Shown one piece after another: positions 1-64,000 of a DNA stretch of 64,000 nt (its first letter is position 1; each line of letters starts with the position of its first letter). Below the pieces are notes generated by a model. The model was not told where the DNA came from. It saw only the letters and a list, made by a program, of their open reading frames with translations, and did no database searches. Location: NCBI RefSeq assembly GCF_001050475.1, contig NZ_CP012034.1:2418001-2482000 (forward strand), in the 5' to 3' direction. A program made the translations under genes and the position numbers. The DNA comes from Companilactobacillus ginsenosidimutans (GTDB taxonomy: Bacteria > Bacillota > Bacilli > Lactobacillales > Lactobacillaceae).

Positions 1-297
1 TACACTCATTCCATTTGAGTGATGTTTTACAAATCTCTTTTGCAAAGAATATAACATTAAGAAAATTCCAAAGGTAAACATAACTGAGATGAGTATTTCA
101 TGTAGTATAAATTGTCCCCACTTTTCATTATTCTTTAGAATTTTATGTATATCAATGTATGCTACAAACATTAGGTCTAGAAACCAGATGATCTGCAGTA
201 CCTGAATTCTATGTGTTAATCCAGACAGTATCTTTTTTGATCTTATTAATTTGAATATATCATCGCAATCTTGTTTCGTAAGGTTGTTTATGAACAT
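1..297 (-). CDS. Membrane protein of unknown function, cut by the window edge
   Basis: An open frame begins at an ATG at 297 (minus strand) and runs off the window start, giving 99 residues with no stop. The start is supported by a good ribosome binding site, AAGGTGAGG, a few bases upstream. The protein begins MFINNLTKQDCDDIFKLIRSK and then has two hydrophobic stretches, roughly residues 35-52 (VLQIIWFLDLMFVAYI) and 70-87 (EILISVMFTFGIFLML), separated by a charged loop. I recognise no family. It lies beside other AT-rich, unrecognised genes and a decayed transposase, so it probably belongs to an accessory region. Confidence 0.6.
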   Translation of the reverse strand, partial: MFINNLTKQDCDDIFKLIRSKKILSGLTHRIQVLQIIWFLDLMFVAYIDIHKILKNNEKWGQFILHEILISVMFTFGIFLMLYSLQKRFVKHHSNGMSV

Positions 298-560
298 GGG
301 ACCTCACCTTTCAAATTTGTGTATTCCTAATTGTCTCACAGAAATTTGTCGAGTGTTACATTGAATCTGATATAAATCAATAAAAAAAAAGTATTGAAAT
401 GGCCCACGAGAATCATTGACCATCTCGAAAAGAAATTCATGATTCCCTCTGATTTCTGTGTATTATCTAGTTGATAAAGTTTATTTATTTTTTGGGTAAT
501 ACATACCCTTAATTGAATTTTGGGCGTATTAACAGTGAAATTTATGATTTGAAGATGCAC

Positions 561-719
561 TCAAGAATCGACTCATGTTGAGATCGTGTTAGACGTGGTT
601 AATATTAAAAAAAAGCTCAACGAGTAAACAAATGGTTCGACAAGCCTCAGCGTCAGACTATCTTGATAAATTACGGTGATTTACAAATTAATTGTGTGTT
701 GGAACCCAGTGATGGTGGT
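561..719. other. Intergenic stretch, nothing recognised
   Basis: No open frame with a ribosome binding site and no clear hairpin terminator is visible. One forward frame has a short coding-like run interrupted by stops, which could be an old gene remnant but is too weak to name. Confidence 0.3.
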
Positions 720-1334
720 TTATTCCTTACTGACATTTCCAATCCATTTATAATGCTTAAAATCAGACTTTTTAGAATGTCCTACAACATTTTTTTTATA
801 TTTTATCGTAGCATATAACCCTTTTCGAAGTTCGTTTCCAGAAACCATCCTTGAATCCATTATTCCAGAATATGCACAATTTTGTGCTGAATCAATAGTA
901 GATTTTTTTTGGTTTTCGTTATTATCAAAAAATTCGTTATTTACTTTTATCTCTATTTTGTTATTACTCAAGTACTCAATCGAGTGAATTTTATCAGAGT
1001 ATTTATATCCTATGTTTGGATCTCCGTTGCTTAAATGTTTTTTATCATCTGCTAAAGACTCCGCAATTGCAATGTTGATTTTCCTTATTTTTTCTTCACT
1101 GATATTAGACCCAAGTTTCTTTTGTCTGTGTTGCTTTCCTTTCGATACACTTTTTGTGATAGCTTCAGGGTTTGTAACGTCATACATAATTATTGTCCCA
1201 GATGTTAGGAGGAGAATAATACTTAATACCGTTGCATACTTAACTAATTTTTGAGTGTCGTTATGTCTAATTTTTAACCAAAGTGAAATTAAAGCTATTA
1301 ATAAAGCAATTATCAGTAATATTAAAACGATCAT
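720..1334 (-). CDS. Hypothetical two-helix membrane protein
   Basis: A 204-residue protein. I chose the ATG at 1334 because AGAGAGG lies just upstream; a longer frame back to 1400 has no such site. Residues 1-19 (MIVLILLIIALLIALISLW) and about 29-50 (KYATVLSIILLLTSGTIIMYD) are membrane spans joined by a short basic loop. They are followed by a polar domain of about 150 residues rich in Lys, Asn and Ser (GKQHRQKKLGSNISEEKIRKI) that should lie outside the cell or on the membrane face. I do not recognise the family. The base composition is very AT-rich compared with the housekeeping genes downstream, which fits acquisition by transfer. Confidence 0.6.
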   Translation of the reverse strand: MIVLILLIIALLIALISLWLKIRHNDTQKLVKYATVLSIILLLTSGTIIMYDVTNPEAITKSVSKGKQHRQKKLGSNISEEKIRKINIAIAESLADDKKHLSNGDPNIGYKYSDKIHSIEYLSNNKIEIKVNNEFFDNNENQKKSTIDSAQNCAYSGIMDSRMVSGNELRKGLYATIKYKKNVVGHSKKSDFKHYKWIGNVSKE

Positions 1335-1486
1335 GGTAACCTCTCTGAAAATGTATTTGTATCTATGTACATCGTACAAAAGAGGTTGCATCAAATCCAT
1401 ATGGATTTGATATAATAAATCATTATTTATATAGTAAAAACCACAGATGTTTAAAATGTTTTTAAAGTGCTCGGATCAAAGAAATG

Positions 1487-2431
1487 GAACACGAGAACTT
1501 ATTATTGCGGAGAAAAATCGATGTTCTAAAAAAACTCAAAAATTGAAGAACTCACAAATAAAGAGCTCTCACATATTATTCTCCAACTCAAAAAGAAATA
1601 CCGGTTAGTCGATATGATTGAGGCGTTGCCAATTGCATTAACCATTTTTGAATACTGGCAGAAGACTCTTAATTCAACTAATCATGAATACGCATTAATT
1701 GGTATTATTAAATATATATTCAAAAAGAATAATGGTAACTATGGTGTTGAGAGAGTATCTCCTAAAGTTCGAAGTATCTGTAAGAAACTTGGAATCAAGG
1801 TGCCAAATCATAAAAAAATTCAACGGCTTATGTTTGAAAATAATATCAAGTGTACCAAGTTCTCAAAGAGAACCAGCAAGTATGATTCTTCTAAAGGTCC
1901 GACTGGTAAAAAAGCCAAATATATTCTTAGAAGAAGAAATAATTCTAATCGTCCTTACCAAAAGATGACCTGTGATGTTACAGAATTAAAAGTTAAAAAC
2001 TGCGATAAGGTTTATATAGAAGTAATCAAAGATATATTTACAAAACGTGTCCTGAAATTTGAACTCAGCTATCATCTTGACCTTGAATTCTCATTGGCAC
2101 CACTTAAGCGATTAGTTAAAATCTTGCCAGAAACAGGATGTAGGATCCTGCTACATTCAGATCAAGGCTGGCAATAACAATATCGTAAATACCGACAACA
2201 ATTGAAAAATGGGAAAATAAAACAAAGTATGTCACACAGGAGAACGTGTTTGGATAATGCGGCTTGTGAGACAATCTTTAATAAGATAAAGGCTGAATGG
2301 ACCCATCCAGCAGCTACGAGACAGGTAAGGAACTTATGGCTACAACAAAAGACTGGGTTAAATACCGAAGAAATAAAAAAAAATTAGGTTACCTTTCACC
2401 ACTCAAATTCGAGCAGCTTCAGGTAGCCTAA
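1487..2431 (+). pseudogene. IS3-family transposase, decayed (stop codon and frameshift)
   Basis: This is a broken copy of the fused/overlapping OrfA-OrfB transposase of IS3-group elements (IS150-like), a DDE integrase that moves the element. About 1487-1535 resembles the end of OrfA. From 1542 a frame reads IEELTNKELSHIILQLKKKYR and continues through VDMIEALPIALTIFEYW, the HTH_21 region, and KMTCDVTELKV, the first catalytic Asp. HSDQGWQ then holds the second Asp, but a TAA stop follows at 2175-2177. The frame continues after the stop with KQSMSHRRTCLDNAACETIF (C-terminal DDE region). A one-base shift near 2331 moves the C-terminal end (TTKDWVKYRRNKKKLGYLSP) into another frame, ending at 2431. 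It cannot make an active enzyme without recoding. Confidence 0.85.
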
Positions 2432-2435
2432 ATAA

Positions 2436-2462
2436 AAGTTCTAACTTTTTGGGTAGACGTCA
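2436..2462. repeat. Possible right terminal end of the IS3-family remnant
   Basis: Just after the transposase remnant the sequence CTAACTTTTTGGGTAGACG followed by TCA resembles the right end typical of IS150-like elements, which end in CA. I could not find a convincing matching left end near 1400-1480, so the element may be truncated on the left. Confidence 0.35.
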
Positions 2463-2490
2463 TTTTCCGGGTGATTTTTATTGAAAGAAT

Positions 2491-3129
2491 TTATACTAAA
2501 TCGATTAATTTTGTGCCATGTAATGCATTCACGCCAAGTTCTTTGGCAATTGAGTCGGCATTTTCAAATGAGATCCCGCCACCGGGCAAAATTTGAATTT
2601 TTCCATTAGCATAGTCAGAATATTTTTTGATGTTAGGCAAAGTTTGTTCGATTGGAGTTTCAAGACTGCCACCATGAGTTAGGATTCGGTCAACATCATG
2701 ATCAATCAACCAATCGATGGAATCTTGTTTGGCGTCATCGCGAATTTCGTCAAAAGCCATGTGGAAGACAACCTGCATACCTGCAGAAGCGCCAATCATC
2801 ATTTCTAAGGCGTCTTCATCAAGTTCACCCTCACTTGTTAGTGCACCAAATGCGACAGCATCTATCCCTAATTTTTGAGCTTGAAAAATATCTGTTTCCA
2901 TCATTTTCAATTCAATATCGTTATAGACAAAATTGCCGCCACGAGGACGAATCATTTCGACCAAGGGAATTGATTTTTCTTGGAGATATTTACTAGTTTC
3001 TTGAAGAACTCCCAAACTAGGAGTTGTTCCACCGACTGCCAAGTTGTCGTTTAATTCGATTCTGTTGGCACCGGCAAGAACAGCGTGGGGAATATTAGTA
3101 AAATTTTCGACTGCAATTTCTTTATACAT
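2491..3129 (-). CDS. cutC: CutC-family protein (copper homeostasis)
   Basis: A 212-residue cytosolic TIM-barrel protein of the CutC family. The family was named for copper tolerance, but its biochemical activity is unsettled. Diagnostic segments are the N-terminal AVLAGANRIELNDNLAVGG (about residues 17-35), VEMIRPRGGNFVYND (57-71), VFHMAFDE (about 120) and the C-terminal ILTHGGS and ILPGGGIS motifs. The length matches the family. The start has AGGAGGA upstream. It follows uppP on the same strand, but a terminator hairpin lies in the 54-bp gap, so it is probably read through only in part or has its own promoter overlapping that gap. Confidence 0.9.
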   Translation of the reverse strand: MYKEIAVENFTNIPHAVLAGANRIELNDNLAVGGTTPSLGVLQETSKYLQEKSIPLVEMIRPRGGNFVYNDIELKMMETDIFQAQKLGIDAVAFGALTSEGELDEDALEMMIGASAGMQVVFHMAFDEIRDDAKQDSIDWLIDHDVDRILTHGGSLETPIEQTLPNIKKYSDYANGKIQILPGGGISFENADSIAKELGVNALHGTKLIDLV

Positions 3130-3157
3130 AAGTACATCCTCCTAAAAATTCATACAA

Positions 3158-3180
3158 AAAGGACGTCAATCGACGTCCTA
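3158..3180 (-). terminator. Rho-independent terminator after uppP
   Basis: On the minus strand an 8-bp stem AGGACGTC/GACGTCCT with a 4-base loop is followed by TTTTT. It lies directly after the uppP stop codon and before the cutC ribosome binding site. Confidence 0.75.
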
Positions 3181-3183
3181 CTT

Positions 3184-4020
3184 TTATGCTTGTTTCATAA
3201 AACCAAAGTAAATAATAACGATAATAGCTAAAATTATACGATACCAACCAAATGCCTTGAAGTCATTCTTCTTAATATAATTAAGTAAGAACTTGATTGA
3301 TGCATAAGCAACAAGGAAGGATACGAATGTACCAACAAGTAGAATAATTGTTTGATCGCCGGTGAAGGTGTTACCTTTTGCAAAATATTTACCGATCTTC
3401 AACAGACTAGCACCAAACATTGTTGGGATTGCCAAGAAGAATGAGAATTCAGTGGCAACGAATCTTGATGTACCAATTGAGATACCACCTAAGATAGTAG
3501 CACCTGAACGTGATGTACCAGGAACTAGTGATAGGACTTGGAATAAACCAATTCCTAGGGCAGTCTTATATGAAAGTGAATCTAAATCAGTATATTGTGG
3601 CGTTTTGTTTTTAAAGTAATTTTCAACAACGATGAATAAAATACCATAAATCAATAAGGTTGCTGAGATAACTTGCCAACTTGTTAGATGGGCATCCATC
3701 CAATCATTTAATGGCAAACCAATAATAACTGAGGGAAGGATGGCAACTAAAACTTTTAGCCAAATTTTCCAAGTGTTATTCTTTTCAACTTTATTTTTCT
3801 TTGGTGAAAAGGGATTTAATTTGTGGAAATAAATCAAGATAACTGCCAAAATGGCACCAAATTGGATAACCACCATGAACATGTGGATAAATGCTTGAGA
3901 TTCATTTAATTTTACGAATTCATCAGCTAAATACAAGTGTCCAGTTGAACTGATTGGTAGGAATTCTGTAAAACCTTCAATGATTCCCAAAATAATAGTT
4001 TTTATTATTTCAATGAACAT
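3184..4020 (-). CDS. uppP: Undecaprenyl-diphosphatase UppP/BacA
   Basis: An integral membrane enzyme of 278 residues that removes a phosphate from undecaprenyl diphosphate, recycling the lipid carrier for peptidoglycan and teichoic acid synthesis; overproduction in this family gives bacitracin resistance. The two family signatures are present: [14 protein letters not shown] at residues 15-28, with the catalytic Glu pair, and [13 protein letters not shown] at about 166-178. Around eight hydrophobic helices are visible. It lies 26 bp downstream of the lactonase-like gene on the same strand, so the two are probably co-transcribed. Confidence 0.96.
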
Positions 4021-4046
4021 ATTCTTTCTCCTAAATTAATCTGAAA

Positions 4047-5066
4047 CTAGATAAAGTGTACACATACACACTCAGGAATTCCAATATTATCTTTAACAAC
4101 TGACAAAAGTCCTTTGTTGGGATTACGTTTGAAAAGAGTTAGGTTGTCTGAATCTTGGTTGGCTGCTAGGACAAATTTCTCTGATGGATCTAATTCAAAG
4201 TCACGTGGACCATTACCATTTGTCTTCGCAGAACCAAGTGTCTTCAAACGGTCACCAGTTTCATTTATCTCAAAGGCAGCAATTGTATCAGCACCACGAG
4301 TTGAGACGTATAAATACTTGCCATCATTAGTAATTCTAATAGCAGCAGTAGTGTTCTTCTGTTCATCTTTTGCGACGGTGGCTTCATCAACCAAAGTCAA
4401 ACGAGTGTCATCAGCATCATATTTAAGTACCAATACTTTTGATGAGAGTTCACATGCGACGTAAATATATGGCTTAGTAGGGTGAAAGACAAGATGTCTA
4501 GGTGCATACCCAGCTGGAGCAATATAATTATTCAATAGCTTTGGGTCAGTTGGATCGTCAATGTCATAAATCGAAATCCTATCAGTACCATAGTCACAAA
4601 TAATTAACTTTCCATCGGGCGTAACCACACTGTAGTGTGGCTTAGATTGATCTTGCTCAGCTCGAGGACCAGTACCTTCAAAATTAATTGTTGAAAGTAA
4701 CTCAAGTTTATTGTCATCAGTAATTTGATGAATAGTTACTTTGCTTAAATGAAAATATGCACTGAAAACTAAATTTCTACTTTGGTCAATTTTTACAAAC
4801 GATGGAGAATTTGTTTCAGAAACATCTTCATCTAAAAATTTGGGTTGATCACCGCTAATATCATAGAGCGCAATACCACCACCGCCTGCAGTTTTCTTGA
4901 TTGCAACCAATTTCAAATCATTGGTAACATCAATATAAGTTGGACCGTTTGATTCAATGTAAACTTCAGGTTCAGTTAATTCACCAGTTTCGGTGTCTAA
5001 CTGTGATTTGTAAATACCTTTTCCGGTTTTTCTAGTGTAGCCACTTAGTAGAACATTTTCTAACAT
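4047..5066 (-). CDS. Lactonase-family beta-propeller protein (6-phosphogluconolactonase-like)
   Basis: A 339-residue seven-bladed beta-propeller of the YkgB/Pgl lactonase family. The best-known member hydrolyses 6-phosphogluconolactone in the pentose phosphate pathway, but substrates of many members are unproven. Visible family elements are LLSGYTRKTGKGIYK at the N-terminus, PHYSVVTPDGKLIICDYGTD (blade with conserved His), PRHLVFHPTKPYIYVACEL, and GNGPRDFELDPSEKFVLAANQ near the end. I chose the ATG at 5066 because GGAGG lies upstream. The gene is transcribed divergently from the AI-2E family transporter gene and precedes uppP. Confidence 0.85.
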   Translation of the reverse strand: MLENVLLSGYTRKTGKGIYKSQLDTETGELTEPEVYIESNGPTYIDVTNDLKLVAIKKTAGGGGIALYDISGDQPKFLDEDVSETNSPSFVKIDQSRNLVFSAYFHLSKVTIHQITDDNKLELLSTINFEGTGPRAEQDQSKPHYSVVTPDGKLIICDYGTDRISIYDIDDPTDPKLLNNYIAPAGYAPRHLVFHPTKPYIYVACELSSKVLVLKYDADDTRLTLVDEATVAKDEQKNTTAAIRITNDGKYLYVSTRGADTIAAFEINETGDRLKTLGSAKTNGNGPRDFELDPSEKFVLAANQDSDNLTLFKRNPNKGLLSVVKDNIGIPECVCVHFI

Positions 5067-5136
5067 CAAATTACCTCCAAACGTGTATAGTATACAGTAT
5101 AATGGTAAATGCAAAATAATTATATGGGAGTCTCAA

Positions 5137-6363
5137 ATGAAAGAATCAAGAAAAGAAAAAAGTTGGTTTTACCGTTGGTTTTTGAATAGCCAAGCAAGCA
5201 TTCTTTTGTTCAACATCTTGATAGTATTTTTGATTATTTTCTTGTTTTCAAAAATCAGTTTTGTTTTTCAACCAGTCGGACAAATATTAGGTATCACGAT
5301 GCCACCAGTAATTCTGGCTCTTATTTTATATTATTTAATTAATCCACTGATTAATGTTTTGGAAAGAAAATTTCATGTAAATCGAATTTTATCCATAACA
5401 GTCGTTTTCATAATCATTGCGGCATTATTAGTCTGGGGAATTATGTCATTAATTCCTTTGGTGCAAAGTCAGATTACCTCACTAATTAAAAATTGGCCTA
5501 GTTATTGGGACTCGTTGAATAAGGCAATTCAAAACTTGTTCTCAGACCCCAAGATGCACGTTTTCAGAGATAGATTGATGTCTGCAGATGACAGCATCAG
5601 TAAAAATCTCGAAAAATCATTGGATCAAATCGTTCCACAAACTTTCAACAATATTGGTTCAGCTGTTGGAATTGTGACTAATGTTGTTATGATCCTGCTT
5701 ACAGCGCCCTTTATTCTGTTCTTTATGTTGAAAGATGATAAGAAGTTTAAAGAATCAATTGTTAAATTTGTTCCGAATAGAATTAAGAAATCAACTGGCG
5801 ACATGCTTTCAGAAATCAGTCAATCATTGAGTTCGTACATCACAGGACAATTGACTGTAGCATTTTGGGTTGCAGTTATGTTCTTTGTTGGATATCTAAT
5901 TATCGGACAGCGTTATGCTTTGGTTCTTGGTATTGTTGCTGGTATCCTAAACTTAATCCCATATGTTGGATCAACGTTAGCGTTATTACCATCATTAGTT
6001 ATTGCATTTTTTATCGCTCCATCGATGGTGTTGAAAGTTATCATCGTCTTCTTAGTTGAACAGACGATTGAGACACGTGTAATCTCACCAATTATTGTTG
6101 GTAACAAGATGCAAATGCACCCTGTAACAACAATTCTGGTCTTGTTAGTTTCAGCGGGAATGTACGGGCTAATTGGTATGATTGCCGGAATTCCAATTTT
6201 TGCTATTTTGAAAATTATTTGTACGCGTATTTTCAGATGGTTTAAGCGAAATTCAAATTGGTATTCGGATGATGATTTGGAGACGGATGAGGCAACAAAT
6301 GCTGTTCCGACACCAGAACCAGTAACAAACGTTGAAAAAGATTCCGACAAAAATCACAAATAA
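5137..6363 (+). CDS. AI-2E family transporter (PF01594-type membrane protein)
   Basis: A 408-residue polytopic membrane protein of the AI-2E transporter family, whose members have been linked to autoinducer export or Na+/H+ exchange; no specific substrate can be assigned here. The ATG at 5137 has GGGAG upstream. Family features are the PVILALILYYLINPLINVLERK segment, a long soluble region between helices (residues about 115-190), the conserved GILNLIPYVGSTLALLPSL and the final HPVTTILVLLVSAGMYGLIG block. About eight helices are visible. The C-terminal tail is acidic and Pro/Thr-rich. A TATAAT at 5098-5103 in the divergent gap may serve it. Confidence 0.88.
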   Translation: MKESRKEKSWFYRWFLNSQASILLFNILIVFLIIFLFSKISFVFQPVGQILGITMPPVILALILYYLINPLINVLERKFHVNRILSITVVFIIIAALLVWGIMSLIPLVQSQITSLIKNWPSYWDSLNKAIQNLFSDPKMHVFRDRLMSADDSISKNLEKSLDQIVPQTFNNIGSAVGIVTNVVMILLTAPFILFFMLKDDKKFKESIVKFVPNRIKKSTGDMLSEISQSLSSYITGQLTVAFWVAVMFFVGYLIIGQRYALVLGIVAGILNLIPYVGSTLALLPSLVIAFFIAPSMVLKVIIVFLVEQTIETRVISPIIVGNKMQMHPVTTILVLLVSAGMYGLIGMIAGIPIFAILKIICTRIFRWFKRNSNWYSDDDLETDEATNAVPTPEPVTNVEKDSDKNHK

Positions 6364-6375
6364 TTCATTTTTCTA

Positions 6376-6404
6376 TTGAACGGGCGTAATTCATAGTTTA
6401 TAAT
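6376..6404 (+). promoter_or_regulatory. Promoter of the trmL leader RNA
   Basis: TTGAAC at 6376-6381, a 17-bp spacer and TATAAT at 6399-6404 make a strong vegetative promoter. The predicted transcription start is near 6411, about 130 bases before trmL. Confidence 0.75.
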
Positions 6405-6410
6405 ACTTTT

Positions 6411-6523
6411 AGACTTTTTCATTACGTGTTTTTATCAGAAGCGATTTTGATAAAAGCATGTAAATAGATGAGTTCATAACGCACGCCCTTGCTGTGGTAG
6501 TCACCGAGGGGATGCGTTTTTTT
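6411..6523 (+). ncRNA. Structured leader or small RNA ending in a terminator upstream of trmL
   Basis: Downstream of a strong promoter lie two hairpins. The first pairs 6424-6437 with 6448-6461 (14 pairs, two of them G-U, with a 10-base loop). The second begins with AACGCA (6478-6483) pairing TGCGTT (6513-6518). Inside it CCC pairs with GGG and GGT with ACC, and it is followed by seven T (6517-6523), the form of an intrinsic terminator. The trmL ribosome binding site AAGGAG follows only about seven bases later. Either this is an independent small RNA of about 110 bases or it is an attenuator controlling trmL. I do not recognise it as a known riboswitch, T-box or 6S RNA. Confidence 0.55.
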
Positions 6524-6542
6524 ATTATCAAAGGAGAAATTT

Positions 6543-7052
6543 ATGACAAATCACATTGCGTTGTTTGAACCATTAATGCCTGCTAATACAGGTAATATCG
6601 CTAGAACTTGTGCTGGTACAAATACCAAGTTACATTTGATTAGACCATTAGGTTTTAGTACCGACGATGCTCATATGAAAAGAGCAGGGTTGGATTACTG
6701 GGATAAAGTCGATATTACTTATCATGATGATTTGGATGACTTTTTGAACAGTATTCCAGATGACCAATATTTATATTTGATTACTAAATTCTCCGACAAG
6801 GTTTATAGTGACCAAGACTTTTCAGATACATCCAAGGATCACTACTTCTTATTTGGAAAAGAGACTACTGGTTTGCCTGAAAAATTCATGCGTGAGAATC
6901 CTGAGAAATGTCTTAGAATTCCTATGAGTGATAATATTCGTGCGCTAAACCTTGCTAACACAGCTGCTTTGGTAATTTATGAAGCAGTTCGTCAACAAAA
7001 CTTTGCCGGATTAGAACTAACACATCACTATGTACACGATAAATTAGACTAA
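6543..7052 (+). CDS. trmL: tRNA (cytidine/uridine-34 2'-O)-methyltransferase TrmL
   Basis: A 169-residue SPOUT-fold methyltransferase that methylates the ribose at wobble position 34 of certain leucine tRNAs using S-adenosylmethionine. Family signatures are [13 protein letters not shown] near residue 16, [10 protein letters not shown] (about 100-109) and [20 protein letters not shown] (about 125-144), which form the knotted cofactor site. Length is typical of the YibK/CspR type. The start has AAGGAG upstream. DUF1149 follows after 9 bp, so the two form an operon behind the structured leader. Confidence 0.93.
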
Positions 7053-7061
7053 GGAAAAATT

Positions 7062-7511
7062 ATGAAAACAAATAAAGGACCAATTTCAGTTCAACAATAT
7101 CATTACGACATTGCCGATCCTGACGAAGAAGTTAAATCAGAGATTCAAATTGCTTTGGAGCATCCTGAACTTCATGACGAAGACGGTAAAAAAGTCGAAG
7201 AAACTGACGGAAGAATTTATCAAGTTGTCGTGCCTTTTGATATCCATCCTGGAAACTCACCATTCAAGATTTCAGGAATGATCACACAAATTGTTCAACT
7301 TATGGATTTCCACGGTCACCGTGAAGATTTAACTAGCAAAGAAGTTCAACAAATCTCGCGTGAAGCAATTGAGTATATTGAGACTATTACGTATCAAGTT
7401 ACTGCAATTACATTGAATCATGGAGTATCTTTGGACTTTTCTGCAGCAGATAGTTTGGAACCAAATCAACACGTTAAAGACTTGCAAGAAAAGAAAAATA
7501 AGAAAGATTAA
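7062..7511 (+). CDS. DUF1149 family protein
   Basis: A 149-residue soluble protein of the DUF1149 family, found in lactic acid bacteria; its function is unknown. It starts MKTNKGPISVQQYHYD and contains VVVPFDIHPGNSPFKISGMI near residue 60 and a C-terminal ITYQVTAITLNHGVSLDF. The tail is highly basic (LQEKKNKKD). It has no signal peptide or membrane span. It lies 9 bp after trmL and is followed by a terminator. Confidence 0.8.
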   Translation: MKTNKGPISVQQYHYDIADPDEEVKSEIQIALEHPELHDEDGKKVEETDGRIYQVVVPFDIHPGNSPFKISGMITQIVQLMDFHGHREDLTSKEVQQISREAIEYIETITYQVTAITLNHGVSLDFSAADSLEPNQHVKDLQEKKNKKD

Positions 7512-7537
7512 AAAAACGCAGAAATGCGCTTTTTTTG
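7509..7537 (+). terminator. Terminator after the DUF1149 gene
   Basis: A-rich bases, then CGCA-GAAA-TGCG with a stable four-base loop, then seven T. The flanking A and T runs extend the stem. Confidence 0.7.
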
Positions 7538-7589
7538 TACCAAGAAACTGTATAATTTTTTAAGGTGAAATGTTTAGTGTGAGGTATTT

Positions 7590-10019
7590 ATGGCTAGAAG
7601 AAAGTCCGCAAGGACGCCTAGAAAGAGTCCCAGAAAAAATACAAAAAAAAATAACGTTGATAATATTAGATTAATTAAATCTGTAATAGGTCTAGCATTG
7701 ATTATTTTCTCAGTGCTAGGTTTATTTCAGTTGGGTATTGTTGGAAAATTTTACGATAATATTTATCGAATTTTTGTTGGTGACAGTTATTTATTCATGC
7801 TGCTCGTCAGCATTTTCGCTGGTGCATTTTTAATTGCTACTGGTAAGCTTCCAAAGATGAATCCGAAACGAAATTTTGGGTTTGTTTTCACATACATGGG
7901 CGCGTTAGTTATGTTGCATAAATTAATGTTCACAAAATTATCCTTGTATCACAATTACAATTTGATAACTTGGAATACGTTAACCGCTGATATGTCGAGT
8001 AATTCGGTTGCTCATTCAGTTGGTGGTGGAATGATTGGATCTTATTTGTACAGCATCTTTATGCCACTTTTCTCAAATTTAGGAACGGTTTTAATTGCCG
8101 CCTTACTCGTGGTTGTCGGAATTTTGATGTTGTTCAATGTAACTATGAAACAAGTTTCAAATGTTACTAAGGAAACGATGAAACACTGTCGCAATGGCTT
8201 GGTTAGTATCAAAGATGCCTTTTCAGGAAAATATGACAATTATGTTGATAATAAAGAAACTGTAAAAGCAAAAAAAGCTGCAGAACCTGAAAAAACTGTT
8301 GAACGTGAAGATGACAAGTATCAAGACGTTAATAGTTTTGCTAAAAAGAAGAAAAGTAAGACTGCTGAGCCTGATTATGATCCGATCCCACGGGACGAGG
8401 ATACAGGCTTCCATATTGATATGCCAAGTAATCCAGCGCCAACACAAGCACCAGAAAAACCATCAGAACCAAAAGGTAAGATTGTTTCAAAACCATATGG
8501 AATTGATGGGTCAACGGATAAGGATTTGCCAACGCCACGTTCAGCTACAGAACACAACAATGTTTCAGATGACGACTACAAATTGCCCTCAACTGATTTA
8601 TTGAAACAAATTCCTCATGTTGATCAAAGTGGTGAAGTTCGTTTGATTGATGACAACAAGGACAAGCTTAAACGGACATTCAAGAGTTTCGGTGTTGATG
8701 TTGATGTTAAGAAAGCTAGTCTTGGACCAACTATTACCAAATACGAAGTTCAACCTGCTATTGGTGTCAAAGTTAGCAAAATCGTTAACTTGGCTGACGA
8801 TTTAGCCTTGGCCTTAGCTGCTAAGGATATCCGTATTGAGGCTCCAATTCCTGGTAAATCATTCGTTGGTATTGAAGTTCCCAATCAAACTATTTCTTCA
8901 GTTTCATTTAGAGAAATTACTGAAAATCAAAAAGATAAAACTAGTCCGCTAGTTGTTCCACTTGGAAAAGAAGTTTCTGGAAATATTATTGAAGCTGACA
9001 TTACCAAGATGCCCCATTTACTAATTGCTGGTTCAACAGGTAGTGGTAAATCTGTTGCCATTAACACGATTATTACGGGTATTTTAATGAAAGCTAAGCC
9101 AAATGAAGTTAAGCTAATTTTGATTGACCCTAAGATGGTTGAGTTGAATGTCTATAATGGTATTCCCCACTTGCTTATTCCTGTTGTCACTGATGCAAGA
9201 AGGGCAGCTGGTGCATTGCAAAAAGCTGTTACTGAGATGGAAAGAAGATATAAACTTTTTGCGGAAACTAATCACCGTAATATTGGTGAGTATAACGATG
9301 AAGTCGATGAATACAACAAAACAGCTCCAGATGACAAAAAGATGGAACGTCTGCCATTTATTGTGGTTATTGTCGATGAGCTTTCTGACTTGATGATGGT
9401 TGCAGGACATGAAGTTGAAGCTGCTATTGTTCGTTTAGCTCAGATGGCACGTGCCGCGGGATTGCATATTATTATCGCAACACAACGTCCATCTGTTGAT
9501 GTTATTACTGGTTTGATTAAAGCTAATATTCCATCAAGAATTGCTTTTGCTGTTTCCAGTGGTGTCGATTCGCGTACTATTTTAGATTCCGTTGGAGCCG
9601 AAAAGTTACTTGGACGTGGTGATATGCTATTCCAACCAATTGGTAAGAGCAAACCTGTACGTCTTCAAGGTGCTTACATTTCAGAGGAAGAAGTGGAAAA
9701 TGTCGTTAAGTATGTCAGTTCTCAACAACAGGCTGAATACAACGAAGACATGATTCCGACAGATGTTTCTGAAGACGGTGGATCAGGTGATGAAGAAAAG
9801 CCTAACGATGAATATTGGGATGATGCAGTTGATTTAATTGTCAACCAACAGTCAGCCAGTGTATCGATGCTACAAAGAAGATTTTCAATTGGTTATAATA
9901 GAGCTGCAAGAATTGTCGACCAGATGGAAGAAAAAGGTATTGTAGGTCCTCCAGAAGGTAGTAAACCGAGAAAAGTTCTACTAACTCCTGAACAACTGGA
10001 GACAATTCGGAAAAAATAG
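7590..10019 (+). CDS. ftsK: DNA translocase FtsK/SpoIIIE
   Basis: An 809-residue septal DNA pump that moves chromosome ends out of the closing division septum. The N-terminus is strongly basic ([20 protein letters not shown]) and is followed by four to five membrane helices (about residues 25-195). A charged, Pro-rich linker (200-330) leads to the hexameric motor. Walker A is GSTGSGKS at about 481-488 and Walker B is [15 protein letters not shown] at about 589-603. The C-terminal winged-helix gamma domain, which reads polarity sequences, includes [21 protein letters not shown]. The motor is complete. The M16 peptidase pair follows closely, as in Bacillus (ymfF/ymfH). Confidence 0.96.
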
Positions 10020-10027
10020 GTGAAAAA

Positions 10028-11305
10028 TTGAGAGAAGTTTTAGCAAAGAATGTCGTCTTAAATGTCAAACAACTTAACCAATTTCGTACAATTAAAATTC
10101 AAATAGATTTTTTACGTCCCATCAATAAGGATGAATCCACTAAACGACGTTTATTGGCAAATGTTTTGAGTAATTCGACTGAAAAATATCCTAGTTTCAA
10201 AGCAATTAATGACCGTGAAATGGAATTATACGGATCAGAAATAAGTGCCTATACTAGACCATTACTCAATTTTAACGATATGGGATTTAGTATTGAGTTT
10301 GCTGATCCAAGCTTTTTGATTGGTGATACAAAGCAAGTTGAAAATAATTTAGATTTGTTAGGTGAAGTGATTTTTCATCCTAATTTGAAAAATGACCATG
10401 AATTCGATCAAATCGCATTTGACGTTGAAAAGCGAAACATGCTTTCAAACTTGGATGCCATCGTTGATAATCAAGATTTAGTAAGTGCTCTTGAATTAGC
10501 CAAATTGATTCATCACGCATATCCAAACAAGCAAGTTCCGATTTTTGGTGATGCAAATCAATTACAAGATTTAACGAATGCAGAGTTATTAAATTACTAT
10601 CAGGACGTTATCAAAAATGATTTTGTCTTGATTAATGTGGTTGGAAATGTTGACCCTAAGAGTTTTTCAGAATTAATGAAAAAAGAATTTAATAAGCGTC
10701 TGCTTGTCCAAGAACGTAATGATTTAAAAATTGAATTTGAAAACTTTGATGATTTAGTTAAAAATCCAGCTAATAGGTCAGATTCAAAAAAGGTTAATCA
10801 AAGTAGATTAGCAATGGCGTATGTTTCTGAAAAATTAGAAAAAGGATATAGTCATTTGGCACCTCAAGCGATGAACTTGATTTTTGGTGGGGATGATCAA
10901 TCACAACTTTTCCAACAAGTTCGTGAGAAAAACAGTCTGGCTTATTCAGTTTCCAGTACTTACCAGCCCAATAATCATCTAATGATAGTTACAGCTGGTC
11001 TCGACGGCGATGCTATGGACAAAGCCATTAGTTTAATTGATGATCAACTTAAATTTATCAAAGATGGTAAGTTTACTGATGAACAAGTTGAGCATGCAAA
11101 AAAAGTTTTATTCACGCGCAGAGAAATTAGTTCAGATAGTATTCAACATTACATTATGCGTAGTATTTGGGAATGTGTTTATCCTAAAGCAATGATGGGT
11201 GACGAAGAATATAAGCAAGAGCTAGCAAGAATCGATCGAAAACATATTATTTCAGTGGCAAATAATATGCATTTAATTGCTCAATACAAATTGATGGGAG
11301 AATAG
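10028..11305 (+). CDS. M16 peptidase-like protein without the zinc motif (YmfF type)
   Basis: A 425-residue pitrilysin-like (M16) protein corresponding to Bacillus YmfF. It starts at TTG (10028) with AGGTG upstream, 8 bp after ftsK. Where active members carry HxxEH, this one reads LLANVLSNSTEKYPSF, so the zinc ligands are missing and it is probably a non-catalytic partner. The second half has the conserved NSLAYSVSSTYQPNNHLMIV segment. Its stop is one base before the ATG of the active paralogue, so the two are made together and likely form a heterodimer. The peptide substrate is unknown. Confidence 0.85.
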   Translation: MREVLAKNVVLNVKQLNQFRTIKIQIDFLRPINKDESTKRRLLANVLSNSTEKYPSFKAINDREMELYGSEISAYTRPLLNFNDMGFSIEFADPSFLIGDTKQVENNLDLLGEVIFHPNLKNDHEFDQIAFDVEKRNMLSNLDAIVDNQDLVSALELAKLIHHAYPNKQVPIFGDANQLQDLTNAELLNYYQDVIKNDFVLINVVGNVDPKSFSELMKKEFNKRLLVQERNDLKIEFENFDDLVKNPANRSDSKKVNQSRLAMAYVSEKLEKGYSHLAPQAMNLIFGGDDQSQLFQQVREKNSLAYSVSSTYQPNNHLMIVTAGLDGDAMDKAISLIDDQLKFIKDGKFTDEQVEHAKKVLFTRREISSDSIQHYIMRSIWECVYPKAMMGDEEYKQELARIDRKHIISVANNMHLIAQYKLMGE

Positions 11306-11306
11306 T

Positions 11307-12548
11307 ATGGCAGAAAAACTACAACAGTTTATTAAGACACTTCCAAATGGTTTCAAAGTAACTGCAGTTCCACTACCTGGTTATAAACAAACTTATAGTG
11401 TAGCTATGGCTAACTTCGGATCAGTTGATACAAATCTTGGCCATGGCAAATATTTGCCTGCTGGAATTGCTCACTTTATTGAGCACAAGTTATTTGCGAA
11501 GCCTGGTTACGATGTTTCCGAAAAATTTGCTCAGTATGGTGCCAATTCGAATGCCTATACGAGCTATACCAAGACTGCCTACTTGTTCCAAACATTGGAG
11601 AATCCCTACGATAATCTAAAAGTTCTGCTAGATTTAGTAGAGCATCCATTTTTTACAGAGCAAAATGTTGCTTCTGAACGTGGAATTATTAATCAAGAAA
11701 TTCAAATGTATTTAGATATGCCGGAATGGGTTCTCGAACAAAGAATCTTGGGGCAATTGTATCCCAATGATCCGATTGCGTCTGACATTGCTGGATCTTC
11801 TGAGTCGTTGCAAGAGATCAATAAGAATAATTTGTTGGCAACTTATCAGAAGAGTTATCGTCCTAGCAACATGGATTTAGTTATTGTTGGGGATGTTGAT
11901 TTTAATAAAGTAATGGATATTGCTGAACAAGTTCCTTTCGATGACAATCAAGTTAACACCGAGATCAGTGACAATCAGCCTGAAAAAATTGGTCCTGGTG
12001 GTCAAGAGTCAATGAAAATAAGTCAAAGCCGTTCTGCATTTGGTATTAGAATTGATACCAAATTAACAGGTTATGACTTGGTTAAATATCAATATATTTT
12101 AAATATGATCATGGAAACATTAATTGGTGAATCTTCAGATAATTATCAAACAATGACTAACAAAAATTTAATTGATGACAGTTTTTCATATAATGTTGTT
12201 GCAGAAAATGCCTATTGCTTTATCATTATTAGTGGTACGACAAATTATCCAGAAGAATTTCAAAAATATTTACGTAATTATTTTATTAACAATGATTTAA
12301 AAGAAATTCTTACTAATGAAAAATTTGAACGTATTAGACGAGATGCAATTGGAGCATATTTATTTGCTCAAAATTCACCTGATGCAATCGCCAATCAGAT
12401 TGCCGAATTGCAATTTTATGATGTTGACTATTTACAACTAGTTCAATTGCTAAATTCAATTACTTTGGATGAAGTACTTGCAGCCTCGAAAGTTATTTTT
12501 GATGAAAATAATTTTACTTACTATAATTTGATTGCAGATGGAAAATAA
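11307..12548 (+). CDS. M16 zinc peptidase (YmfH type)
   Basis: A 413-residue member of the insulinase/pitrilysin family. The zinc motif HxxEH is intact as GIAHFIEHKLF at about residues 52-62, and the distal Glu lies in NVASERGIINQEIQMYLD about 75 residues later. It directly follows its zinc-less paralogue. Active/inactive pairs of M16 proteins are known to work as two-part enzymes that trap peptides in a chamber. The gene overlaps or abuts the SDR gene downstream. It is cytosolic, with no signal peptide. Confidence 0.9.
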   Translation: MAEKLQQFIKTLPNGFKVTAVPLPGYKQTYSVAMANFGSVDTNLGHGKYLPAGIAHFIEHKLFAKPGYDVSEKFAQYGANSNAYTSYTKTAYLFQTLENPYDNLKVLLDLVEHPFFTEQNVASERGIINQEIQMYLDMPEWVLEQRILGQLYPNDPIASDIAGSSESLQEINKNNLLATYQKSYRPSNMDLVIVGDVDFNKVMDIAEQVPFDDNQVNTEISDNQPEKIGPGGQESMKISQSRSAFGIRIDTKLTGYDLVKYQYILNMIMETLIGESSDNYQTMTNKNLIDDSFSYNVVAENAYCFIIISGTTNYPEEFQKYLRNYFINNDLKEILTNEKFERIRRDAIGAYLFAQNSPDAIANQIAELQFYDVDYLQLVQLLNSITLDEVLAASKVIFDENNFTYYNLIADGK

Positions 12549-12549
12549 T

Positions 12550-13269
12550 ATGTATGCATTGATAATGGGAAGTTCCGGAGATATTGGAGCCAGCACAGCT
12601 AAAAATTTAGCATCAAAGGGTTGGTCACTTTATCTGCATTATAATAAGAATCGTAGTCGTATTGGAAAGTTGTATGATGAACTGAGAAATGAATATCCGA
12701 AGCAAGATTTTATTCCTGTTCAATACGATATGGAGTCTGATGATGTTTCTAAGTTGACTTCACAAATATTTGGACTGGATGCAATAATTTTTGCTCAAGG
12801 GAATACATACTACAAACTCTTGGTTGACATTGATGAACAAGAGATTGATTCATTATGGAATATTCATATTAAACAACCTATTTTGATACTTAAAGAGTTG
12901 CAGGATAAACTGGCAACTAAGCATCATGGTCGAATTGTGTTTATTGGCTCAATATATGGGAAAATTGGCTCGGCGATGGAAGTTGTCTACAGCACTGTTA
13001 AAGGTGCGATGACCTCATTTGCGGATGCATATGCCAAGGAGGTTGCTTCATTAGGAATCTCGGTAAATGTCGTTGCTCCTGGAGCTGTCGATACAAAAAT
13101 GAACAATGAGTTTTCAAGTGAAGACCTAGAAGCTGTTCGTGAGGAAATCCCTGCCAACCGTCTTGCTAACTCAGATGAGATAGCAGACTTGGTTGCTTAT
13201 TTAGTACAAATAAAGTCAAATTATTTAACCGGTCAAACGATTTATTTTGCAGGTGGATGGTTATTGTAA
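12550..13269 (+). CDS. SDR-family reductase (YmfI type)
   Basis: A 239-residue short-chain dehydrogenase/reductase. The cofactor-binding GSSGDIGAST is at residues 8-17, the catalytic Ser is in VFIGSIYG and the YSTVKGA segment holds the Tyr and Lys. The C-terminal GQTIYFAGGWLL is typical of the FabG-like branch. In Bacillus the gene at this position, ymfI, reduces a modification on elongation factor P; that role here is inferred from position only. The ATG at 12550 is preferred over upstream in-frame codons because it gives the usual MYALIMG start. It begins two bases after the peptidase stop. Confidence 0.82.
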   Translation: MYALIMGSSGDIGASTAKNLASKGWSLYLHYNKNRSRIGKLYDELRNEYPKQDFIPVQYDMESDDVSKLTSQIFGLDAIIFAQGNTYYKLLVDIDEQEIDSLWNIHIKQPILILKELQDKLATKHHGRIVFIGSIYGKIGSAMEVVYSTVKGAMTSFADAYAKEVASLGISVNVVAPGAVDTKMNNEFSSEDLEAVREEIPANRLANSDEIADLVAYLVQIKSNYLTGQTIYFAGGWLL

Positions 13270-13329
13270 TGTCGCCGGTGTTACTTATGATATGTTATAC
13301 TTATAAAAATTAGTTAATGGTGGTATGAA

Positions 13330-14178
13330 ATGGACGAAATTGGCCAAAAGTTAAGGAATGCCCGTATTAAAAAGGGTTATACAATTGATGACTTACAACA
13401 AGTCACAAAGATTCAAAAGAGATATTTAATTGCCATTGAAGAGGGTCAATTTGATCACCTCCCCGGTGATTTTTATGTCCGTGCATTTATTAAACAATAT
13501 TGTGAAGCTGTAGGGCTTTCAAGTGATGAATTGTTAGATGAGTACAAAGCGGAGATTCCAGATTCTCAACCTCATGAAACAGTTCAAACAGAAGAAACAA
13601 CTAAGAAGAGATCAATCTCAGAGAATTCAAATTCATTCTTTTCAAATTTGCGTAACTACGTTCCACAAATCATAGTTGGTGTTGTAGTAATTGTGATTAT
13701 CGGAGTAATTATCTTCGGTATGATTCACAGAAGTCAAAGTTCTTCTGAAGTTACGATTCCTAAGGACAATAGTGCTCAAACTTCAACTAAAAAGTCATCT
13801 TCAAATAGCAGTAAGTCTACTACAAAGAAGAAAGCTGCTAAAAAGAGTACTGAAATTAGTGTCAAAGAAACAGATACAAAAGGAACATATACAGTTAAAA
13901 ACTTACCAGCTGATAAAGATTTCGATGTAACAGTTTCAGCTACGAGTGGACAAGCTTGGATTCAATTCTCAGAAGGTTCAAGTGATACTGTTTGGCAACA
14001 AGCTATTAGCGCTGGCGACAAGAAATCAACAAATGTCCCAGCAACTACTAAGACGTTTGCTGTACATACCGGTAATATAAATAATACTAAGGTTGAAGTT
14101 GCCGGTAAGACCGTTGATTTAGGCTCAACTGCAAGTAATTCTTCGATTGTAAGAACCCTAACATTCAACGTGGAATAA
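13330..14178 (+). CDS. rodZ: RodZ-like cell-shape protein (Xre HTH, membrane span, DUF4115)
   Basis: A 282-residue bitopic membrane protein. Residues 1-70 form an Xre-type helix-turn-helix (GQKLRNARIKKGYTIDDL), which in RodZ binds the MreB cytoskeleton rather than DNA. A single membrane helix lies at about 111-135 (PQIIVGVVVIVIIGVIIFGM). A long Ser/Lys-rich linker follows, then a C-terminal beta-sheet domain (DUF4115) from about 175 to the end. It stands between the ymf genes and pgsA, as in Bacillus (ymfM). Confidence 0.88.
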   Translation: MDEIGQKLRNARIKKGYTIDDLQQVTKIQKRYLIAIEEGQFDHLPGDFYVRAFIKQYCEAVGLSSDELLDEYKAEIPDSQPHETVQTEETTKKRSISENSNSFFSNLRNYVPQIIVGVVVIVIIGVIIFGMIHRSQSSSEVTIPKDNSAQTSTKKSSSNSSKSTTKKKAAKKSTEISVKETDTKGTYTVKNLPADKDFDVTVSATSGQAWIQFSEGSSDTVWQQAISAGDKKSTNVPATTKTFAVHTGNINNTKVEVAGKTVDLGSTASNSSIVRTLTFNVE

Positions 14179-14279
14179 TATTTTTAAAGCAAATGGTGTC
14201 CACTTCATAAATTAAGGTCGGCACCATTTCTTTGTGCAACGGGATTTACAGACTTTTTTCAATACGGAGGGAACTAACA

Positions 14280-14864
14280 ATGGAGTGGAACTTACCAAAT
14301 AAGTTAACAATGTTTAGAATCATCTTGATACCTGTTTTTATTATTGTCTTAGCATTCAGCTGGACTAGTTGGGGCGACATTTATGTCCTTGACGATCTGA
14401 TTCCTGTAAACCATGTTGTAGCTGCATTTGTATTCATAATCGCATCTTTGACAGATTTAGCAGATGGAAAGATTGCTAGAAAAAATAAAATTGTGACAAA
14501 CTTTGGTAAGTTTGCCGATCCACTGGCTGACAAAATGTTGACAATGACAGCATTTGTTTTTCTTGTTGGTTTAAAAATGGCACCAGCTTGGGTAATCGCA
14601 ATTATTGTTTGTCGTGAGTTAGCAGTTACAGGATTGAGAATGTTGATCCAAGAAGATGGCGGAAAAGTTATGCAAGCTCAAATGCCTGGTAAGATTAAAA
14701 CAACGACTCAAATGATTGCTATTATTTTCTTATTACTACACAATATCTTCTTCTCAGCAATCAATTTCCCAATTGGAGAGATTTTCCTATATATTTGCTT
14801 ATTCTTTACTTTGTATTCTGGTGCAGATTATTTTATTCAAAGCAGAGACATATTTAAAAAATAA
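14280..14864 (+). CDS. pgsA: CDP-diacylglycerol–glycerol-3-phosphate 3-phosphatidyltransferase
   Basis: A 194-residue membrane enzyme that joins CDP-diacylglycerol and glycerol 3-phosphate to make phosphatidylglycerol phosphate, the first step of anionic phospholipid synthesis. The CDP-alcohol phosphotransferase motif is intact: DLADGKIARKNKIVTNFG continuing to KFADPLADK (about residues 61-87), with the conserved DG, AR, G and two Asp. About five hydrophobic helices are visible. The ATG at 14280 has GGAGGGAAC upstream; a longer in-frame start at 14232 has none. Confidence 0.95.
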   Translation: MEWNLPNKLTMFRIILIPVFIIVLAFSWTSWGDIYVLDDLIPVNHVVAAFVFIIASLTDLADGKIARKNKIVTNFGKFADPLADKMLTMTAFVFLVGLKMAPAWVIAIIVCRELAVTGLRMLIQEDGGKVMQAQMPGKIKTTTQMIAIIFLLLHNIFFSAINFPIGEIFLYICLFFTLYSGADYFIQSRDIFKK

Positions 14865-14887
14865 AACGTAATTTAGAAGTGAGAACA

Positions 14888-15433
14888 ATGGATAAAGAAA
14901 TTTTTGAGAACTTTCGCGAAAACATTGAAGCAGCTGATTTTGAAAATGGAATTCCTGAGGAATACAAAAATATTCCTGCGGAGACAGTTGAAAAATTGTT
15001 AGCTGATAAAAAGACAATTACTGCGGCAGAGTCAGTTACCGCTGGTCTTTTTCAGGCAACAATTGCCGACGTTCCTCATGCATCTGATACATTTGAAGGT
15101 GGCTATATTACCTATTCTGACGCGATGAAGGAGAAAATGCTTAGCATTCCTTCAAAGGTTATTAATATTCATACTGTTGTAAGTGCACCCGTAGCTCAAC
15201 AAATGGCTGAATCGACAGCTGTTATTTTGGGCAAGGATATCGGAGTTGGTATCACAGGTGTAGCCGGACCTGATCCACTTGAAGGAAGTCCTGTAGGAAC
15301 AGTATTTATTGGTGTATATACAAAATCTGAAAATGTTGTTCAAGTTAAAGAGTTCCATTTTGAAGGAAGTCGAAATGCGGTTCGCGAAAAAGCCGTTATT
15401 TCTGCCTTTGTACTCGTTAGCAAGATTGCATAG
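14888..15433 (+). CDS. CinA C-terminal-domain protein (nicotinamide-nucleotide amidase type)
   Basis: A 181-residue protein consisting of the CinA C-terminal domain, which in characterised members deamidates nicotinamide mononucleotide in pyridine-nucleotide recycling. Family motifs are TITAAESVTAGLFQATIADV (about residues 45-64), GGYITYSDAMKEKML and GVAGPDPLEGSPVGTVFIG. The MoaB-like N-terminal domain of the usual full-length CinA (about 410 residues) is absent; instead there is a short helical N-terminus (MDKEIFENFRENIEAADFEN). There is no room for that domain upstream, as pgsA ends 23 bp away. The ATG at 14888 has AAGTGAG upstream. It precedes recA as in other Firmicutes. Confidence 0.85.
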   Translation: MDKEIFENFRENIEAADFENGIPEEYKNIPAETVEKLLADKKTITAAESVTAGLFQATIADVPHASDTFEGGYITYSDAMKEKMLSIPSKVINIHTVVSAPVAQQMAESTAVILGKDIGVGITGVAGPDPLEGSPVGTVFIGVYTKSENVVQVKEFHFEGSRNAVREKAVISAFVLVSKIA

Positions 15434-15462
15434 AAAAAAAGCGAACAAACGTTTGCTTTTTT
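15434..15462 (+). terminator. Terminator after the cinA-like gene
   Basis: A run of seven A, the stem AGCGAAC/GTTTGCT (one G-U pair) with the loop AAAC, then six T. The stem is the same sequence as the LexA box listed next. Confidence 0.7.
15442..15455 (+). promoter_or_regulatory. LexA (SOS) box before recA
   Basis: CGAACAAACGTTTG fits the Gram-positive LexA/DinR consensus CGAAC-N4-GTTYG. It ends 16 bp upstream of the recA -35 element, so LexA bound here could repress recA until DNA damage. No lexA gene is in the window. Confidence 0.75.
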
Positions 15463-15471
15463 CTTGCTTTT

Positions 15472-15499
15472 TTGATGATTTACTAATACTATTTAGAAT
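15472..15499 (+). promoter_or_regulatory. recA promoter
   Basis: TTGATG at 15472-15477, a 16-bp spacer and TAGAAT at 15494-15499, 27 bp upstream of the recA start codon. Confidence 0.6.
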
Positions 15500-15525
15500 G
15501 ATGAAAGCATTAGGAGGAAGACAAT

Positions 15526-16617
15526 TTGGCAAAAGATGAACGTCAAAAAGCATTGGATGTTGCCCTAAAGAAGATTGAAAAAGATTTTGGTAAAGGCGCA
15601 ATTATGCGTATGGGAGACGATGTAAATACACAAATTTCCACCGTTTCAACTGGCTCACTAGCCTTGGATAATGCATTGGGTGTTGGTGGATTTCCACGAG
15701 GAAGAATCGTTGAAATCTATGGACCAGAAAGTTCTGGTAAAACAACAGTTGCATTGCACGCTGTTGCTGAAGTTCAAAAGCAAGGTGGTACTGCAGCTTA
15801 TATTGATGCTGAAAATGCTATGGATCCTGCCTATGCAACTGCACTGGGAGTAAATATCGATGATTTACTTCTTTCACAACCAGATACAGGTGAACAAGGA
15901 CTTGAGATTGCTGATGCCTTAGTTTCAAGTGGTGCTGTCGACATTGTTGTTGTCGATTCAGTTGCTGCGTTGGTTCCAAGAGCTGAAATTGAGGGTGACA
16001 TGGGTGATTCCCACGTTGGTTTGCAAGCTCGTTTAATGTCACAAGCATTGCGTAAACTTTCTGGCTCAATTAATAAAACAAAGACTATTGCTTTGTTTAT
16101 TAATCAGATCCGTGAAAAAGTTGGTATCATGTTTGGTAATCCTGAAACGACACCTGGTGGTCGTGCGCTTAAGTTCTATGCAACTGTAAGACTTGAAATC
16201 CGTCGTTCAGAACAAATCAAAGACGGTAGCGATGTTATTGGTAACAAGACAAAGATTAAAGTTGTAAAGAACAAAGTTGCTCCACCATTTAAAGTGGCAA
16301 TTGTTGATATTATGTATGGTCATGGTATTTCTAAGACAGGAGAACTTGTCGATATGGCTGTTGAAAAAGATATTATCAATAAGGCTGGTTCATGGTACTC
16401 ATATAAGGATGAACGTATTGGTCAAGGTCGTGAGAACGCTAAGACCTTCTTATCTGAGAATCCAGAAAAAATGAACGAAATTATGTCAGAGGTCAGAGCT
16501 GCATATAATATGGACGGCCAAGCAGATGAAAAAAAATCTGAGGACGACAAAAAAGATACTGAAAAGACTGCCGATACTACTGACAGTTCAAATAAGACTG
16601 AAGAAGAGACCAAATAA
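15526..16617 (+). CDS. recA: Recombinase RecA
   Basis: A 363-residue recombinase that forms filaments on single-stranded DNA, performs strand exchange and triggers LexA self-cleavage in the SOS response. It starts at TTG with TAGGAGGAAG upstream. Walker A is GPESSGKT at residues 66-73; the Walker B region reads [20 protein letters not shown] and loop L2 includes [20 protein letters not shown]. The C-terminal tail after about residue 325 is acidic and low-complexity. A LexA box and promoter are visible upstream, and a terminator overlaps the stop codon. Confidence 0.98.
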
Positions 16618-16632
16618 TGGTCTCTTTTTTTT
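16605..16632 (+). terminator. Terminator overlapping the recA stop codon
   Basis: AGAGACC (16605-16611) pairs with GGTCTCT (16619-16625), followed by T residues to 16632. The TAA stop of recA lies in the loop, so translation reaches into the hairpin. Confidence 0.8.
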
Positions 16633-16644
16633 CAGATTGTTTTG

Positions 16645-16672
16645 TTGACAGATGATTTTTATTCTATAATAT
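16645..16672 (+). promoter_or_regulatory. rny promoter
   Basis: A perfect -35 TTGACA at 16645-16650 is followed 16 bp later by TAATAT at 16667-16672. An overlapping TATAAT (16665-16670) would give a spacing of only 14. Confidence 0.6.
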
Positions 16673-16749
16673 AAAGTTGTATGTAAAAGTTTTTAAAATA
16701 TTCAGATTTTACAAACAAATTTTAATAATGAAAAAGTGGAGGTGATGGC

Positions 16750-18315
16750 ATGCCGAATGCTATCATAACCCTCTTTTTTGCCTTAATAACATTGATTGTA
16801 GGTGCATTTTTCGGATATGCTCTCTGTAAAGATGCCTACGAGAAAAAACTTTCACAAGCTAAGAAAACAGCCGAAGATATTATTTCTGATGCTAAAAAGT
16901 CTGCTAAATCGCTAAAGAAGGAAACACTTCTTGAAGCTAAAGATGAGGCTCACAAGTATCGAGAAAAGATGGAAAGCGAACTCAATGATCGTCGCAATGA
17001 CGTGAAGAAACAAGAGAATCGCAATCTTGAACGACAAGATATTTTGGATCGTAAAGACCAATCGTTGGAAAAACGTGAAGAAAATATTGAGAAGAACGAA
17101 AATAATATTTCTGCTAAAGAAAAACAACTTGATGAAAAAGACAAACAATTGACTAACACTCTTGATGAACAAAAAGCGGAATTAATCAGAGTAAGTAATC
17201 TAACTAGAGACCAAGCCCGTAAAATAATTTTAGATGATTTGAACAAAGAATTAACTCACGAACGCGCTACGATGATAAATGAAAGTGGCGAACAAGCAAG
17301 GCAGTATGCCGATAAGGAAGCTAAATCATTAATTGTTGCGGCTATCCAAAGAAGTGCTGCTGATACTGTTGCTGAAACAACAGTCACTACCGTTACGTTG
17401 CCTAATGAAGATATGAAGGGACGTATTATTGGTCGTGAAGGTCGTAATATCCGTACAATCGAATCCTTAACAGGTGTCGATTTGATAATTGATGATACTC
17501 CTGAAGCTGTAGCATTAAGTGCTTTTGATCCAATCAGAAGAGAAATTGCTAGAATGGCTTTGGAGAAATTAATTGAAGATGGGCGTATTCATCCAGCTCG
17601 TATTGAAGAGATGGTTGATAAAGCTCGTAAAGATATGGACGATCATATTCGTGAAATCGGGGAACAAACCATTTATGGTTTGGGAATCAGTTCTGTAAAT
17701 CCAGATCTAATTAAAATTATTGGACGTATGCAATATCGTACTAGTTATGGTCAAAATGTTTTGAGTCACTCAATCGAAGTAGCTAAACTATCCGCAGTTA
17801 TGGCTGGTGAATTGGGTGAAGATGTTACTTTAGCAAAACGAGCAGGGTTATTACACGATATAGGTAAAGCTATTGATCGTGAAGTAGATGGTTCCCACGT
17901 TGAAATTGGCGTGGACATAGCCACTAAGTATAAAGAACCTGAAGTCGTTGTTAACACAATTGCTTCTCATCACGGTGATGTAGAGCCAACCTCTTTGATT
18001 GCCACAATCGTTGCAGCTGCAGATGCAATTTCTGCTGCTAGACCAGGTGCAAGATCAGAGTCAATGGAAAATTACATTCATCGTTTGGAAAAACTTGAAG
18101 AAATTGCGAATAAGCATGAAGGTGTTGACCACTGTTATGCTATTCAAGCCGGTCATGAAATTAGAATTATGGTTAAGCCAGAAGAAATTTCAGATGATCA
18201 AGCAGCAATTCTTTCAAGAGATGTTAAAAATGAAATTGAGGAAAATCTTGAATATCCTGGACATATTAAAGTCACAGTTGTCCGTGAAGTTCGTAAAGTG
18301 GAATTAGCAAAATAG
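16750..18315 (+). CDS. rny: Ribonuclease Y
   Basis: A 521-residue membrane-anchored endoribonuclease that starts mRNA decay in Firmicutes. Residues 5-26 form the N-terminal membrane anchor, about 30-190 a long coiled coil rich in Lys and Glu, and 210-270 the KH RNA-binding domain ([20 protein letters not shown]). The HD hydrolase domain carries the metal-binding pair H369-D370 in [17 protein letters not shown]. The length equals the Bacillus enzyme. The start has GGAGGTGATGGC upstream, and a promoter and terminator bracket it as a single-gene unit. Confidence 0.97.
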
Positions 18316-18324
18316 ATTTTTTAG

Positions 18325-18352
18325 GGGATAGTGCTTGCACTATCTTTTTTTT
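18325..18352 (+). terminator. Terminator after rny
   Basis: GATAGTGC (18327-18334) and GCACTATC (18337-18344) pair, followed by eight T. Confidence 0.85.
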
Positions 18353-18362
18353 ATATATTTTT

Positions 18363-18391
18363 TTGGTATTAACCTAGGGTATTGGTATAAT
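18363..18391 (+). promoter_or_regulatory. Promoter of the tagO-like gene
   Basis: TTGGTA at 18363-18368, a 17-bp spacer and TATAAT at 18386-18391, 30 bp before the start codon. Confidence 0.7.
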
Positions 18392-18421
18392 TGAAGTATT
18401 ATTGGAAAGTAGGTTTGAGGG

Positions 18422-19513
18422 ATGTCGAGTATGTTTGGTGTAATAGTTAAGTTATTTCTGACGATGATCTTGTCGGCAGTTATAACTCCCTTTGTAATAA
18501 AACTTGCCTATATCTTAGGCGCGGTTGATAATCCTAATGCCCGGCGAGTGAACAAAAAGCCAATGCCAACGATGGGTGGATTGGCAATATTTATTGCGTT
18601 TACCTTTTCAACGTTTGTTTTATTACGTAATCAATTCCCTAGCCATGAATTATTTAGTGTGTTCCTGGCCGAGGTAATAATTATTCTAACTGGTATTATC
18701 GATGATATTCGTGAGCTATCTCCTAAAGCCAAAATGTTGGGGATATTCGTAGCTGCGTTGGTAATTTATTTCTTAGCCGGAATTAAGATGAACGAGATTG
18801 TCATACCATTCCTTGGAACATTCCAGTTAGGGTGGTGGAGCTTTCCAATCACAATTATTTGGATCTTGGCAATCACCAATGCCGTCAACTTAATTGATGG
18901 ATTGGATGGACTAGCGACCGGAGTCTCAATAATTGCGCTATTCACCATGGGAATTGTTGGATATTTCTTCTTAAACTTTACAAATATATATGTATCCATC
19001 TGGATTTTTGCCCTTGTAGCTGCACTAGTTGGCTTCTTACCGCATAATTTCCATCCTGCTAGTATTTTCCTAGGGGATACCGGTGCGTTGTTCATAGGGT
19101 TCATGATTGCCGTATTCTCATTAAAAGGTTTGAAAAATGTAACATTCGTTACAATGCTTATTCCAGTGGTAATCTTGGGAGTTCCAATTACCGATACAGT
19201 TTATGCTATGTTACGTCGATTCTTGAACAAAAAGCCGATTACTCAGGCAGATAAACATCATTTGCATCACAGATTGATGCAATTAGGCTTATCGCACAGA
19301 CAAACAGTTTTAGTAATTTATGGATTGGCACTAGTATTCGCATTTATTTCATTGCTATTACCTATTTCAAGCTTCTGGGGAAGCGTGTTACTTGCTGTTG
19401 CACTGTTAATTGGACTCGAGCTATTCGTGGAGTCAATTGGATTAATTGGAGATAACCGACAACCGTTATTACATTCCATTCAAAAATTTATTAAACGTCT
19501 TGAAAAAAAATAA
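18422..19513 (+). CDS. tagO: Undecaprenyl-phosphate GlcNAc-1-phosphate transferase (TagO/WecA family)
   Basis: A 363-residue polytopic membrane enzyme that moves GlcNAc-1-phosphate from UDP-GlcNAc to undecaprenyl phosphate, the first step of wall teichoic acid and some surface polysaccharides. Family motifs are GAVDNPNARRVNKKPMPTMG (residues about 33-52), the Asp pair in GIIDDIRELSPKAK, NAVNLIDGLDGLATGV (about 154-169), FLGDTGALFIGF and the His-rich cytoplasmic loop KHHLHHRLMQLGLSH. About eleven hydrophobic helices are visible. It is a monocistronic unit with its own promoter and terminator. Confidence 0.93.
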   Translation: MSSMFGVIVKLFLTMILSAVITPFVIKLAYILGAVDNPNARRVNKKPMPTMGGLAIFIAFTFSTFVLLRNQFPSHELFSVFLAEVIIILTGIIDDIRELSPKAKMLGIFVAALVIYFLAGIKMNEIVIPFLGTFQLGWWSFPITIIWILAITNAVNLIDGLDGLATGVSIIALFTMGIVGYFFLNFTNIYVSIWIFALVAALVGFLPHNFHPASIFLGDTGALFIGFMIAVFSLKGLKNVTFVTMLIPVVILGVPITDTVYAMLRRFLNKKPITQADKHHLHHRLMQLGLSHRQTVLVIYGLALVFAFISLLLPISSFWGSVLLAVALLIGLELFVESIGLIGDNRQPLLHSIQKFIKRLEKK

Positions 19514-19519
19514 GCACTC

Positions 19520-19549
19520 AAAAAGCCATATCGCAGGATATGGCTTTTT
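19520..19549. terminator. Bidirectional terminator between tagO and yigZ
   Basis: AAAAAGCCATATC and GATATGGCTTTTT are perfect inverted repeats around GCAG, with U-tracts on both strands, between two convergent genes. Confidence 0.88.
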
Positions 19550-19600
19550 CTTTCCCAATTTTAAAGTGAAACAAAGTCAGCATAGCAAGCAAACACAGAT

Positions 19601-20239
19601 TTAATTGGCTTCTATGGGAATTTGTTTAAACTCTTGATCAGTTTCTTCAAAAGTTATTTGATTTTGAAAATTATCGATAATATCTTGTTTGTCAGCAGTT
19701 AAGCTTTCAATGTCAAAATATATGTCAACGGAAACGTCAGTTGAAAATTGTTTGTTTTCCAATATTAGCTTTTCATTTTTGGCATAGTTTTCAAATTTAT
19801 CATACAAATGATAAGGAACATTTAGTTTATAGCCTTGTTGGAGACGATTTTCAACTAGTCCGATATTCTTAATTCCCTCGGCGGTGGTCGATGAATATGC
19901 GCGGATTAATCCCCCGGCACCAAGCTTAATGCCACCAAAATAACGGGTAACGACAGCAGTCACATTTTCCAAGCCTTGTTGTTGAAGAACATTTAGAATT
20001 GGTGATCCTGCTGTACCACTCGGTTCGCCGTCGTCGGACATTCTCTCAGTCAAAACCTTTTCTCGAACGATGAAGGCAAAACAATTATGAGTTGCACCAG
20101 ATTCCTGTTGACGAATTTTCTCAATAAATTGGTTAGCTTCATCTTCAGAATTAGTTTGAGCAAGATGGACAATAAATTTAGATTTTTTAATTTCTTTTAA
20201 GTAACTATCAGACTCAGCAATAGTTTTGTAATTTTCCAA
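19601..20239 (-). CDS. yigZ: YigZ/IMPACT family protein
   Basis: A 212-residue soluble protein of the UPF0029/IMPACT family. The N-terminal domain (about residues 1-120) includes KKSKFIVHLAQTNSEDEA, GATHNCFAFIV, DDGEPSGTAGSPILNVL and RYFGGIKLGAGGLIRAYS, a fold related to EF-G domain IV and EF-P. The C-terminal DUF1949 domain follows from about 135. The molecular role in bacteria is not established. It is convergent with tagO and divergent from comFA, with only 33 bp in the divergent gap. Confidence 0.9.
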   Translation of the reverse strand: MENYKTIAESDSYLKEIKKSKFIVHLAQTNSEDEANQFIEKIRQQESGATHNCFAFIVREKVLTERMSDDGEPSGTAGSPILNVLQQQGLENVTAVVTRYFGGIKLGAGGLIRAYSSTTAEGIKNIGLVENRLQQGYKLNVPYHLYDKFENYAKNEKLILENKQFSTDVSVDIYFDIESLTADKQDIIDNFQNQITFEETDQEFKQIPIEAN

Positions 20240-20272
20240 GCGAAGATTCCTTTCTCTGCGTAATTTATTAGT

Positions 20273-21592
20273 ATGACAAATATAAATGAGTTCCTAGGCG
20301 GAAGAATAATTAATACCAGAGTACTAACAAATGAGCAAATAAGTCAATTATTGGATAATGGTTCGCAGTTGATCTCGGCGACAAAACCACATAATTCTGG
20401 AAATAAGTGTCAACGATGCCTGAGCGTAATTGAAGATTTCCCTTTTGATGATATTGCACCATACTGTCGAAATTGCATTAATTTTGGGAAAATCATGCAA
20501 GATGACAAGCTAATAATTACAAATCTAAATTTGGATTTTCCTCATCAAAGTAACCCAATGAGTTGGCAAGGGAATCTGACTGATCTCCAGCAAAAAATTG
20601 CTTTAGAAGTGATTCAGTCCTATCAAAATAAATGTGACCACTTAGTTTGGTCGGTGACAGGTGCCGGAAAAACTGAGATAACTTTTCCCCTTTTGGAACG
20701 AATAATTTCGAATAATCAACGAGTAGCAATTTGTTCACCTAGGATTGACGTATGCATCGAATTATATCCGAGAATCCAGGCCGCATTTAACAATGCGAGC
20801 GTAGGCCTGTTTCATGGTAAAAGTGATATTCAGTATTATCCAACTCAAATAATGATCAGTACAGTGCATCAGCTAGTCAAGTTTCACAAAGCTTTTGACG
20901 TCATAATTGTAGACGAGGTCGATTCATATCCTCTAGCCGGAAACGAAATGTTAGAAGGTTCAATTGCTAAGGCAAAAAAGGTTTCTGGGAGCATCGTCTA
21001 TTTATCTGCGACACCACCAGCAGAACTTTTGGATGAAGTTTCAAATGGTAAGATTAATATTTCAAAATTATATCGAAGATTCCACAATCATCCGTTGCCA
21101 GAACCAATTTGCCATTGCCTATTGAAGCCAACTACATATTTTGGAATCAATCCGAGACTTCGTATTAAGATGTCTAAACTGGTTAATTCTCAGCAACGTT
21201 TTATTGTGTTCTTTCCTAGAATTCCCGATATGCTTTATTTTGAGAAAATTATTAAAAAGTTCTTCCCAAAGTTAAAACTTGTTTCGGTAAGTTCAAAAGA
21301 TTCTAAGAGAATTGAGAAGGTCCAACAATTCCGTGATGAGCAAGCAGATGTTATTTTAACGACAACTATTTTAGAACGTGGGGTGACTTTTCATAATATT
21401 ACCGTTCTAGTACTTGATGCAGATGCGGATGAATTTTCCAAAACTGCCTTAATTCAAATTGCAGGTCGGGCGGGAAGATCACAAGATTCACCGAACGACG
21501 AAGTTCATTTATATTATCAATTTTATAACAAGAAAATAAAATCGGCCTGCTCAGAAATTAAACAGGTCAATCGTCAAGCGTATAAAAAATGA
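20273..21592 (+). CDS. comFA: ComF operon protein A, DEAD-box DNA helicase/translocase
   Basis: A 439-residue ATPase needed for transport of single-stranded DNA during natural transformation. An N-terminal zinc site (CQRCLSVIEDFPFDDIAPYC and a following CRNC-type pair) lies at about residues 44-66. Walker A is VTGAGKTE near 129, Walker B is VDEVDSYP, motif III is SATPP, and the C-terminal helicase half ends with QIAGRAGRS. No clear ribosome binding site precedes the ATG, and the promoter must overlap the yigZ start. comFC overlaps its stop by four bases. The pair implies competence potential, but full competence needs genes not in this window. Confidence 0.92.
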   Translation: MTNINEFLGGRIINTRVLTNEQISQLLDNGSQLISATKPHNSGNKCQRCLSVIEDFPFDDIAPYCRNCINFGKIMQDDKLIITNLNLDFPHQSNPMSWQGNLTDLQQKIALEVIQSYQNKCDHLVWSVTGAGKTEITFPLLERIISNNQRVAICSPRIDVCIELYPRIQAAFNNASVGLFHGKSDIQYYPTQIMISTVHQLVKFHKAFDVIIVDEVDSYPLAGNEMLEGSIAKAKKVSGSIVYLSATPPAELLDEVSNGKINISKLYRRFHNHPLPEPICHCLLKPTTYFGINPRLRIKMSKLVNSQQRFIVFFPRIPDMLYFEKIIKKFFPKLKLVSVSSKDSKRIEKVQQFRDEQADVILTTTILERGVTFHNITVLVLDADADEFSKTALIQIAGRAGRSQDSPNDEVHLYYQFYNKKIKSACSEIKQVNRQAYKK

Positions 21593-22272
21593 GAAATTGT
21601 TTAAATTGTAATCAACCAATATTACAAAATCATTCACTCAAGGATATTATTTTTTGTACGCAACCACCAGACGATAATCTTTGCGGATTTTGTCGACAAC
21701 AATTATCACAGCTGAAAAACTTCCCCCACTGCCGATATTGTTATAAAACTTCTACAAGTGATATTTGCTCTGATTGTGAGAATTGGAGAGAAAAATATAA
21801 AATATTTAATCAACATTTTGCAATTTTTGGGTATAATCAATTTATACATGATTATTTTAAAAAATATAAGCGGTATGGGGATGTTTTGTTAGCAAGGCTG
21901 TTTATATCTGATCTTAAAAAGTGGGCTAGGTGTCATGAGTTTGACGTTGTGACGTATATTCCTAGTAGTGATAGCCACTATATTGAGCGAGGATTTGATC
22001 CGGTCTATGAGTTATATAAAGATGTATTTCCGCTTACTAAAGTTTTTCAAAAAGTTGATGCTGATAAGCCTCAAGCTCAGAAAAATAAAATGGAGCGAAT
22101 GCTTACACCACAGACTTTCAGAATAGTTAATGATTTTCCGAAAAAATCACTAAATTTAAAAATTTTAATAGTGGATGATATATACACAACTGGGCGTACA
22201 GTATTACACGCACGGCAATTGCTGACAGATATTGGTTTTCAAAATATTTGTACTTTTTCATTAACTCGTTAG
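21589..22272 (+). CDS. comFC: ComF family phosphoribosyltransferase-like protein
   Basis: A 227-residue protein, partner of ComFA in DNA uptake. The N-terminal half is a Cys-rich zinc-ribbon region (CLNC, CGFC, CRYC and CSDC motifs between residues 4 and 65). The C-terminal half is a phosphoribosyltransferase fold with the PRPP loop ILIVDDIYTTGRT at about 193-205. Its ATG overlaps the comFA stop (ATGA), indicating translational coupling. Confidence 0.9.
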   Translation: MRNCLNCNQPILQNHSLKDIIFCTQPPDDNLCGFCRQQLSQLKNFPHCRYCYKTSTSDICSDCENWREKYKIFNQHFAIFGYNQFIHDYFKKYKRYGDVLLARLFISDLKKWARCHEFDVVTYIPSSDSHYIERGFDPVYELYKDVFPLTKVFQKVDADKPQAQKNKMERMLTPQTFRIVNDFPKKSLNLKILIVDDIYTTGRTVLHARQLLTDIGFQNICTFSLTR

Positions 22273-22286
22273 TGAAACCGTTGCCA
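22273..22286 (+). promoter_or_regulatory. cre-like CcpA site on the hpf promoter
   Basis: TGAAACCGTTGCCA fits the loose catabolite-response consensus TGNAANCGNWNNCW. Its last six bases are the -35 box of the hpf promoter, so bound CcpA would block RNA polymerase. Confidence 0.55.
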
Positions 22287-22309
22287 GTTTGCCTATAGAA
22301 TTATATAAT
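22281..22309 (+). promoter_or_regulatory. hpf promoter
   Basis: TTGCCA at 22281-22286, a 17-bp spacer and TATAAT at 22304-22309. Transcription would start near 22316, leaving a leader of about 54 bases before the hpf ATG. Confidence 0.75.
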
Positions 22310-22369
22310 CAATGTGAAGAGTTGATCTTGGCTCTTATTTATTCCTTATCATCGGAAGGAGAGATTTTT

Positions 22370-22918
22370 ATGTTAACAATAAACGTACGTGGCGAAAACA
22401 TCGAAGTTACACCTGCTATTCGTGATTATGTTGAAAAGAAAGTTTCCAAGATGGAAAAATATTTCAGCCCAGACAGTAATCCAATTGCACATGTAAACTT
22501 GAAGATTTACCCTTCAAAGGGCACAAAGGTTGAGGTTACAATACCACTTCCATATATCACTCTAAGAGCTGAGGAAATGAACGACGATATGTATGCAGGT
22601 ATCGATTTAGTAATTGACAAGCTAGAAAGACAAATTAAGAAATTCAAGACAAAGGTCAACCGTAAGGATCGTGACAAACCAGGCATTAAAGATATTCCGC
22701 TTGATGACGTTCCTGCTGAAGATGCTAAGGAAGACGAATCACAAATTGTTAGAACAAAACGTTTGTCATTGAAACCAATGGACGCTGAAGAAGCAGTTCT
22801 ACAAATGGAAATGCTCGGACATGAATTCTTCATTTTTGAAGATTCAGAAACAAACGGCGCAAGTATTGTATACAAGCGTAATGACGGCAAATATGGTTTG
22901 ATTGAAACAAACGAATAA
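22370..22918 (+). CDS. hpf: Ribosome hibernation-promoting factor, long form
   Basis: A 182-residue protein that binds 30S subunits and pairs ribosomes into inactive 100S dimers during starvation or stationary phase. Residues 1-100 form the N-terminal domain (LTINVRGENIEVTPAIRDYV) that occupies the tRNA/mRNA channel. After an acidic linker, residues about 125-182 form the C-terminal dimerisation domain (VLQMEMLGHEFFIFEDSE) found only in long forms. I chose the ATG at 22370 because GGAAGGAGAG precedes it. It has its own promoter with a cre-like site, which suggests control by carbon supply, and a terminator follows. Confidence 0.95.
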   Translation: MLTINVRGENIEVTPAIRDYVEKKVSKMEKYFSPDSNPIAHVNLKIYPSKGTKVEVTIPLPYITLRAEEMNDDMYAGIDLVIDKLERQIKKFKTKVNRKDRDKPGIKDIPLDDVPAEDAKEDESQIVRTKRLSLKPMDAEEAVLQMEMLGHEFFIFEDSETNGASIVYKRNDGKYGLIETNE

Positions 22919-22931
22919 TAAATAGTTAAGA

Positions 22932-22963
22932 GGATGGGGACATATGGACCCATTCTTTTTTTT
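22932..22963 (+). terminator. Terminator after hpf
   Basis: GGATGGG (22932-22938) pairs with CCCATTC (22949-22955) with one G-U pair, followed by eight T. Confidence 0.8.
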
Positions 22964-23175
22964 GCGCTATTTTTTTACATGCAGTTAAATAATAATGTTA
23001 AGATTTTGTAACGAGACCGTTTTTTATGCTAAATTCTTCGAAATTTTGTCAAAGTGGTGTAGAATTATAATTCTGGAAGTGTACTTTGGTGTATATTCGA
23101 TATTAAGTTTAAAAGTACATTAAATAATGATAGAATAGTAGATATGTTTATTACGTTTAGGAGAGATATACAAAT

Positions 23176-25536
23176 ATGGCAAATCCATTAAGAAGATGGG
23201 TCGAAAGCGATAATAGAGAAGTTAAACGCATGGGAAAAATTGCTGACAAGGTTGAAGCATACGCAGACGCCTTTAGCAAACTTTCTAATGAGAAACTTCA
23301 AGCTAAGACACCTAAATTTAAAGAGAGACTTAAAAATGGCGAAACATTGGATGATATTTTGCCAGAAGCCTTTGCAACTGCCCGTGAAGGTGCTAAAAGA
23401 GTTCTAGGTCTCTATCCTTTTAGAGTTCAATTAATTGGTGGTATTACTTTACATGAAGGTAACATCGCCGAAATGAAGACTGGTGAAGGTAAAACTTTGA
23501 CAGCCACATTACCTGTTTATTTGAATGCATTAGCTGGTAAGGGTGTTCACGTTGTTACTGTTAACGAATACTTATCAGGCCGTGATGCTAAGGAAATGGG
23601 TGAGTTATACAAATGGTTAGGTCTTACAGTTGGTCTAAATGTTAACCAACTCGACGCTGACGAAAAACGTGAAGCTTATAACTGTGACATCACATATTCA
23701 ACTAACTCAGAATTAGGTTTCGATTACCTACGTGACAACATGGTTGTTTACAAAGAACAAATGGTACAACGTCCTTTGAACTATGCCATTGTTGATGAGG
23801 TTGATTCAATCTTAATTGATGAGGCTAGAACACCTTTGATTATTTCTGGTGCCGCTGAAAAATCTACTGCTATGTATGTTCGTACAGATAGATTTGTTAA
23901 GACATTAGTTGAAGATGATTACAAAATTGATTGGCCTACAAAGTCAATTAGTTTAACTGAAACTGGTATCCGTAAGGCTGAGGATTACTTTGGCCTTGAT
24001 AACTTATATGACATTGATAACACTGTTTTGAACCACCATTTGGATCAAGCTTTGCGTGCCAATGAAATTATGAGTTTGGATATTGATTATGTTGTTCAAG
24101 ACAACCAAGTTAAAATTGTTGATCAATTTACTGGTCGTGTTATGGAAGGTCGTCGTTATTCTGACGGATTGCACCAGGCTATTGAAGCCAAAGAAGGTGT
24201 TGAAATCCAAGATGAAACAAAGACAATGGCCAACATCACGTATCAAAACTTCTTCCGTATGTATGACAAGCTTGCTGGTATGACTGGTACTGCTAAGACA
24301 GAAGCAGAAGAATTTAGAGAAATTTACAACATGGAAGTTATTTCAATTCCAACTAACAAACCTGTTATCCGTGACGATAAAGAAGATGTTCTTTATCCAA
24401 CAATTAAGAGTAAGTTCAATGCTGTTGTTAAAGATATCGAAGCAAGACATGCTAAGGGACAACCAATGCTAGTTGGTACCGTTGCTGTTGAATCTTCAGA
24501 ATATCTTTCAAAGATGCTTGATCAAAAAGGTATTCCACATGCTGTTCTTAATGCCAAGAACCATGCTAAGGAAGCTGAAATCATCATGAACGCCGGCCAA
24601 CGTGGTGCTGTTACTATTGCTACCAATATGGCTGGTCGTGGTACTGATATTAAACTTGGACCTGGTGTTGTTGATTTAGGTGGACTTGCAGTTATTGGTA
24701 CTGAACGACATGAATCACGTCGTATCGATAACCAGCTACGTGGACGTTCAGGTCGTCAAGGTGATCCTGGTGTTACACAATTCTACATGTCACTAGAAGA
24801 TGACTTGATGAAACGTTTCGGTTCTGAAAGAATCAAACGTGTTCTAAGCGCAATGAAGATTGAAGATGACGATGCTGTTATTCAAAGTAGAATGATGTCT
24901 CGTCAAGTTGAATCTGCACAGAAGCGTGTTGAAGGTAATAACTACGATACTCGTAAAAATACTCTTCAATATGATGATGTTATGCGTGAACAACGTGAAG
25001 TTATCTATAAAGAGAGAATGGAAGTTATCAACGAGGACGAAGATCTTGACCGCGTATTGAAGCCAATGATCGAACGTACAATTGACGCCCAAGTTGATGT
25101 TCATACTCAAGGTAAAAAAGAAGAATGGAACTTACCAGCAATTGTTGATTTTGCTAAGGCAGCTCTTATCTCTGATGAAGAATTCAGTATCGTTGATTTA
25201 CAAATGCGTGATGCTGATGGAATCAAGAAGTATCTCATGGATGTTGTTCAAGCCAACTATGATAAGAAGGCTGAAGACCTTGGTGACCCTGCTCAAATGC
25301 TAGAATTTGAAAAGGTTGTTATCCTAAGAGTTGTTGATGAACACTGGACAAACCATATTGATGCGATGGATCAATTACGTCAATCAATTGGTTTACGTGG
25401 ATACGGACAATTAAATCCTTTAGTTGAGTACCAAGAAGAAGGATATCGTATGTTTGAAGAAATGATTTCAGACATTGAATATGATGTAACTAGATTATTC
25501 ATGAAGGCCGAAATTAGACAAAACATGGAAAGATAA
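23176..25536 (+). CDS. secA: Preprotein translocase ATPase SecA
   Basis: A 786-residue motor that pushes unfolded proteins through SecYEG. Walker A is MKTGEGKT at residues 100-107. [19 protein letters not shown] marks the DEAD motif and start of the preprotein-binding domain, and [20 protein letters not shown] and [13 protein letters not shown] are from the second nucleotide-binding fold. The chain ends at [14 protein letters not shown], so it lacks the Cys/His zinc-binding tail present in longer SecA proteins such as that of Bacillus (841 residues). A 257-bp gap with hpf contains AT-rich promoter-like sequence that I cannot resolve to one promoter. Confidence 0.97.
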
Positions 25537-25537
25537 T

Positions 25538-25568
25538 AAAAAAACAGGCCGGTTGGCCTGCTTTTTTT
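25538..25568 (+). terminator. Terminator after secA
   Basis: CAGGCC (25545-25550), loop GGTT, GGCCTG (25555-25560), then seven T from 25562. Confidence 0.85.
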
Positions 25569-25584
25569 ATTTAAAGGTGAATTT

Positions 25585-26701
25585 ATGGAATTTGGCGAAA
25601 TTAAAAGTAAAATTCAAGAGATAGAAGACAAAATAAATCAGTTCCGGGGGTCTCTTTGACTTAGAAAGTCTAGAAGAGAGTATCGCAGAAAATGAAGCTA
25701 AGATGACAGAGGACGGATTTTGGGATAATCATGCCGCGGCTCAGGAAGTCATTGATGCAACAAATGTGTTAAAAGATAAATATGATAATTTTAAGAAATT
25801 AGATGATTCAGTCGAGAATCTGAAAGTTTCAGCCGAACTATATGATGAGGACCCAGATGATGAATTAAAGTCTGAGATGGAAAAAGATATTGCTGAGGTT
25901 GATGCAAAAATGCGTTCATATGAGTTGACCATGTTGTTGTCTGAGCAATATGATTCTCATAATGCAATCTTAGAAATTCATCCAGGTGCCGGTGGAACTG
26001 AATCACAGGATTGGGGTGAAATGCTTCTTCGTATGTATCAACGTTGGGCTGATCAACACAGTTTTAGTGTTGAAGTAGAAGATTACCAACCTGGCGATGA
26101 AGCAGGTATAAAAAGCGTTTCAATTATGATTAAAGGTACGAATGCATATGGTCTCTTGCGTTCAGAAAGAGGAGTTCATCGTTTAGTTAGAATATCACCA
26201 TTTGATTCTGCTGGAAGAAGACATACATCATTTGCATCAGTTGATGTTATGCCAGAACTTGATGATTCAATTGAAGTTGATATTAATGACGATGACTTGA
26301 GAGTCGATGTTTTCAGGTCTTCCGGTGCTGGTGGTCAGCATATCAACAAAACCTCTTCAGCTGTCAGAATCACCCACTTGCCTACAGGTATAGTCACTAG
26401 CTCACAAGCTCAACGTTCACAATTACAAAATAGACAGACAGCCATGAGCATGCTGAAAGCAAAACTTTTCCAAAGAGAACAAGAAGAGCAGGCGAAGAGA
26501 AACGCTGAAATCAAAGGTGAACAAATGGATATTGGATGGGGTTCACAAATTCGTTCATACGTTTTCCATCCATATACAATGGTTAAGGATCATCGTTCAA
26601 ACTACGAAACTGGGAATGGTCAAGCAGTGATGGACGGGGATTTGGATCCATTTATTTATGCTTATTTACAATGGAAACTTCAAGAGGACAATCCTAAATA
26701 A
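25585..26701 (+). CDS. prfB: Peptide chain release factor 2 (programmed +1 frameshift)
   Basis: RF2 releases finished proteins at UGA and UAA codons. The gene starts at ATG 25585 (AAAGGTGA upstream). After 24 codons the frame meets an in-frame UGA at 25657-25659; a +1 shift on CTT (skipping base 25657) continues as [20 protein letters not shown] to 26701, giving 371 residues. [11 protein letters not shown] carries the SPF stop-codon recognition motif, and [20 protein letters not shown] holds the catalytic GGQ. The frameshift lets RF2 control its own level: low RF2 means a longer pause at UGA and more shifting. This is a normal gene, not a broken one. Confidence 0.97.
25645..25660 (+). promoter_or_regulatory. 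Programmed frameshift site in prfB
   Basis: CGGGGGTCTCTTTGAC contains the slippery CTT-TGA-C preceded by an internal Shine-Dalgarno-like GGGGG. The usual form is AGGGGGT; here C replaces the A. Confidence 0.92.
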
Positions 26702-26703
26702 TC

Positions 26704-27372
26704 ATGGCAAAAAAAATATTATGTGTTGATGACGAGCCAGCAATTTTGGAATTAATTGAATACAATTTACAAACTAATGGGTATCAAGTTGAACATGCGA
26801 CTGATGGTCAAATGGCGCTTGATAAGTTAGAACAAGGTAAATTTGATTTAGTTCTATTGGATCAAATGTTGCCTAAAGTAGACGGATTACATGTTCTGAA
26901 AAAATTACGTTCCAAAGGAGATTTAACTCCAGTTATTTTCTTGACGGCTGTCGATACTGAAGAGAACAAAATTGACGGTCTTGTTAGTGGTGCCGACGAT
27001 TATGTGACGAAACCGTTCAGCGTTAAAGAACTGCTGGCAAGAATTGAAGTTGTTTTACGAAGAACTCAGAAGTCTGCAGATGCTAAGAGAATCTTCGAAT
27101 TAAATAAATCTTTGAAGAGTTTGAACATGGATGGTACAGATATTTCACTAACTCGAAAAGAGTATGAATTGCTTGAATTTTTGATTAAAAATAAGGGTAT
27201 TGTTGTATCTCGAGACCAGATTTTTGAAAATGTTTGGGGTATCAATTCGAATTCACAAATTCGCATGGTAGATATTCAAATTAGTCACTTACGTGATAAA
27301 ATCGAGAGAGATACAAAAGATCCACAAATAATAAAAACCGTGCATGGTTTCGGTTATATATTAGAGGTATAG
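26704..27372 (+). CDS. phoP: Response regulator of the phosphate system (PhoP type)
   Basis: A 222-residue OmpR/PhoB-type regulator. The receiver domain has the acidic pocket D9-D10, phospho-acceptor D53 in LVLLDQMLPKVDG and the Lys in DDYVTKPFSVKELLARIE. The winged-helix DNA-binding domain from about residue 125 contains LTRKEYELLEFLIKNKGIVV and ends IKTVHGFGYILEV. It starts two bases after prfB and precedes its kinase by 10 bp. Its neighbours (kinase, pst, phoU) imply control of phosphate uptake. Confidence 0.92.
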   Translation: MAKKILCVDDEPAILELIEYNLQTNGYQVEHATDGQMALDKLEQGKFDLVLLDQMLPKVDGLHVLKKLRSKGDLTPVIFLTAVDTEENKIDGLVSGADDYVTKPFSVKELLARIEVVLRRTQKSADAKRIFELNKSLKSLNMDGTDISLTRKEYELLEFLIKNKGIVVSRDQIFENVWGINSNSQIRMVDIQISHLRDKIERDTKDPQIIKTVHGFGYILEV

Positions 27373-27382
27373 GGGTATAACA

Positions 27383-29029
27383 ATGAAAAGAAGATTAGGA
27401 CCTACAGTATCAATCGTCATTTCAGTAATCCTTTACATAGCTTTAGCATTATTTGCGGATAATATTTTGAGTAATTCGCAATCGAATTCCTTTTCTGAAG
27501 AAGTTGAGTCGTATACTGAACTTCGAAAGAACCATACAAAAGAAGAGGCTGCTGATGTTACTAGTTTGAAGTACATTAACATCAACGATGATAGTGATAT
27601 TTCTAAGCAGGCATCTGATATGATTCATCGTGGCAATTTGTCGATGAGTGAGCAATTTGGTACAGACGTATCATTTGGTCGCCGAGCAATGTTTTATCGT
27701 TTTAATAACGGTAATTATGTTGTAGCAAAAGATTATTCTCGCCTTTGGAATCAAAATTGGATTTCATTTGCATTATTCACGATTTTGTATTTCTTGATTA
27801 CTGAAGCAATTATTTTGGTGTACTACAGACAACGCCAAAATATTCGTGATGATATCGACCGAGTGACTCAGAACTTAAAACGAGTTCGAAAGAATAAAGA
27901 TATGTCGTCGTTGATTCTTTCACCTGACGACGATTTGTATGAATTAGTTGAACAAACCAATCAAATCAATAAAGATATTAGTGAGCTGCGTGACAATGCA
28001 AAATTACGTGAGCGTCGATTTAAGAGTTTGATTGGTCATTTACCAATTGGTGTAATGTTGTTGAATTCTCAAGGTGAGGTGCTATTACATAATCAAGCAA
28101 TGGCTGCTTTACTTGACGAAAATATTTCTAATGAATTACATCCATTCATTGAAGATGTTAAGACTTATGGATTGAGCCGTATGATTGAGCATGCGTTGCG
28201 GAAGAACAAGAATTATCGTCGTGAGATCCAGTTAGTGGGTAATTCTCAACGCTATGTTGACGCTAATGTAATCCACTTAGTTCATTCCCGAGAAGACTAC
28301 GATAAACAAATTTTGGTTATCTTATACGACTTAACAACCAGCCGTCGCATGGAACAAATGCAAGTTGATTTTGTTAATAATGTTAGTCATGAATTGAAGA
28401 CTCCAATTACGTCTATTGAAGGATTCTCTGAGACATTATTAGATGGAGCTGGGGATGACCCTGAAAAGCGTCATCATTTCCTAGAAATAATTCATAATGA
28501 AAGTGTCCGCCTAACTGATTTAATCCAAGATATCTTGTCATTATCTAAGATTAAAAAGGATAATGAAGAAACTGAATTGGTTGATATGGAAGCTAATATC
28601 AAATCTATTTTGCAAAGTATGTCCGTTCCAATTGAGAAACATCATCTAAAAGTTGATAAAAGTTTCTTCGGTAATAAAGAAGTAACTATTAATAAGGCGA
28701 AAGTTAATTTAGTTCTGAATAACCTAATCAAGAATGCGATTTCTTACAACAAAGAAAACGGAAGTATCGATATTGAAGTTCATCATGATGAGGTTGAAAA
28801 TAGACTTCGAGTTATCATTGAAGATACTGGTATTGGTATTTCCCAAAAAGACCAAGATAGAATTTTTGAAAGATTTTATCGTGTCGATCGTTCACGAAGC
28901 CTTGAGACAGGCGGGACTGGACTAGGATTAGCAATTGTCAAAGAAACACTTGATAGCATTGATGGCAATTTACAAGTTGAATCTAATCTAGGTTTAGGTA
29001 CTAAATTCACTTTGGAAATTCCTTTATAG
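27383..29029 (+). CDS. phoR: Sensor histidine kinase of the phosphate system (PhoR type)
   Basis: A 548-residue membrane kinase. An N-terminal helix (about residues 8-28) and a second at about 130-152 (FALFTILYFLITEAIILVYY) enclose an extracellular sensor region. A PAS domain follows (IGVMLLNSQGEVLLHNQAM), then the His-phosphorylation helix NNVSHELKTPITSIEGFSET with the phospho-His. The ATPase domain has NLIKNAISYN (N box), EDTGIGISQKDQDRIFERFY (G1/F box) and GGTGLGLAIVKE (G2). Terminator hairpins after it separate it from pstS, so pst has its own transcript. Confidence 0.93.
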   Translation: MKRRLGPTVSIVISVILYIALALFADNILSNSQSNSFSEEVESYTELRKNHTKEEAADVTSLKYININDDSDISKQASDMIHRGNLSMSEQFGTDVSFGRRAMFYRFNNGNYVVAKDYSRLWNQNWISFALFTILYFLITEAIILVYYRQRQNIRDDIDRVTQNLKRVRKNKDMSSLILSPDDDLYELVEQTNQINKDISELRDNAKLRERRFKSLIGHLPIGVMLLNSQGEVLLHNQAMAALLDENISNELHPFIEDVKTYGLSRMIEHALRKNKNYRREIQLVGNSQRYVDANVIHLVHSREDYDKQILVILYDLTTSRRMEQMQVDFVNNVSHELKTPITSIEGFSETLLDGAGDDPEKRHHFLEIIHNESVRLTDLIQDILSLSKIKKDNEETELVDMEANIKSILQSMSVPIEKHHLKVDKSFFGNKEVTINKAKVNLVLNNLIKNAISYNKENGSIDIEVHHDEVENRLRVIIEDTGIGISQKDQDRIFERFYRVDRSRSLETGGTGLGLAIVKETLDSIDGNLQVESNLGLGTKFTLEIPL

Positions 29030-29043
29030 AATACATTTATTTA

Positions 29044-29077
29044 AAAGATTGAGAAATTTTTTCTCAATCTTTTTTTG
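29044..29077 (+). terminator. Terminator after phoR
   Basis: AAAGATTGAGAAA and TTTCTCAATCTTT are inverted repeats, followed by a run of T. Confidence 0.82.
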
Positions 29078-29143
29078 TAAGTTCTTTTTTATACAAAAAA
29101 TATACATTGTTACGTTAATATGTTGAAAGTAGAGGTGAGAATA

Positions 29144-30019
29144 TTGAAAAAAAGAATTGTCGCTTTATTTGCTTTGCTTTTCTCAGCTATCTTTGTTTTA
29201 TCGGGATGCAAAGGTAGTCAAGGGCAACAAACTATCACGGCTGTAGGTTCATCTGCAGCACAACCCTTGGTAGAGCTTGCTGGTGAAGGTTTCACCAAAA
29301 ATAATCCGAATCAATTTGTGAATGTCCAAGGTGGAGGTACAGGTACGGGTCTGAGCCAAATTCAACAGGGTGCTGTTGATATTGGTGACTCGGATCTTTA
29401 TGCTGAGCAAAAAAGTGGTATCGATTCTTCTAAATTAATTGATCACCGTATTTGTGCAGTAGGGATGGTCCCTGTTGTAAATAAAAATGTATCTGTTGAT
29501 TCATTAACAATTAAGCAACTCCGTCAAATCTTTTCAGGGGAAATTAAGAATTGGAAAGAAGTGGGTGGAGCTGATTTGCCAATCACCATCATTAATCGTG
29601 CTGATGGTTCAGGAACTAGAGCATCCTTTGAAAAAGATGTTATGGGTGGAACTCCATTTGCCAGAGCACAAGAACAGGATTCTAGTGGTATGGTGCGTCA
29701 AATTGTTGATAACACTAATGGATCAATCAGTTACTTAGCTATGCCATATTTAAATGACACTGTTAAAACATTGAAAATAGACGGTGTTGAGCCAACCATT
29801 AAAAATATTCAGAATAATACATGGAAAATATGGTCATACGAACATTTGTATACAAACGGTAAACCAACTGGAATGACAAAGGAATTTCTCGAATACATTA
29901 TGACTACCGAAGTTCAGAATAATGTTGTTAAGAAGTTGCGTTATGTGCCTATTCAAAGCATGCAATATCAAAAAGATGCTAAAGGTAATGTCACACCAGT
30001 TTCTGGGGAGGGAAAGTAA
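29144..30019 (+). CDS. pstS: Phosphate-binding lipoprotein PstS
   Basis: A 291-residue substrate-binding protein of the high-affinity phosphate ABC importer. The start is a TTG at 29144 with AGAGGTGAG upstream. A lipoprotein signal peptide (KKRIVALFALLFSAIFVLSG) ends at lipobox LSGC, so Cys22 is lipidated and anchored outside the membrane. TAVGSSAAQPLVELAGEGF begins the mature fold, and NRADGSGTRASFEKDVMGG carries the phosphate-contacting Ser-Gly-Thr-Arg segment. The gene opens the pst operon, and pstC begins directly after its stop. A weak start codon on an exported binding protein is noteworthy. Confidence 0.95.
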   Translation: MKKRIVALFALLFSAIFVLSGCKGSQGQQTITAVGSSAAQPLVELAGEGFTKNNPNQFVNVQGGGTGTGLSQIQQGAVDIGDSDLYAEQKSGIDSSKLIDHRICAVGMVPVVNKNVSVDSLTIKQLRQIFSGEIKNWKEVGGADLPITIINRADGSGTRASFEKDVMGGTPFARAQEQDSSGMVRQIVDNTNGSISYLAMPYLNDTVKTLKIDGVEPTIKNIQNNTWKIWSYEHLYTNGKPTGMTKEFLEYIMTTEVQNNVVKKLRYVPIQSMQYQKDAKGNVTPVSGEGK

Positions 30020-30940
30020 TTGAAAGACCCAATTAGAGAAAGCTTACTAAAAAAATCAGTTTCAGCTAAAAGAGAAACTAAAGGTAAGATCATTTCCTTT
30101 AGCTTTACTGCCATAATCGTTATTTTAGTTGTAACAATTATTGGTTTCGTTGCATCAAGAGGATTACTTATTTTTATCAAAGACGGGGTTAACCCAATTG
30201 ATTTTCTAACTCATTCAGTCTGGTCACCTAGCAAATTAGATAGTGCTGGACACCCAATTGTCGGTGCTGCGCCGATGATTATTGGTTCATTTGCGGTCAC
30301 AGTTATTGCCGCTTTGATTGGAACTCCGTTTGCTATTGCCGCAGCAATCTTTATGACCGAAATTTCACCTAAATGGGGTCGTAAAATTCTCCAACCGGTT
30401 ATTGAATTGTTGGTTGGTATTCCTTCAGTTGTTTATGGTTTCATCGGTTTAACAATTGTTGTACCATTTGTTCGAAATATCGCAGGAGGTAGTGGTTTCG
30501 GTATTCTAGCTGGATCATTTGTCTTATTTGTTATGATCCTACCAACGATTACTTCAATGTCTGTTGATGCTTTACGAGCAGTACCGAGATATTATCGGGA
30601 AGCATCTTTGGCACTGGGTGCTACACGCTGGCAAACTATTTCAAAAGTTATTTTGAGATCGGCCACACCAGGTATTTTGACAGCTGTAGTATTTGGTATG
30701 TCACGTGCTTTTGGTGAAGCTCTAGCCGTCCAGATGGTAATTGGTAACGCAATGTTACTACCTCAAAATTTAGTTTCACCATCATCAACTTTGACTAGTG
30801 TGTTAACTATGAATATGGGTAATACGATACTTGGTTCAACTTCAAATAATGCGCTGTGGTCATTAGCTCTATTACTATTACTAATGTCATTGCTATTCAA
30901 CTTCGTTATCAGATCTATTGCTAAGCGAGGTGAATTCTAA
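30020..30940 (+). CDS. pstC: Phosphate ABC transporter permease PstC
   Basis: A 306-residue inner-membrane permease with six predicted helices. It starts at TTG immediately after the pstS stop, with GGGGAGGGAAAG as the binding site. The ABC permease loop that contacts the ATPase reads REASLALGATRWQTISKVIL. FTAIIVILVVTIIGFVASRG forms the first helix and ELLVGIPSVVYGFIGL the conserved middle segment. It pairs with PstA to form the channel and overlaps it by one base. Confidence 0.95.
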   Translation: MKDPIRESLLKKSVSAKRETKGKIISFSFTAIIVILVVTIIGFVASRGLLIFIKDGVNPIDFLTHSVWSPSKLDSAGHPIVGAAPMIIGSFAVTVIAALIGTPFAIAAAIFMTEISPKWGRKILQPVIELLVGIPSVVYGFIGLTIVVPFVRNIAGGSGFGILAGSFVLFVMILPTITSMSVDALRAVPRYYREASLALGATRWQTISKVILRSATPGILTAVVFGMSRAFGEALAVQMVIGNAMLLPQNLVSPSSTLTSVLTMNMGNTILGSTSNNALWSLALLLLLMSLLFNFVIRSIAKRGEF

Positions 30941-31827
30941 TGTTCAATGAAAAAGTAAAAGATAAGATTGCAACTGGCGTAATTTATACTATGTCAGGGA
31001 TTATTGTATTAATTTTAGCTGGTTTACTTCTATATATTTTAGGAAGCGGATTACGTTATGTTAATTGGCACTTCCTTACATCTGCCTCAAAATCATTTCA
31101 AGCAGGGAGCGGTGTCGGAGTACAATTATTCAACTCTTTCTTCCTACTAATTTTATCGATGCTAATTTCAATTCCAATTGCAATTTCAGCTGGTATTTAC
31201 CTATCTGAATATGCTGGGAAAAATAAATTCGTTGAGGTAATTCGAATTTCGATTGAAGTATTAAGTTCACTTCCATCAATCGTGGTTGGACTTTTCGGCT
31301 TCTTGATTTTCGTAATTAGTTTCAAATTTGGATTCTCAATTTTGTCTGGAGCATTGACTTTAACAGTATTCAACCTTCCAATTTTGACAAGAAACGTTGA
31401 AGATTCATTGAATTCAGTTCCACAGTCACAACGTGAAGCCGGATTAGCCTTAGGACTTTCAAAGTGGGAGACAGTAATTCATGTCATTATCCCAGATGGG
31501 CTTCCTGGAATTATTACCGGTATGATCATTGGTGCCGGAAGAGTCTTTGGTGAAGCTGCTGCATTGATTTATACAGCTGGCCAGAGTGCACCACCATTAG
31601 ATTTCACGAACTTCAATATATTTAGTATTACAAGTCCACTTAACTTATTTAGACCTGCGGAAACTTTAGCGGTTCATATTTGGAAAGTTAACTCTGAAGG
31701 ATTGATTCCTGATGCAGTTCAAGTTTCAGCTGGAGCATCAGCTGTTCTGATCATTGCAGTATTACTTTTCAACTTGTTATCTCGCTACATTGGAAACTTG
31801 GTTTATAAGAAGATGACTGGAGAATAA
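30940..31827 (+). CDS. pstA: Phosphate ABC transporter permease PstA
   Basis: A 295-residue permease with six predicted helices. The coupling loop is REAGLALGLSKWETVIHVII and the conserved core is VIRISIEVLSSLPSIVVGLF. FGEAAALIYTAGQ near the C-terminal end is also typical of PstA. Its ATG shares one base with the pstC stop codon, and pstB follows two bases after its stop, a tightly coupled order pstS-C-A-B-B-phoU. Confidence 0.95.
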   Translation: MFNEKVKDKIATGVIYTMSGIIVLILAGLLLYILGSGLRYVNWHFLTSASKSFQAGSGVGVQLFNSFFLLILSMLISIPIAISAGIYLSEYAGKNKFVEVIRISIEVLSSLPSIVVGLFGFLIFVISFKFGFSILSGALTLTVFNLPILTRNVEDSLNSVPQSQREAGLALGLSKWETVIHVIIPDGLPGIITGMIIGAGRVFGEAAALIYTAGQSAPPLDFTNFNIFSITSPLNLFRPAETLAVHIWKVNSEGLIPDAVQVSAGASAVLIIAVLLFNLLSRYIGNLVYKKMTGE

Positions 31828-31828
31828 T

Positions 31829-32641
31829 ATGGAAGAACAAAAAACAGCTCAAGACCAATATATTTACCATCTTGATGAAAATGAACATGAAATTGCTATG
31901 GAGACGAAGGATTTACAAGTCTTTTATGGTGAAAAAGAAGCAATGCAAAAAGCATCACTTCAATTTGAAAGATATAAAATCACATCTTTAATTGGAGCTT
32001 CAGGTTCTGGAAAATCGACATATCTCAGATCTTTAAATCGAATGAACGACAATATTCCTAGTGCTTCTGTTAAAGGCCAAATTTTATATCGAGGATTAGA
32101 TATAAACAAAAATGATGTCGATATCTATGAAACTAGAAAGCATATTGGAATGGTATTTCAAAGGCCAAATCCATTTTCTAAATCAATTTATGACAACATT
32201 ACTTTTGCATTAAAACGTCATGGTTTGCATGACAAAAAGAAGCTTGATGAAATTGTGGAAAAAACGCTCAAACAAGCTTCGTTGTGGGACCAAGTCAAAG
32301 ACGACCTCCACAAGAGTGCTTTGGCACTTTCAGGTGGACAGCAACAACGACTCTGTATCGCTCGCGCTATTGCTATGAAGCCAGATATTTTGTTGATGGA
32401 TGAACCAGCAAGTGCGCTAGATCCGATCTCAACTTCAAATGTTGAAGAAACAATGCTTAGTTTGAAAGATAAATACACAATAATTATTGTTACACACAAC
32501 ATGCAACAAGCCGGAAGAATTAGTGATTATACTGCATTTTTCCACTTGGGACGTGTTGTAGAATTTAATGAAACTCGAAAGATATTTACTCGTCCTAAGA
32601 TTGATCTTACGGAAGATTATGTATCTGGACACTTTGGATAA
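31829..32641 (+). CDS. pstB: Phosphate ABC transporter ATP-binding protein PstB, copy 1
   Basis: A 270-residue ATPase. Walker A is GASGSGKSTYLRSLNRMND, the ABC signature is [20 protein letters not shown], Walker B is ILLMDEPASALDP and the switch His lies in [10 protein letters not shown]. It is longer at the N-terminus than copy 2 by about 15 residues (MEEQKTAQDQYIYHLDENEH). Together with the next gene it forms a pair of PstB paralogues, which could make alternative or mixed ATPase dimers. Confidence 0.95.
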   Translation: MEEQKTAQDQYIYHLDENEHEIAMETKDLQVFYGEKEAMQKASLQFERYKITSLIGASGSGKSTYLRSLNRMNDNIPSASVKGQILYRGLDINKNDVDIYETRKHIGMVFQRPNPFSKSIYDNITFALKRHGLHDKKKLDEIVEKTLKQASLWDQVKDDLHKSALALSGGQQQRLCIARAIAMKPDILLMDEPASALDPISTSNVEETMLSLKDKYTIIIVTHNMQQAGRISDYTAFFHLGRVVEFNETRKIFTRPKIDLTEDYVSGHFG

Positions 32642-32656
32642 AAAAGGAAGACAAAC

Positions 32657-33421
32657 ATGGTTGAAGCAAAAAAAATCTTAACTTCATCAGACGTCCATTT
32701 ATTTTATGGAAAAAAAGAAGCTCTAAAAGGTATTAATCTTGACTTTAAAGAAAATGAAATCACAGCATTAATAGGGCCTTCCGGATGTGGAAAATCAACC
32801 TATTTACGTTGTTTGAACAGAATGAACGACTTGATTCCAAATGTTACAATTACAGGAACAATCGCTCTCAATGGTAAAAATATTTACGCGCCAAATATTG
32901 ATACTGTTGAATTACGAAAACAAGTTGGAATGGTTTTCCAACAACCAAATCCGTTTCCGTTTTCAATTTACGATAACGTCGTTTATGGTCTTAGATTAGC
33001 TGGTGTAAAAGATAAAGCTGTTTTAGATGAAGCAGTTGAGTCAAGTTTGAAAAACGCTGCTGTGTGGGATGATGTGAAAGATAAGCTAAATGTTAGTGCT
33101 CTTTCATTATCAGGTGGACAACAACAAAGAGTTTGTATCGCGCGTGTTCTTGCGGTTAAACCAGATATTGTCCTATTAGATGAGCCTACATCAGCATTGG
33201 ATCCAATTTCTTCTTCACAAATCGAAAATATGCTATTAACATTAAAGGATAAATATACAATCATCATTGTTACGCATAATATGCAACAAGCTTCAAGAAT
33301 CTCTGATAAAACAGCATTCTTCTTGAATGGTGATTTAATTGAAGTTAACGACACGAAGAAGATTTTTATGAATCCAGCTCAACAAGAAACAGAAGATTAT
33401 ATTTCCGGTAAATTCGGATAA
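32657..33421 (+). CDS. pstB: Phosphate ABC transporter ATP-binding protein PstB, copy 2
   Basis: A 254-residue ATPase close to copy 1. Walker A is [19 protein letters not shown], the signature is [20 protein letters not shown], Walker B is [13 protein letters not shown] and the switch is [18 protein letters not shown] is the more usual PstB form, so this copy may be the ancestral one and copy 1 the duplicate. It lies 15 bp after copy 1 and 15 bp before phoU. Confidence 0.95.
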
Positions 33422-33436
33422 TAAGGGGGAAATGTT

Positions 33437-34120
33437 ATGCGAAGTACATTTGAGGAACAGCTAAATAATTTACATTTAAGATTTTCTGAGATGGGGATGA
33501 TGGCAAGTGAAGCTATCATGAAATCAGTTAAAGCATATGTAAATCATGACAAGGCATTGGCAAGAGAAGTTATCGAAAATGATCGTTTCATTAACAAACG
33601 AGAAGTTGATCTTGAAAAGAAATCTTTCGAAATGATTGCTCTTCAACAACCAGTTACATCAGATCTAAGAATGGTTGTTACAGTCTTAAAAGCTAGCTCT
33701 GATCTTGAACGAATGGGGGATCATGCGGTTAGTATTGCACAAGAAACTATTCGTGTGAAAGGCGAGGTCCGTATTCCTGAGATTGAAAAGGACATCGCTG
33801 ATATGGGGGACCTTTCAACCGGTATTGTTGAAGATTCATTAGAAGCCTATTTAAAAGAAGATAGTAAAATGGCAAAAGAAGTTGCTGATCAAGATGGAAA
33901 CATTCATATTGAAGGAAAGCAAATTAATGATGCCTGTATTTCAGCTATGCAACAATCTTCAGACAATGTCCTAAGTGGATCATCATATATGCTTGTTGAA
34001 AGTTATCTTGAACGAGTAAGTGATTATGCTACAAATATTTGTGAATGGGTTGTTTACCTTAATACCGGACATGTGGTAGAACTAAGTCAGAAGCATGTGG
34101 CGGATGAAGACGAAGAGTAA
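33437..34120 (+). CDS. phoU: Phosphate signalling regulator PhoU
   Basis: A 227-residue protein of two repeated three-helix bundles (about residues 1-110 and 115-215). It binds metal and links Pst transport to the PhoR kinase, switching the regulon off when phosphate is plentiful. Typical segments are DLRMVVTVLKASSDLERMGD (first repeat) and YLERVSDYATNICEWVVYL (second repeat), each with acidic metal ligands. It closes the pst operon. Confidence 0.94.
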   Translation: MRSTFEEQLNNLHLRFSEMGMMASEAIMKSVKAYVNHDKALAREVIENDRFINKREVDLEKKSFEMIALQQPVTSDLRMVVTVLKASSDLERMGDHAVSIAQETIRVKGEVRIPEIEKDIADMGDLSTGIVEDSLEAYLKEDSKMAKEVADQDGNIHIEGKQINDACISAMQQSSDNVLSGSSYMLVESYLERVSDYATNICEWVVYLNTGHVVELSQKHVADEDEE

Positions 34121-34122
34121 TC

Positions 34123-34151
34123 TTGTAATTTTTGCCATATTGTTATATATT
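34123..34151 (+). promoter_or_regulatory. Possible promoter of the pspC-like gene
   Basis: TTGTAA at 34123-34128, a 17-bp spacer and TATATT at 34146-34151, 26 bp before the start codon. Confidence 0.55.
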
Positions 34152-34176
34152 CTGGTAACAAGTTGAGGTAAAAAAA

Positions 34177-34476
34177 ATGAGAAAACGTTTAACAAGATCT
34201 AGCACAGATCGATTATTAGCAGGTGTCTGTGGCGGATTGGGTGAATACTTTGGAGTAGATTCGACTTGGTTTAGATTGGCATTTATTGCATTAATTCCAT
34301 TTACGGATTTTATTTCAATTTTGGTTTATATCGCATTAGTATTTCTAATGCCTGAGAATCGTAATATTCAACGCACTCATTTTAGAGGTGAAATGCATGA
34401 CACATTACACCGACTACATCAGCGTCGTTCAGGCCACAGTTCTCATGGTGGTAGTTCAATTAAGGGTAGGAAATAA
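34177..34476 (+). CDS. PspC-domain membrane protein
   Basis: A 99-residue protein with the PspC domain: RLTRSSTDRLLAGVCGGLGE at the N-terminus, then YFGVDSTWFRLAFIALIPF and a membrane helix to about residue 62 (VYIALVFLMPE). The tail is His/Ser/Gly-rich and basic (HQRRSGHSSHGGSS). PspC proteins are tied to envelope stress in several bacteria; here the exact role is unknown. It is directly followed by the YvlD-like gene with no gap, so the two are one unit. Confidence 0.85.
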   Translation: MRKRLTRSSTDRLLAGVCGGLGEYFGVDSTWFRLAFIALIPFTDFISILVYIALVFLMPENRNIQRTHFRGEMHDTLHRLHQRRSGHSSHGGSSIKGRK

Positions 34477-34842
34477 ATGAAATTACTGATAAAAACCGCA
34501 ATTTATACATTATTATTTATGGCAATAGCACGTGTATTACCAAACATGTTTCAAATCGATACCGTTGTAACAGCAATCATAGCTAGTTTTGTACTTGTGT
34601 TATTAAACTGGAGTGTAAAGCCATTACTACATATCATTTCGTTTCCAATTACTTTTATCACTTTTGGTTTATTCTCGTTTGTAATTAGTGCAATTACACT
34701 TGAATTAACATCCATGGTAATGGGTTCGCAACATTTTAATTTTAACGGCTTTGGCTCTGCACTAGTAGTTGCAGTCATTCTTGCCATCTGTAATTCAATA
34801 ATTAATAGTTTTGCAATGAACAATTTTCAGAAACGCGTATAA
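34477..34842 (+). CDS. YvlD-like membrane protein (phage holin family 4 / DUF360)
   Basis: A 121-residue protein made mostly of four membrane helices, with the family stretch LLNWSVKPLLHIISFPITFI at about residues 41-60 and a conserved Asn near the end. The family is annotated as holin-like but is chromosomal and usually next to PspC-domain genes, where it belongs to envelope-stress responses. It starts immediately after the PspC gene. Its stop codon lies in the loop of the terminator that follows. Confidence 0.82.
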   Translation: MKLLIKTAIYTLLFMAIARVLPNMFQIDTVVTAIIASFVLVLLNWSVKPLLHIISFPITFITFGLFSFVISAITLELTSMVMGSQHFNFNGFGSALVVAVILAICNSIINSFAMNNFQKRV

Positions 34843-34855
34843 CCGCGTTTTTTTT
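34831..34855 (+). terminator. Terminator overlapping the yvlD-like stop codon
   Basis: AAACGCG (34831-34837) pairs with CGCGTTT (34844-34850), then more T to 34855. The stop codon sits in the loop. Confidence 0.78.
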
Positions 34856-34905
34856 ATATCCAAATTGATGATAGAATTAACAAAAAGGCTATGAAGAGGT
34901 AGAGT

Positions 34906-35865
34906 ATGTCAAATTTTGTTACGGTTTCTCAATTAGTTAAAGAAAATAATCTTAAAGTTTATGGTGGGGAAGATTTATTAGATAAAAAAAATATCACGAC
35001 TAGCGATATTTCTCGTCCTGGAATCGAGCTAACAGGGTATTTTGATTACTATCCAAGTGAACGAATCCAACTTTTTGGACAAACTGAATCCGCTTATTCA
35101 CATTCAATGACTACAAATAATCGTTATAAAGTCATGCGTGAAATTTGTCGAGATGATACACCAGCACTATTAATTTCGAGAAATATCAAACCTAGTCAAG
35201 AATTGTTGGATGCTGCTAAGGAAAATGGAGTTCCTGTAATCGGTTCTGCATTGCCAACCACTAGACTTTCAAGTTTGATCACTGAATATTTGGATGAAAA
35301 GCTAGCACCTAGAGAGTCAGTTCACGGTGTTTTAGTTGATGTATATGGTATTGGTATTATGCTAACTGGTCATTCAGGAATTGGTAAAAGTGAAACTGCA
35401 CTCGAACTAGTTAAAAGAGGTCATCGACTAATTGCGGATGACCGTGTAGATATTTATCAACAAGATGAGAAAACTATTGTTGGTGAAGCACCAAAAATCT
35501 TGAATCACCTTCTTGAAATTCGTGGAATTGGAATAATTGACGTGATGAATCTATTTGGCGCTGGAGCAGTTAGAACTTCTAGTGACGTTCAATTAATTAT
35601 TAATTTGGAAGATTGGCAAGCTGACAAGAGTTACGACCGCCTCGGTTCGATGGAAGAAACGAGAACATTTTTCGATGTTGGCGTACCTCAAATTACAATT
35701 CCAGTTAAAGTTGGTCGTAATATTTCAATCATTATTGAAGTTGCTGCCATGAACTTCAGAGCTAAGAAAATGGGCTTTGATGCAACGAAAAAATTTGAAG
35801 AAAATCTTGGCTCATTAATTCAAGAAAATGGCCAAAAGAATGCTGAAGATGGAGAAAGTAAGTAA
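34906..35865 (+). CDS. hprK: HPr kinase/phosphorylase
   Basis: A 319-residue bifunctional enzyme that phosphorylates HPr on Ser46 when glycolytic intermediates are high and removes it when phosphate is high, setting carbon catabolite control with CcpA. The P-loop is GHSGIGKS at residues 155-162, and the family signature region is [20 protein letters not shown]. The C-terminal helix ([20 protein letters not shown]) ends the catalytic domain. lgt overlaps the last base, as in other lactobacilli and bacilli (hprK-lgt). Confidence 0.96.
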
Positions 35866-36704
35866 TGAACTTATTAGCCTTAAATCCTATTGCATTCAAT
35901 ATAGGTAGTTTAGAAATTCATTGGTACGGAATAATTATTGCTTTGGGAGCATTAGTCGGAGTTATTATGGCAATGCGTGAAGCCACAAGACGCGGAGTCA
36001 ATTCAGATAACATTTTGGACTTAGTCCTAATTGGTGTACCAGTTGGATTGATCTGTGCTCGAATATATTATGTGGTGTTTGAATTACCATTCTATATTGC
36101 AAATCCTGGCGAAATCATCAAAATTTGGCATGGTGGAATTGCCATCTATGGTGGTTTGATTGGTGGATTCATTGTATTAGTGGTTTTATGCTTAAGAAGA
36201 AAGATTTCAATCTGGTTGATGCTAGATATCGCAGCACCATCAGTAATGTTGGGTCAAATTGTTGGCCGCTGGGGTAATTTCATGAATCAAGAAGCATTTG
36301 GTGCAAAGACCTCATTGGACTTCCTACAGTCATTACATTTGCCTCATTTCATTGTTGAACAAATGTTTATTAATGGTGCTTATCGTCAACCAACATTTTT
36401 GTATGAATCAGCTGCAAATGTGATTGGTTTGATACTAATTTTGGTATTCAGACATCGTAAGCATTTCTACAAACTAGGTGAAGTAGCTCTTAGCTATTTA
36501 GTTTGGTATCCAGTTGTTAGATTCTTCGTTGAAGGTATGAGAACAGATAGCCTGTACATTATGCCTGGAGTAAGAGTCTCACAAATACTTTCACTGATTC
36601 TATTGATATTTGCCATTGGAGCATTAATTTATAGAAGAAAGAAAATGGACTTACCATGGTACACAGATCTGACAGAGCAAAATAATGGATTAAATAAAAA
36701 TTAA
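35865..36704 (+). CDS. lgt: Prolipoprotein diacylglyceryl transferase
   Basis: A 279-residue membrane enzyme that attaches diacylglycerol from phosphatidylglycerol to the lipobox Cys of lipoproteins, such as PstS in this window. Conserved features are [15 protein letters not shown] near residue 87, [17 protein letters not shown] (about 126-142) with the essential Arg and Asn, and [17 protein letters not shown]. Seven hydrophobic helices are seen. Its ATG shares a base with the hprK stop. trxB follows after 34 bp. Confidence 0.96.
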
Positions 36705-36738
36705 TGGTAATATAGTTTGGTACTAAGGAGGTAGACGC

Positions 36739-37680
36739 ATGAAAGAATTCGACGTAGTAGTAATAGGTGCAGGTCCTGGTGGACTAACAGCCGCATTGTA
36801 CGCATCACGTGCTAATTTATCAGTAATGATTTTAGATCGTGGTATTTATGGTGGCCAAATGAATAACACCGCTGAAATTGAAAATTATCCTGGATTTGAT
36901 TCTATTTTAGGACCAGACCTCAGTGAAAAAATGTATCATTCATCAACAAGATTTGGTGCAGAATTTGGTTACGGTGCTGTTGAATCAGTTGAAGATAACG
37001 GTAATCGTAAGATCGTTCACACAGATGACGGTGATTACGAAGCCAAAGTTGTAATTGTTGCAACAGGTTCACAATATAAGAAAATCGGCGTTGCTGGTGA
37101 AAATGAATTATCAGGACGTGGAGTATCTTACTGTGCCGTATGTGATGGTGCATTCTTCAAGGATCAAGATGTAGCCGTAATCGGTGGTGGAGATTCCGCT
37201 GTTGAAGAGGGAGTTTACCTAACTCAAATGGCAAAATCCGTAACAATTATTCATCGTCGTGACCAATTGCGTGCACAAAAAGTCTTACAAGACCGTGCCT
37301 TCAAGAATGATAAAATTAAATTTGTTTGGAACGCCGACGTAAAAGAAATCGTCGGTGAAGACGATAAAGTAGCCGGTGTCCGCTATGTAGACAAAGAAAC
37401 TGGTGAAGAACACGTAGTACCTGCAAAAGGTGCATTCATTTATGTAGGTATCCAACCAATGACAGAACCATTCAAGAGTTTGGGTATTCTTGACGATGCT
37501 GGCTGGATTGATACTGACACACACATGAAGACAAACGTTGCCGGAGTTTATGCTATTGGTGATGTTCGCAAGAAGGATTTGCGTCAAGTTGCTAATGCTG
37601 TTGGTGAAGGTGCAATAGCTGGTCAAGAAGCATTCAATTATATTCAAACATTGTCAGACGCTAAAGTTTCTGCAAAATAA
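36739..37680 (+). CDS. trxB: Thioredoxin reductase
   Basis: A 313-residue flavoprotein that uses NADPH to reduce thioredoxin. The FAD-binding GAGPGGLTAALYASRA is at residues 10-25. The redox disulfide is CAVC at residues 132-135 in SYCAVCDGAFF, the NADPH site is GGGDSAVEEGVYL, and TNVAGVYAIGDVR is the second FAD contact. The start has AAGGAGG upstream. It is followed by the unusual 824-bp gap with two large folded repeats. Confidence 0.96.
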   Translation: MKEFDVVVIGAGPGGLTAALYASRANLSVMILDRGIYGGQMNNTAEIENYPGFDSILGPDLSEKMYHSSTRFGAEFGYGAVESVEDNGNRKIVHTDDGDYEAKVVIVATGSQYKKIGVAGENELSGRGVSYCAVCDGAFFKDQDVAVIGGGDSAVEEGVYLTQMAKSVTIIHRRDQLRAQKVLQDRAFKNDKIKFVWNADVKEIVGEDDKVAGVRYVDKETGEEHVVPAKGAFIYVGIQPMTEPFKSLGILDDAGWIDTDTHMKTNVAGVYAIGDVRKKDLRQVANAVGEGAIAGQEAFNYIQTLSDAKVSAK

Positions 37681-37693
37681 TTTGATGTGATTA

Positions 37694-37716
37694 TGCGGTT
37701 CACTTCCGCCCTCCGG
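37694..37716 (+). repeat. Left copy of a 23-bp inverted repeat
   Basis: This begins TGCGGTTCACTTCCGCC and matches the reverse complement of 38278-38300 at 18 of 23 positions. Both copies start with TG on their own strand, so together they bound a 607-bp segment like the terminal inverted repeats of a mobile element. Confidence 0.65.
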
Positions 37717-37852
37717 TCAGGTTTTTGGGGGCCGTGGACGCTGTGGACACGTTTCCGAGCCATAGTGCGGTCTCGAAAATCGGCCTCCTTGTAAGCATGC
37801 CCTATGGCATGCAAACAAGGATCTCACGGCTTTGGCCCCCAAAAACCTGACC
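37715..37852. repeat. Folded palindromic element 1 (three-way junction)
   Basis: A perfect 19-bp outer stem pairs 37715-37733 with 37834-37852. Inside are two hairpins. Hairpin A (37752-37779) has CGAG pairing CTCG and CC pairing GG. Hairpin B (37786-37821) has TCCTTGT/ACAAGGA, an AA/AA internal loop and GCATGCC/GGCATGC around a 4-base loop. Four more pairs, GCCC (37708-37711) with GGGC (37856-37859), can extend the outer stem after a 3-base mismatch. Both strands could fold the same way. Confidence 0.85.
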
Positions 37853-37915
37853 TACGGGCTAGTGATCCTCAAACATCAAAGTTAGTTTGGAAACGTACAA
37901 ATATATATATTAGGT

Positions 37916-37949
37916 GGCTCAATTCAGAATTGGATTGGGTCTTTTTTTT
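37916..37949 (+). terminator. Probable trxB terminator
   Basis: GGCTCAAT (37916-37923) pairs with ATTGGGTC (37934-37941), with two G-U pairs, followed by eight T (37942-37949). Its distance from trxB (236 bp) puts element 1 inside the trxB transcript. Confidence 0.6.
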
Positions 37950-38134
37950 GTTTTCTGAGGAAAACTGTTTTTTTTGCTTTTTGTATTAAATGATTAATCA
38001 GATGATAATCTAGAATGGAAGATTTTTCAAAACCAAAGTAAATAGGTTAGTAAGTACCCAAACAGAGCACGTATGTCCAATCTTTGGCCCCACCCACCAA
38101 AGAATAAATTGATTGATATCCTCGTCCGAAGGGC

Positions 38135-38275
38135 GGGATTATACAATGCTCAGCCATGAAATTTTCCTTAGTCGGGGATGCCCCCGGCTTAGGAAAAGAC
38201 TCAGGTTTGAGATTTTTTCGGTCTGTGAAAAAAGCTCAAACTGATGTCCATGGCGTTCCAGCGTTGTATAATCCC
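38135..38275. repeat. Folded palindromic element 2 (three-way junction)
   Basis: A 16-bp outer stem pairs 38135-38150 with 38260-38275 (one G-U pair), continued by GCCATG (38153-38158) with CATGGC (38249-38254). Hairpin A (38162-38197) pairs TTTTCCT with AGGAAAA and CGGGG with CCCCG. Hairpin B (38201-38244) pairs TCAG/CTGA, TTTGAG/CTCAAA and TTTTTTC/GAAAAAA. The architecture and length (141 bp) match element 1 (138 bp), but the stem sequences are different. Confidence 0.85.
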
Positions 38276-38277
38276 AA

Positions 38278-38300
38278 CCGTAGGACAGCAGTGAACCACA
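38278..38300 (-). repeat. Right copy of the 23-bp inverted repeat
   Basis: On the minus strand it begins TGTGGTTCACTGCTGTCC and matches 37694-37716 at 18 of 23 positions. It lies immediately outside folded element 2, as the left copy lies immediately outside element 1. Confidence 0.65.
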
Positions 38301-38460
38301 CAAAACAGCAATCTACTCCAACATAAATGTTTTTAACCCATTTTTAAGCTAATATCACTAAACTCAAGTAACATCTAAACTGTTTTACTAAAATAATCCA
38401 TCAAAGCACTATAATTTTACTAATAAATTTACTCTAACAACTACTAATATCGTGGAAAAT

Positions 38461-38469
38461 TGCTATAAT
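38461..38469 (+). promoter_or_regulatory. Extended -10 promoter of pgcA
   Basis: TGCTATAAT is a perfect extended -10 (TGN-TATAAT) 35 bp before the start codon. No good -35 box is seen at the usual distance, which is common for extended -10 promoters. Confidence 0.65.
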
Positions 38470-38504
38470 AAAATGTAAGGACTTACAAAGTAGGAGGACT
38501 AGCA

Positions 38505-40223
38505 ATGGCTTGGCAAGAAAATATGAAAAAATGGCTCGATTATTCTGAATTGGATCCTGAGTTAAAAGAACAATTGGCCGAATTGAAAAATGATGATGAT
38601 AAAGCTGAAGAAGCTTTTTATGCACCTATGGAATTTGGTACAGCTGGTATGCGTGGGGTCTTGGGACCTGGAATTAACCGCATGAATATCTACACAGTAA
38701 GACAGGCTGCCGAAGGTTTAGCTTTATTTATGGATACTTTGGATGAGAAAACTAAGGCTCGTGGTGTTGCTATTAGTTTTGATTCTCGTTATCACTCACA
38801 AGATTTCGCAATTGAATCTGCTAAGGTTTTGGGAGCTCACAATATCAAGACTTTCGTATTCGATAGTTTGAGACCAACTCCTGAATTATCATTTGCGGTT
38901 AGAACTTTGAATACATACGCAGGTATCATGATCACTGCTAGTCACAATCCTAAACAATACAATGGTTTCAAGATTTATGGTCCAGATGGCGGTCAAATGC
39001 CACCTGTCGAATCTGACAAGATTACTGATTATGTCAGAAAAGCTGATGACTTGTTTGCCATCAAAGTTAAGACTGTCTATAAACTCCGTGAAGAAAAGTT
39101 GATGCAGTTGATTGGTGAAGATGTTGACCAACAATATTTGGCAAAACTTGATATCGTAGTTGTTAACCACGATTTAATTAATAATGTTGGTAAGAATATG
39201 AAGTTCGTTTATACTCCTCTTCATGGTACTGGTAAAATGATTGCTCCAAGAATTTTCCAAGATTTAGGTTTCAACAATTTCAATATGGTTAAAGAACAAG
39301 CTATTCTTGACCCCGAATTTGGAACAACTCCATTTCCTAATCCTGAATTTGCTCAAACATTTGATTTGGCAATTTCACTCGGTAAAAAAATTGAAGCTAA
39401 TATTTTAATTGCTACAGACCCTGATGCTGATAGATTGGGTGCAGCTGTTCGTCAACCTGACGGTTCATATAAATTGATGACAGGTAATCAAATTGCGTCA
39501 GTACTGCTAAACTATATTTTGAAAGCTAAGAAAGATACTAATACGTTGCCTGAAAATGGTGCAGCCGTTAAGTCGATTGTTTCAACTGAATTAGCTACTG
39601 CCATTGCTAATAAGTATGGCGTTAAGATGTATAACGTTTTAACAGGATTCAAGTATATTGCTGAAAAAATTCAGAACTTCCAAGACGATAAGAGTCACGA
39701 ATTCTTATTCGGATTTGAAGAAAGTTATGGATACTTAGTTAAACCATTTGTTCGTGATAAGGATGCCATGCAATCAACAATTTTGCTTGCTGAAGCTGCT
39801 GCTTATTATGAATCACAAGGAAAAACTATTTATGATGGTCTTGAAGACTTATATAAAGAGTTTGGTTACTACCGTGAACAAACTATTTCAAAGACTTTTG
39901 ATGGTGTTTCAGGTAAGGACCGCATGGCGGGAATGATGAAAGAATTCCGTGAGGAAGGAATTAAAGAAATCAATGGTGTCAAAGTTGTTGAGTCATTGGA
40001 TTACTTGAACAAGACTGACACTAAGGATGGTCAAGTATCTGACACCGGACTTCCAAAGGCTGATGCATTGAAATTTATCCTTGAAGACGGTACTTGGGTT
40101 GCCGTTCGTCCTTCAGGTACTGAACCTAAAATGAAATTCTACATTGGAATTACTAGTGATTCTGATGACAGTGCTGCCAAGAAACTTGCTGGATTTGCCA
40201 AAGTTATTGAAACTTGGGAATAA
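38505..40223 (+). CDS. pgcA: Alpha-phosphoglucomutase / phosphomannomutase
   Basis: A 572-residue enzyme that interconverts glucose-6-phosphate and glucose-1-phosphate, feeding UDP-glucose and surface polysaccharide synthesis. The phosphoserine loop is ITASHNPKQYNG with the catalytic Ser146; the metal loop is ATDPDADRLGAAV, the sugar-binding loop is GFEESYGYLV, and the C-terminal phosphate site is VRPSGTEPKMKFY. The length fits the large Firmicute PgcA type rather than GlmM (about 450). The start has AGGAGGA upstream and an extended -10 promoter. Confidence 0.96.
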   Translation: MAWQENMKKWLDYSELDPELKEQLAELKNDDDKAEEAFYAPMEFGTAGMRGVLGPGINRMNIYTVRQAAEGLALFMDTLDEKTKARGVAISFDSRYHSQDFAIESAKVLGAHNIKTFVFDSLRPTPELSFAVRTLNTYAGIMITASHNPKQYNGFKIYGPDGGQMPPVESDKITDYVRKADDLFAIKVKTVYKLREEKLMQLIGEDVDQQYLAKLDIVVVNHDLINNVGKNMKFVYTPLHGTGKMIAPRIFQDLGFNNFNMVKEQAILDPEFGTTPFPNPEFAQTFDLAISLGKKIEANILIATDPDADRLGAAVRQPDGSYKLMTGNQIASVLLNYILKAKKDTNTLPENGAAVKSIVSTELATAIANKYGVKMYNVLTGFKYIAEKIQNFQDDKSHEFLFGFEESYGYLVKPFVRDKDAMQSTILLAEAAAYYESQGKTIYDGLEDLYKEFGYYREQTISKTFDGVSGKDRMAGMMKEFREEGIKEINGVKVVESLDYLNKTDTKDGQVSDTGLPKADALKFILEDGTWVAVRPSGTEPKMKFYIGITSDSDDSAAKKLAGFAKVIETWE

Positions 40224-40250
40224 TATTTTAGACAAGAGGGAGCTTTCGTT

Positions 40251-41291
40251 ATGAAAAATACTTTATTTGTTAAAGCTGGAAAAGTTGCTATTCAAGAAAT
40301 TGATAAACCTACGATTCAAGCAGACGATGATGTAATTATTCATGTTGTTCGTACTTGTGTATGTGGATCAGATTTGTGGTCATATCGTGGATTTGAAGAT
40401 AAGGATGCAAATTCACAAAACAATGGACATGAAGCCATTGGTATTGTTGAAGAAGTCGGTTCAGCAATCACAACTTTTGTACCTGGTGATTTTGTAATTG
40501 CTCCATTTACACATGGCTGTGGACACTGTCCCGCCTGTTTAGCTGGTTTTGATGGTGATTGCCAGGATCATACAGATAATTTCAGCCGTGGAAATCAAGC
40601 AGAATTTATCAGATTTCAACATGCTGAGTGGGCTTTAGTCAAGATTCCTGGAAAACCTGCAGATTATTCTGATAGTATGTTAAATTCTTTGTTGAGCTTG
40701 GCTGATGTTATGGCAACTGGTTATCATGCTGCACGTGTTGCCAACGTTAAACGTGGTGACAGTGTGGTCGTCGTTGGTGATGGTGCTGTCGGTCTTTGTG
40801 GTGTTATTGCTGCTAAGATGCGTGGAGCTAAACAAATTATTGCGATGAGTCGACATGAAGATCGTCAAAAATTGGCAATTGAATTTGGAGCAACAGATAT
40901 TATTGCCGAACGTGGTGATGAAGGTATTGCTAAAGTAATGGAATTGACGAATAACGCTGGTGCTGATGCTGTTTTGGAATGTGTCGGCACTGAGCTGTCC
41001 AATGAGACCGCTATGAAGTCAGCACGTCCGGGTGCGATTGTTGGACGCGTTGGTCTTCCACACGAACCAAAAATGGATATGACTCAATCATTTGGTATGA
41101 ATGTTGCCGTAGCTGGTGGGCCTGCTTCTGTTACGACTTATGATAAACAATTGTTGTTGAAAGCCGTTTTAGATGGTGATATCCATCCTGGAAAGGTTTT
41201 CACAAAAGAATTTACTCTAGACCAAATCGATGATGCTTATCAAGCAATGACAAATCGTGAGGCTATTAAGTCACTAGTTGTAATCGCTTAG
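40251..41291 (+). CDS. Zinc-dependent alcohol dehydrogenase family protein
   Basis: A 346-residue medium-chain dehydrogenase. The catalytic zinc ligand Cys is in RTCVCGSDLW (about residues 34-43) with the His/Glu of NNGHEAIGIVEEVG. The structural zinc site is CGHCPACLAGFDGDC (about 87-101). The cofactor site VVGDGAVGLCGVIAAKMRGA is at about 170-189. It is closest to the threonine dehydrogenase-like branch; the substrate cannot be deduced. It follows pgcA by 27 bp and could be co-transcribed. Confidence 0.9.
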   Translation: MKNTLFVKAGKVAIQEIDKPTIQADDDVIIHVVRTCVCGSDLWSYRGFEDKDANSQNNGHEAIGIVEEVGSAITTFVPGDFVIAPFTHGCGHCPACLAGFDGDCQDHTDNFSRGNQAEFIRFQHAEWALVKIPGKPADYSDSMLNSLLSLADVMATGYHAARVANVKRGDSVVVVGDGAVGLCGVIAAKMRGAKQIIAMSRHEDRQKLAIEFGATDIIAERGDEGIAKVMELTNNAGADAVLECVGTELSNETAMKSARPGAIVGRVGLPHEPKMDMTQSFGMNVAVAGGPASVTTYDKQLLLKAVLDGDIHPGKVFTKEFTLDQIDDAYQAMTNREAIKSLVVIA

Positions 41292-41327
41292 AGTTTAAAA
41301 TTTGTTTTCAGTTGAATATTTAAAATG

Positions 41328-41359
41328 TAGATGTGAATTTTTTTCACATCTATTTTTTT
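41328..41359 (+). terminator. Terminator after the alcohol dehydrogenase gene
   Basis: TAGATGTGAA (41328-41337) pairs with TTCACATCTA (41343-41352), followed by seven T. Confidence 0.85.
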
Positions 41360-41376
41360 ATGTTTATTGAACCTTG

Positions 41377-41405
41377 TGACATCGCTTTAGTAACTGCGAT
41401 ATAAT
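41377..41405 (+). promoter_or_regulatory. Promoter of the phosphodiesterase gene
   Basis: TGACAT at 41377-41382, a 17-bp spacer and TATAAT at 41400-41405, 40 bp before the GTG start. Confidence 0.6.
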
Positions 41406-41445
41406 ATTTTGTATCGAAGTGTGATTTTAAAAGGGGATTTTTATT

Positions 41446-42738
41446 GTGTCATCAAATCAACATTTACTTGTCATTTCACTGGATTCATTAGGATTTCGTG
41501 ATATTCGAGAACACCAAGAGGAATTACCAACTCTCAATAAATTGGTAAATGGTGGAAGTTGGGTTAAATCGGTTACGGGAATTTATCCCACGTTGACTTA
41601 TCCGTCACATACATCAATTATCACCGGTCAATATCCGAGTGTTCATGGAATTGTCAACAATACTAAAATTCAACCAGAGCGTCGTTCTCCTGATTGGTAT
41701 TGGTATCAAAAGGATGTTAAATCGACAACGGTCTATGATTTGGCGCGAAAGGCTGGATTAACAACAGCCGCATTTTTGTGGCCAGTAACTGCTGGAAGCA
41801 AAATTAATTACAATCTTGCCGAAATTTTTCCTAATCGAATTTGGACTAATCAAGTGTTAGTTTCGTTAAAGGCCAGTTCACCATTGTTCTTATTGGAAAT
41901 GAATCATAAATATGGCAAGTTACGAAATGGAATTAAACAGCCTCAACTGGATAATTTTATAACTGCATGCGCGGTTGATACGATAGAAAACAAGAAACCA
42001 AATATGACAATGATTCATTTGGTTGATATGGACAGTATGCGTCATCGATATGGCGTTCGTTCCACTGAAGCAATGGCAGCCTTACATCGACTAGATAAAC
42101 ATGTTGAACAACTGATACAAGCCACTAAAAATGCAGGCACATTCGATGATACAAATTTTGTAATTTTAGGGGATCACTACCAAATCAATGTAACTAAAAT
42201 GATTCACTTAAATACTCTTTTCGCAAAAAAAGGTTGGTTGAATGCCAATGATGATCAAACTTTCAAAAAAGATTGGCAAGCTATGGCCAAAACTTGTGAC
42301 GGTTCAACTTATATCTATACTCAAAATTTTGATCAACTGAATGAATTGAAGAAGTTGGTTGAAAATGTTGAAGGTGTAGAAAAAGTTTATACATCAAAAG
42401 AGGCATTTGAACGTGGTGCCGACCAAAATTGTAGTTTGATGGTTGAAGCAAAAGCCGGATATTACTTTACAGATGAAAGCGAGCGTCCATCTGTAGTTGA
42501 GCGCGTTGATTCGAAGACTTTAGGTCAACCCGATAGATACCACGGTGTTCATGGCTACGATCCAAGAAAATCAGATTATCAAACAACACTGGTCTTTAAT
42601 GGGCCAGCAATAAAAGAAGGAACTACCGTTGAAAAAGCAAACTTGGTGGATGAAGCACCAACCTTTGCTAAACTCTTAGGATTGAAATTTGAAGGTGAAA
42701 TTGCAGGTTCATGCATTGACGATGTTTTCAAAAATTAA
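41446..42738 (+). CDS. Alkaline phosphatase superfamily protein (type I phosphodiesterase/nucleotide pyrophosphatase)
   Basis: A 430-residue metal-dependent hydrolase. It starts at GTG with AAAGGGGA upstream. The first metal Asp lies in VISLDSLGFRD (about residues 8-18), and the nucleophilic Thr is probably in IYPTLTYPSHTSIITGQYP. VDMDSMRHRYG and GDHYQIN supply Asp and His ligands, and DRYHGVHGYDP supplies the last His. No signal peptide is seen, so it acts in the cytosol or is membrane-peripheral. The substrate is unknown. A UMF1-type transporter follows 11 bp later, suggesting uptake or export of the product. Confidence 0.88.
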   Translation: MSSNQHLLVISLDSLGFRDIREHQEELPTLNKLVNGGSWVKSVTGIYPTLTYPSHTSIITGQYPSVHGIVNNTKIQPERRSPDWYWYQKDVKSTTVYDLARKAGLTTAAFLWPVTAGSKINYNLAEIFPNRIWTNQVLVSLKASSPLFLLEMNHKYGKLRNGIKQPQLDNFITACAVDTIENKKPNMTMIHLVDMDSMRHRYGVRSTEAMAALHRLDKHVEQLIQATKNAGTFDDTNFVILGDHYQINVTKMIHLNTLFAKKGWLNANDDQTFKKDWQAMAKTCDGSTYIYTQNFDQLNELKKLVENVEGVEKVYTSKEAFERGADQNCSLMVEAKAGYYFTDESERPSVVERVDSKTLGQPDRYHGVHGYDPRKSDYQTTLVFNGPAIKEGTTVEKANLVDEAPTFAKLLGLKFEGEIAGSCIDDVFKN

Positions 42739-42749
42739 GGGGTGTCAAT

Positions 42750-44000
42750 TTGAAAATTAACAAAAAACAATGGAGCTGGATTTTATATGATTGGGCAAAC
42801 TCATCATATGGAATCATAGTTACAACGGCTGTTTTGCCGGTGTACTTTAAAACCATAGCTCAAGCTGACCATGTGTCGGCAGCAAGTTCCACCGCATACT
42901 GGGGATATGCAAACAGTTTTGGTACGTTATTAGTATCAATATTGGCGCCATTTTTAGGAGCACTTGCCGATTATCCCAATTTTAAAAAACGTTTATTGAA
43001 TGGATTTTGTTGGCTAGGTGTTGTCGCTACACTTGGGCTCGCGTTAGTTCCAGCAAAACACTGGAGTATGCTTTTAGGAGTGTACATTATTTCAGCAATC
43101 GGATATTCTGCTAGTAATTTGTTTTATGATAGCTTTTTAACTGATGTCGCCGATAACAAAGATATGAATCGAATCTCAACTCACGGATATGCATATGGAT
43201 ATCTAGGTGGGGTTATCTCATTCATGTTGTTCTTAGTAATCAATTTGACTGACGGATTTGGAACTTTAGATGGCACTGGAATAGCAAGATGGAGTTTCGT
43301 CATTGCGGCTGTATGGTGGTTTGTCTTTGCCATTCCATTACAAAAAAATGTTCGTCAGAAATTCTCAGTCGCTCCAACTACCTCCCCATTAGCGGGAAGT
43401 TTCAAGCGAGTATTTGAGACGATTAAACATATCAGAAAGTACAAACAAGTAGCATGGTTTTTAGTAGCTTATTTCTTCTATATAGACGGTGTTGATACAA
43501 TCTTTACTATGGCAACGTCCATTGGTATGGATATTGGGGTTAAAACTACCGAGTTAATGATTGTCTTATTGGTGGTTCAACTAATTGCCTTCCCATTTTC
43601 GATTTTATTTGGAATGCTAGCTGATAAAACTTCAACCAGAGTAGGTATTATTGTTGGAATTGTCGTTTATTTCTTCATCTGCTTATATGCTTTAAACCTC
43701 AAGAATTCCTTTGACTTCTGGGTCTTGGCTGTAATGGTTGGTACATCGCAAGGTGGACTCCAAGCATTGAGTAGATCGTATTTCGGTAAAATAATCCCTA
43801 AAGATTCGGGAAGCGAATTCTTTGGATTTTATAATATTTTAGGTAAATTCTCCGCTGTTATGGGTCCATTTATCGTGGCAATTGTCACACAAATGACTGG
43901 TAAATCCACAATTGGAGCAGCTTCACTAAGTTTTCTATTCGCCGTGGGATTGATTATTTTTGCAATCATCCCTCGACTTTCAAAAAATCCAAATAAATAG
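42750..44000 (+). CDS. MFS transporter, UMF1 family
   Basis: A 416-residue, roughly 12-helix transporter of the UMF1 (Atg22-like, vacuole effluxer) family. It starts at TTG with GGGGTG upstream. The family opening ILYDWANSSYGIIVTTAVLP is at residues 10-29, and ALSRSYFGKIIPKDSGSEFF near residue 335 is the other signature. Related fungal proteins export amino acids from the vacuole; bacterial substrates are unclear. It pairs with the phosphodiesterase gene. Confidence 0.88.
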   Translation: MKINKKQWSWILYDWANSSYGIIVTTAVLPVYFKTIAQADHVSAASSTAYWGYANSFGTLLVSILAPFLGALADYPNFKKRLLNGFCWLGVVATLGLALVPAKHWSMLLGVYIISAIGYSASNLFYDSFLTDVADNKDMNRISTHGYAYGYLGGVISFMLFLVINLTDGFGTLDGTGIARWSFVIAAVWWFVFAIPLQKNVRQKFSVAPTTSPLAGSFKRVFETIKHIRKYKQVAWFLVAYFFYIDGVDTIFTMATSIGMDIGVKTTELMIVLLVVQLIAFPFSILFGMLADKTSTRVGIIVGIVVYFFICLYALNLKNSFDFWVLAVMVGTSQGGLQALSRSYFGKIIPKDSGSEFFGFYNILGKFSAVMGPFIVAIVTQMTGKSTIGAASLSFLFAVGLIIFAIIPRLSKNPNK

Positions 44001-44014
44001 CGAAAGTATGTTCG
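44001..44014 (+). promoter_or_regulatory. LexA (SOS) box before uvrBA
   Basis: CGAAAGTATGTTCG matches the LexA/DinR consensus CGAAC-N4-GTTCG at all conserved positions except one (A for C at position 5). It starts immediately after the transporter stop codon, about 96 bp before the uvrB start. Confidence 0.65.
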
Positions 44015-44056
44015 ATATGTTAATATATATTCGATATATTATTTCTAACGCAAATT

Positions 44057-44090
44057 ACATCTAATTCTGTTTGAGTTAGATGTATTTTTT
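44057..44090 (+). terminator. Hairpin terminator between the MFS gene and uvrB
   Basis: ACATCTAA (44057-44064) pairs with TTAGATGT (44076-44083), followed by ATTTTTT. It terminates the transporter gene but lies downstream of the LexA box and of a candidate -10 (TATATT 44035-44040), so it may also sit in the uvrB leader. Confidence 0.7.
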
Positions 44091-44109
44091 GGCTTTGGGA
44101 GGGTTCAAA

Positions 44110-46122
44110 GTGATAGATAGAGCGAATGATAATAAGTTTGATTTGGTCTCAAAATATGCCCCAGCCGGCGACCAACAACAAGCCATTGATAAACTCACAA
44201 AGGGTTTTGAGAAAGGTGAAAAAGAAATAATCCTTGAAGGTGCCACGGGTACAGGTAAAACTTTCACCATGGCCAATGTAATTAAGAATTTAAATAAACC
44301 AACTCTAATTATTTCTCACAATAAGACTCTTGCGGGTCAACTTTATGGTGAAATGAAAGAGTTCTTCCCAAATAATGCTGTCGAATATTTTGTCAGTTAT
44401 TATGATTATTACCAACCAGAAGCATATGTTCCATCAAGTGATACTTATATCGAAAAAGATTCTAGTATCAATGATGAAATCGATAAATTACGTCATTCTG
44501 CTACAAGTTCTTTGCTTGAGCGTAATGACGTTATTGTTGTTGCCTCGGTTTCTTGTATATTTGGTTTGGGTGATCCTAGAGAGTATGCCGACAGTATTAT
44601 TTCACTAAGAGTTGGACAAGAAATATCTCGTAATCAGTTGTTGGAAGATTTGGTCGAAAATCAATTTGAGCGTAATGATATTGATTTCCAACGTGGACGT
44701 TTCCGTGTTCGTGGTGACGTAGTTGATATTTTCCCAGCTTCACGAGATGATAATGCCATTCGTGTCGAATTCTTTGGTGACGAAATTGATCGAATTATCG
44801 AAATGAATGCTTTAACTGGTGAAATTTTAGGATCGATGGATCATATCGGGATTTTCCCTGCTACTCACTTTATGATCAGTGATGCCAGTATGGAACAAGC
44901 TCTAACTCGGATTCAAAAAGAGCTAGATCAACAGTTGAAAAAATTTGAAAGCGAAGGCAAGTTACTAGAAGCACAACGTATTAAACAACGTACAGAATAC
45001 GATATCGAAATGATGCGTGAAATGGGTTATACATCTGGTATCGAAAATTATTCTCGTCATATGGAAGGAAGAGCTGAAGGTGAGCCACCATTCACTCTCC
45101 TTGATTTCTTCCCTGATGACTTCAATATTATGATTGATGAGTCTCACGTTACTATGCCACAAATCCGTGGCATGTATAATGGTGACCGTGCCAGAAAGGA
45201 AATGTTAGTTAACTATGGTTTCAGATTGCCAAGTGCCTTGGACAACCGTCCCTTGAAACTTGAGGAATTTGAACAACATGTTAAACGTATAATGTACGTT
45301 TCAGCTACTCCTGGTCCATATGAACTAGAGAGAACACCTAACATTGCTACACAAGTAATCCGTCCAACTGGGTTACTTGATCCAAAAATTGAAGTCCGGC
45401 CTATTATGGGGCAGATTGATGATTTGGTTGCTGAGATAAATGATCGTGTTGAAAAGCACGAAAGAGTCTTCGTCACAACTTTGACCAAAAAGATGGCGGA
45501 AGATTTAACTGACTATTTCAAAGATCTGGGAATTAAGGTTCGATACTTACACAGTGATATTAAAACAATTGAGCGAAGTCAAATTATTCGTGATTTACGA
45601 CTTGGTAAATTTGATGTACTGATTGGTATTAATTTACTTCGTGAAGGTATTGATGTTCCTGAAGTATCCTTGATTGCTATTTTGGATGCTGATAAAGAAG
45701 GATTTTTGCGTGCTGAACGTTCATTGGTTCAGATTATTGGACGTGCTTCCAGAAATGAACATGGTAAAGTTATCATGTATGCTGACAAAGTTACCGACTC
45801 AATGAAAGCAGCCATTGATAAAACTGCACACAGACGTGAGATCCAAGAGAAATTCAATGAGGAACATGGAATTACACCTAAGACTATTGTTAAGCCTATA
45901 CGTGACGCAATTTCAATGTTCCATAAGGTTGATAATTCTTCATCTGAAAAAGAACAAATTACCGAAGAGAACTTGGACTTCGATAATATGACTAAGAAAC
46001 AAAAGAACGAATTGATCAGCAATTTAACTGAGCAAATGGAATCAGCAGCTAAGAAACTTGATTTTGAGGGAGCTGCCAACTTACGTGACACAATTCTAGA
46101 GTTAAAGGCGGAAATGAATTAA
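44110..46122 (+). CDS. uvrB: Excinuclease ABC subunit B
   Basis: A 670-residue helicase-like subunit of nucleotide excision repair that verifies damage and recruits UvrC. I chose the GTG at 44110 because GGGAGGG precedes it and the protein then starts [15 protein letters not shown] like other UvrB proteins. Walker A is GATGTGKT at residues 44-51. The damage-probing beta-hairpin is [16 protein letters not shown], Walker B is [14 protein letters not shown], and the C-terminal UVR domain binding UvrC includes [21 protein letters not shown] LexA box lies upstream. uvrA starts two bases after its stop. Confidence 0.97.
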
Positions 46123-46124
46123 GT

Positions 46125-48983
46125 ATGCTGAACGATAAAATAGTAATTCATGGAGCACGTGCTCACAACTTAAAAAATATTAATGTAACAATACCACGAG
46201 ATAAATTAGTCGTTATGACTGGACTTTCTGGTTCCGGTAAGAGTTCATTGGCATTCGATACCTTGTATGCTGAAGGGCAAAGACGTTATGTTGAAAGTTT
46301 GTCATCATATGCTAGACAATTTTTGGGACAAATGGACAAGCCAGATGTCGATTCAATTGATGGGTTAAGTCCCGCAATTTCAATTGACCAAAAGACGACT
46401 TCAAAAAACCCAAGATCAACCGTCGGAACCGTCACAGAAATAAATGATTATTTGCGTCTACTTTGGGCACGTGTGGGGACACCAATCTGTCCTAATGATG
46501 GAACGGTAATTACCAGTCAATCTGCTCAACAAATGGTAGATTCAATTTTAAACTTGGATGATGGGACAAAGTTACAAGTACTTTCTCCAGTTATTCGTGC
46601 AAAAAAAGGACAACATAAAAAGGCTTTGGAACAAATTCAAAAACAAGGGTACGTCCGTATTCGTGTTGATGGAGAAGTTCATGATGTCTCCGAAGATTTA
46701 GAATTAGACAAAAATAAAAAGCATGATATTGATGTTATCGTTGATAGAATCGTTATTAATGATCACATCAAATCACGATTAACTGATTCAGTTGAAGCTG
46801 CCCTAAGATTATCAGACGGATACATGACAGCTGATGTTATTGATGGAGAACCAATGGTATTCTCTGAGAAGAATTCATGCCCATTATGTGGATTTACTGT
46901 TGGTGAACTTGAACCAAGACTGTTCTCATTTAACGCACCATTTGGTGCCTGTGAGGCCTGTGATGGTTTAGGTATGAAGTTAGAAGTCGATGTTGATTTG
47001 GTGATTCCTGACCCAAGTAAGAGCTTAAATGAAGGCGCAATTGTTCCTTGGAACCCAATTAGCTCTCAATATTATCCTGAAATGTTGGCTCAAGCAGCTA
47101 AGACTTTCAAGATTAATATGGATACACCGTTTAACAAGCTATCAAAACGTGAACGTGACTTAATTTTAAACGGTTCAGATGGTAAGAACTTCCATTTCCA
47201 TTACGAAAATGATTTTGGAAGTGTTAGGGATGTTGATGTTCCGTTTGAAGGCGTGTTGAAGAATATTAATCGTCGTTATCACGAAACAAACAGTGATTTT
47301 ACCCGTGAAGTTATGCGTAAGTACATGACGGAACTTACTTGTCCTGTTTGTCATGGTAAAAGATTAAATCGCCAAGCATTAGCCGTTAAAATAGAAGGTA
47401 AGGATATTGCTGAAGCTTCTGATTTTTCAATCAAAGATTCATTACCATTCTTCGAATCAGTAAAATTAGGTGAACAAAATACAGTTATTGCCAAACCAAT
47501 TTTGAAAGAAGTCAGAGACAGACTAGCTTTCTTAATTAATGTGGGCTTGGATTATTTGACATTGTCTCGTGCTGCTGGAACACTTTCTGGTGGTGAAGCA
47601 CAACGTATTCGTCTAGCCACACAAATCGGTTCTAACTTATCTGGTGTCATGTATATTCTTGATGAACCATCAATTGGATTGCATCAACGTGATAATGATC
47701 GATTGATTAATTCATTGAAGAAGATGCGTGATCTTGGTAATACGTTAATTGTTGTCGAGCATGATGAAGATACTATGCGTGCTGCCGATTATTTGATTGA
47801 TGTCGGTCCTGGTGCTGGTGAAAACGGTGGTGAAATCGTTGCTGCCGGAACTCCAAAACAGGTGGAGAAGAATTCAAAATCTCTAACTGGTCAATATTTG
47901 GCAGGAAAGAAATTTGTACCTGTTCCACTTGAGCGTCGTGCTGGTAGCGGTGATGTTGTTGAAGTCACTGGTGCTGCTGAGAATAACTTAAAGAATATTG
48001 ATGTTAAATTTCCATTAGGTAAATTTATTGGGGTTACTGGGGTCTCTGGATCCGGTAAATCAACCTTAGTAAATATGATTTTAAAGCGTGCCTTAGCACA
48101 AAAGATGAATCATAATTCTCAAAAGCCCGGTAAATATAAGAAAATTACCGGATATGACAAGTTGGAAAAGATGATTGCCATTGATCAAAGTCCAATTGGT
48201 CGTACACCAAGAAGTAATCCGGCAACATATACGGGTGTCTTTGATGATATTCGTGATTTGTTCTCACAAACAAATGAGGCTAAGTTACGTGGATATAAAA
48301 AGGGAAGATTCTCTTTCAATATCAAAGGCGGACGTTGTGAGAACTGTCGTGGAGACGGTATCATTAAAATCGAAATGAATTTCTTACCTGATGTTTATGT
48401 TCCTTGTGAGGTTTGTCATGGCACACGTTACAATTCAGAAACCTTGGAAGTTACCTACAAGGGTAAAAATATTTCTGAAGTACTTGATATGAAAGTTGCT
48501 GAAGCATTAGATTTCTTCAGTAATATTCCACGTATCAAGAGAAAACTCCAAACAATTGTTGATGTTGGTTTAGGCTATGTTTCACTAGGACAGTCAGCTA
48601 CACAGTTATCCGGTGGTGAAGCTCAAAGAATGAAGTTGGCATCAGAACTTTACAAGAAGTCTAATGGTAAGAACTTCTACATTCTTGATGAACCTACAAC
48701 AGGGCTCCATACGGATGATATCAAACGTTTACTGGACGTTCTCCAAAGATTAGTTGATGAAGGCAATACTGTTTTAGTAATTGAACATAACTTGGATGTT
48801 ATAAAATCAGCTGATTGGGTCATTGATCTTGGACCAGAAGGTGGAGAAGGTGGCGGAAAAGTAGTAGCTACCGGAACACCAGAACATATTGCTAAAGTTA
48901 AAAAGAGCTACACAGGACAGTATTTAGGTCCAATTCTTGAACGTGATACTAAACGTACAAAAGATGCACTTAAGAAAAAATAA
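46125..48983 (+). CDS. uvrA: Excinuclease ABC subunit A
   Basis: A 952-residue damage sensor with two ABC ATPase halves. The first Walker A is [20 protein letters not shown] (residues 32 on), the second [15 protein letters not shown] (about 641). Signatures [16 protein letters not shown] and [16 protein letters not shown], and Walker B segments [11 protein letters not shown] and [11 protein letters not shown] are intact. Zinc fingers are [16 protein letters not shown] with CEAC, and [16 protein letters not shown] with CEVC. It forms a two-gene operon with uvrB, ended by a strong bidirectional terminator. Confidence 0.98.
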
Positions 48984-49014
48984 AAAGTCAGGCCATTATG
49001 GCCTGACTTTTTTT
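48983..49014. terminator. Bidirectional terminator between uvrA and the antiporter gene
   Basis: AAAAGTCAGGCC and GGCCTGACTTTT are perfect inverted repeats around ATTAT, with T/A runs on both sides. Confidence 0.9.
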
Positions 49015-51027
49015 CTATGCTTCGTTAATTGATTGCATGTAGACTAATTGATCAGTAGAAATCTGTTCATATAATTCATTACCAAGTTCACTATTATATT
49101 TCTTAGAAGCTACCTGGGCTTGAATGAAGTTGTATTCATATTGAAAAGCTTTGATCAATAGTTCGTTTTGAGCCTCAATAATAGATTCACCGGAGGATCC
49201 TGAAAGTCTCCGGTGTCTCTCGTCATATGCACGACTAACAATACTGATTTCTTTTGTATCGTAATTATCTGGATTTTTCATCAAGTAATTTGAAACTATA
49301 GAGTAGGGTTTCTTTTCAATGGTTTGCATATTTGACCACATTTGTCTGTTACGCTTGATCATTTCCTCACGGCTAGTACCACTCCTTGGTTTGAATTGAC
49401 GAAGTTGTTTTCTAAACTGACGGGATTTTTTGCTAGGAGAAAATCTAGTACCGACTTTGAATTTGAAGAATAGTCGCCATCTTTGAAATCCATTTTGTTG
49501 ATATCTAAGATTGGTGCTTTGCGCAACTCTCATAAATAATTGTGCATCAAGTGAACTGATTTCTTCCTTATCCAAACTTTGATTGATTGATTCTTCCTCA
49601 AGCTCGAAACATTTGGAAAAAATATCACTCAATTTGCTGCGATTAACGTGTCCGTCAACGGTACGTTGCCCATCTAAAATATTGATTACTTCGAGAATTC
49701 CAGGTTCGTTGCCATGAATTGATTTGATGGTTTGAAATGCATTATTCACCATTTTATCTTTGGCAACTGTCAGATCTTTTTCCGAGACCTTGGAAACTTG
49801 CTTAGGAAGCATTAAAGGTAGGACAAGTGTCGGTATTAAGAGACTTGTAATAATTACCACTGACGCAATAAAGATAATATCAGTTCGAAAAGTAAATGCA
49901 TTGCCATCCAAAGTTAGTGGTAATGAGAATGCCATTGCCAACGTGATAGTTCCGTGGACACCGCTAAGCGCTATAACTACACTATTACTATTTTTATCAT
50001 GCTTATCCCAAGCACGTATTTTGGCAAAATCAAGTTTTGTCCATAAATATCTAAGAAGAGTCATAACTAAGTAGAGCAAAACACCAATGGCCACTAGTAA
50101 TAATATTGAACCGGTTCCTCGTCTGTGAAGACTAATTATTACTCTTGGCAATGACAGTCCCAATAGGATAAATACTATTCCATTTAAAATGCTAGCAATA
50201 ATGGACCAAGTTGATGACATAACAATTTGTAGTTTCGATGAAGTTAATCTCAGTCGATCTTGTTGCACACCGTGAATTAGTCCAGTTACAACTACCGCTA
50301 AAATTCCTGATACACCAAGAGCTTCAGCAATTAGATAAACTACGAATGGGGTCAAAAGTGTATACGGAACGATAACAGAAGGAGTGTCAACACTACTATT
50401 TATTAGAAAAATTCGGCCTCTAACTATAATTGAACCTAAAATTGCCCCAACAATAATTCCACCGAAAAATACAAATAAGAAGTTACCAATTCCGTTCCAA
50501 ACGGAGAATTGTCCGGTGACGGCTGCACCAATGGCCAAATTCATAGCAACGATACCAGAAGCGTCGTTGAATAATGACTCATTTTCTAAGGTCGACATTA
50601 CCTCAGTTGGCACCATAACTTTATTGGTGATGGATGAAACCGCAACTGGATCCGTTGGCGTAATGATTGCACCAAGTGCAAAAGCGAGTGCCAACGACAA
50701 ACTTGGGAGAACCAAGTGTGTCAAAAATCCAATAATTAGAATTGATACAATTGCAAGTTCAACTGATAATGAAAATGTTGTCCCAAATTCATGTGTCAGT
50801 CGACGCAGACTAGTCTTTTGACCATCATTGAACATCAATACTGAAATAATAACTAATAAGAATACCTCAGGTTCTAATTCAAAATGTTTATAAATTGGGA
50901 ATAGAGATAGGATTAAGCCTGCACCAATTTGGAGAAAGGCTACAGGGACTATACTGAATCTGGTGTATAACGCATTTGCGGCAACAACTGCAGCAACAAG
51001 TAGTAAAACTAAGAAGACGGTATTCAT
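49015..51027 (-). CDS. Na+/H+ antiporter, CPA1/NhaP type
   Basis: A 670-residue cation/proton antiporter for pH and sodium homeostasis. Residues 1-415 hold about 12 membrane helices with the CPA1 core ALAFALGAIITPTDPVAVSS (about 96-115) and ENESLFNDASGIVAMNLAIG (about 148-167), containing the ion-binding Asp residues. A soluble C-terminal region of about 250 residues, rich in Arg, Lys and Gln, may be regulatory. It lies on the opposite strand between uvrA and rapZ, and looks inserted into an otherwise conserved gene string. Confidence 0.9.
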   Translation of the reverse strand: MNTVFLVLLLVAAVVAANALYTRFSIVPVAFLQIGAGLILSLFPIYKHFELEPEVFLLVIISVLMFNDGQKTSLRRLTHEFGTTFSLSVELAIVSILIIGFLTHLVLPSLSLALAFALGAIITPTDPVAVSSITNKVMVPTEVMSTLENESLFNDASGIVAMNLAIGAAVTGQFSVWNGIGNFLFVFFGGIIVGAILGSIIVRGRIFLINSSVDTPSVIVPYTLLTPFVVYLIAEALGVSGILAVVVTGLIHGVQQDRLRLTSSKLQIVMSSTWSIIASILNGIVFILLGLSLPRVIISLHRRGTGSILLLVAIGVLLYLVMTLLRYLWTKLDFAKIRAWDKHDKNSNSVVIALSGVHGTITLAMAFSLPLTLDGNAFTFRTDIIFIASVVIITSLLIPTLVLPLMLPKQVSKVSEKDLTVAKDKMVNNAFQTIKSIHGNEPGILEVINILDGQRTVDGHVNRSKLSDIFSKCFELEEESINQSLDKEEISSLDAQLFMRVAQSTNLRYQQNGFQRWRLFFKFKVGTRFSPSKKSRQFRKQLRQFKPRSGTSREEMIKRNRQMWSNMQTIEKKPYSIVSNYLMKNPDNYDTKEISIVSRAYDERHRRLSGSSGESIIEAQNELLIKAFQYEYNFIQAQVASKKYNSELGNELYEQISTDQLVYMQSINEA

Positions 51028-51152
51028 ACCAACTTCCCCCTCAAATTTGATTTGAAATAATTATACCGCTAAATAAATCTCGTATATGATGTTTCTAAAT
51101 AGACACGCCCGGGTTGCAATGTTATGCTAGTATCTGAATGCGAGGTGCACAG

Positions 51153-52067
51153 ATGTCAAAAAATGTACTTAATTTAGTTATAGTTACCGGAATGAGCGGG
51201 GCTGGAAAGACTGTTGCAATGCAATCTTTCGAAGACCTTGGTTATTTCTGTATTGATAATATGCCGCCGAATTTACTTCCAAAATTTTGGGAGTTAGTGC
51301 ACGAATCTGGAACTATCGACAAAGTTGCTTTAGTTGTTGATATCAGATCAAGAGCATTTTATGATGAAATTTTTTCAATGTTGGCCGAAGTTAATGCTGA
51401 CGAACAAGAACAAAATCAAAAAGTTGAAATGAAGATAATGTTCCTTGATGCCTCTGATGAGGAATTGGTTTCACGTTATAAAGAAACACGCCGTAGCCAT
51501 CCATTAGCTATGGAAGGAAGATTGTTAGATGGGATTCAAAAGGAACGTGAGTTATTGGGTGAAATGAAGTCAAGAGCTCAAGTTGTGATTGATACTACTG
51601 ATTTATCACCAAGACAACTTCGTGAGGCTATTTTTGACAACTTTCAGAAATCAGCTGAAGTACCAACTTTTCACATTGAAGTTATGTCATTTGGTTTTAA
51701 ATATGGACTTCCAATTGATGCAGATATTGTGATGGACGTCAGATTCTTGAGAAATCCTTTCTATGTCCCAGAACTCAAAGTTCAAACAGGAAAAGACAAG
51801 GACGTCTATGATTACGTTATGGACAGTCCCGAAACCGAGAAGTTTTATCAAAAATTATTTGATTTAATGAAATTCATTTTGCCTGGATATGAAAAAGAAG
51901 GTAAAACTAGTTTAACAGTCGCAATCGGTTGCACGGGTGGACAACACCGTTCCGTAGCAATTGCGGAAAGATTGGGCAAAGATCTAAAGGACAAGTATTA
52001 CGTTGATATTACTCATCGCGATATGGAAAAATCACAAAAGAAGGTTATTGAACATGGCAGCAAATAG
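51153..52067 (+). CDS. rapZ: RapZ family nucleotide-binding protein (YvcJ)
   Basis: A 304-residue P-loop protein. Walker A is GMSGAGKT at residues 13-20, and the C-terminal half has the conserved [20 protein letters not shown] and [10 protein letters not shown]. In Escherichia coli RapZ guides RNase E to a small RNA controlling cell-wall precursor synthesis, and in Bacillus YvcJ hydrolyses GTP and affects competence; here the role is inferred. The ATG at 51153 has GCGAGGTG upstream. The stop overlaps yvcK by 14 bases. Confidence 0.93.
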
Positions 52068-53085
52068 GATAGTTCGTGTTGTTAAGGGACGTCGTCCAAA
52101 AGTTGTTGTTATAGGTGGGGGAACTGGTTTACCAGTTATTTTAAACAGTTTACGAAAAGAAGATGCCAATATTACCGCAATTGTTACAGTTGCCGATGAT
52201 GGGGGATCGTCAGGTATTATTCGCAATTATATTAACGTTGTTCCACCCGGGGATATCCGAAATGTGTTAGCATCACTCTCTGATTTACCAGAAGATGAGT
52301 TGGATGTGTTTCAACATAGGTTCAAAAGTGATGATGACTTTTTCTCGGGGCATGCGCTTGGTAATTTGATCATCGCTGCCTTAAGTGAAATGTCTCCTAA
52401 TATTTTCGATGCCGTTCAAGCGTTGTCAAAAATGATGAAGATTGATGGAAATGTTTTTCCTGCGTCAAATACTAAGTTGACTCTAAATGCTGAGTTTACT
52501 GATGGTACAACTTTGGCGGGTGAACATGAGATTACTCATTCAGGTAAGCATGTTAAAAGAGTCTGGGTAACCAACTCAGATAATCCAGAAGAAAAACCCA
52601 AGACCTTGCTTCCAGTGTTAGCTTCAATCATGCAAGCAGATGTGGTTGTGCTTGGACCTGGTAGCTTGTTTACTAGTATTCTTCCTAATTTAATGATTGA
52701 ACAAATTGGTGAGGCAGTTAAACAAACTCCCGCTGAAGTAGTCTATATTTGCAATATCATGACCCAAATTGGTGAAACAGAAAACTTTACTGATGCTGAT
52801 CACGTTCGCGTACTCGATAATCATTTAGGTGGGAATTTTGTCGATACAGTTTTGGTCAATACTCGTCCCGTTCCAGAAGATTATATGGACCATAAAAAAT
52901 ATGACGAGTATATTAATCAAGTTACACCTGATTTTGAAGGTTTGAGAGATATGGGTTGCCGTGTAATTTCTGATGACTTTTTGAAGTTGCGAGATCACGG
53001 AGCCTTTCATGACGGCGATAAAATTGCCCATGAAATTTTAAATTTGGCTTTTCAGTCAGGGAATAGAAAAAATGAGGTGAGATAA
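52054..53085 (+). CDS. yvcK: YvcK family protein (gluconeogenesis/cell-wall factor)
   Basis: A 343-residue protein of the CofD-like UPF0052 family, which binds UDP-sugars and is needed for growth on gluconeogenic carbon and for normal cell shape in Bacillus. [20 protein letters not shown] is near residue 17, and [15 protein letters not shown] with [10 protein letters not shown] is the nucleotide-site region. The ATG at 52054 overlaps the end of rapZ by 14 bases with AAGAAGG upstream. whiA starts with no gap, so the three genes form one operon. Confidence 0.93.
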
Positions 53086-54021
53086 ATGGCTTCGTATGCA
53101 AGTGAGGTTAAGAAAGAACTCACTGGTTTAGAGGTCCATCCAGAGCACGCACGTGTTGAGTTGTCAGCTTTAATCAGAATGAATGGTTCGTTAAGTTTAC
53201 AAAATCATCATTTTGTATTAACAACTCAAACAGAGAATCCGGCAATTGCTCGGAGAATATTCTCATTAATTAAGCAAAAGTATGGCATGGAATCTGAACT
53301 TTTAGTTCGTAAGAAAATGAAGTTGAAGAAGAATAATCAATATCTTGTTCGACTCAAACGTAATACTAATGAAGTGTTACAAGATTTAGGTATTTTAGAT
53401 GAAACAGGTTTATCAATTAATACTGATGTAACGCCTGATATTTTGAATGAAGATCAAAGAATGCGTTCATATTTACGTGGTGCATTCTTGGCAACAGGTA
53501 GTGTTAATAATCCAGAGACTTCAAGATACCATTTGGAAATTTATTCATTGTATGAGTCACACAACGCTGATATTGCCGAAATGATGAATCATTTTGGCTT
53601 GAATGCTAAAACAACAAAACGCCGTAACGGGTATATTACCTATCTAAAGGAAGCTGAACGCATCGCCGACTTTCTGCAGTTGATTGGTGCTACTAACTCA
53701 ATGTTAAAATTCGAAGATATTCGGATTGTCCGCGATATGCGCAACTCTGTTAATCGTCTGGTTAATTGCGAAAATGCAAATATCAATAAGACCGTTGCCG
53801 CTGCGGAGCGTCAAGTTGAAAACATTAAGCATCTTCGAGATACGATAGGACTTGATTCATTACCACAAAAACTACAAGAAATTGCTGTTTTGAGATTGGA
53901 TAATCCTGAAGTCTCATTGAAGGAGCTCGGAGATATGGTTCCTAGTGGGGCAATTTCCAAATCAGGAATCAATCATCGACTAAGAAAAATTAATCAGTTG
54001 GCTGAAGAAGCTAGCGCATAA
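53086..54021 (+). CDS. whiA: DNA-binding protein WhiA
   Basis: A 311-residue protein with a LAGLIDADG endonuclease-like N-terminal domain that has lost the nuclease function ([20 protein letters not shown] near residues 128-147) and a C-terminal helix-turn-helix ([31 protein letters not shown]). In Streptomyces it controls sporulation; in Firmicutes it influences division and chromosome segregation. GAGGTGAG precedes the ATG directly after the yvcK stop. Confidence 0.95.
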
Positions 54022-54075
54022 AAAAAGCATTATCTAATTTCGTCCTTTTGAGGGATGAAATCTGATAATGCTTTT
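54022..54075. terminator. Bidirectional terminator between whiA and the hydrolase gene
   Basis: A long stem pairs AAAAAGCATTATC with GATAATGCTTTTT and continues inward with ATTTC/GAAAT and TCC/GGG-type pairs around TTTTGA. It serves both convergent genes. Confidence 0.85.
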
Positions 54076-54791
54076 TATTTGATTACAGAATTATTTAACC
54101 AAGTAATTAGGATATTGGAAATTTCGTCTTGTTGACGGGCATTACTGATTGAGGCTTTTTTATCGTGACGTTGTTTTCCGTAACTGCCGAATCCAGCATG
54201 GTTTCCACCAGTTATTTGCGTATAGACTGTGGTCGTTGGTAAGTATTTTTTTGCACCATTAAATTTAGATTGATTGAGGACACCATCATTTGTTCCGGTG
54301 ATTGAAAGCACGGGTACTTTAGCTTTTTTTAAATCACCTTTTTCTTCAGGATAACTTGCCAAGAAGAAGACACCCTTTAAATCTTTGGGGTTGTCGTGGG
54401 CATATCTGGCAGCCATGGTCCCACCAAGTGAGTGTCCGCCGATGATATAATTTTTATTTTGTTGAATTTTTTTAGCAACATTAGGATTAAGAACCGCCAA
54501 ATCCAGTGTGAACCTGACAATATAAACTGAATATCCAGCTGCAGCAACTTTTTCTGCCCAAATACTGTAACTCTTAGGATCTACAAGTGCACCAGGATAA
54601 AAAATAACCATTGGCTTACTGTCATCGCCTTGAAATTTTGTAGTATTCAAAACTTGTGTTGAACTTTTTGCTGCATCTTCTGCTTTTGAAGAAGGTTGGT
54701 ATTCTAAAACTTTGGTTGTCCCAAAGATGATTGTCGCAATAATTAGTATCGTGGCAATTATTCGAAATAGCCACTTTGATGAATTTTTCAT
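54075..54791 (-). CDS. Alpha/beta hydrolase, membrane-anchored
   Basis: A 238-residue hydrolase. The ATG at 54791 has GAGGACA upstream. An N-terminal hydrophobic segment (residues about 6-25, LFRIIATILIIATIIFGTTK) should anchor it outside the membrane. The nucleophile elbow is GGHSLGGTMAARYA with the catalytic Ser, the acid is probably the Asp in SITGTNDGVLN and the His is in GGNHAGFGSYG. VIFYPGALVDPKSYSIWAEK marks the oxyanion-hole strand. The fold suggests an esterase or dienelactone hydrolase relative; the substrate is unknown. Confidence 0.82.
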   Translation of the reverse strand: MKNSSKWLFRIIATILIIATIIFGTTKVLEYQPSSKAEDAAKSSTQVLNTTKFQGDDSKPMVIFYPGALVDPKSYSIWAEKVAAAGYSVYIVRFTLDLAVLNPNVAKKIQQNKNYIIGGHSLGGTMAARYAHDNPKDLKGVFFLASYPEEKGDLKKAKVPVLSITGTNDGVLNQSKFNGAKKYLPTTTVYTQITGGNHAGFGSYGKQRHDKKASISNARQQDEISNILITWLNNSVIK

Positions 54792-54818
54792 GTAAATGTC
54801 CTCATGAATAATAATAAC

Positions 54819-54851
54819 AAAAAACACCTCTGAAAAATTTTCTCAGAGGTG
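54819..54851 (-). terminator. Terminator after the first DHA2 transporter gene
   Basis: CACCTCTGA (54825-54833) pairs with TCAGAGGTG (54843-54851); on the minus strand a run of T follows. It separates the transporter gene from the hydrolase gene downstream. Confidence 0.8.
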
Positions 54852-54856
54852 AAATT

Positions 54857-56254
54857 TTAGTTTTGCTTTAAAGTTTTTTTGTAATCTTTGACTAATATTG
54901 CGAAAATCAATCCAAATAATGCAATTACAAAGAAGAATGTAAATACGCTGTGATATCCCGCCAGTCCACCATTTACTGGTAAGTGATGATTTTGATTCGA
55001 TGATACTAGGATTAATGTTGCCAAACTGACACCCAATGATCCTAATAGCTGTCTAACTGTTGTGATAATTGCCGTCCCATGAGGGATTAATTCTTGAGAA
55101 AGTGAATTTCCTCCAAGAGTAGTGGCAGGCATCATAACAAAGGCATTTCCACCTTCAATTAGCATCGCGATGAGAATCATGGCCCAAATGTTTAACTTGA
55201 AATTAAGGATGAATAGTAGGAACCAACCAACAACAATCATCGACATCCCAGTTAACAAAGTTGGTTTGAATCCGATTCTATCTGCTAATTTACCAGTTAG
55301 TGGATTCAAGATGCTGAGCAATATTGCTGGTGGCACCAATGCTAATCCGGAAATCAGAATAGAAGTGTGTAAAATATTTTGATAATAAAGAGGATAAATA
55401 ATGGTTACAACGATTAACGAAATGTAGGAAAATCCAGTTAGCAAAATCGCTAAATCAAAGTTAAATGATTTCATGACTTTCAAATCTAGAAGTGGGTCAT
55501 TTGCCGTCAACTGACGATAAATAAATAAACCGGTGAGGATAATACTGATTACTAATAAAATTAGTAGGCTATTATCCAATGAATGTGCTGCGCCTGCCTG
55601 GTTTACAACATAAAGCAGACCAACTAATCCAAGTAAATAAATAATTGAAATAAAATCGAGTTTAACTTTTTTTCGTGGCATAACATCTTGTATGAAAAAT
55701 AATCCTAAGACGAATATTGCTACCATGATGATTAGGAATATTACGAATAATCCTTGCCATTTAAGCCAATTCAAAACAATTCCGGAGATGATAGGCCCGC
55801 TGGCTAGGGCTGAACCCATTACCAGTCCAGCCATCCCCATTGTTCCACCACGTTGATCTCGCTCGGTTATTTCTAGTAGAACTGATTGAAACGACGGAAA
55901 TAGGATCCCTACTCCGACGGCTTCCAAAGCTCTACCCAACATAGCCAATGGAAAATTTGGTGCTAGGATGATGATAAATGTCCCAATTCCAAAAATTGCC
56001 ACGACGCTGAGAAATAATTTTTTGAACGAGATATTATTTAACAACCAAGGGCTAATTGGCATCATGATACACATGATTAGCATAAATCCAGTCGTCAGCC
56101 ATTGAATGGTTGGTGCTGTTACTCCGAAGAACTTCATCAATGTCGGATAGGCGGTAGACAAAGACGACTGACTAATCGACATTGTAAAAGTTCCTGCTAA
56201 GAGAGTACTGACAAAAAGTTTTCTATTTATAATTTTGTTTGTATTGCTTGTCAT
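54857..56254 (-). CDS. MFS drug transporter, DHA2 type (14 helices)
   Basis: A 465-residue transporter of the EmrB/QacA-like DHA2 family. The ATG at 56254 has AAAGGAG upstream. The family opening SISQSSLSTAYPTLMKFFGV and QWLTTGFMLIMCIMMPISPW are at about residues 23-64, and GRALEAVGVGILFPSFQSVL carries motif C-like Gly residues. About 14 helices are visible. Substrates could be toxic organic cations or lipophilic drugs, but no specificity can be read. It resembles the second DHA2 gene at 58759. Confidence 0.88.
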   Translation of the reverse strand: MTSNTNKIINRKLFVSTLLAGTFTMSISQSSLSTAYPTLMKFFGVTAPTIQWLTTGFMLIMCIMMPISPWLLNNISFKKLFLSVVAIFGIGTFIIILAPNFPLAMLGRALEAVGVGILFPSFQSVLLEITERDQRGGTMGMAGLVMGSALASGPIISGIVLNWLKWQGLFVIFLIIMVAIFVLGLFFIQDVMPRKKVKLDFISIIYLLGLVGLLYVVNQAGAAHSLDNSLLILLVISIILTGLFIYRQLTANDPLLDLKVMKSFNFDLAILLTGFSYISLIVVTIIYPLYYQNILHTSILISGLALVPPAILLSILNPLTGKLADRIGFKPTLLTGMSMIVVGWFLLFILNFKLNIWAMILIAMLIEGGNAFVMMPATTLGGNSLSQELIPHGTAIITTVRQLLGSLGVSLATLILVSSNQNHHLPVNGGLAGYHSVFTFFFVIALFGLIFAILVKDYKKTLKQN

Positions 56255-56310
56255 AATTTCTCCTTTCAATCAAAAGAATAGTCGAAATAAAATTATTTGT
56301 CTATGGACGC

Positions 56311-56345
56311 AAAAAAAGAGGGATGCAAGTAATTTGCACTCCCTC
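56311..56345 (-). terminator. clpP terminator
   Basis: On the minus strand GAGGGA pairs with TCCCTC and TGCAA with TTGCA around a short loop (56318-56345), followed by seven T. Confidence 0.82.
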
Positions 56346-56357
56346 CAATTTAAAAGA

Positions 56358-56951
56358 TTATTTCTTGTCTTCTGGCTTGTTGCTCATGATTTCATCAATC
56401 AAACCATAATCCTTAGCTTCTTGAGCTGTCATATAGTTATCACGATCTGTATCTTTTTGTAGTTTTTCGAAAGTTTGGCCAGAATTGTCAGCCAAGATGT
56501 GATTTAATCTTTTTCTTGTCTTCAAAATTTCTTGTGCAGCAATTTCGATTTCTGTTTGTTGTCCTTGAGCACCACCGAGTGGTTGGTGAATAAGAACTGT
56601 TGAATTAGGTAGAGCAAAACGTTTGCCCTTTGTACCTGATGACAATAGGACTGAACCCATTGAAGCAGCCAAACCTGTAGCAATAGTTTGAACATCAGAT
56701 TTTACGAAATTCATAGTATCCACGATAGCTAAACCATCGGTAACTGAGCCACCAGGTGAGTTGATGTACATGGAAATGTCCTTATCTGAATCTTGGGCGT
56801 CTAGAAATAGTAATTCTGCAATAACTGTGTTTGCCATTTGGCTGTTAACTTCGCCAGATAGCATGATAATTCTATCCTTTAATAATCTCGAATAAATGTC
56901 ATAGGCACGTTCGCCACGTGAACTTTGTTCAATAACTGTAGGAACTAACAT
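56358..56951 (-). CDS. clpP: ATP-dependent Clp protease proteolytic subunit
   Basis: A 197-residue serine protease that forms a 14-subunit chamber fed by ClpC, ClpX or ClpE. Catalytic residues are visible as S97 in [14 protein letters not shown]122 in [13 protein letters not shown] and the later Asp in the [18 protein letters not shown] region. The [19 protein letters not shown] segment is the handle. GGAGGCAT lies upstream. A CIRCE operator overlaps its promoter, so heat-shock repressor HrcA probably controls it. It lies between two transporter regions. Confidence 0.98.
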
Positions 56952-56972
56952 AAAATGCCTCCTGTTTTTTGA

Positions 56973-56999
56973 TTAGCACTCTTAACGGTACGGTGCTAA
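56973..56999 (-). promoter_or_regulatory. CIRCE heat-shock operator of clpP
   Basis: The left arm TTAGCACTC is perfect, the spacer is nine bases, and the right arm CGGTGCTAA matches GAGTGCTAA at seven of nine positions. It lies at the end of the predicted clpP promoter, so HrcA bound here would block transcription. No hrcA gene is in the window. Confidence 0.85.
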
Positions 57000-57026
57000 T
57001 TTAGCATATAAATAATACAGGGTCAA
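56998..57026 (-). promoter_or_regulatory. clpP promoter
   Basis: On the minus strand TTGACC (57021-57026), a 17-bp spacer and TAAATT (56998-57003). The -10 overlaps the CIRCE right arm by two bases. Confidence 0.6.
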
Positions 57027-57077
57027 CAAACTAGCACTATATTATGTAAAAAAAATTATCATTTGAATATTAATGAT

Positions 57078-57605
57078 TTAATATGGATTAACATCAGCAT
57101 TGCTTAGCCATTGATTTGTGCCAACACGGAAATAAGTGTGTTGTGTGTCATTATTAAAGTAACCCATTTGATCGGCTTTAAAAGCATAGCCTTTTTCTAG
57201 ACGACCGATAGTTTTTGCGCCAAAGTCATCATAAATTATCGCTGCTGGATTAGCAGTTACTGTAACTCCAGTAATATGAGGCTCTCCAGATGCTGCGAGT
57301 TTCAAACTTGCAACAACATCAGACATACGTGCCCATTCATTTGTGGAAACACGTAAGTAAGTTTCTTTACCACTTTGAATCCACATATCGGTGTACCAAT
57401 TTGTTTTAGCACCCAGACTACGATTCTTAACTGCAGTAAAGTTATTACTATCATCTTTGTTATACAAAGTAGTTAACTTTGGCGTCGCCACATTGCTAAT
57501 GTAATTAAAAGCATTGTGATCATCCGCCTTTGCAATTTGTGCAAACGGAACAATTGCCAATACCGCCATTAATGTTAGAAAAAAGCTTGTAAGTAATTTT
57601 TTCAT
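57078..57605 (-). CDS. Small secreted protein with two SLAP-like repeats
   Basis: A 175-residue exported protein. The ATG at 57605 has GGGGGG upstream. A signal peptide (KKLLTSFFLTLMAVLAIVPF, cleavage after about residue 27 near AKA-DD) is followed by two related repeats, each starting near Tyr-rich TTLYNKDDSN or AAIIYDDFGAKTIGRL and ending TYLRVSTNEWARMSDV or TYFRVGTNQWLSNADV. This layout fits surface-layer-associated (SLAP-type) repeats that bind the cell wall in lactobacilli. No catalytic domain is present. The function may be wall coating or adhesion. Confidence 0.72.
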   Translation of the reverse strand: MKKLLTSFFLTLMAVLAIVPFAQIAKADDHNAFNYISNVATPKLTTLYNKDDSNNFTAVKNRSLGAKTNWYTDMWIQSGKETYLRVSTNEWARMSDVVASLKLAASGEPHITGVTVTANPAAIIYDDFGAKTIGRLEKGYAFKADQMGYFNNDTQHTYFRVGTNQWLSNADVNPY

Positions 57606-57704
57606 AATTCCCCCCAAAGTAATTTAATCTATAAGTCAACTTTAACGGATATAAATATTAAGTCAAAGTATTCTTGGGATTATGAAAATTCAGTTATTTA
57701 CCTA

Positions 57705-58226
57705 TTATAAATTTAATTCAAAAGCCAATCTTTTGCCTTCAGGAGTTGAATCAATGTAAATGATTCCACGTTGTACATATCCAAAACTCTTGGCCAATCT
57801 TTGCATACGCACATTCATTTCATGAGTATCAATACGTAGATTGTGGAATCCTTTTTCTACAGCTAGTGTAGTTAAATTGGAGAAGAGAAATTTACTTAAG
57901 TGCATCCCTCTAAATTTGCTGGAGATAGCAACCGTATGAGTAGTTGCATAAGGGTCAGCAGTGGCAGACCAAGCTCCGTCATAAATTTTTGCATAAGTAG
58001 GGTCCGGTGTTGTATACAATGCGGCAGTAGCAGCAATTTCTCCGTCAACTATCAATACATTGCTGAATCCTAAATCAATATCTTTTTCAATTTTCTCACG
58101 GTTTGGTGAACCATTTTGCCACTGAGTACTCCCGTCTTTTTTCAGAAGTGCTTTTGCTTCATTAATGATATCCATAATTGCATCTAGGTCGTCTAGATTT
58201 GCTTTTCTTAAATAAATATTTGACAT
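57705..58226 (-). CDS. GNAT-family acetyltransferase
   Basis: A 173-residue N-acetyltransferase. The acetyl-CoA-binding region is VAISSKFRGMHLSKFLFSNL at about residues 103-122 (R/Q-x-x-G-type loop RGMHLS), and the C-terminal part contains LRIDTHEMNVRMQRLAKSFG. The substrate is unknown. It starts 9 bp after the marR-type gene, so it is in the same operon and under the same operator. An acetyltransferase beside an exporter can detoxify a compound, but that is inference. Confidence 0.85.
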   Translation of the reverse strand: MSNIYLRKANLDDLDAIMDIINEAKALLKKDGSTQWQNGSPNREKIEKDIDLGFSNVLIVDGEIAATAALYTTPDPTYAKIYDGAWSATADPYATTHTVAISSKFRGMHLSKFLFSNLTTLAVEKGFHNLRIDTHEMNVRMQRLAKSFGYVQRGIIYIDSTPEGKRLAFELNL

Positions 58227-58235
58227 TTTCTTGCC

Positions 58236-58664
58236 TCAATCGTTGTTATCTAATTTAGTTTGAATCTCTTTCATGGCGTCGATTATATGCTTTATTTCCG
58301 ATTTTTCAACATTTTTGAATAGGGAAGAAATTTGATCATCGGCTCTGTGGTTAATATCGTCTAAAGCTGCATGGCCTTGGTCGGTTAACGCTAAAACCTT
58401 TATCCGTAAATCGTCCGGATCAGCTTGTTTAGTAATTAATTCTTCGTTTTCTAACTTTTTCAAAACACGACTGACATAGCCCTTGTCGAGTTTCAGCAAG
58501 CCTAATAGTTGATTTGCAGTGTTTACACCACGATTTATCTCTAATAAAATTCGTGATTCTAAAATTGTAAATTGAGTGTGAAGGTGATATTTGTCAGTTA
58601 GTTGTAGAACATTGGTGTAAAAACGGTCGAACTCACGGACATTATAAATATCTTCTTTTTTCAT
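58236..58664 (-). CDS. MarR-family transcriptional regulator
   Basis: A 142-residue winged-helix repressor. HTH and wing: residues about 42-95 (GVNTANQLLGLLKLDKGYVS, RVLKKLENEELITKQADPDD), flanked by dimerisation helices. It is divergent from the DHA2 transporter gene. A 19-bp perfect inverted repeat in the 94-bp gap contains the -35 boxes of both promoters, so MarR likely represses itself, the acetyltransferase and the exporter until an effector binds. Confidence 0.88.
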   Translation of the reverse strand: MKKEDIYNVREFDRFYTNVLQLTDKYHLHTQFTILESRILLEINRGVNTANQLLGLLKLDKGYVSRVLKKLENEELITKQADPDDLRIKVLALTDQGHAALDDINHRADDQISSLFKNVEKSEIKHIIDAMKEIQTKLDNND

Positions 58665-58678
58665 TATTTATCACTCCT

Positions 58679-58737
58679 TTAGTTGACAAAAGCAACTAAT
58701 TTCAAATATAGTTATTTAAGTTGCTTTTGTCAACTAA
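58679..58737. promoter_or_regulatory. MarR operator with divergent promoters
   Basis: TTAGTTGACAAAAGCAACT (58679-58697) is repeated in inverted form at 58719-58737. Each arm contains a perfect TTGACA. Forward: TTGACA 58683-58688, 18-bp spacer, TATAGT 58707-58712, serving the transporter. Reverse: TTGACA 58728-58733, 17-bp spacer, TATATT 58705-58710, serving marR. The two -10 boxes overlap in the centre. Confidence 0.82.
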
Positions 58738-58758
58738 TTTAGGGATGAGGATTTTTTC

Positions 58759-60144
58759 ATGAAAAAGGGAATGCGCGTTTCGCTATATATAGTACTGTTT
58801 GGAAGTTTTTTCGGAGTATTAAGTTCCACTATGATGACCACAGCATTGCCACCAATAATGCGTGTTTTCCATATTTCATACTCATCAGCACAGTGGCTGA
58901 CAAATGGATACATGTTGGCCAATGCGCTAATGATCCCAACCAGTGCGTATTTGATGAAACGATTCTCCTTCAAAAGCTTATTCATCACATTCTCAACGAT
59001 TTTCTTCATCGGATCACTCATCGGGGCAACCGCAAATATATATTTAGTCCTAATACTAGGTAGAATGATCCAGGCGATTGGTGCCGGAGTCATGATTCCA
59101 TTAGTCAACGTAATCGCCATGAGGGCGGCTGACAAGAAACATCGTGGGTCAGTTATGGGCATTATCGGAGTCGTGTTCAATTTTTCACCAATCATTGGTC
59201 CAACAGTATCAGGATTCATCTTGGATAGCCTGACGTGGCGCTATCTTTTTAGTTTGACCATGCCATTCACACTCATTGCAATTTTACTGGCAATTTTCTT
59301 AATGCCAAGAGTTGAACACAATACCGAGCTCGTATTTAATGTAAAAGGTTTGATAACGGCGAGCTTTGGATTATTGTGCTTGCTCTGGGCTTTCTCAAAT
59401 ATTGGGGAGGCAAAATTCCTATCATTCAATATTTTAGGATTACTAGTTTTGGGAATTATTTTTGCTTTATTATTCTTAAAGACCCAAAAGGGATCAAAAA
59501 GTCCCTTCATTAACTTAAATGTGTTTAAACACACTCAATTCAACATTGCGAACATATTAAATATGATTTTAATGGTAACAATGTATGGAAATACTATTTT
59601 ATTACCAATTCTTGTACAAAATGTAATGCATAAGAGTGCCTTAATATCGGGATTGGTCTTACTTCCTGGTGCTATGGTGACATTCGTCATGTCTCCAATA
59701 AGTGGAAAACTTTTCGATAAATATCCAGTTAAAGTTCTAGTGCTTATTGGGATAACTATTGACTGTATCGGTACATTCCTACAAGTCATGATTAACAAGG
59801 ATACTTCAATTCTTACTATTACATTAGGGCAGACAATCAGACAATTTGGGCTTGTTTTAGTATTGATACCAATTCAAACTCAAGCACTTTCGTTTCTGCC
59901 GATGACAATAATTCCTGATGGTGTTGCTATGTACAACACATTAAGACAAGTGGCGGCATCATTTGGGACAGCTTTACTAATAGCTATTATTACTGTTGCT
60001 AATAAACATGCAAATACCACAACGATTACCGGTGAATTAGTGGGAATTAAGCTTGGTTTCGCAACTTGCTTAGTGTTATTACTTTGTTGTTTTATTTTCA
60101 TCAGAAAGCTCTATACTTCTAAAGAACCAGAATCTCAATTGTAA
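58759..60144 (+). CDS. MFS drug transporter, DHA2 type, controlled by MarR
   Basis: A 461-residue transporter with about 14 helices. The family opening TMMTTALPPIMRVFHISYSS and QWLTNGYMLANALMIPTSAY are at about residues 21-63, and GRMIQAIGAGVMIPLVNVIA is the motif C region. GATGAGG lies upstream of the ATG. The MarR operator controls it. It is a distant paralogue of the transporter at 54857; both surround clpP. Efflux of drugs, bile-type compounds or bacteriocins is possible, with no direct evidence. Confidence 0.88.
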   Translation: MKKGMRVSLYIVLFGSFFGVLSSTMMTTALPPIMRVFHISYSSAQWLTNGYMLANALMIPTSAYLMKRFSFKSLFITFSTIFFIGSLIGATANIYLVLILGRMIQAIGAGVMIPLVNVIAMRAADKKHRGSVMGIIGVVFNFSPIIGPTVSGFILDSLTWRYLFSLTMPFTLIAILLAIFLMPRVEHNTELVFNVKGLITASFGLLCLLWAFSNIGEAKFLSFNILGLLVLGIIFALLFLKTQKGSKSPFINLNVFKHTQFNIANILNMILMVTMYGNTILLPILVQNVMHKSALISGLVLLPGAMVTFVMSPISGKLFDKYPVKVLVLIGITIDCIGTFLQVMINKDTSILTITLGQTIRQFGLVLVLIPIQTQALSFLPMTIIPDGVAMYNTLRQVAASFGTALLIAIITVANKHANTTTITGELVGIKLGFATCLVLLLCCFIFIRKLYTSKEPESQL

Positions 60145-60221
60145 ATTTATTTGATTAATTATATTTTCTGACCTACACTCAAAAAAGTTAAATAATTAAT
60201 ATATTTATAAGGGGAAGTACC

Positions 60222-60578
60222 ATGGCTAAAGATCAAGAAGCATTAACAGAAGTAAAATCAGAAATTAACGAACTGATTGATAAGCTATCTAATCACAGTC
60301 TTCAATCATCAGAACTATTAGATATTCTTGATGTATTAAAACAAGTCGAGAAGCAACTGGATAGTTCGAAAAATCCACAATCATTAGTAATCAAAATGAT
60401 TAATTATCTTCGAAGTATGGCAATGAAAGGCAACATTCATTTTCCCAAGGATGAAGAAAGTTTGATTATCGAATTAGGTGCTTATGGCCAGAAGGCTGGA
60501 TTGAATGGTCAATATATGGCCGACTTCTCTGATAAATCACAATTTTATGGCTTTGCTGAAGAGATACCACAACATTAA
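60222..60578 (+). CDS. Bacteriocin immunity protein (class IIa / enterocin A type), probable
   Basis: A 118-residue soluble protein predicted as helical bundle: EALTEVKSEINELIDKLSN, LLDILDVLKQVEKQLDSS, LVIKMINYLRSMAMKGN and a C-terminal ELGAYGQKAGLNGQYMADF. Size and pattern resemble the four-helix immunity proteins that guard the mannose PTS permease against pediocin-like bacteriocins. No bacteriocin precursor with a double-Gly leader is seen nearby, so it looks like an orphan immunity gene. AGGGGAAG lies upstream and a terminator follows. Confidence 0.65.
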   Translation: MAKDQEALTEVKSEINELIDKLSNHSLQSSELLDILDVLKQVEKQLDSSKNPQSLVIKMINYLRSMAMKGNIHFPKDEESLIIELGAYGQKAGLNGQYMADFSDKSQFYGFAEEIPQH

Positions 60579-60585
60579 TATTCAA

Positions 60586-60622
60586 AAAGGAAAGTCACAT
60601 TGGTTGCGACTTTCCTTTTTTT
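60586..60622 (+). terminator. Terminator after the immunity-like gene
   Basis: AAAGGAAAGTC (60586-60596) pairs with GACTTTCCTTT (60608-60618), followed by more T. Confidence 0.82.
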
Positions 60623-60750
60623 TGAATAAGTTTGTTTGATTAATCGTCAGATACGATGGAATTTTGAGATAAAGGGTGAAATAACTTTGCAAAGGCATTT
60701 TGCAGCATTCTACTATTAGATGTAACACGATAAAACCTTGGAGGAACATC

Positions 60751-60981
60751 GTGGTAATCTTACTTTCTATTTTGATAATAATAGGCATACTTACTTTAGC
60801 TTATTTTGGACGTAGAGTTATCTTTTATGTATTAAATGTTTTTGAAGTTGCCACTAGACCATGGGACGAGTTTACTGCATGGTTGACTCAAAAAATTAAA
60901 TCTCCATCAGATTTCTTTCCGGACAAGTTACAAGTCTTGAGTTGGATCTCTGATTTCGTTTGGTATTTATTCAAACGATAA
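60751..60981 (+). CDS. Small membrane protein of unknown function
   Basis: A 76-residue protein starting at GTG 60751, chosen because TTGGAGG lies seven bases upstream. Residues 2-27 form a membrane helix (VILLSILIIIGILTLAYFGR), and the rest is an amphipathic, Trp-rich tail (TRPWDEFTAWLTQ, LSWISDFVWYLFKR). I recognise no family. It abuts the convergent tRNA-Arg gene. Confidence 0.55.
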   Translation: MVILLSILIIIGILTLAYFGRRVIFYVLNVFEVATRPWDEFTAWLTQKIKSPSDFFPDKLQVLSWISDFVWYLFKR

Positions 60982-60984
60982 CTA

Positions 60985-61056
60985 TGCGTCGCGTGGGAGT
61001 CGAACCCACATTGCAGGAACCGGAATCCTGAGTGCTATCCATTATACTAGCGACGC
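60985..61056 (-). tRNA. tRNA-Arg (anticodon CCG)
   Basis: On the minus strand the acceptor stem GCGTCGC pairs with GCGACGC. The anticodon stem CAGGA/TCCTG encloses TTCCGGT, giving anticodon CCG for codon CGG. The T arm GTGGG-TTCGACT-CCCAC is standard. No CCA is encoded after the discriminator base A. Confidence 0.93.
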
Positions 61057-61211
61057 GTATACTACTATTATCGCAAATCTGAGTGAAAAATAAAGCATTA
61101 ATACTAATGATATTAAAACTTGGATATCGTGCATTAGTTTTTTTGAAATTGTCGTAATCCTTGTGCTTAATAGGAAGAAGAAAAAACATTCAGTTTTTGA
61201 CCCGTTATCAC

Positions 61212-61239
61212 TTGCAATATGGGACTGAGCGTATATAAT
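61212..61239 (+). promoter_or_regulatory. cggR–gapA promoter
   Basis: TTGCAA at 61212-61217, a 16-bp spacer and TATAAT at 61234-61239. The predicted start lies about 100 bp before cggR. Confidence 0.6.
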
Positions 61240-61295
61240 AGGAACTGTGCTTGAGAGGTAACAAAGTTTATCCGGGCTTTTATTTTTTGAGTATA

Positions 61296-61331
61296 TGGGT
61301 CGCAAAAGGACATACAGGGACAAGATTAGTC
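61296..61331 (+). promoter_or_regulatory. CggR operator
   Basis: Two tandem units fit the known CggR pattern CGGGAC-N6-TGTC separated by four bases: TGGGTC, six bases, GGAC, then ATAC, then AGGGAC, six bases, AGTC. It lies between the promoter and cggR, so the tetrameric repressor would act as a roadblock to RNA polymerase, relieved by fructose-1,6-bisphosphate. Confidence 0.7.
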
Positions 61332-61347
61332 CCAAGGAGTAAATCAA

Positions 61348-62394
61348 ATGACAATCAATAGTGATTTAGAATTGTTGGATTTGGTTGCTCCCGATTTCAT
61401 TAAGACTGTCGAAAAACGTTTCAGAATACTTCAAAGTATTAAATTAATGGAACCGGTGGGCCGTCGGGTCCTAGCAGATGACCTTAACGTTACTGAACGA
61501 AGCCTTAGAACTGAGACCGACCTTTTGAAAAATCAAGGACTGATTATTTCATCTAAGTCAGGGATGTCTCTAACTAAGACGGGTATTCAAGCCAATGGTC
61601 AACTCAACAAGTTATTAGCTGACTTTCAAGGTACAGCACTTTTAGAGCAAGAGTTAAGTAAGAAGCTCGGAATTGATCGTTGTATTGTTTTACCAGGTAA
61701 TTCTGATAAACAATATCGTGTGATTGATTCCTTCGGCCAAAGACTTAATCAATTGCTAGGTACTATTCTTCCAAATGGTAAAAGTCTCATCGCTGTAACA
61801 GGTGGTAGTACTTTAGCCAGGGTTGCTAGGAATTTATCACCAAGTCTTTCTAAGAATCGTGATTTATTATTCTTACCAGCACGTGGAGGAGTAGGAGAGT
61901 CAGTAATCATTCAGGCAAACAGTGTTTGTGCTGAAATGGCAAATCGAACTCATGGACAGCATCGAGCCTTATACTTACCAGAGGACATTAGTGAGAGAAG
62001 TTTTGAATCTCTTCAAAATGAAGCTTCAATTAAGTCAGTACTTGATTTAATATATAAGTGTAATGTTGTTGTTCATAGTATCGGAACAGCGAGTGTGATG
62101 GCTGAGAGAAGAAATTTATCTGATGAAGATAGATTAAAGATAAGTGACAGCAATGCTGTTGCCGAGGCTTTCGGAGATTTCTTTGATCAGAACGGTAAGC
62201 TCGTTTATAAGGTGCCTAGAATTGGACTTCATGTTCGGGACCTTGTTAATATTAAAAATGTAATTGCTATTGCTGGTGGTGCATCAAAAGCAACCGCCAT
62301 CGAGGCTTACATGAAAAACGCGCCTTCTCATACCGTACTAATTACCGATGAGGGTGCATCAAAGATGATTTTAAGGGATAACCCTTTAAAATAA
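61348..62394 (+). CDS. cggR: Central glycolytic genes regulator CggR (SorC family)
   Basis: A 348-residue repressor of the gapA operon. The N-terminal winged helix (about residues 20-90) includes RVLADDLNVTERSLRTETDL. The SorC sugar-phosphate domain contains LIAVTGGSTLARVARNLSP and NVVVHSIGTASVMAERR near residue 240, and ends VIAIAGGASKATAIEAYMKN. In Bacillus the effector is fructose-1,6-bisphosphate. It precedes gapA by 34 bp on the same transcript and its operator is visible upstream. Confidence 0.94.
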   Translation: MTINSDLELLDLVAPDFIKTVEKRFRILQSIKLMEPVGRRVLADDLNVTERSLRTETDLLKNQGLIISSKSGMSLTKTGIQANGQLNKLLADFQGTALLEQELSKKLGIDRCIVLPGNSDKQYRVIDSFGQRLNQLLGTILPNGKSLIAVTGGSTLARVARNLSPSLSKNRDLLFLPARGGVGESVIIQANSVCAEMANRTHGQHRALYLPEDISERSFESLQNEASIKSVLDLIYKCNVVVHSIGTASVMAERRNLSDEDRLKISDSNAVAEAFGDFFDQNGKLVYKVPRIGLHVRDLVNIKNVIAIAGGASKATAIEAYMKNAPSHTVLITDEGASKMILRDNPLK

Positions 62395-62428
62395 TATATT
62401 TTTACTTTCCTGAAGGAGGAATTTTTGT

Positions 62429-63457
62429 ATGACTACAAAAGTTGGTATTAATGGATTTGGACGTATCGGACGTTTAGCATTCCGCCGTATTGCTGATCTT
62501 CAAGCACAAGGCAAAACAGATTTGGAAGTTGTTGCAATCAATGATTTAACATCACCTGCAATGCTTGCACACTTGCTTAAATATGATACTGCTCATGGTA
62601 ACTTCAAGTCAGACGCTATTACAGCTGCTGAGGATGGTATCGTTGTTGATGGTAAGAAGATCCCTGTATACGCTGAAAAGAATGCTGCAGACCTTAAATG
62701 GGTTGGCAACGACGGTGTTGACATCGTTCTTGAATGTACTGGTTTCTACACATCATCAGACAAAGCACAAGCTCACATCGATGCTGGTGCAAAACGTGTA
62801 TTGATCTCAGCTCCATCAGGTGACATGCCTACAGTTGTTTACGGTGTTAACGATGACGTTTTAACTAACGACGTTAAAATCGCTTCAGCTGGTTCATGTA
62901 CAACAAACTGTCTTGCACCATTAGCTAATGCCGTAAACAAAGAATTCGGTATCAAAGCTGGTACAATGACAACAGTTCACGCTTACACAGCTACACAAAT
63001 GCTTCAAGATGGCCCAGAACGTAAAGGTAATGTTCGTGCTGCACGTGCTGCTGCTGCTAACATCATCCCTCACTCAACTGGTGCTGCTAAGGCCTTGGGT
63101 ATGGTTGTTCCTGAACTTAAAGGTAAACTTGATGGACACGCACAACGTGTACCAGTTATCACAGGTTCACTTACAGAATTAGTTACAACACTTGGTAAAG
63201 AAGTTACTGTTGACGAAGTTAACGCTGCTATCAAGAAATATACTGACAACAACCCTTCATTCGGTTACAACGATGATGAAATTGTTTCATCTGACGTTAT
63301 CGGTACATCATTTGGTTCAGTATTCGACCCAACACAAACACAAATCGTTGGTTCAGGTGAAGGCCAAGTTGTAAAGACTGTTGCATGGTATGACAATGAA
63401 TCAGGATTTACTGCACAAATGGTTCGTACACTTGAAAAATTTGCTAGCTTAAACTAA
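62429..63457 (+). CDS. gapA: Glyceraldehyde-3-phosphate dehydrogenase
   Basis: A 342-residue NAD-dependent enzyme of glycolysis. The NAD-binding [17 protein letters not shown] is at the N-terminus. The active-site Cys157 is in [20 protein letters not shown], and [13 protein letters not shown] and [16 protein letters not shown] are further family blocks. AAGGAGGAA precedes the start. Codon use is strongly biased (few rare codons), as expected for a very highly expressed gene. pgk follows after a terminator hairpin. Confidence 0.98.
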
Positions 63458-63507
63458 TTTATTAGTTCAACTGCAAAACTTACAACCTAATTTAATGAGT
63501 CAAATTG

Positions 63508-63540
63508 GCGGAGGGAGGATAACTCCTTCCGCTTTTTTTT
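63508..63540 (+). terminator. Terminator between gapA and pgk
   Basis: GCGGAGGGAG (63508-63517) pairs with CTCCTTCCGC (63523-63532), with one G-U pair, followed by eight T. It may give partial readthrough or separate transcripts. Confidence 0.8.
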
Positions 63541-63565
63541 AAGGAAAATATTTGGAGGATATAAA

Positions 63566-64000
63566 ATGGCAAAACTTATCGTTTCTGACGTTGACGTAAA
63601 AGACAAAAAAGTTTTGATGCGTGTTGACTTTAATGTTCCTATTAAAGATGGTGTTGTCGGCGATACTAACCGTATCGTTGCTGCTATGCCAACAATCAAC
63701 TACGTAGCTGATCATGATGGAAAGGTTATCCTACTTTCTCACTTGGGTAGAATCAAGAGTGATGAAGATAAGAAGGCTTTATCATTAAAACCAGTTGCTG
63801 CAAAACTTCAAGAATTAATTGGCAAACCAGTTAAGTTTGTTCCTGTTAACGAAGGTAAAGAATTAGAAGATGCTATCAATGAACTTAAAGATGGCGAAAT
63901 CTTACTAATGGAAAACACACGTTTCCAAGATATCGACAATGATTTCGGTAAACGTGAAAGTAAGAATGATCCTAAGTTAGGCGAATACTGGGCTTCACTT
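63566..64000 (+). CDS. pgk: Phosphoglycerate kinase, cut by the window end
   Basis: The first 145 residues of the glycolytic kinase that makes ATP from 1,3-bisphosphoglycerate. TTGGAGG lies upstream of the [17 protein letters not shown] (residues 16-29) is the substrate-binding signature, and [15 protein letters not shown] and [12 protein letters not shown] are also typical. The frame is open to the last base. It follows gapA, as in most Firmicutes. Confidence 0.97.

Follow-up and report, generated by a model that had tools for sequence, protein, structure and literature searches.

The window, a stretch of 64,000 nucleotides from the genome of Companilactobacillus ginsenosidimutans, carries trxB at 36739-37680 and pgcA at 38505-40223 according to its ORF list, and the gap between these two genes accommodates two large palindromic elements, here called arm A and arm B. 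The arms lie in opposite orientation between inverted ends, resulting in the order inverted end, folded arm (plus strand), spacer, folded arm (minus strand), inverted end. The individual features of the gap are the following.

37681..38319, no strand assigned: possible full extent of the composite, read from the sequence
37694..37716, plus strand: left inverted end with the family motif GGTTCACTnCCG..CCTCCGG, sharing 18 of 23 positions with 38278-38300 read as reverse complement
37704..37863, plus strand: arm A, a three-way-junction palindrome (covariance model R1, 115.3 bits, E 1.8e-29)
37708..37733, plus strand: arm A outer stem, 5' side, pairing with 37834-37859 (88%)
37750..37783, plus strand: arm A first inner hairpin, the variant with a GAGCCATAGTGCGGTCTC part, from folding (drawn differently on the plus strand) and from the model alignment with mismatches
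37786..37821, plus strand: arm A second inner hairpin, from folding
37834..37859, plus strand: arm A outer stem, 3' side, pairing with 37708-37733
37916..37951, plus strand: putative trxB terminator, a terminator-like hairpin followed by a T tail in the spacer
38088..38102, minus strand: inner motif CTTTGGTGGGTGGGG, found by eye
38120..38290, minus strand: arm B, a three-way-junction palindrome in the opposite orientation (model R1, 146.7 bits, E 4.8e-38)
38124..38150, minus strand: on that strand the 3' half of the arm B outer stem, pairing with 38260-38286 (81%)
38260..38286, minus strand: on that strand the 5' half of the arm B outer stem, pairing with 38124-38150
38278..38300, minus strand: right inverted end, matching the left end at 18 of 23 positions

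The inverted 23-bp ends described in the initial annotation were confirmed on re-reading the sequence, and they represent the outer left ends of the two arms. The motif GGTTCACTnCCG..CCTCCGG also stands at the start of most of the family copies inspected. The outer limits of the window unit are uncertain; a direct repeat just outside 37681..38319 (AAAATAA/AACATAA, 6 of 7 positions) is not evidence of a target duplication; a systematic test found no exact 7-bp duplication for this unit. The segment contains no ORF of 80 or more amino acids, consistent with the earlier view that no gene explains it. The hairpin at 37916..37951, which the terminator search placed at 37916-37941, is weak when taken alone because this search found one such structure where shuffling predicts 0.9. 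By eye, terminator-like hairpins are flanked by arms in several other units, and motifs like CTTTGGTGGGTGGGG occur 3' of many arms in the C. ginsenosidimutans genome.

Folded together with their flanks, both arms are far more stable than chance would give. The z scores amount to -8.0 (plus strand) and -10.8 (minus strand) for arm A and to -7.1 and -5.6 for arm B, and none of 200 shuffles was as stable on either strand of either arm. The palindromes initially annotated at 138 and 141 bp do exist, but their sizes required revision to about 152 and 163 bp, as given by the outer stems. The common three-way-junction plan proposed for them is borne out by a single covariance model, R1, which matches arms A and B in opposite orientation. 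The model comprises 167 positions and 62 pairs and was built from 19 diverse copies from the same and other genomes, one of which is arm B; arm A was absent from the training sequences. As had also been pointed out, the stems of arms A and B differ in sequence and yet retain their pairing.

Throughout the family, an arm consists of approximately 165 nt, with an outer stem and two hairpins arranged around a three-way junction. The outer stem is mostly 15-20 bp long and is interrupted close to the base by a TCC/TCC-like internal loop; the sequence of this stem varies widely among lineages. It is followed by an asymmetric loop, in which GGAACG faces CTGAG, then by a short stem and the two hairpins, the first of which mostly bears a 7-nt loop. 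The variant first hairpin with GAGCCATAGTGCGGTCTC is present in arm A and in further copies. A second repeat of about 85 nt, itself composed of two hairpins, is nested within arms at six positions of genome G000 (90959, 145440, 1155740, 1197555, 1683971, and 1908756), adjoins arms in G029, and is also found near loci L065 and L086.

The initial annotation had suggested a covariance-model search for further copies, and such copies turned out to be plentiful in the same genome, in the genus, and in the Lactobacillaceae. BLAST searches of the 2.59-Mb C. ginsenosidimutans genome returned 47 matches for arm A, with some palindromes matched from both sides, and 29 for arm B. R1 matched 34 of the 36 Companilactobacillus genomes, with at least 79 candidates scored in 11 of them, and 80 of the 301 sampled Lactobacillaceae genomes, which represent 14 of 40 genera. 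An order-level sample gave matches in 12 of 295 genomes, all of them Lactobacillaceae, the listing of this sample not showing how many of the 295 fall outside that family. An exact pattern combining the conserved loop and a hairpin detected 51 stretches among one genome each of 84,980 species, which by record title belong to Companilactobacillus, Lacticaseibacillus, Limosilactobacillus, Schleiferilactobacillus, Levilactobacillus, Lactiplantibacillus, and one "uncultured Lactobacillus". In the open-access literature searched, we found no description of the arm family. Rfam did not yield a match on an arm, neither in the window at the gathering score nor in 12 + 14 loci at relaxed thresholds. 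Elsewhere in the window, the Rfam search identified the 23S-methyl RNA motif (RF01065, 65 bits) at 6419-6523.

Phages gave no match, viral contigs no exact match to one pattern, and plasmids no match to the window unit or to one G026 unit. A Lacticaseibacillus stretch matched six plasmid records, four of them over its arm part. Arm copies are present on mobilisable plasmids, once within an ISLre2-like unit, and mobilisable plasmids are a possible route for arms between species.

The arms recur in a defined arrangement. Among neighbouring arms no more than 700 bp apart, 43 of 46 pairs are convergent with their left ends outwards (+-), two are --, one is ++, and none is -+. The same limit applied to a second set, which overlaps in part with the first, gave 24 of 26 pairs as +-, two as ++, and again no -+, with 21 arms having no partner in the stretch fetched. 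The 46-pair set comprises 87 of 88 R1 hits (one short overlapping hit was left out) and 48 of 58 rows of a further set, from which four duplicates, the partial arms L023 and L034, and four hits scoring below 45 bits were removed; the 26-pair set comprises 69 of 74 rows, five below 31 bits being left out. The loci of named species overlap partly with those of G030 and G031. Spacers of the +- pairs in the 46-pair set range from 23 to 527 bp. The 607-bp segment of the initial annotation is therefore a recurrent unit, because adjoining arms converge with their left ends outwards. The hairpins between the arms vary from copy to copy in the C. ginsenosidimutans genome. Arms may also move or be copied alone, since the ends diverge among lineages while the arms are conserved. 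A different, array-like arrangement occurs at G112:C4:201743-202479, with three tandem arms followed by one inverted arm, 12-92 bp apart.

Among the trxB loci examined, only that of the window carries the pair. We fetched 30 trxB loci for the 36 genomes; the window's own carries both arms, 28 carry no arm within 1.5 kb, and that of G035 has one arm, which differs in sequence and lies past the trxB terminator. G007, a relative of G035 with the same extra downstream gene, has no arm. At locus L094, no pgcA start lies within 1.5 kb, and the arm there was detected by the R1 run. The trxB-pgcA gaps of L096 (G016) and L097 (G015) lack an R1 match and appear, by eye, to be filled by another palindromic repeat family. 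Empty sites, which the initial annotation had proposed to look for, were found along with full ones between G005 and G026, for which 400 kb each were compared.

The most informative target sites came from the group of genomes G005, G006, G008, and G026, in which 13 distinct units are bounded by 22-bp GGTTCTTTCTTAAGTTAGGTTA-like ends (up to 5 mismatches). The seven longest units of this group measure 513-529 bp and the six others 277-413 bp; they are short units without a transposase gene, and the complete ones contain, by eye, an extra terminator-like hairpin in their middle. An exact target duplication of 6-9 bp flanks 9 of the 13 units, compared with 6 of 156 mismatched flank pairs. It is 7 bp long in eight of the nine and 9 bp in one, although the length beside GG..CC ends is partly ambiguous, and some can be read as 8 or 9; six of the eight abut the unit on both sides. 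When rejoined, the nine target sites fold at -11.3 kcal/mol or below (mean -16.4), against a mean of -7.1 kcal/mol for the control mismatched flanks, 23 of 72 of which fold at -9 or below. In eight of the nine targets the duplication lies within the loop of a hairpin whose stem is flanked by T runs, and mostly by A runs as well, a layout known from intrinsic terminators. The one exception, a G005 unit of 299 bp, has its duplication outside the hairpin loop. Most of the features that define a MITE are present in this one species group. Target duplications elsewhere did not exceed the control: 7-bp matches flank 2 of 10 units in the window genome against 13 of 90 in the control, 38 composites tested together gave two clear cases, both in G026, and another 24 gave one, L321, which is the same G026 unit as L200.

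Arms are themselves interrupted in genome G000, where the same insertion sequence of about 1.7 kb resides inside two divergent arms (1203632-1205499, L029/L023, and 2405925-2407779, L035/L037). It occupies the same internal-loop position in both, with 3-bp repeats GGT and GAA, and a third arm (L026) abuts its end. It is IS3-like in having two ORFs, the second of which bears an rve integrase core. The arm may serve as an insertion target for this element.

As for a transposase partner, the end-sequence scan of four genomes revealed no intact autonomous element. The only Y1 transposase gene of the C. ginsenosidimutans genome was rejected as a partner, having no arm within its 3.4-kb locus. Three of the larger arm-to-arm gaps were checked (L046, L027, and L128). 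The L046 gap encodes a pyridoxamine-oxidase-like protein and the L027 gap HicB-like and DUF6290-like proteins, both below the Pfam cut-off; these are ordinary genes. L128 of C. halodurans (G009, 325-1673) contains 314-bp inverted repeats, 87% alike and with one arm each, that enclose a decayed gene. This remnant has many stops, and its last 74 amino acids match PF01610, the ISL3 transposase family, at 23.6 bits (cut-off 23); 103 protein fragments matched it, most of them with PF01610, the top one being named a transposase of C. halodurans. The relic had no plasmid match and, among all loci in the analysis, matched only itself and one weak hit at chance level. A decayed ISL3-type gene between arm-bearing repeats hints at a parent of the family. 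It is a lead from one locus only, with a score right at the PF01610 cut-off, and a chance neighbourhood of two composites and an unrelated transposase remnant could look like this relic. Plasmids of Levilactobacillus brevis and Lactiplantibacillus plantarum (L362:2914-4648 and L363:2913-4652) have in common a unit in which a single arm follows an ISLre2-like transposase. R1 was run on L362, L363, and five relatives; among the five, only the Loigolactobacillus one has an arm, which is weak and degenerate (20.5 bits), and ISLre2 was rejected as the parent. We interpret the unit as the result of an arm landing downstream of a transposase gene. None of the 36 genus genomes matched PF06782, but the control genomes gave no match either.

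Covariation within the arms is very strong. In the 19 copies, 57 of 65 pairs show double changes, a number reached in none of 500 shuffles, and paired cells make up 91.5% against 67.9% after shuffling; the count of further pair types is less telling, with 42 of 500 shuffles attaining it. Double changes affect 57 of 62 pairs in 88 copies, an alignment fitted to R1. Dividing one-sided by two-sided changes gives 0.018 (A1) and 0.042 (A2) without the fixed G-T columns, against 0.34 for RNase P RNA, and 0.028 (A1) and 0.046 (A2) over all columns, against 0.63 for RNase P and 0.18 for 12 tRNAs, although the contrast with RNase P is weakened because the divergence differs between the sets. The G-T share is 0.9% (A1) and 2.0% (A2) against 2.2% for RNase P without the fixed columns, and 3.5% (A1) and 3.6% (A2) against 9.7% for RNase P and 7.0% for 12 tRNAs over all columns. 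The RNase P control made use of 30 of 36 genus loci and the tRNA control of 12 usable of 42; 6S RNA, also sought as a control, gave no match. The one-sided ratio is the telling signal, and the G-T share alone separates little.

Of the three outcomes that the initial annotation had named as refuting, none occurred in the form given: copies abound, covariation is very strong, and six arms from four pairs of related loci have 24 pairs doubly changed, 8 changed on one side with pairing kept, and 26 broken. Two arms account for 20 of the 26 broken pairs; one of these two is misaligned, and its orthology is doubtful (L322/L063, 64% across the entire loci). By eye, the second-hairpin stem differs as a block in four of the six arms. 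Copying from repeat to repeat seems to make much of the compensatory pattern, as is suggested by related copies differing by a whole hairpin on both sides. The earlier proposal of selection on the fold consequently stands in part: pairing is kept and fixed mismatches persist, but whole hairpins are swapped on both sides at once. That pairs change on both sides together, and seldom on one, points to a DNA fold combined with copying between repeats. From the sequences, we read the pattern as probable copying between repeats and hairpin-templated repair, with selection keeping the fixed mismatches.

A transcribed element in the 3' UTR that stabilises mRNA 3' ends, acts in anti-termination, or boosts terminators, maintained because its RNA fold is under selection and spread by gene conversion, would account for the position of many arms. 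By simple ORF calls, 21 of 46 arms in C. ginsenosidimutans begin 8-46 nt after a same-direction stop codon, and a sense gene lies upstream of 27 of the 46. Starts directly after stop codons fit either a 3' UTR role or insertion in a harmless zone before terminators, and 18 of the 46 arms face an opposite-strand gene upstream, as arm B does towards pgcA. Terminator-like hairpins between several arm pairs (by eye), the internal loops GGAACG and CTGAG conserved across genera, and an A2 G-T share close to that of RNase P favour an RNA, but one-sided changes, relative to two-sided ones, are only about a tenth as frequent as in the RNase P RNA of this genus, the presence of arms is lineage-specific, and Rfam offers no match on an arm. 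We regard this explanation as unlikely; the structured-RNA reading of the initial annotation draws on the many arms directly after stop codons, but the scarcity of one-sided changes argues for a DNA fold.

The two arms could instead be single REP-like mobile units that were inserted independently around the trxB terminator, their pairing reflecting a preference for terminator flanks. The varying spacers and hairpins among the units of C. ginsenosidimutans, the arms directly after stop codons, the lone arm on the far side of the trxB terminator in G035, and the tandem ++ and -- neighbours are in line with independent insertion. It is nevertheless quite unlikely, given the complete absence of -+ pairs and the units of the G005/G026 group, in which pair and spacer together are bounded by inverted repeats and one target duplication. 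Very improbable, in our judgement, is a neutral palindrome kept self-complementary by repair alone, with neither mobility nor a recognised fold: hairpin-templated repair should indeed leave double changes and hardly any intermediates, but fixed mismatches and loops persist across genera, and movement is evident from copy number, empty sites, and the target duplications of the G005/G026 group, which largely contradict it.

We consider it likely that the segment represents a single composite copy of a MITE-like DNA element, non-autonomous and spread across the Lactobacillaceae. Among the four readings offered in the initial annotation, the MITE-like one is best supported, by the further copies, the convergent pairs, the lineage-specific presence, and the terminal inverted repeats and duplications of one species group, even though the window copy has no clear target duplication and the search yielded no working transposase. 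The ends of such a composite element would be the substrate of a DDE transposase provided in trans, which may belong to the ISL3 family. The arms could extrude as DNA hairpins or cruciforms, forming three-way junctions whose fixed mismatches would mark the strand, and the extruded arms might serve recognition or synapsis. Terminators would be chosen because they also extrude a hairpin, and insertion there would be harmless. Both sides of a stem would be kept in step by copying from repeat to repeat, through gene conversion and hairpin-templated repair. A further-reaching and rather doubtful proposal, which we offer tentatively, is that of a shape-read transposition signal: an enzyme, of the ISL3 type or another, might recognise the folded arms and not their base sequence and join the unit into other DNA hairpins, namely the loops of intrinsic terminators, so that donor and target would both be picked by fold.

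Such a signal would allow one architecture to be kept across a bacterial family while its sequence drifts. The repeat family provides a testable case of mobile DNA with a conserved fold rather than sequence, of insertion into terminator loops, and of compensatory change by copying, which is a warning for covariation-based RNA discovery. A large repeat whose shape is conserved over 14 sampled genera, with dozens of copies in many genomes, also has a bearing on the genome annotation of food and gut lactobacilli.

Integron attC sites and the ends of IS200/IS605 elements are folded single-stranded DNA, in which mismatches carry strand identity and the sequence varies. By analogy, the arms would work alike, although the analysis tied neither a tyrosine recombinase nor an HUH enzyme to them. 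The pneumococcal BOX, RUP, and SPRITE elements are dispersed structured repeats of a Gram-positive bacterium with nested insertions, the SPRITEs being terminator-like (PMC10969869). Set beside them by description only, the arms are likewise dispersed, structured, Gram-positive, and subject to nested insertions, and they differ in residing in other bacteria. REPs and REPINs resemble the arms as intergenic palindromes that often form inverted dimers (PMC3733652). As a lead, many arms outside the C. ginsenosidimutans genome open with TGCCGTC, which contains the CGTC tag of one REP superfamily. With about 165 nt, an arm is nevertheless not a classical REP of 20-40 bp (PMC3733652), and, unlike in a REP/REPIN system with its RAYT, the only Y1 transposase of the C. 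ginsenosidimutans genome has no nearby arm.

Tn7546, a transposon of the ISL3 family, is described as having 11-bp ends, GGGTCTTCGGA, and an 8-bp duplication (PMC9782665). The GG(T/C)TCTTT ends of the units start with GGnTCTT as in Tn7546 (PMC9782665), and the decayed ISL3-type gene between arm-bearing inverted repeats, seen in C. halodurans L128 only, may be a further likeness. In contrast to the Tn7546 values just cited, the best-defined ends of the units are 22 bp long and the duplication is 7 bp in 8 of 9 cases, and, unlike ISL3 transposons, no intact ISL3 gene was seen with the arms. MITEs are short, gene-less, intergenic, and multi-copy, with terminal inverted repeats, short target duplications, and stable stem-loops (PMC10969869). 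The arm units are similarly short, gene-less, intergenic, and multi-copy, with terminal inverted repeats, stable folds, and, in the G005/G026 group, short duplications. Unlike MITEs, they carry two large inverted three-way-junction folds inside their ends, which are conserved across genera while the ends diverge, and, in the group with readable targets, they are inserted mostly into terminator-like loops.
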